Assembly (NCBI GenBank): GCA_003133425.1
Contig: PKXI01000328.1
Span: forward strand, 1 to 14,278
Direction of reading: 5' to 3'
Source of the DNA: Acidobacteriaceae bacterium
GTDB lineage: Bacteria > Acidobacteriota > Terriglobia > Terriglobales > Acidobacteriaceae
DNA: 14,278 nucleotides
Shown: positions 1 through 14,278 of the stretch, piece by piece
Numbering within the stretch: position 1 is the first letter of the stretch
How the letters are laid out: each line of letters begins with the position of its first letter
Translations under genes and position numbers: made by a program
Notes under the pieces: model-generated
What the model was told of the DNA's origin: nothing
The model's database searches: none
What the model saw: the letters and a program-made list of their open reading frames with translations, nothing else

Positions 1-950
1 AAGAGCACATAGCCGCCCCAGCTAACACTCCATACTCTGCTCACTGGGGAGATTACCCGTTGCTTGCCTGGTTCGTAGATCGAATCCCAGCCCAGCGTGG
101 TTTCTATGGCGTCCGCAATCGGCGCGGCATTTCCCGCTGCAGCAATGGAATGCTCGTAAACGCCGCGTTGCCGCGCGATCGCAGCGTCAATCTCTGCAAC
201 CGTGCGCCGCTTGCCTGTGCTCACGCCGATGGGACCGGCAAAGTCCGCCGCGAAGTACGCGCCGCTCACCGGGATGTCGACGTCCTCATTCGCCCCCTGT
301 GCCCCGGCCGGTGCACATGTGCAATAAATCCGAACTACTTTACTCGTTCCTTGCGCCTCGATGAACTCCGGACGCCTCACCGTCGTTCCCGTCCGGTTCC
401 ACAGAAAATTAACTGAGAAAACGATCGTTGGCGGAAGTGCGAAAATGGACTTCGAATTCAGTGGACTCGCCAGCAACACAAGGTCTTCGCCGTCGTGTGC
501 GCTTTGAACGCGCCAGCTATGACCCTTCCACGAAACCTGCAAGTCCGTATAGCTGCCATCCCAGGAGTGCCTGCCCGGAACGACCTGCTCTGCACCGGGG
601 TTCAGCCTGCCAATCAGCACATCCTGCAGAAATGCATCGCCGCCCTCGGTGGTGTTGTGCTTCAGCCCTGCTCGAATCGCCAGCCCATCAGGCAACAGCA
701 CATTGGTTGTGACGCTGTTCACGTCCCATGTATTCCATCCGCGCGCTAGTCGTCGTTGTACCTGCTTATAGTTTTCTGAGGTCAGCCCGGTGTGATCTTT
801 TGCATCCCCAAATCGAGATTGAGCCACAGTTTGAATTGTTGGAGGTTGGATCTCCGTTTGCGCTCCAACGAATAACGGGCAATCTGCCAAAAACAGCATG
901 AAGAGCATTTGGATCGCTGCATCGAGGAATGCTTTACGGCAAGACTGCAT
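1..950 (-). CDS. Secreted GH63-like (clan GH-G) glycoside hydrolase, N-terminal part
   Basis: The frame is open from ATG at 950 to the left edge (316 codons seen), so the C-terminal half lies outside the window. A strong Shine-Dalgarno (GGAGGG) precedes the ATG by about 5 bases. Residues 1-30 form a signal peptide (hydrophobic stretch LFMLFLADCPLFVGA, then Q), so export is predicted. Residues 60-180 contain an ARGWNTWD block and a GLAIRAGLKHN segment. The visible end reads EPGKQRVISPVSRVWSVSWGGYVL. In GH63/MGH1-like enzymes a stretch like this leads into the (alpha/alpha)6 catalytic barrel, normally continuing with a WDT-type acid motif, not visible here. The family hydrolyses alpha-glucosyl or mannosyl-glycerate-type linkages; the substrate cannot be told. 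Assignment is from recalled family patterns. It is co-oriented with the regulator at 2851-1457 but 500 bp away, so probably has its own promoter. Confidence 0.72.
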   Translation of the reverse strand, partial: MQSCRKAFLDAAIQMLFMLFLADCPLFVGAQTEIQPPTIQTVAQSRFGDAKDHTGLTSENYKQVQRRLARGWNTWDVNSVTTNVLLPDGLAIRAGLKHNTTEGGDAFLQDVLIGRLNPGAEQVVPGRHSWDGSYTDLQVSWKGHSWRVQSAHDGEDLVLLASPLNSKSIFALPPTIVFSVNFLWNRTGTTVRRPEFIEAQGTSKVVRIYCTCAPAGAQGANEDVDIPVSGAYFAADFAGPIGVSTGKRRTVAEIDAAIARQRGVYEHSIAAAGNAAPIADAIETTLGWDSIYEPGKQRVISPVSRVWSVSWGGYVL

Positions 951-1456
951 AAACACCCTCCTGCTGCTTGCAAGCTTCTTATTGGAGCGGCGGATCATGG
1001 AACTGGAGCCAAGGTTACTTGGCCCGCCCAACGCTTTTTGCCAATGGTTGGTAAGTGTAGCGCAACGGGCAAGGTTTCACCGTCCTCAAAAAGAAACTCT
1101 GACCAAGGACCAGCGTCTACTCTATTCCAAAATGAGCGGGTCAATCAGGCGCCAGCGAGGATTGTCAACGATGACTGAATGGACTTGCGCCAGCATATGG
1201 GCGTTCTTTCCAGAAGAATCGCATCGAGATTTGCTTGGACACGAAACCTCGGGAACCTCTGATCCGGTTCCGTTTCGCGTCGAACATCCCCTCAGGGGCT
1301 TATGCCCTCGTCAATTTTCGCCATTTACGGCACGGCTAAAGCCGTGCCCTTTCAAAACGCCGACTTAATCAGAGGTTCACTCGGTTTTATTCACGCAGAG
1401 CAATCTTCTCTTCTTGCCTCAGGATCCAGTGGTCCCGCGCAAGAGAAGGAAGATTA
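951..1456. other. Intergenic region between two minus-strand genes
   Basis: About 500 bp separate the 3' end of the putative membrane regulator gene from the start of the GH63-like gene. I see no convincing coding frame on either strand. The part nearest the GH63-like start should hold its promoter, but no clear -35/-10 pair stands out. The other half holds the inverted-repeat element at 1253-1378, described separately. Confidence 0.6.
1253..1378. repeat. Composite inverted-repeat element, REP/MITE-like
   Basis: An 11-bp perfect inverted repeat bounds the element: GAACCTCTGAT at 1253-1263 and ATCAGAGGTTC at 1368-1378. Inside is a perfect 9-bp hairpin, GGCACGGCT (1329-1337) and AGCCGTGCC (1340-1348) with a 2-base loop, followed by CCTTTC. 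A weaker AGGGGC/GCCCT palindrome lies near 1294-1310. Neither strand has a T-run after the hairpin, so it is not a textbook terminator. The central GCACGGCTAAAGCCGTGC palindrome resembles dispersed palindromes I associate with Acidobacteriota intergenic regions (recollection, not verified). Only one copy occurs in this window. Confidence 0.55.
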
Positions 1457-2842
1457 TTACCAAACGTAGACAGCTGCAACTTCAGGAGGGCTGGGTAACC
1501 CGTCAGTCACCGCGGTCTGCAAGACGATCTGCATATTCCGCCCCTCCCAGCCCGGCGAAGCCGTCCGGAGAGCCGCCTGAAGGTACTCGGGATTTGAAAC
1601 GAACTCACCAGCCGCCTGCGTACCGTAAGACTTGATTCCGGCAACGACTACGACAAATTGGCCGGTCGTGGAGTTCAGAAGTCGGGTGACAACTGCGTAG
1701 TCCTCCGTGGCTTTGCCGTTGGAGTCGGTTTTTGAGCGCCATCGTTTTCCGGACGGGCCGTTTTCCCGGATGAGCGATTCGTTGCCCTCTTCGGCAAATA
1801 CAAAATGAAGATTGGATGTCATTTGCATTGTCCAGCGATTATTGAAAGCTCCAATCACAACCGCGGGAGAACTGCGAAGATCTTCGAATGAATAGTCGCC
1901 GCCAATTCTGACTTGATTCTTCTTTCCGATCTGGCCAAACAGACCAGACAGCCGAATCGCAGTGTAGACATCCCCCCTTGCGAGCCCATAGTCGGGGTAC
2001 TCCTCCATATCGCTCCAAGTCAGCTTGTCATCAGGCCCCAGATTAGGTCTCTGAGTGAGCCTTGCGAATTGGCCAACAAACTCCTCAGGAGTTTTGGAAT
2101 GCCTTTGGTACAGCTTGACCGAAGGCCGATAGACTGAGGGCTTGGCCAGGCAAATCAATACCGGTTCAGGAGACGAAAGCGCTGGAGCCCAGAACTTCTG
2201 AAGTACCGACTCCTGGATTCTGTTGCGATAAATCGTTGACCCTAGCAGAACCAGCCCGGCGAGTATGACGAGACCAACTGCCGGCAACGCCCACCAGAGC
2301 CACTTGTGCTTTCCCGAATTCCGCCTTGTTTCCTCCGGCAAAGACGCCGCGGACTGATTTGATTCTTGGACGAGGCCGACTTTCCGGGCTGTTTCTTGAG
2401 ATTCCGGTTCCGCCTGAGGCAAGGAGGAGTGCTCCATCTGCTTCTCATGGCGTACCCACTTGAATTCAGGAGCATAGGACCCGACATGAACCTCAATGCG
2501 GACTTCCGAGCTGTTCGGGTTTGCCTGGTAGTACTGGTCCAGCCTTCTGCGAACTTCACCGGCCTGTACACGAACCACAGGATCGTCTCCGGTGGCATAG
2601 CCAACCGGGCGCTGAAACAGATCAACTCCTATGGTGCGTTCTTTGAGTCGATCGTGGTTCCCATCCAGGCGGTGGCGGACCACATATGACAGAAACTGTT
2701 GGCCGCGTTTGCTCGGCTGAAAAATTGGGCTGTTCAGGATAGAATTCAGCTCGCGAAGGACCGACTCCTTTTCAACCTCATCGAAAGTCCGGCTATCGCC
2801 ATCAACCTCTTCGGGACCGACCTGACGAGAAGTCAAACTCAT
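1457..2842 (-). CDS. Membrane-anchored putative regulator, acidobacterial adenylate-cyclase-type N-domain
   Basis: Unknown-function protein of about 461 residues from ATG at 2842; an in-frame GTG at 2851 would add three residues, but GGAAGG is better spaced (11 bases) from the ATG. Residue numbers here count from the GTG. Residues 28-130 form a domain with LKERTIGVDLF-RP, DPVVRVQAGEVRRRLDQYY and VHVGSYAPEF, a pattern found at the N-terminus of many acidobacterial regulators and some proteins annotated as adenylate cyclases. A polar linker follows (131-183), then one transmembrane helix (about 185-207), then about 255 residues predicted outside the membrane. That gives a ToxR-like layout: cytoplasmic N-domain, single helix, exported C-domain. 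No nucleotide-cyclase or kinase motif is visible. It is divergent from the GH31 genes, so control of that cluster is a reasonable inference, but unproven. Confidence 0.75.
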   Translation of the reverse strand: MSLTSRQVGPEEVDGDSRTFDEVEKESVLRELNSILNSPIFQPSKRGQQFLSYVVRHRLDGNHDRLKERTIGVDLFQRPVGYATGDDPVVRVQAGEVRRRLDQYYQANPNSSEVRIEVHVGSYAPEFKWVRHEKQMEHSSLPQAEPESQETARKVGLVQESNQSAASLPEETRRNSGKHKWLWWALPAVGLVILAGLVLLGSTIYRNRIQESVLQKFWAPALSSPEPVLICLAKPSVYRPSVKLYQRHSKTPEEFVGQFARLTQRPNLGPDDKLTWSDMEEYPDYGLARGDVYTAIRLSGLFGQIGKKNQVRIGGDYSFEDLRSSPAVVIGAFNNRWTMQMTSNLHFVFAEEGNESLIRENGPSGKRWRSKTDSNGKATEDYAVVTRLLNSTTGQFVVVVAGIKSYGTQAAGEFVSNPEYLQAALRTASPGWEGRNMQIVLQTAVTDGLPSPPEVAAVYVW

Positions 2843-3062
2843 GGTACTCACAGCCTTCCATTTGAGAGCACTTCACTCGTGCAAGACGCGGCCCAAGATC
2901 ACTGTACACTGCACCGTTCACCACGGCTACAGCGTTGTTGCGCCTTTCTCGGCAGGTTAAGAGCACGACTCCTGGGATTTTCTACAACAACCCTCTCTCG
3001 GCTCCATCCTGCAGATTCAAAGTCGGTTAATTAAACTTCCGGTGCACCTCCGGCTACCCATC

Positions 3063-3081
3063 ACACTGTAATACACAGTGT
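3063..3081. promoter_or_regulatory. Putative operator, 7-5-7 inverted repeat
   Basis: ACACTGT (3063-3069) and ACAGTGT (3075-3081) form a perfect 7-bp inverted repeat with a 5-base spacer, the size typical of a dimeric regulator site. It lies between divergent genes, about 220 bp upstream of the regulator start and 550 bp upstream of the first GH31 start. A related half-site, CACTGTACACTG, occurs near 2902-2913, nearer the regulator gene. The protein that might bind is unknown. Confidence 0.4.
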
Positions 3082-3130
3082 TGTACTTGAAAAGTCCCCT
3101 CTCCACGGAAGATTGTTGCAAGATACCGCA

Positions 3131-3161
3131 AAACCGGTAGTGTCCAGCCTGACACTGGTTT
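3131..3161. repeat. Hairpin with one bulge
   Basis: AAACC (3131-3135) pairs with GGTTT (3157-3161), and AGTGTC (3139-3144) pairs with GACACT (3151-3156). That is 11 bp of stem with a 3-base bulge and a 6-base loop. It could be a leader hairpin, a second operator, or the end of a degraded mobile element. No poly-T follows. Confidence 0.4.
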
Positions 3162-3634
3162 GATTCCCTGGTTAAGGGGAATTGAAAGTACGGCACTGGA
3201 TTCCACCCTGGCTACGGCTTCCGCGGCCAAGGTCACCGCGGCGGTTCTGCAGATCGGGATGAAGAGAGTGACCACAACCAATCCGGCGCGCCACTTGCGT
3301 ATCGATAAATCCGGTACACCCAACTCCACAATACAAATAAATGCCAATTGCTTCAATGCCTGGGAGCGGAAGATCCTGGTCCTTCAGGTTGGCAAAACTC
3401 GAATGCACTCCCCTTCGCCGGAGTCACAGGCAGTTTCCGCGGCTGGCCCTGCCAACACCACCGAGGCAGCAGTAAATCCGCTAACGGACAGAACCACGTC
3501 GATTATTCCAGAAACCCCACTTAGTGTGATGCCGCTCACCAGCCTGGACGGATTCTGCGCCCTCGTTAGTAGTGACGTACTCAAACGCTCAATAGAGCGC
3601 CAAAAGAACATTTGAACCAAACGGAGAAATACAT

Positions 3635-6022
3635 ATGAAGTCTTTGGTGCATTCGCGCAGAAATCTGACATGGCTATTGGTGGCCTTCTGCGCAGGTTCA
3701 ACTCTCGCCGCCCAGAACACCGGCGTAACACTTGAACGAGGCGGCAGCACGGTCGTCCTCGAGCCGTACGCGCCGAACATCCTGCGTGTGACGCTGAGCC
3801 TTAAGCGCGAACCAGCGCTTGCCGGGCCGGGATACGGCCTTGTTGCTAAGCCGTCTGCCACCGGGTGGAGCGCGAGTCAAACGGCGAGGGCCGACGTGTA
3901 CCGCTCAGATCGAGTCGTTGTGACGGTGGACCGCAACCAGCCCAATGGCACGCCACCTGTTCAGACGCAGGTGGATATTTCGAAATACTTCAATGGCACG
4001 ACTCCGGGCGCACATATCGTCTTCAGAACACCCGAGGGGAAACAGATATTGGAGATGAACGACTGGTCGCAGGGCGTTCCCAATCACAAGGACGGCACCG
4101 CCGCAGTGCTGCAGGATCGCCGCCCGGGTGATCCAGGGTTTTACACGGTGGGCGCGACGTTTGCATCGCCGGACGATGAACACTACTACGGCCTCGGTCA
4201 AAGCCACGAGGGATTTCTCGATCATCGCGGCCACCAGGTTCGTTGCTGGGCCGATTACCTGGCCACCGGCGGGCCGAGTTTCTGCGTACCGTTCCTTGTG
4301 ACGAACAAGGGCTACGGGCTCCTGTGGGACAACCCTTCGCGGACCACAATCGAGCCTGGATTCAACGAGCAGACGCGCTGGAAGTCCGAAGTCGGAGACC
4401 GGGTCTCCTTCTTTGTGATCACCGGCAACACCATGGATGAGATCTACGCCGGCTACCGGTTGCTGTCGGGCCCTGCACCGATGCTGCCCAAGGCCGCCTA
4501 CGGTTATATCCAGTGCAAGCAGCGCTACGCCAGCCAGGACGAATTGATGGCAGTGGCAAAGGGGTATCGCGACCGCCACCTGCCTGCCGATATGCTGATC
4601 GTCGACTGGTTCTACTACACGAAGATGGGGCAGATGGATCTGGACCCCAAATTCTGGCCCGATCCCAAGGCGATGAACAAACAGCTCCACGAAATGGGCT
4701 TCGAGACCATGATCAGCGTATGGCCGCGCTTTGTTCCGGACGACCGCTACTATTCCGAACTGCGCCAGAAGGGATGGCTGATTCACCTGGCTGACGGCAC
4801 GCCGATCGACGGATTGCCGTACGACCGGGCCGGCTCTGACATTGACACGACAAATCCTGAGGCCGCCCGCTGGTATTGGAAAACGATTCACGACAACATC
4901 ATGAGCCAGGGATTCGACTCACTGTGGGCAGACGAAACCGAGCCTGACCTGCCTCCGAACGGCGCGTATTTCCACGTCGGGCCGGGAACGCAGTTCTTCA
5001 ATGTGTATTCGCTCTTCCACACCGCGGCGCTCTACGACGGATTCCGCAAAGACGAGCCGCAACGCCGTGCGCTGATCCTTTCGCGCGATGCGTACCTGGG
5101 AGTGCAGAGCAAGGGAACCATCGTGTGGTCCTCTGACATTTTTCCGACATGGGACACGCTCAAACGGCAGATTCCCACCGGGCTGGACGTAACCGCTTCC
5201 GGAATTCCTTACTGGTCCAACGACACCGGCGGCTGGCAGTATCTGCCCTCAGTTCATCACCCGGCCCACAAGCCGCTGCTTGACCCGTCTGACGCTCGCG
5301 AGACTGTAGGCGGCTACGATGACTACCCCGAGCTTTACACGCGCTGGTTCCAGTACGCCACGTTCCTGCCCATCTTCCGCACCCATGGCAGCCGGCCGGC
5401 GAACGAAGTTTGGTCGTACGGCAAGCAGGCTGAGCCGATTCTGGAAAAGTACCTCCGCCTGCGCTATCAACTGATGCCGTACATCTACTCTCTCGGCTAC
5501 AAGACATGGTTGACGGGAGCTCCAATCATGCGCGCTTTGCCTCTGGATTTTTCGGGTGACCCCAAGGTGGCGGATATCAGCGACGAGTACATGCTCGGGC
5601 CGGCGTTTCTCGTGGCTCCGGTAACGGAGCAGGGAGCAACGAGCCGCGAAGTCTATCTGCCTGCCGGAACGGACTGGTACAACTTCTGGACCGGGGAGCG
5701 GGTGAAGGGCGGAATGAAAATCACCGTGGATGCGCCGATCGATACGATTCCGCTGTTTGTGCGCGCAGGATCGATTGTTCCTCTCGGAAGCGCGGTGGAG
5801 AGCACGCATGAGGCGCAGACGATAGCCAAGGTGCGCGTTTACCCGGGAGCGGATGGCGACTTCACTCTGTTCTCAGACGACGGCAGGACCTACGCCTACG
5901 AGAAGGGCGCGGGCTCCATCACTCAGCTCCACTGGAATGACGCGACTGCAAAGTTAACTCACGAAGGAACAGAACTCTGGACCGGACCGGACAGCGCGGT
6001 GGTCGAAGTAGTTGGGCGCTAA
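3635..6022 (+). CDS. Secreted GH31 alpha-xylosidase/alpha-glucosidase-type hydrolase (copy 1)
   Basis: A 795-residue enzyme of normal GH31 length. GGAG lies 8 bases before the ATG. Residues 1-26 are a signal peptide (basic start, then LTWLLVAFCAGSTLAA), so it is exported. Residues 30-280 match the N-terminal beta-sandwich (VLEPYAPNILRVTLS; HYYGLGQ at 183-189). The catalytic barrel runs from about 285 to 620: the nucleophile is D433 in WADETEP and the acid/base is D501 in VWSSD. The C-terminal beta domains end in the DUF5110-like pattern YPGADGDFTLFSDDG. GH31 enzymes are retaining, releasing alpha-linked xylose or glucose from non-reducing ends. The W-x-D-x-TEP form is one I associate with alpha-xylosidases of xyloglucan loci, so xylosidase is favoured over glucosidase or transglucosidase by inference. 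It is followed after 80 bp by a paralogue. Confidence 0.93.
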   Translation: MKSLVHSRRNLTWLLVAFCAGSTLAAQNTGVTLERGGSTVVLEPYAPNILRVTLSLKREPALAGPGYGLVAKPSATGWSASQTARADVYRSDRVVVTVDRNQPNGTPPVQTQVDISKYFNGTTPGAHIVFRTPEGKQILEMNDWSQGVPNHKDGTAAVLQDRRPGDPGFYTVGATFASPDDEHYYGLGQSHEGFLDHRGHQVRCWADYLATGGPSFCVPFLVTNKGYGLLWDNPSRTTIEPGFNEQTRWKSEVGDRVSFFVITGNTMDEIYAGYRLLSGPAPMLPKAAYGYIQCKQRYASQDELMAVAKGYRDRHLPADMLIVDWFYYTKMGQMDLDPKFWPDPKAMNKQLHEMGFETMISVWPRFVPDDRYYSELRQKGWLIHLADGTPIDGLPYDRAGSDIDTTNPEAARWYWKTIHDNIMSQGFDSLWADETEPDLPPNGAYFHVGPGTQFFNVYSLFHTAALYDGFRKDEPQRRALILSRDAYLGVQSKGTIVWSSDIFPTWDTLKRQIPTGLDVTASGIPYWSNDTGGWQYLPSVHHPAHKPLLDPSDARETVGGYDDYPELYTRWFQYATFLPIFRTHGSRPANEVWSYGKQAEPILEKYLRLRYQLMPYIYSLGYKTWLTGAPIMRALPLDFSGDPKVADISDEYMLGPAFLVAPVTEQGATSREVYLPAGTDWYNFWTGERVKGGMKITVDAPIDTIPLFVRAGSIVPLGSAVESTHEAQTIAKVRVYPGADGDFTLFSDDGRTYAYEKGAGSITQLHWNDATAKLTHEGTELWTGPDSAVVEVVGR

Positions 6023-6087
6023 AGCATCTTCTGCATTCATCGCTTACGTGTTTCGGAAGAATTGAGGGCGGCATTCCACCGCAATAA

Positions 6088-6102
6088 GAAGAGAGGATTC
6101 AG
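6088..6102 (+). promoter_or_regulatory. Ribosome-binding site shared in form with copy 3
   Basis: AGAGGATTCAG directly precedes the ATG of GH31 copy 2. The same leader, GAGGGTTCAG followed by ATGAGA, precedes the broken third copy at 8751, which shows the leader was duplicated with the gene. The 80-bp gap after copy 1 has no terminator-like hairpin with a T-run, so copies 1 and 2 may be co-transcribed. Confidence 0.6.
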
Positions 6103-8532
6103 ATGAGACTTATTGTCAATCGTGGCCAAATCTTGATCTCGGTCATGCTTGCATTCTTTGCTGGGCCAATACTCCACGCACAGAACACAGGCATGATTGT
6201 TGAGCGAGACGGCAACACAATCGTTCTTGAACCGTACGCGCCGAACATTGTTCGAGTGACGTTGAGCAGGAACAAAGCAGCCGCGACCGAAGCCGCAGGA
6301 TATGGTTTTGTGGGAACGCCCGCGATGACTGGCTGGACTCATGAGCAAGGCTCCGACGGCGGCGACGTTTTTCGCTCCGCGAGGCTGGTTGTTCATCTCT
6401 CTCCCGACCACATGGACAAGTCGCTCCTGCCAAAACCGATGCCACTCGATGACCTGAATCAATCGCTGCGAGACCATTACTTTGGAGGTGGCCCCAGGAG
6501 GGGTCCCAACCAGGACGCGATCTCTGTAACTACGGCTTCGGGTCAGATGCTCCTGAATATGCGGAGCTGGTTAATGATTCCCAACCATTCTGAGTCCACG
6601 GCGGCGGGCGCAGAAAAGCAGGATCAAAAGGAAGCCGGTTACCATGTCGCCGCGACATTCGACTCTCCGGCTGGCGAACACTACTACGGGCTCGGCCAGC
6701 AACAGCAAGGCTTTCTCGACCTGCGGGATCACCAGGTGCGCTGCTGGCATGACTACAGTGCCATCGGTGGACAGAACGTCTGCGTTCCGTTCATGGTCTC
6801 CAGCCGCGGCTACGGATTCATCTGGGACAATCCTTCAAAGACTACCATCAATCTCGGCTTCAACCAGCAAAACGTCTGGTCGTCGGAGATAGGAGACCGT
6901 GTTTCGTTCTTCGTCATCGCAGGTGCAAACAGCGACGAAATTTACCAGGGCTATCGTCAGCTGACGGGCGTCACTCATCTGTTGCCTAAGTCTGCCTATG
7001 GATACATCCAGAGCAAGGCGATCTATCCGACCCAGGATCAGCTGTTGGCGGTTGCAAAGGGGTATCGCGATCGTCAGCTTCCACTGGATGTTCTTGTAGT
7101 CGACTTCCTTAATATGACCAGGCAGGGCGAACTGGACTTGGACCCTGCACGGTGGCCTGATCCAGCAGCCATGAACCAGCAACTTCATTCCATGGGCATC
7201 ACCACGCTGCTGAGCGTTTGGCCGCATTTCTCTCCCGGAACTCGTTACTACGACATGTTGCTCAACAAGGGATGGCTGATCCATTCCCCTGATGGCAAAC
7301 CGGATTTCGGTGGGTTCAAAGATGTGATTGGCCCGAATATTGACACCACCAACCCCGACGCAGCCAAGTGGTGGTGGGAGTCCATCAGGGATCGATACAT
7401 CAAGCCCGACGGTTTCGACTATCTCTGGCTCGACGAAACGGAACCCGATATCGATCCCGCGAAGGACGTGTTGTTTGTCGGATCCGGTTCACGCTATTAC
7501 AACGTGTATCCACTCTTCCACACAGCTTCTGTGTACGAAGGCTCCAGACGCGACTTCGGAGACAGCCGCCGGGTGATGACTCTCGCTCGCGCAGCCTATC
7601 TGGGAGCGCAACGCAATGGCACAATCTTCTGGTCGAGCGACATCCTCTCGACATGGGACATGTTGAAGCGCTCCGTCCCGACCGGTTTGAACTTCACAGC
7701 ATCGGGTATGCCTTACTGGGATACCGATATCGCCGGCTTCTTCTCTCCTGCGCTCCCGGCAACGTATCGCCCGATGCACACGCCCTTGGTCGACCCCTCA
7801 GATGCGCTTGGCAATGTCGGCAACTACGTAGATTATCCCGAGTTGTTTGTACGATGGTTTCAATGGGCGACCTTCCAGCCTGTCATGCGTGCACACGGCG
7901 AGAGGATCCACAACGAGGTTTGGGGCTACGGGAAGCAGGCTGAGGCGATCCTCTCAAAGTATCTCCGCTTGCGCTATCAGCTCTTGCCCTACACATACTC
8001 GCTCGCCTATGGAAGCAATCAAACCGGCGCGCCGTTCATGCGTGCGCTCTTCATGGACTTTCCCGGCGATCCCAATGTTGCCGCGATCGGCGATGAGTAC
8101 ATGTTCGGGCCTGCGCTCCTCGTAGCCCCGGTTACTGACCAGGGAGCGACCAGCCGCACGGTCTATTTGCCCGGCGGTACGGACTGGTACAACTACTGGA
8201 CAAATGAACGCTACAAAGGCGGCCAGACGATCACGGTCAACGCGCCAATTGATACGATTCCACTCTTCGTTCGCGGCGGCTCCATTCTTCCGCTCGGCAA
8301 GCCGATTCTAAGCACGGAACAGAAGCAGGATCTGGAAAGGATCAAGGTCTACCCTGGCGCAGATGGAGACTTCGCCCTTTACAGCGATGATGGAAAAACT
8401 TACGCCTACGAGAAGGGGGATTTCCACATCACCAACTTGCATTGGGACAACACAGCGGGTAAGTTAACCCAGAAAGGATCGGTTGCCTGGACGGTCCCGG
8501 ATAGTCAGCTCGTCGAGGTGGTTGGCCGTTAG
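6103..8532 (+). CDS. Secreted GH31 alpha-xylosidase/alpha-glucosidase-type hydrolase (copy 2)
   Basis: An 809-residue paralogue of the preceding enzyme, alike along its whole length and ending in the same VEVVGR. Residues 1-26 are a signal peptide (LISVMLAFFAGPILHA). The N-terminal sandwich carries an extra, Gly/Pro/Arg-rich stretch at about 105-140 absent from copy 1 (FGGGPRRGP). The nucleophile is D444 in WLDETEP and the acid/base D513 in FWSSD, both intact. Subsite regions differ: copy 1 has DWFYYTKMGQ after the second barrel strand where copy 2 has DFLNMTRQGE, and copy 2 has GGFKDVIGPN against GLPYDRAGSD. These differences suggest divergence in substrate length or branching rather than simple dosage. 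Probably an operon partner of copy 1, acting in the periplasm or outside the cell. Confidence 0.93.
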   Translation: MRLIVNRGQILISVMLAFFAGPILHAQNTGMIVERDGNTIVLEPYAPNIVRVTLSRNKAAATEAAGYGFVGTPAMTGWTHEQGSDGGDVFRSARLVVHLSPDHMDKSLLPKPMPLDDLNQSLRDHYFGGGPRRGPNQDAISVTTASGQMLLNMRSWLMIPNHSESTAAGAEKQDQKEAGYHVAATFDSPAGEHYYGLGQQQQGFLDLRDHQVRCWHDYSAIGGQNVCVPFMVSSRGYGFIWDNPSKTTINLGFNQQNVWSSEIGDRVSFFVIAGANSDEIYQGYRQLTGVTHLLPKSAYGYIQSKAIYPTQDQLLAVAKGYRDRQLPLDVLVVDFLNMTRQGELDLDPARWPDPAAMNQQLHSMGITTLLSVWPHFSPGTRYYDMLLNKGWLIHSPDGKPDFGGFKDVIGPNIDTTNPDAAKWWWESIRDRYIKPDGFDYLWLDETEPDIDPAKDVLFVGSGSRYYNVYPLFHTASVYEGSRRDFGDSRRVMTLARAAYLGAQRNGTIFWSSDILSTWDMLKRSVPTGLNFTASGMPYWDTDIAGFFSPALPATYRPMHTPLVDPSDALGNVGNYVDYPELFVRWFQWATFQPVMRAHGERIHNEVWGYGKQAEAILSKYLRLRYQLLPYTYSLAYGSNQTGAPFMRALFMDFPGDPNVAAIGDEYMFGPALLVAPVTDQGATSRTVYLPGGTDWYNYWTNERYKGGQTITVNAPIDTIPLFVRGGSILPLGKPILSTEQKQDLERIKVYPGADGDFALYSDDGKTYAYEKGDFHITNLHWDNTAGKLTQKGSVAWTVPDSQLVEVVGR

Positions 8533-8634
8533 ATCACGCCCGAAGAACAAAGAGTGAATTACGGCCTAACGGTGCGGAAAAGAACGGATCGCCGATATCT
8601 GGCGGCCGAAACGCAACTAAGCGCCAAGCAGAAT

Positions 8635-8676
8635 GCAGTGATGACTCTCGAACAAATGTTCGCGAGTCATCACTGC
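8635..8676. repeat. Long near-perfect hairpin after GH31 copy 2
   Basis: GCAGTGATGACTC (8635-8647) pairs perfectly with GAGTCATCACTGC (8664-8676). After one T-C mismatch the stem continues with CGAAC (8649-8653) and GTTCG (8658-8662) around an AAAT loop. That makes 18 paired bases in 42. There is no T-run, so it is not a classic intrinsic terminator, but at 100 bp past the stop it could still terminate, stabilise the operon mRNA 3' end, or be a mobile palindromic repeat. Confidence 0.6.
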
Positions 8677-8750
8677 GCTTCAGTAAATTCATAGTCTTCC
8701 CGAAACGGATAGATACAGCGTCTAGCAGCACACACGAGAAGAGGGTTCAG

Positions 8751-8990
8751 ATGAGATTGTTCGAGAGTATCCGCAAAGTCTTTTAATTGTTATGGCCGCA
8801 GCGATTCCGGGAATCGCGCTGCATGCGCAGGAAAGCCGGATCGTCATTGATCGAGATGGCAGCACGATCGTCCTTGAGCCCTATGCTCCGAACATTGTCC
8901 GCGTGACTCTGAGCACACTCAAGGATCAGGCGATCGCAGGACCAGGATGCGGAATCGTGGCAAAGCCCCTCCCCGCCGGATGGACATGTC
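8751..8990 (+). pseudogene. Broken third GH31 paralogue (5' fragment)
   Basis: ATG at 8751 sits behind the same GAGGGTTCAG leader as copy 2. The first frame stops after 11 codons (TAA near 8784). Adding one base restores a signal peptide that runs into the frame from 8792 (LLIVMAAAIPGIALHAQ), so there is a one-base loss in the signal-peptide region. The restored frame matches copies 1 and 2 (GSTIVLEPYAPNIVRVTLS at about 23-41 from 8792, then GIVAKPLPAGW) up to about 8984-8990. It then abruptly changes to unrelated sequence and stops at 9011. The catalytic domain is absent and no 3' remainder is seen elsewhere in the window. The break coincides with the truncated end of the rep fragment on the other strand. 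Confidence 0.85.
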
Positions 8991-9563
8991 TAAACCCGCC
9001 ATGCGGTCAGTGAACCGTTTGCATTCGATCTCGCGTTTTCGCCATTCTAAGCGCCACTCGGCCAGCTTGTTGTAAATACGAATTAAGCATGGCCTCTTCC
9101 CTGCGTAGAGCGTTTGGGCCACCGCTCTACCCATCCCGACAAACTGCAGTTCCTTCTCATGGGATTTTTCGATGCGAGAAGAAAACTGCTTCCGGTTCAC
9201 ATATGAATGGTCTTTGAACCATGGCACGGACACGCCTTCAATGTCGGCAGCAAGATCGGTTCTCATGACCCCGAGTGTCCACGGGGCCACGTCGAAGAGC
9301 AGGGTTACGATTCGCGCCATGCCCTCAAGGGTCTTCTCGCCCGCATCGATCATTTCAATCTTGTGGTTTGGCCTTCCATTGCGGAGGTATAGGTGCACAA
9401 CCGCGTCGATACCGAAGGGCTCTCGAAGATCACAAATGTACTGGTAATACTTGGAGGGTCGGAAGAGTGGGACTGGGTGCCTTTTCAGTTCTTCCAAAGG
9501 CCCCGCGAGTATGGGACCTGGAAGAGCAAGCTCGGACACCCGCACGTCGAGCTTATCGAGCAC
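8988..9563 (-). pseudogene. Rep_trans-type rolling-circle replication initiator, 3'-truncated
   Basis: GTG at 9563 follows AGGAGG by 9 bases. About 191 residues look native before the frame runs into the inverted GH31 fragment (out-of-frame tail to 8919). Recognisable blocks are GPILAGPLEELKRHPVPLF (19-34), VMRTDLAADIEG (99-110, acidic metal-site-like residues D103 and D107), and TLYAGKRPCLIRIYNKLAEW (151-170). The last matches the G-S/K-R...R-x-Y-D/N-K block of pT181 RepC, NicK and MobT-like proteins, where Y164 would be the nicking tyrosine. Such proteins nick one strand at a hairpin origin to start rolling-circle replication or conjugative transfer. Family members usually exceed 300 residues, so over a third is missing. 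The start side is intact and preceded by an origin-like block. Family call is from remembered motifs. Confidence 0.7.
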
Positions 9564-9583
9564 CTGAGAAACCCTCCTCAGGT
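9561..9583 (-). promoter_or_regulatory. rep ribosome-binding site held in a hairpin
   Basis: On the minus strand ACCTGAG (9583-9577 side read as its complement pair) and CTCAGGT form a perfect 7-bp stem with an 8-base loop GAGGGTTT. The Shine-Dalgarno spans stem and loop, and the second arm overlaps the first two bases of the GTG start. This would limit initiator translation when folded, a sensible copy-number control. Confidence 0.5.
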
Positions 9584-9612
9584 ACCGGGGACAGTGCTGA
9601 AGATTGCCGAAA

Positions 9613-9624
9613 CGTAAATTTACG
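9613..9624. repeat. Perfect 12-bp AT-rich palindrome
   Basis: CGTAAATTTACG is fully self-complementary. It lies one base from the larger hairpin at 9626-9658 and about 50 bp upstream of the rep start. An AT-rich palindrome beside a nick-site hairpin would suit an unwinding or protein-binding site; this role is inferred. Confidence 0.5.
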
Positions 9625-9625
9625 T

Positions 9626-9658
9626 GAGTTGCAGGCTATTAGACAGAGCCTGCAACTC
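9626..9658 (-). other. Putative double-strand origin / nick-site hairpin for the Rep_trans initiator
   Basis: GAGTTGCAGGCT and AGCCTGCAACTC form a perfect 12-bp stem with a 9-base loop. On the rep-coding strand the loop reads CTGTCTAAT. The arrangement GGCT, loop ending TCTAAT, AGCC resembles the pT181-family nick hairpin as I remember it (GGCT, ACTCTAAT, AGCC, nicked between T and A). It is on the strand expected for a Rep_trans initiator and 63 bp upstream of its start. The role as origin or oriT is inference from structure and position; the hairpin itself is certain. Confidence 0.5.
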
Positions 9659-9660
9659 AA

Positions 9661-9675
9661 GGCGGCTTCGCCGCC
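9661..9675. repeat. GC-rich hairpin beside the putative origin
   Basis: GGCGGC and GCCGCC form a 6-bp stem with a TTC loop, directly next to the nick-like hairpin. The same kind of short GC hairpin with a TTC/TCT/TTTCG loop recurs at 10097-10111, 10141-10153 and 10210-10226. Confidence 0.5.
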
Positions 9676-9932
9676 CTGGTGGACCTCTGCCGCCGATGGG
9701 CAGCGGCCAACGCTTGCGCACAATGCCGGAGAATCCCCGCTCAACGCTGTATACGCGTCTCGGAGAGGCTGTTCGAGGTCTTGGAGGGGAGTAAGCGGCT
9801 AGGAAGGGAACTGCGGTGCTTAAACAGGATTTGCGGAGAGGAACTGTCTGGGTGCATTTCTGGCCTCGTGGGCGGGCGCCTATGGTCGAAACCAAAAAGG
9901 CGAGGGAGAATTCCGCTGGTCGATGGCAACGG

Positions 9933-10331
9933 CTACATGACGTGCGGTCCATGCGCCTCCTTGTCCCAGCGGTCGAGAGTTTGGAAGAACTGAATCAGGG
10001 ATGTGACTTGGGAATCGTCGAGGACGTAGGAAGGGAATGAGTTGGATTGAGCATTGGGGGTAAAGGAGGCCAGCGCTTCACGCTGGGCTTGATTGGCGGG
10101 GCTCTGCCCCGAACCCCGGCCAGTTTTAGACTGAGTGCCCCCCGCTTCGCGGGCCGTTGGAATGACCTTGGGGTCTGTTGCGGGAGGGAAGTAATTTGGT
10201 GGGCGAGCCGCTGGCTTTCGGCCAGCCGTCGATGGAATTGTAGGCCGTCTCAGTCCCGGACCGGTCTGGCAAACCGACTCCCCGGATTTTGGTCCGACCG
10301 CATTCCGCTCGCCAATGAAAGCGCCTCTCAT
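9933..10331 (-). CDS. Small unrecognised protein upstream of rep
   Basis: 132 residues from ATG at 10331, in the same direction as rep. I do not recognise a family. Residues 1-85 are rich in Pro, Gly, Ser and Arg and look disordered. Residues 100-132 look like a real folded tail: SYVLDDSQVTSLIQFFQTLDRWDKEAHG, amphipathic and compositionally unlike a shadow frame. Three short GC hairpins fall inside the coding sequence. A weak promoter lies just upstream and no clear Shine-Dalgarno is visible. The placement (small gene, palindrome block, rep) suggests a replication accessory or copy-control role, but nothing in the sequence proves it. The N-terminal half may be wrong if the true start is internal. 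Confidence 0.5.
   Translation of the reverse strand: MRGAFIGERNAVGPKSGESVCQTGPGLRRPTIPSTAGRKPAARPPNYFPPATDPKVIPTAREAGGTQSKTGRGSGQSPANQAQREALASFTPNAQSNSFPSYVLDDSQVTSLIQFFQTLDRWDKEAHGPHVM
10097..10226. repeat. Three short GC-rich hairpins
   Basis: CGGGGC/GCCCCG (10097-10111, loop TCT), CCCGC/GCGGG (10141-10153, loop TTC) and GCTGGC/GCCAGC (10210-10226, loop TTTCG) fall within 130 bp, inside the small gene's coding sequence. They could fold on single-stranded DNA during rolling-circle replication, or be ordinary GC-rich coding palindromes. Confidence 0.4.
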
Positions 10332-10343
10332 AGCGCTATCTTG

Positions 10344-10371
10344 GTTATAACTCGGCTATTTACATTGTCTT
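10344..10371 (-). promoter_or_regulatory. Possible sigma70 promoter of the small gene
   Basis: On the minus strand, AAGACA (10371-10366) and TATAAC (10349-10344) are separated by 16 bases, ending 12 bases before the ATG at 10331. The -10 matches 5 of 6 and the -35 is weak. Confidence 0.3.
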
Positions 10372-10448
10372 AATGGCGAGAACTGTGGATGAATTTGCAT
10401 TTTGTGGCGGAGCCATTGACGATGGTCTTGATTACCTGGCGGTGATAT

Positions 10449-11519
10449 TTGATTGGCCCCGAATTACCTGGCGAAGATTTTTCTGAACTGACCTGGGAAT
10501 CAGAGCACGAGCAGAAGCGCAAGCCCGGAAGGCCGCGCGAGATTGACCCAGAATCTCTTAACCGTGCAGTGAACGATTTGCAGTTCGTCCTTGAGCAGAA
10601 TTGGGGTGCGGTAGGCTGGCTCCTTCGAGAAGCCAAGTCGATTTCCGACGTGCGAAATGCGTTTGCGAAAATCGTCTACCAACGTTGCGGATACTTAGAG
10701 CCATTCACGGACGTTCAGGCACCGAAAACTAATCCCAACGAGCTACGAGCACTCCGGAAAAGAGTGGCAGAATTTAAGGAACGACATAGCCGCAATTACG
10801 CCCGATGCCAAAGCGCGCGGGAAGATTTTGACCGTGCATTCGAGGCACACGCTGCGGATTCCGATCCGGTAAAGCAAGCGCAGATTCAGGCAATCCTCCC
10901 CGATCTGGGCTACAAGTCTCAAGAGGCGGCTTCACTTGAGCAAACGAGCAGAATAGAACTGGAATTGCTCCGGACCCAGCTAAAGGAATGTGAAGCCTAC
11001 TTCGCACAAACGGAGATTCTTGGGTTCCTTGAAAGCAATCGCCGCCAGTTCACGCCCAAAAACGTAGCGTGCGCGATGGCGGGACTCCCGCACGTAACTG
11101 CGCGAGTCTCATGCGAGCAATGTGCCAAGTACGGGATCAATCCCTCGCACGGCATTGCGTTTGAGATTTTCCGGACTATCGAACGTGCGGTGCAGGAACC
11201 GATCCGTGATCTGGGACGTTCAATCGACACGCTGCGGACAAATCTCCTTACCGGACCCCACAACCATCTTGCCCATGCTGTTCAGCTCCGGAAGAACTGG
11301 TATTTTCTGGAATCGGCTGTCCGATCAGCTGCCCGCGATACGCATGCGCAACGCGGTTCCCTCGCATTCCGCATATTAGCCGATTACAGCAGGTTCAGCA
11401 CTTCGCATAGTGCCGCCGAGGCAGTTCTTGCCCAGGCAGCCCTGTTGCTCAAAGACGACGAAAACCCCGAATTGGAGCGTGGTCCGAGTTGGGGTAATGC
11501 CGGTCGGTCATGCGGATGA
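10449..11519 (+). CDS. Unrecognised protein of the mobile region, probably 3'-truncated
   Basis: 356 codons from TTG at 10449, just after an in-frame TGA. No ATG, and no good ribosome-binding site, is available near it, so the true start is doubtful; a short ATG frame at 10373 (37 codons) ends inside this gene and could be its displaced 5' end after a frameshift. Visible features: a basic KPGRPRE segment (25-31) like an AT-hook, helical and partly coiled-coil-like segments (about 95-190), and a small C-x-x-C-...-H cluster (SCEQCAKYGINPSHG, 221-235) that could bind metal. Codon phase is clean throughout, which supports real coding. The last residues after about 345 look foreign, and sequence past about 11495 reads as coding on the opposite strand, so the native C-terminus is probably lost. 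Function unknown; the neighbours suggest cargo or maintenance of a plasmid/ICE. Confidence 0.6.
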   Translation: MIGPELPGEDFSELTWESEHEQKRKPGRPREIDPESLNRAVNDLQFVLEQNWGAVGWLLREAKSISDVRNAFAKIVYQRCGYLEPFTDVQAPKTNPNELRALRKRVAEFKERHSRNYARCQSAREDFDRAFEAHAADSDPVKQAQIQAILPDLGYKSQEAASLEQTSRIELELLRTQLKECEAYFAQTEILGFLESNRRQFTPKNVACAMAGLPHVTARVSCEQCAKYGINPSHGIAFEIFRTIERAVQEPIRDLGRSIDTLRTNLLTGPHNHLAHAVQLRKNWYFLESAVRSAARDTHAQRGSLAFRILADYSRFSTSHSAAEAVLAQAALLLKDDENPELERGPSWGNAGRSCG

Positions 11520-11877
11520 CAGACTCGCGTGTCTTCTTCACCCGTGCCAGGATCTGCTCGTACTCGATCTCGAGTTCGGTGTTGCCCTGTGCCTGTCTGC
11601 CGATCTTCTACCGGTAGGTGTTGTACTCACGTGAGTAGGGAGCTACATCGGCCAGGATGGACAGCTTGTGGATGTCTGGATAATCTTCTGGGTTGATGTC
11701 TTTCAGTTCTGGATGGAGTGCTGCATATCCTTCTCCGGGCAGACGGGCATAGCCTTCATCGACCTTGATGAATGGATCACCTTCATGGAAGTTGACGTAG
11801 TAGTCGTCGCCAGGGAGCCCGGTGGCAGCGTTTTGGTGTCGTGCCTTTGGTGCCGGACCTGCTTGAGCGCATGATCT
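11495..11877 (-). pseudogene. Minus-strand coding remnant with an internal amber codon
   Basis: Reading the minus strand from 11877 gives about 89 good codons (GLPGDDYYVNF, then EGYARLPGEGYAALHPEL, then PEDYPDIHKLSILADVAPYS). A single TAG follows at 11610-11608, and the frame then continues with about 37 more credible codons (KIGRQAQGNTELEIEYEQIL, then RVKKTRESVIRMTDRHYP). TAG in place of an expected CAG would be one transition. The composition and charge pattern are strongly protein-like and unlike any other frame here. No start codon is present at the upper end, which is closed by TGA at 11880-11878; the lower end meets the 3' end of the plus-strand 356-residue gene. I do not recognise the family; a phage or conjugative-element structural protein is possible. 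Confidence 0.6.
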
Positions 11878-12182
11878 TCATGTAATTCAAATCAGCACGT
11901 CCTGGATTTACTTGACAGGAGCATCCATAAGGAGCAATGTGTATATACTTACGTCACTTTACAGACAAGACGATCCCCTTCCAGTTCGCCGCCTGGTCCT
12001 GGGCCGGCTGGGCAGTTGTATAGAGAGGCTCCGTGAGGCTGGCGGCCGTTCCAGAGAGCAGTCAGTCCACTTGGCCAGGATGGAGGTGCACGAATGGATT
12101 ACAGTCGAGGCCGGCGCCCTTGACCTACAGCGCAGTGGCGGCAGGTCCCCACAACTCATATACTCACCTCCAGAGGAAGGGG
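11878..12182. other. Region without a supported gene
   Basis: About 300 bp with overlapping frames on both strands, none with a credible start or recognisable content. TTGACA occurs at 11912-11917 but no good -10 is spaced from it. The right end holds the inverted repeat and ribosome-binding site of the small RHH gene. Confidence 0.4.
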
Positions 12183-12188
12183 GTGAGT
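12162..12188 (+). promoter_or_regulatory. Inverted repeat enclosing the RHH gene's ribosome-binding site
   Basis: ACTCACC (12162-12168) pairs with GGTGAGT (12182-12188). The 13-base loop holds the Shine-Dalgarno AGAGGAAGG and the second arm covers the GTG start. It could act as an autoregulatory operator for the RHH protein or as a translation-limiting hairpin. Confidence 0.45.
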
Positions 12189-12344
12189 CAGATCGTGAAG
12201 AAAGAAGCATCGGGACTCAAAAGAGTGAATATCAACGTTAAAGTTAGTCTGCACAATGCCTTCAAGGCCACAGCCGCGGCCCAGGGCACAGATATGAAGA
12301 CCATACTGCTGGAGTTCATCCGGAGCTACGTCGCCAAGCATTGA
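12183..12344 (+). CDS. Small ribbon-helix-helix protein, ParG/CopG-like
   Basis: 53 residues from GTG at 12183 behind AGAGGAAGG; an alternative GTG at 12195 gives 49. After a short basic tail, GLKRVNINVKVSLHNAFKATAAAQGTDMKTILLEFIRSYV (11-50) matches the RHH fold: a DNA-contacting beta strand (KRVNINV), helix A (SLHNAFKATAAAQ), a G-T turn and helix B (MKTILLEFIRSYV). Such proteins are plasmid partition centromere-binding proteins, copy-number repressors or antitoxins, and usually repress their own promoter. No ParA ATPase or toxin gene is next to it; it is followed after 32 bp by the recombinase pseudogene, so it may have controlled that gene. It is intact as far as can be seen. Confidence 0.75.
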   Translation: MSQIVKKEASGLKRVNINVKVSLHNAFKATAAAQGTDMKTILLEFIRSYVAKH

Positions 12345-12376
12345 TCTATCGCCCCGCAGAAGAAGAGCAGGCGCGC

Positions 12377-12974
12377 ATGAAGCGCGCCGCGCTCTACTCA
12401 CGGGTCTCGGCCTAGGATCAGATCCCCCAAACGCAGATCCTCGATCTGCGTCAGATGGCTGCCCAACGCGGCTATGTAATCGTCAGGGAGTACACGGACA
12501 AGATCTCCGGCACAAAGGCTAAACAGCCAGGACTCGATGCCATGATGGCTGACGCCCGCTGCGGTCAGTTCGATGTGGCGATGACCTGGGCGTGCGATCG
12601 CATCGCTCGTTCAGCGCCATTTTCTTGAAGTGCTGGACGAACTGAACCGAATCAGCGTCGAGTTCATCAGCTTCAGGGAGAGCATCGATACTGCTGGGCC
12701 GCTGGGCCCGACCATCGTCGTAATCATCGGCTGCATCGCCGAGCTGGAACGCAGCCTGATAATCGAGCGGGTGCGCGCCGGCATGCGGCGCGCCCGGCTT
12801 GAAGACTGTCAGATCGGCAGAAATCCGTTGGTACTGGATAACCTCGCCATCCAACGAGACCGCGAGTATGGCCAGAGCCTTCGCCAGATCGCCAAAGGCC
12901 ATCGCATCTCCACGGCCACCGTCCGGCGTGTTCTCTGCGAGTGGCCGCCCCCGCTCCTCGACAAAATAGCCTGA
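12377..12974 (+). pseudogene. Hin/resolvase-family serine recombinase, broken by a stop and a frameshift
   Basis: From ATG at 12377 the first 12 residues read MKRAALYSRVSA, holding the catalytic serine in RVS. A TAG follows directly (12413-12415), then the same frame continues as a typical resolvase domain (QTQILDLRQMAAQRGY, EYTDKISGTKAKQPGLD, CDRIARS) to about 12613. A small deletion at 12614-12617 shifts the frame, and the rest continues in another frame (HFLEVLDELNRI, GPTIVVIIGCIAELERSLIIERVRAGMRRARL) with a C-terminal helix-turn-helix (SLRQIAKGHRISTATVRRVL). The total of about 198 codons is normal for small invertases and resolvases. With two lesions the gene is dead unless the amber is read through and the frame corrected. 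Such enzymes resolve plasmid dimers or invert DNA, fitting an inactivated plasmid/ICE module. Confidence 0.88.
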
Positions 12975-13220
12975 CCGGACCCCTTGCCGCCCTGTGTGAA
13001 AAGGTACGGGTTATTGCACAGGCCAATCCGGAGAAACCGGAGGCTGACACTAGCTACAGGCATCATCCGTGAAGCCTGGCCGACATTGCGAAACTAATCC
13101 CGTGTCAATGCCTCATCTTGTGGCGACAACGAATCTATAACCTCTTGCGGGTCGGCTCGCTAATCGAAAGAATGGCTTTCAGTTCTCTATGATCGGCGAC
13201 GGCGGCCCTTTCCAGGTTTG

Positions 13221-13249
13221 AACTCCCAACCTCGCTCGAATTGGGAGTT
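13221..13249. repeat. 9-bp inverted repeat
   Basis: AACTCCCAA (13221-13229) and TTGGGAGTT (13241-13249) pair perfectly around an 11-base loop. There is no T-run on either side. It may be an operator, or a scar at the right edge of the invading segment. Confidence 0.45.
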
Positions 13250-13409
13250 GGCGGTAAATGCCCTCACGAAGGGCCGTCTTCACGTTTAAGCCCTAAGTTG
13301 CGGAACACAACGAAACCTCCGCCACCTGATTCTACGACGATCTCCGCGCGGTTCACCCAGCGCGTTGAAGTGTATCCAGTTCGCAATTCATGGCAAAAAA
13401 ACAACATGA

Positions 13410-13439
13410 TTGACAATGGTCTGGCCATATGCTTAATAT
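13410..13439 (+). promoter_or_regulatory. Putative sigma70 promoter upstream of the receptor gene
   Basis: TTGACA (13410-13415, perfect) and TAATAT (13434-13439, 4 of 6) are 18 bases apart. The start would lie about 335 bp upstream of the receptor ATG, leaving a long leader. Confidence 0.4.
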
Positions 13440-13780
13440 ACCGTGAACTTAATTCCGGGCCCCGTACTCGCATTAACAAAATAAAGCCCCTCGCTTCCGT
13501 TGTGGGTTCATGCGAAGGCAAGTGGGGACTTTTCAACTCACATTAGCGCAGGAATCGAGCAGGAAAACAGCGGTGAGAGTCTGGCGTCAGTTCCTCGGTG
13601 CTACTTTCTCCCAATTCATGTGCGTCCAATCAAACTTGGTTGTCCGCAACGTGAGTATCAGAGAAATGGGTCGATAGGGAGCGTCAAGCTCCCGGGTTGA
13701 AATCGTTATCCATGGCTGCAAGCGACCATGGAATTCCACCGTCACTTTCGTTCCGCAATCAAAACTTTGGAGGGATTTCG

Positions 13781-14269
13781 ATGAGGTCGATAGGAATTCG
13801 AGCCGCCTTTGCAATGTTAATGGTTGTCAGTGCGTGCGTCTCAGCGCTTGGTCAATCCACAAACGCAAGCCTTTCTGGCGTTGTGCAGGATGCTCAAGGG
13901 GCAGTCACTCCAAATGCCCCCGTTGTGGCAACTCAAATAGATACGAGTCAGAGTCGCACTGTACAGAGCGGCGCGGACGGCCACTACATCATCACCAATC
14001 TTCCTATTGGGAACTACAAAATCAGCGCTTCGTCCGGAGGGTTCAAGACCATCGTAATTCCCTCCATCACTTTGCAGGTGAATCAGTCGGCAGTGGTAAA
14101 TCTCACGTTGACAGTTGGGTCAAGAACCGAGGAAGTTACCGTAACCGAAGAGGTTCCGTTACTGACCACCGACGACTCATCCGTCGGCCAAGTAGTGCAG
14201 AACCAGTCTATTGAAAGCACGCCACTCAATGGGCGTAATTTCTGGCAGTTGGTCGCGCTAGGTCTTTGA
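13781..14269 (+). CDS. Oar/SusC-like TonB-dependent receptor, N-terminal part, truncated by TGA
   Basis: ATG at 13781 follows GGAGGG by 6 bases; an upstream in-frame ATG at 13697 lacks such a site. Residues 1-24 are a signal peptide (MRSIGIRAAFAMLMVVSACVSALG). Residues 26-110 are a carboxypeptidase-regulatory-like beta domain (ASLSGVVQDAQGAVTPNAPV, SGADGHYIITNLPIGNYKI). Residues 117-160 lead into the plug domain (VTVTEEVPLLTTDDSSVGQ, then TPLNGRNFWQLVAL). Family members import large substrates across the outer membrane and run to about 1000 or more residues; TPGV or similar is expected after NFWQLVAL. Here the frame reads G-L-stop at 14267. That means a frameshift, nonsense change, or interruption by something beyond the right edge. 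It lies next to the glycoside hydrolases and probably served oligosaccharide uptake. Confidence 0.85.
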   Translation: MRSIGIRAAFAMLMVVSACVSALGQSTNASLSGVVQDAQGAVTPNAPVVATQIDTSQSRTVQSGADGHYIITNLPIGNYKISASSGGFKTIVIPSITLQVNQSAVVNLTLTVGSRTEEVTVTEEVPLLTTDDSSVGQVVQNQSIESTPLNGRNFWQLVALGL

Positions 14270-14278
14270 CCGTATAAT

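Follow-up and report, generated by a model that had tools for sequence, protein, structure and literature searches.

A pT181-like candidate origin upstream of Rep_trans-type genes in tRNA-linked elements of the Acidobacteriaceae

We analyzed a 14,278-bp stretch of DNA from an Acidobacteriaceae bacterium (the window), in which an earlier note had described a compact block resembling a rolling-circle origin. We conclude that this block is very probably (probability near 0.87) the double-strand origin (dso) of a Rep_trans-type rolling-circle initiator, and that it belongs to a family of small elements that adjoin tRNA genes in the Acidobacteriaceae. This reading was built from sequence: the parts of the block and their conservation, the motifs and predicted fold of the initiator, the spacing between the predicted nick and a candidate binding site, and the modular linkage of the origin with a second conserved structure, R1.

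All parts of the block lie on the minus strand, upstream of a rep gene with a GTG start codon at 9561-9563. The main part is an ICRII-like nick-site hairpin, TGAGTTGCAGGCT-CTGTCTAAT-AGCCTGCAACTCA, at 9625..9659, which is identified by its sequence, by comparison to shuffles, and by its relatives. Its loop is CTGTCT^AAT, and by the CT'AA rule described in PMC9371924, the predicted nick (CT^AA) falls between 9641 and 9640. The earlier note had reported a perfect stem of 12 bp; the stem is perfect, but it has 13 bp, and the loop reads as quoted. The other parts are present as claimed. Just 5' of the nick hairpin is a GC hairpin with a C(GAA)G triloop, GGCGGC-GAA-GCCGCC, whose coordinates we re-read as 9661..9675. 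The perfect 12-bp palindrome, CGTAAATTTACG, is at 9613..9624; it is centered 22 bp downstream of the predicted nick and is an ICRIII-like candidate binding site. The SD-containing hairpin, ACCTGAG-GAGGGTTT-CTCAGGT, is at 9562..9583; its loop contains the SD, and its 3' arm takes in most of the GTG start codon. Across the window, the nick hairpin is the only perfect stem of at least 10 bp (with a loop of 3-15); 60 dinucleotide shuffles of the window yielded 0.27 such stems on average, with no stem as long as 12 bp. When the 151-nt origin stretch was folded as DNA, z was -3.8.

In two relatives (L043 and L014), an 11-bp hairpin, CACCGGCCCCG-AGGAG-CGGGGCCGGTG, lies just before rep with the SD in its loop. 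This is the same place as the SD hairpin of the window, and the stem sequence is unrelated. The SD hairpins suggest translational control of rep in some of the elements.

The nick hairpin is linked to rep across the family. Among 398 genomes from the family of the L001 genome, 18 were rep positive at E <= 1e-10. The hairpin pattern TTGCAGGCNNNGTCTAAYAGCCTGCAA, with at most 2 mismatches, was found at 17 places in 15 of the 398 genomes, while the reversed pattern, used as a control, had no matches. Sixteen of the 17 places are upstream of a Rep_trans gene or fragment, so the hairpin is not a dispersed repeat, which was an alternative that the earlier note had raised. Thirteen of the 15 genomes with the hairpin are rep positive. 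In G289, the hairpin precedes a reading frame that begins MIDKLEVRVPES; we recognized this rep start by eye, and tblastn gave no match. G165 has the hairpin and no rep. Conversely, five rep-positive genomes lack the hairpin pattern. In three of them (G007, G103, and G132), the 5' part of rep is missing from the contig. The other two (G111 and G204, with the loci L037 and L038) are true exceptions: rep has a readable 5' flank but no hairpin. Upstream of rep, both of these loci have TCTAATAGCC and then TTTGCGTCA, on the strand opposite to rep and without a hairpin; TCTAATAGCC is possibly a reversed or hairpin-free nick site. Apart from these two, homologous rep genes are preceded by this hairpin with a shared loop core, in line with the check that the earlier note had proposed. 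Where the Rep protein has about 30% identity to the query proteins, the hairpin in front of its gene is nearly unchanged. The start codon of rep follows the right-arm GCAA by 32-68 bases at 16 of the 17 loci (including the window) and by 493 at L034. In a phylum-wide sample, 3 of 396 genomes contain rep, and all three were already in the family sample. The viral contigs that we searched contained neither rep nor the hairpin.

We aligned 18 dsos. The loop core is TCTAA[T/C]AG in 17 of them and TTTAATAG in the other (L055). As counted on this alignment, the distance from CT^AA to the center of the palindrome is 22 bp for the 12-bp form of the palindrome and 22.5 bp for the 13-bp form. The outer four pairs of the palindrome are formed in at least 17 of the 18 dsos; the fourth pair is A-T in 7, C-G in 10, and mismatched in 1. 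The inner pairs are looser (pair 5 is formed in 15 of 18 and pair 6 in 11 of 18). In the nick hairpin, the DNA of both stem and loop is conserved nearly letter for letter among the relatives. The earlier note had looked for compensatory changes in the arms around a conserved loop: the loop core is conserved, but covariation is thin, with a clear two-sided change of the stem at just one locus (L049 of G289; TTGCAAGC...GCTTGCAA) and one unpaired change in L041. By this alignment, sequence conservation of the arms outweighs covariation. According to PMC4797284, the hairpin of the plasmid pC221 is conserved and is nicked in its loop, and the repeat to which Rep binds, which is specific to the plasmid, is centered 23 bp downstream; PMC9371924 gives CT'AA as the nick motif that is common to Rep_trans dsos and MOBT oriTs. 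As far as the sequences go, a near-constant hairpin with a variable candidate binding repeat is the published pattern.

In the window, rep is a pseudogene (8919..9563, minus strand) whose ORF encodes 214 amino acids. Residues 1-194 (8982-9563) are homologous to the relatives, of which the nearest is from an Acidobacteriaceae metagenome-assembled genome (MAG); the remaining residues, which lie at a junction, are not of the family. The relatives that are full length have about 369 amino acids, as in the 369-residue protein encoded in L001. All five of the published active-site motifs, namely N' (D), I (RxD), II (T/SxY/ExG), III (YxKxxE), and IV (W/LxRxE), are present in an alignment of 36 homologues (A2) and are invariant or at least 90% conserved, given our own assignment of motifs to alignment columns. 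The truncated copy in the window has lost motif IV and the C-terminal domain. Tyr164 is invariant among the homologues and is the predicted nicking tyrosine. Motif N' starts at residue 3, and extra helices are found at the C-terminal end, which is where plasmid initiators have them. The predicted fold matches three Rep_trans structures (RepDE, RepDN, and RepSTK1, with their crescent beta-sheet) above all other chains, with 16% identity to 4cwe over the aligned part. The motifs of the homologues and the fold bear out the claim of a Rep_trans gene, but the copy in the window is cut at residue 194 and scores just 19.9 bits against Pfam Rep_trans (PF02486), below the cut-off of 29.6. Thirteen of the 20 members of alignment A1 (including the window) match PF02486 at E <= 0.1 (the best at 2.6e-6), and one protein (P0020) has a precomputed PF02486 annotation. 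Other resources gave little: NCBIfam had no match to rep, the best match in PHROGs was to a family of unknown function (E = 0.088), the best match by sequence in PDB was to ATP synthase gamma (E = 0.066), and P0002 had no match among plasmid and phage records at E <= 1e-3.

In the relatives, the usual order is a divergent ORF, R1, small ORFs, the dso, rep, a small basic ORF (in several), an integrase, and a tRNA. Thirteen of 19 Rep_trans loci, and 10 of 12 loci with an HUH-type Rep (discussed below), have a tRNA gene immediately downstream; some of the six Rep_trans loci without one are at contig ends. By Pfam, the integrase is a large serine recombinase in L044 and a tyrosine recombinase in L103. 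A 48-bp stretch of L035, 3,961 bp upstream of rep, matches the 3' part of the tRNA-Val at 46 positions, and this att repeat implies an element of about 6.3 kb. We sought att repeats in several elements, including long repeats at those with serine integrases, and among the elements tried, L035 was the only one to have such a repeat. No transfer genes were seen in the ORF lists of the elements.

The window is homologous to L001 from 8982 to 10317 (79.6% DNA identity). Beyond this is a divergent ORF (10449..11519, plus strand), which has no Pfam family above the cut-off and is 27-36% identical to ORFs at the equivalent place in four relatives (L030, L032, L036, and L043). Because of these two homologies, we describe the window copy as a relic of about 2.5 kb in which, by sequence comparison, the origin region and R1 are present and rep is truncated. 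The window contains no tRNA gene and no integrase of the element's kind. Two further ORFs of the relic are on the minus strand. The ORF at 9933..10331 has a C-terminal part (DDSQVTSLIQFFQTLDRWDKEAH) that is common to the relatives, and its N-terminal part overlaps R1. The ORF list also has a small cysteine-containing ORF of CxxC type (CSRCxRPAEFSL...) at 9620..9952. The 3' end of this small ORF crosses the nick hairpin in the window and in L032, L039, L041, L043, and L044, and it has homologues in the HUH-type elements L093, L094, L101, and L104 and in L108.

R1 (10197..10319, minus strand) is a conserved three-way-junction structure of about 115 nt and a candidate single-strand origin (sso), identified by covariation and a covariance model. 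It lies about 0.5 kb upstream of the dso hairpin, on the same strand, and corresponds to a block (10205-10313) that is conserved in BLAST comparisons between relatives. RNAalifold on the first 12 sequences gave 31 pairs, with 95.1% of cells paired and two-sided changes at 14 pairs. None of 500 shuffles was as good on four of five measures; on the fifth, the count of further pair types, the real alignment was no better than shuffles (443/500). Slid versions of the structure were 31-48% paired. A covariance model found R1 in 23 of the 398 family genomes, at 27 places, 25 of which were strong (E <= 6.1e-13). In the phylum sample, the model matched 6 of 396 genomes, and the strong matches were all already in the family sample. 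Weak matches in G046 (0.006) and in G517, G595, and G734 (0.002-0.006) were set aside as being at the level expected by chance for about 400 genomes. In an alignment of 28 hits, which includes the 12 training sequences and the weak L106 and L107 and was fitted to the model, 24 of the 31 pairs had two-sided changes and 96.4% of cells were paired. All five measures exceeded those of 500 shuffles, which keep the relatedness in. By our own count, G-U cells outnumber A-C cells by 44 to 9 (16 of the 44 are from one pair), and so we assign R1 to the strand of rep.

In a longer-range helix, P6, GGCTGAG from the R1 loop pairs with CTCAGYC, which precedes TAAAA. In the window, its 5' strand is GACTGAG (10249..10255, minus strand), inside R1, and its 3' strand is CTCAGTC (10129..10135, minus strand), followed by TAAAACTGG. 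P6 was 90.9% paired in 25 sequences, compared to a mean of 80.7% and a maximum of 86.9% in 2,000 shuffles; this figure leans upward, as the 3' strand was the best run near AAAA and was not chosen again in the shuffles. (L035, L105, and L106 were skipped, as the anchor was missing, and the weak L107 was kept.) The changes to both strands of P6 in L043 and L103 are better evidence for the helix. On the same strand are the hairpin CCCGC-GAA-GCGGG, with a C(GAA)G triloop (10141..10153), and P7, CGGGGC-AGA-GCCCCG (10097..10111), whose stem sequence varies between elements. By itself, the R1 of the window is not exceptional in folding (z of -1.8 as RNA and -1.6 as DNA). In positions 8500-11000 of the window, Rfam 15 gave just three matches, with E values of 0.66-0.73 and far below the gathering scores. 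In eight loci scanned at gathering scores, Rfam found tRNAs only; in L099 and L101, at E <= 0.5, it found tRNAs and one match antisense to a tRNA. PMC2864571 gives Rfam accessions for Acido-1 and Acido-Lenti-1, so these scans should cover them. We also considered whether R1 might be coding, as a frame is open in many loci, but L031, L039, and L040 have two single-base deletions and the helices covary, and we rejected this reading. ACCA follows the closing stem in some loci, as in a tRNA-like structure, but it is not conserved.

R1 does not keep to one type of initiator. It precedes Rep_trans in 12 loci (including the window) and an HUH-type Rep in 12 loci, which were found by tblastn (four of the 12 as queries). 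The four HUH Reps that we ran against Pfam match PF23343, with E from 1.1e-12 to 6.3e-16. In all 24 loci (12/12 of each type), R1 precedes the initiator gene on the same strand, and in the 12 Rep_trans loci, it is upstream of the hairpin dso. The nick hairpin is absent from all 12 HUH elements with R1. Since R1 occurs before both kinds of initiator and the hairpin occurs with Rep_trans only, the dso is tied to its initiator and R1 is not. By analogy, the same holds for the dso and sso of plasmids: in most of these, the sso is upstream of the dso (PMC4595007), and ssoA is carried by diverse plasmids (PMC5703833).

Other combinations also occur. The G289 locus, L108, combines the hairpin and R1 with a truncated rep. 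In L033, L034, and L042, rep and the hairpin occur without R1, and in L037 and L038, rep occurs with neither. Upstream of rep in L033, L034, and L042, stems of 7-10 bp are capped by GAA or GTA triloops and are possibly another type of sso. In L105, the protein encoded after R1 (R1 at oriented 616) is of a third type; by our own reading it contains FHQHAIL and YYISRY, and it is perhaps another HUH subfamily. L106 is a weak, degenerate copy of R1, and L107 is at the level expected by chance. A TTGAC...TAATCG stretch in the HUH loci was considered as an origin and rejected: by eye, it is in frame at the N terminus of the HUH Rep.

Integration, nicking, binding, replication, and the role of R1 as an sso are argued by analogy to characterized systems. 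By this analogy, the integrase would excise the element to form a circle. Rep would dock on the CGTNA...TNACG palindrome through its C-terminal helical domain. Once the neighboring 13-bp hairpin had extruded, the rep strand would be nicked by Tyr164 within the loop, at CT^AA, leaving a 3' end from which leading-strand synthesis would proceed through rep, the integrase, att, and R1 and back to the dso, with the rep strand released as a single-stranded circle. R1 and its hairpins, which would be copied last, would fold, and the host would start the second strand there.

We considered two other explanations for the hairpin. It might be mainly an origin of transfer, with the Rep_trans protein acting as a relaxase of the IME_oriT or ICEBs1 type that uses helper conjugation, and with replication secondary. 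MOBT oriTs do have the same CT'AA loop (PMC9371924), the Rep_trans proteins of streptococcal IMEs are described as relaxases, one of them without a helix-turn-helix (HTH) domain (PMC7563843), and our elements carry an integrase and, in the ORF lists, no transfer genes that we could see. However, ICE-type MOBT relaxases are defined by an HTH that is N-terminal to the Rep_trans domain, while here motif N' is at the very start of the protein and the extra helices are C-terminal. Also, a palindrome that adjoins the hairpin is the layout of plasmids, whereas the binding site of RelSt3 is 68 bp downstream of the nick repeat (PMC9371924). We consider a mainly transfer-related role to be unlikely, but the hairpin can serve for both replication and transfer. 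Alternatively, the hairpin might be a terminator or the 3' end of the small cysteine gene, and be conserved for those reasons. The small ORF does read through the hairpin as SCRLCLIACNSR in several relatives, and where it overlaps, the conservation could be partly due to coding. This explanation is very improbable: the DNA of the hairpin's stem and loop hardly varies, in L031 and L042 the preceding ORF stops before the hairpin, and no run of T follows it. Nor would a terminator explain the CT^AA, the palindrome at 22 bp, or the absence of the hairpin from the 12 HUH elements.

Whether R1 acts as single-stranded DNA or as RNA is close to even. As the bolder of two readings with about equal odds, we tentatively propose that R1, P6, and the C(GNA)G hairpins form a new class of sso, a folded single-stranded DNA of roughly 200 nt whose initiator can be swapped (Rep_trans with a hairpin dso, or HUH without). 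Instead, R1 might be a structured leader RNA (an attenuator or ligand sensor) that opens the rep-integrase transcript and is not a DNA origin; this has a real chance of being correct, if somewhat short of even odds. The triloops argue for DNA. Between R1 and the initiator, in 24 elements (10,766 nt), 41 of 53 hairpins with a stem of at least 6 bp have a triloop, including 25 C(GNA)G, 9 C(AGA)G, and none of the complementary C(TNC)G, although the elements share descent and are not independent (the middle base of the loop does differ between elements). In the flanks (155,682 nt, taken outward from a point 400 nt upstream of R1 and, on the other side, from 4.5 kb downstream), a triloop is present in 47 of the 212 hairpins, of which 1 is C(GNA)G and 3 are C(TNC)G. 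According to PMC4686876, GNA loops with a closing G-C pair make mini-hairpins of extraordinary stability in DNA. In 25 loci, we found no conserved sequence at a fixed distance upstream of R1 that would point to a promoter. The position and orientation of R1 are those of most plasmid ssos (PMC4595007). On the other hand, the strong covariation of R1 includes G-U pairs on the rep strand, R1 sits between the divergent gene and the rep operon, and rep of pT181 is controlled by leader and antisense RNA (PMC5703833). In ICEBs1, the one integrative rolling-circle element whose sso is described in PMC4595007, sso1 is downstream of oriT, just after nicK, and not upstream. Finally, minimum-energy folds of 28 R1 sequences recovered 69% of the consensus pairs with RNA parameters but 57% with DNA parameters; because of this comparison, we lowered our estimate for the sso somewhat and raised that for the leader RNA slightly.

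The earlier note had pointed to a resemblance to the pT181 nick site, and this was apt: the CT'AA loop, the spacing to the candidate binding repeat, the five motifs, and the fold all agree. With the dsos and initiators (RepC and RepD, PF02486) of pT181 and pC221, the elements share a nick in the loop of a conserved hairpin, a variable repeat about 23 bp downstream, the active-site motifs, and a predicted fold that includes the C-terminal helices. The differences are that these are chromosomal elements of the Acidobacteriaceae, with an integrase, usually beside a tRNA, and with a 13-bp stem. Also, in pT181 plasmids the dso is described as inside rep (PMC5703833), while here it is upstream, and so we do not class the element as a pT181 family plasmid; by analogy, it would work like a pT181 origin. 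With the MOBT systems (ICEBs1 NicK, Tn916 Orf20, and ICESt3 RelSt3), the elements share the CT'AA loop, the Rep_trans catalytic domain, and the integrative lifestyle, but they have no N-terminal HTH, no transfer genes were seen, and the candidate binding repeat adjoins the nick hairpin. PMC7563843 proposes an enlarged MOBT family that takes in IME proteins, and these Reps may belong to it. The streptococcal IME_oriT elements with a Rep_trans relaxase are likewise small and integrative, with a Rep_trans protein and an integrase; ours differ in their tRNA neighbors, acidobacterial hosts, serine or tyrosine integrases, and R1 module.

As for R1, the plasmid ssos (ssoA, ssoU, ssoT, and ssoW) appear analogous in being structured, fixed in orientation, and mostly upstream of the dso, and ssoA, like R1, is carried with different types of initiator (PMC5703833). 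By comparison to published descriptions, R1 differs in its long-range helix, its GNA triloops, and the lack of a near-gathering Rfam match where scanned. ICEBs1 sso1 likewise serves an integrative rolling-circle element whose initiator is of Rep_trans type, but it is on the other side of the nick site. The STAXI motif is another pseudoknotted candidate near DNA-handling genes that has been discussed as possible single-stranded DNA; its structure and context are different, and its UUCG loops were argued to favor RNA, while the GNA triloops here argue for DNA.

In our literature search, no titles or abstract openings among the matches listed described Rep_trans elements in Acidobacteriota. The kind of origin is known, and what is new is its pT181-like form alongside a remote Rep_trans protein in tRNA-linked elements of acidobacteria. 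This is part of what the earlier note had claimed; however, Rep_trans proteins outside of Firmicutes are already known from phages of Gram-negative bacteria, such as CTXphi. R1, given its Rfam results, could be a new class. Rep_trans origins were worked out in the plasmids and ICEs of Firmicutes, and here is a candidate two-part origin (the nick hairpin and the palindrome at 22 bp) in another phylum, which could be tested with two oligonucleotides and one protein. Also, that the dso travels with its initiator and R1 does not is a natural experiment on what an sso is and on whether DNA or RNA is the selected form.

The rest of the window has other features. Two tandem GH31 genes (by Pfam), which are 56% identical, are at 3635-8532 on the plus strand. 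A 42-nt imperfect inverted repeat (90%) at 8635-8676, downstream of the second GH31 gene, resembles a terminator. A third GH31 copy (8774-8989, plus strand) has its start only and ends at the rep relic, so that the junction, as defined by the ends of both homologies, is at 8982..8989; we sought the rest of this copy beyond the relic and did not find it. On the far side of the relic, a broken small serine resolvase with in-frame stops (12365-12974, plus strand) adjoins a ParG/Arc-like ORF (12033-12344), and together they are the relic of another mobile element.
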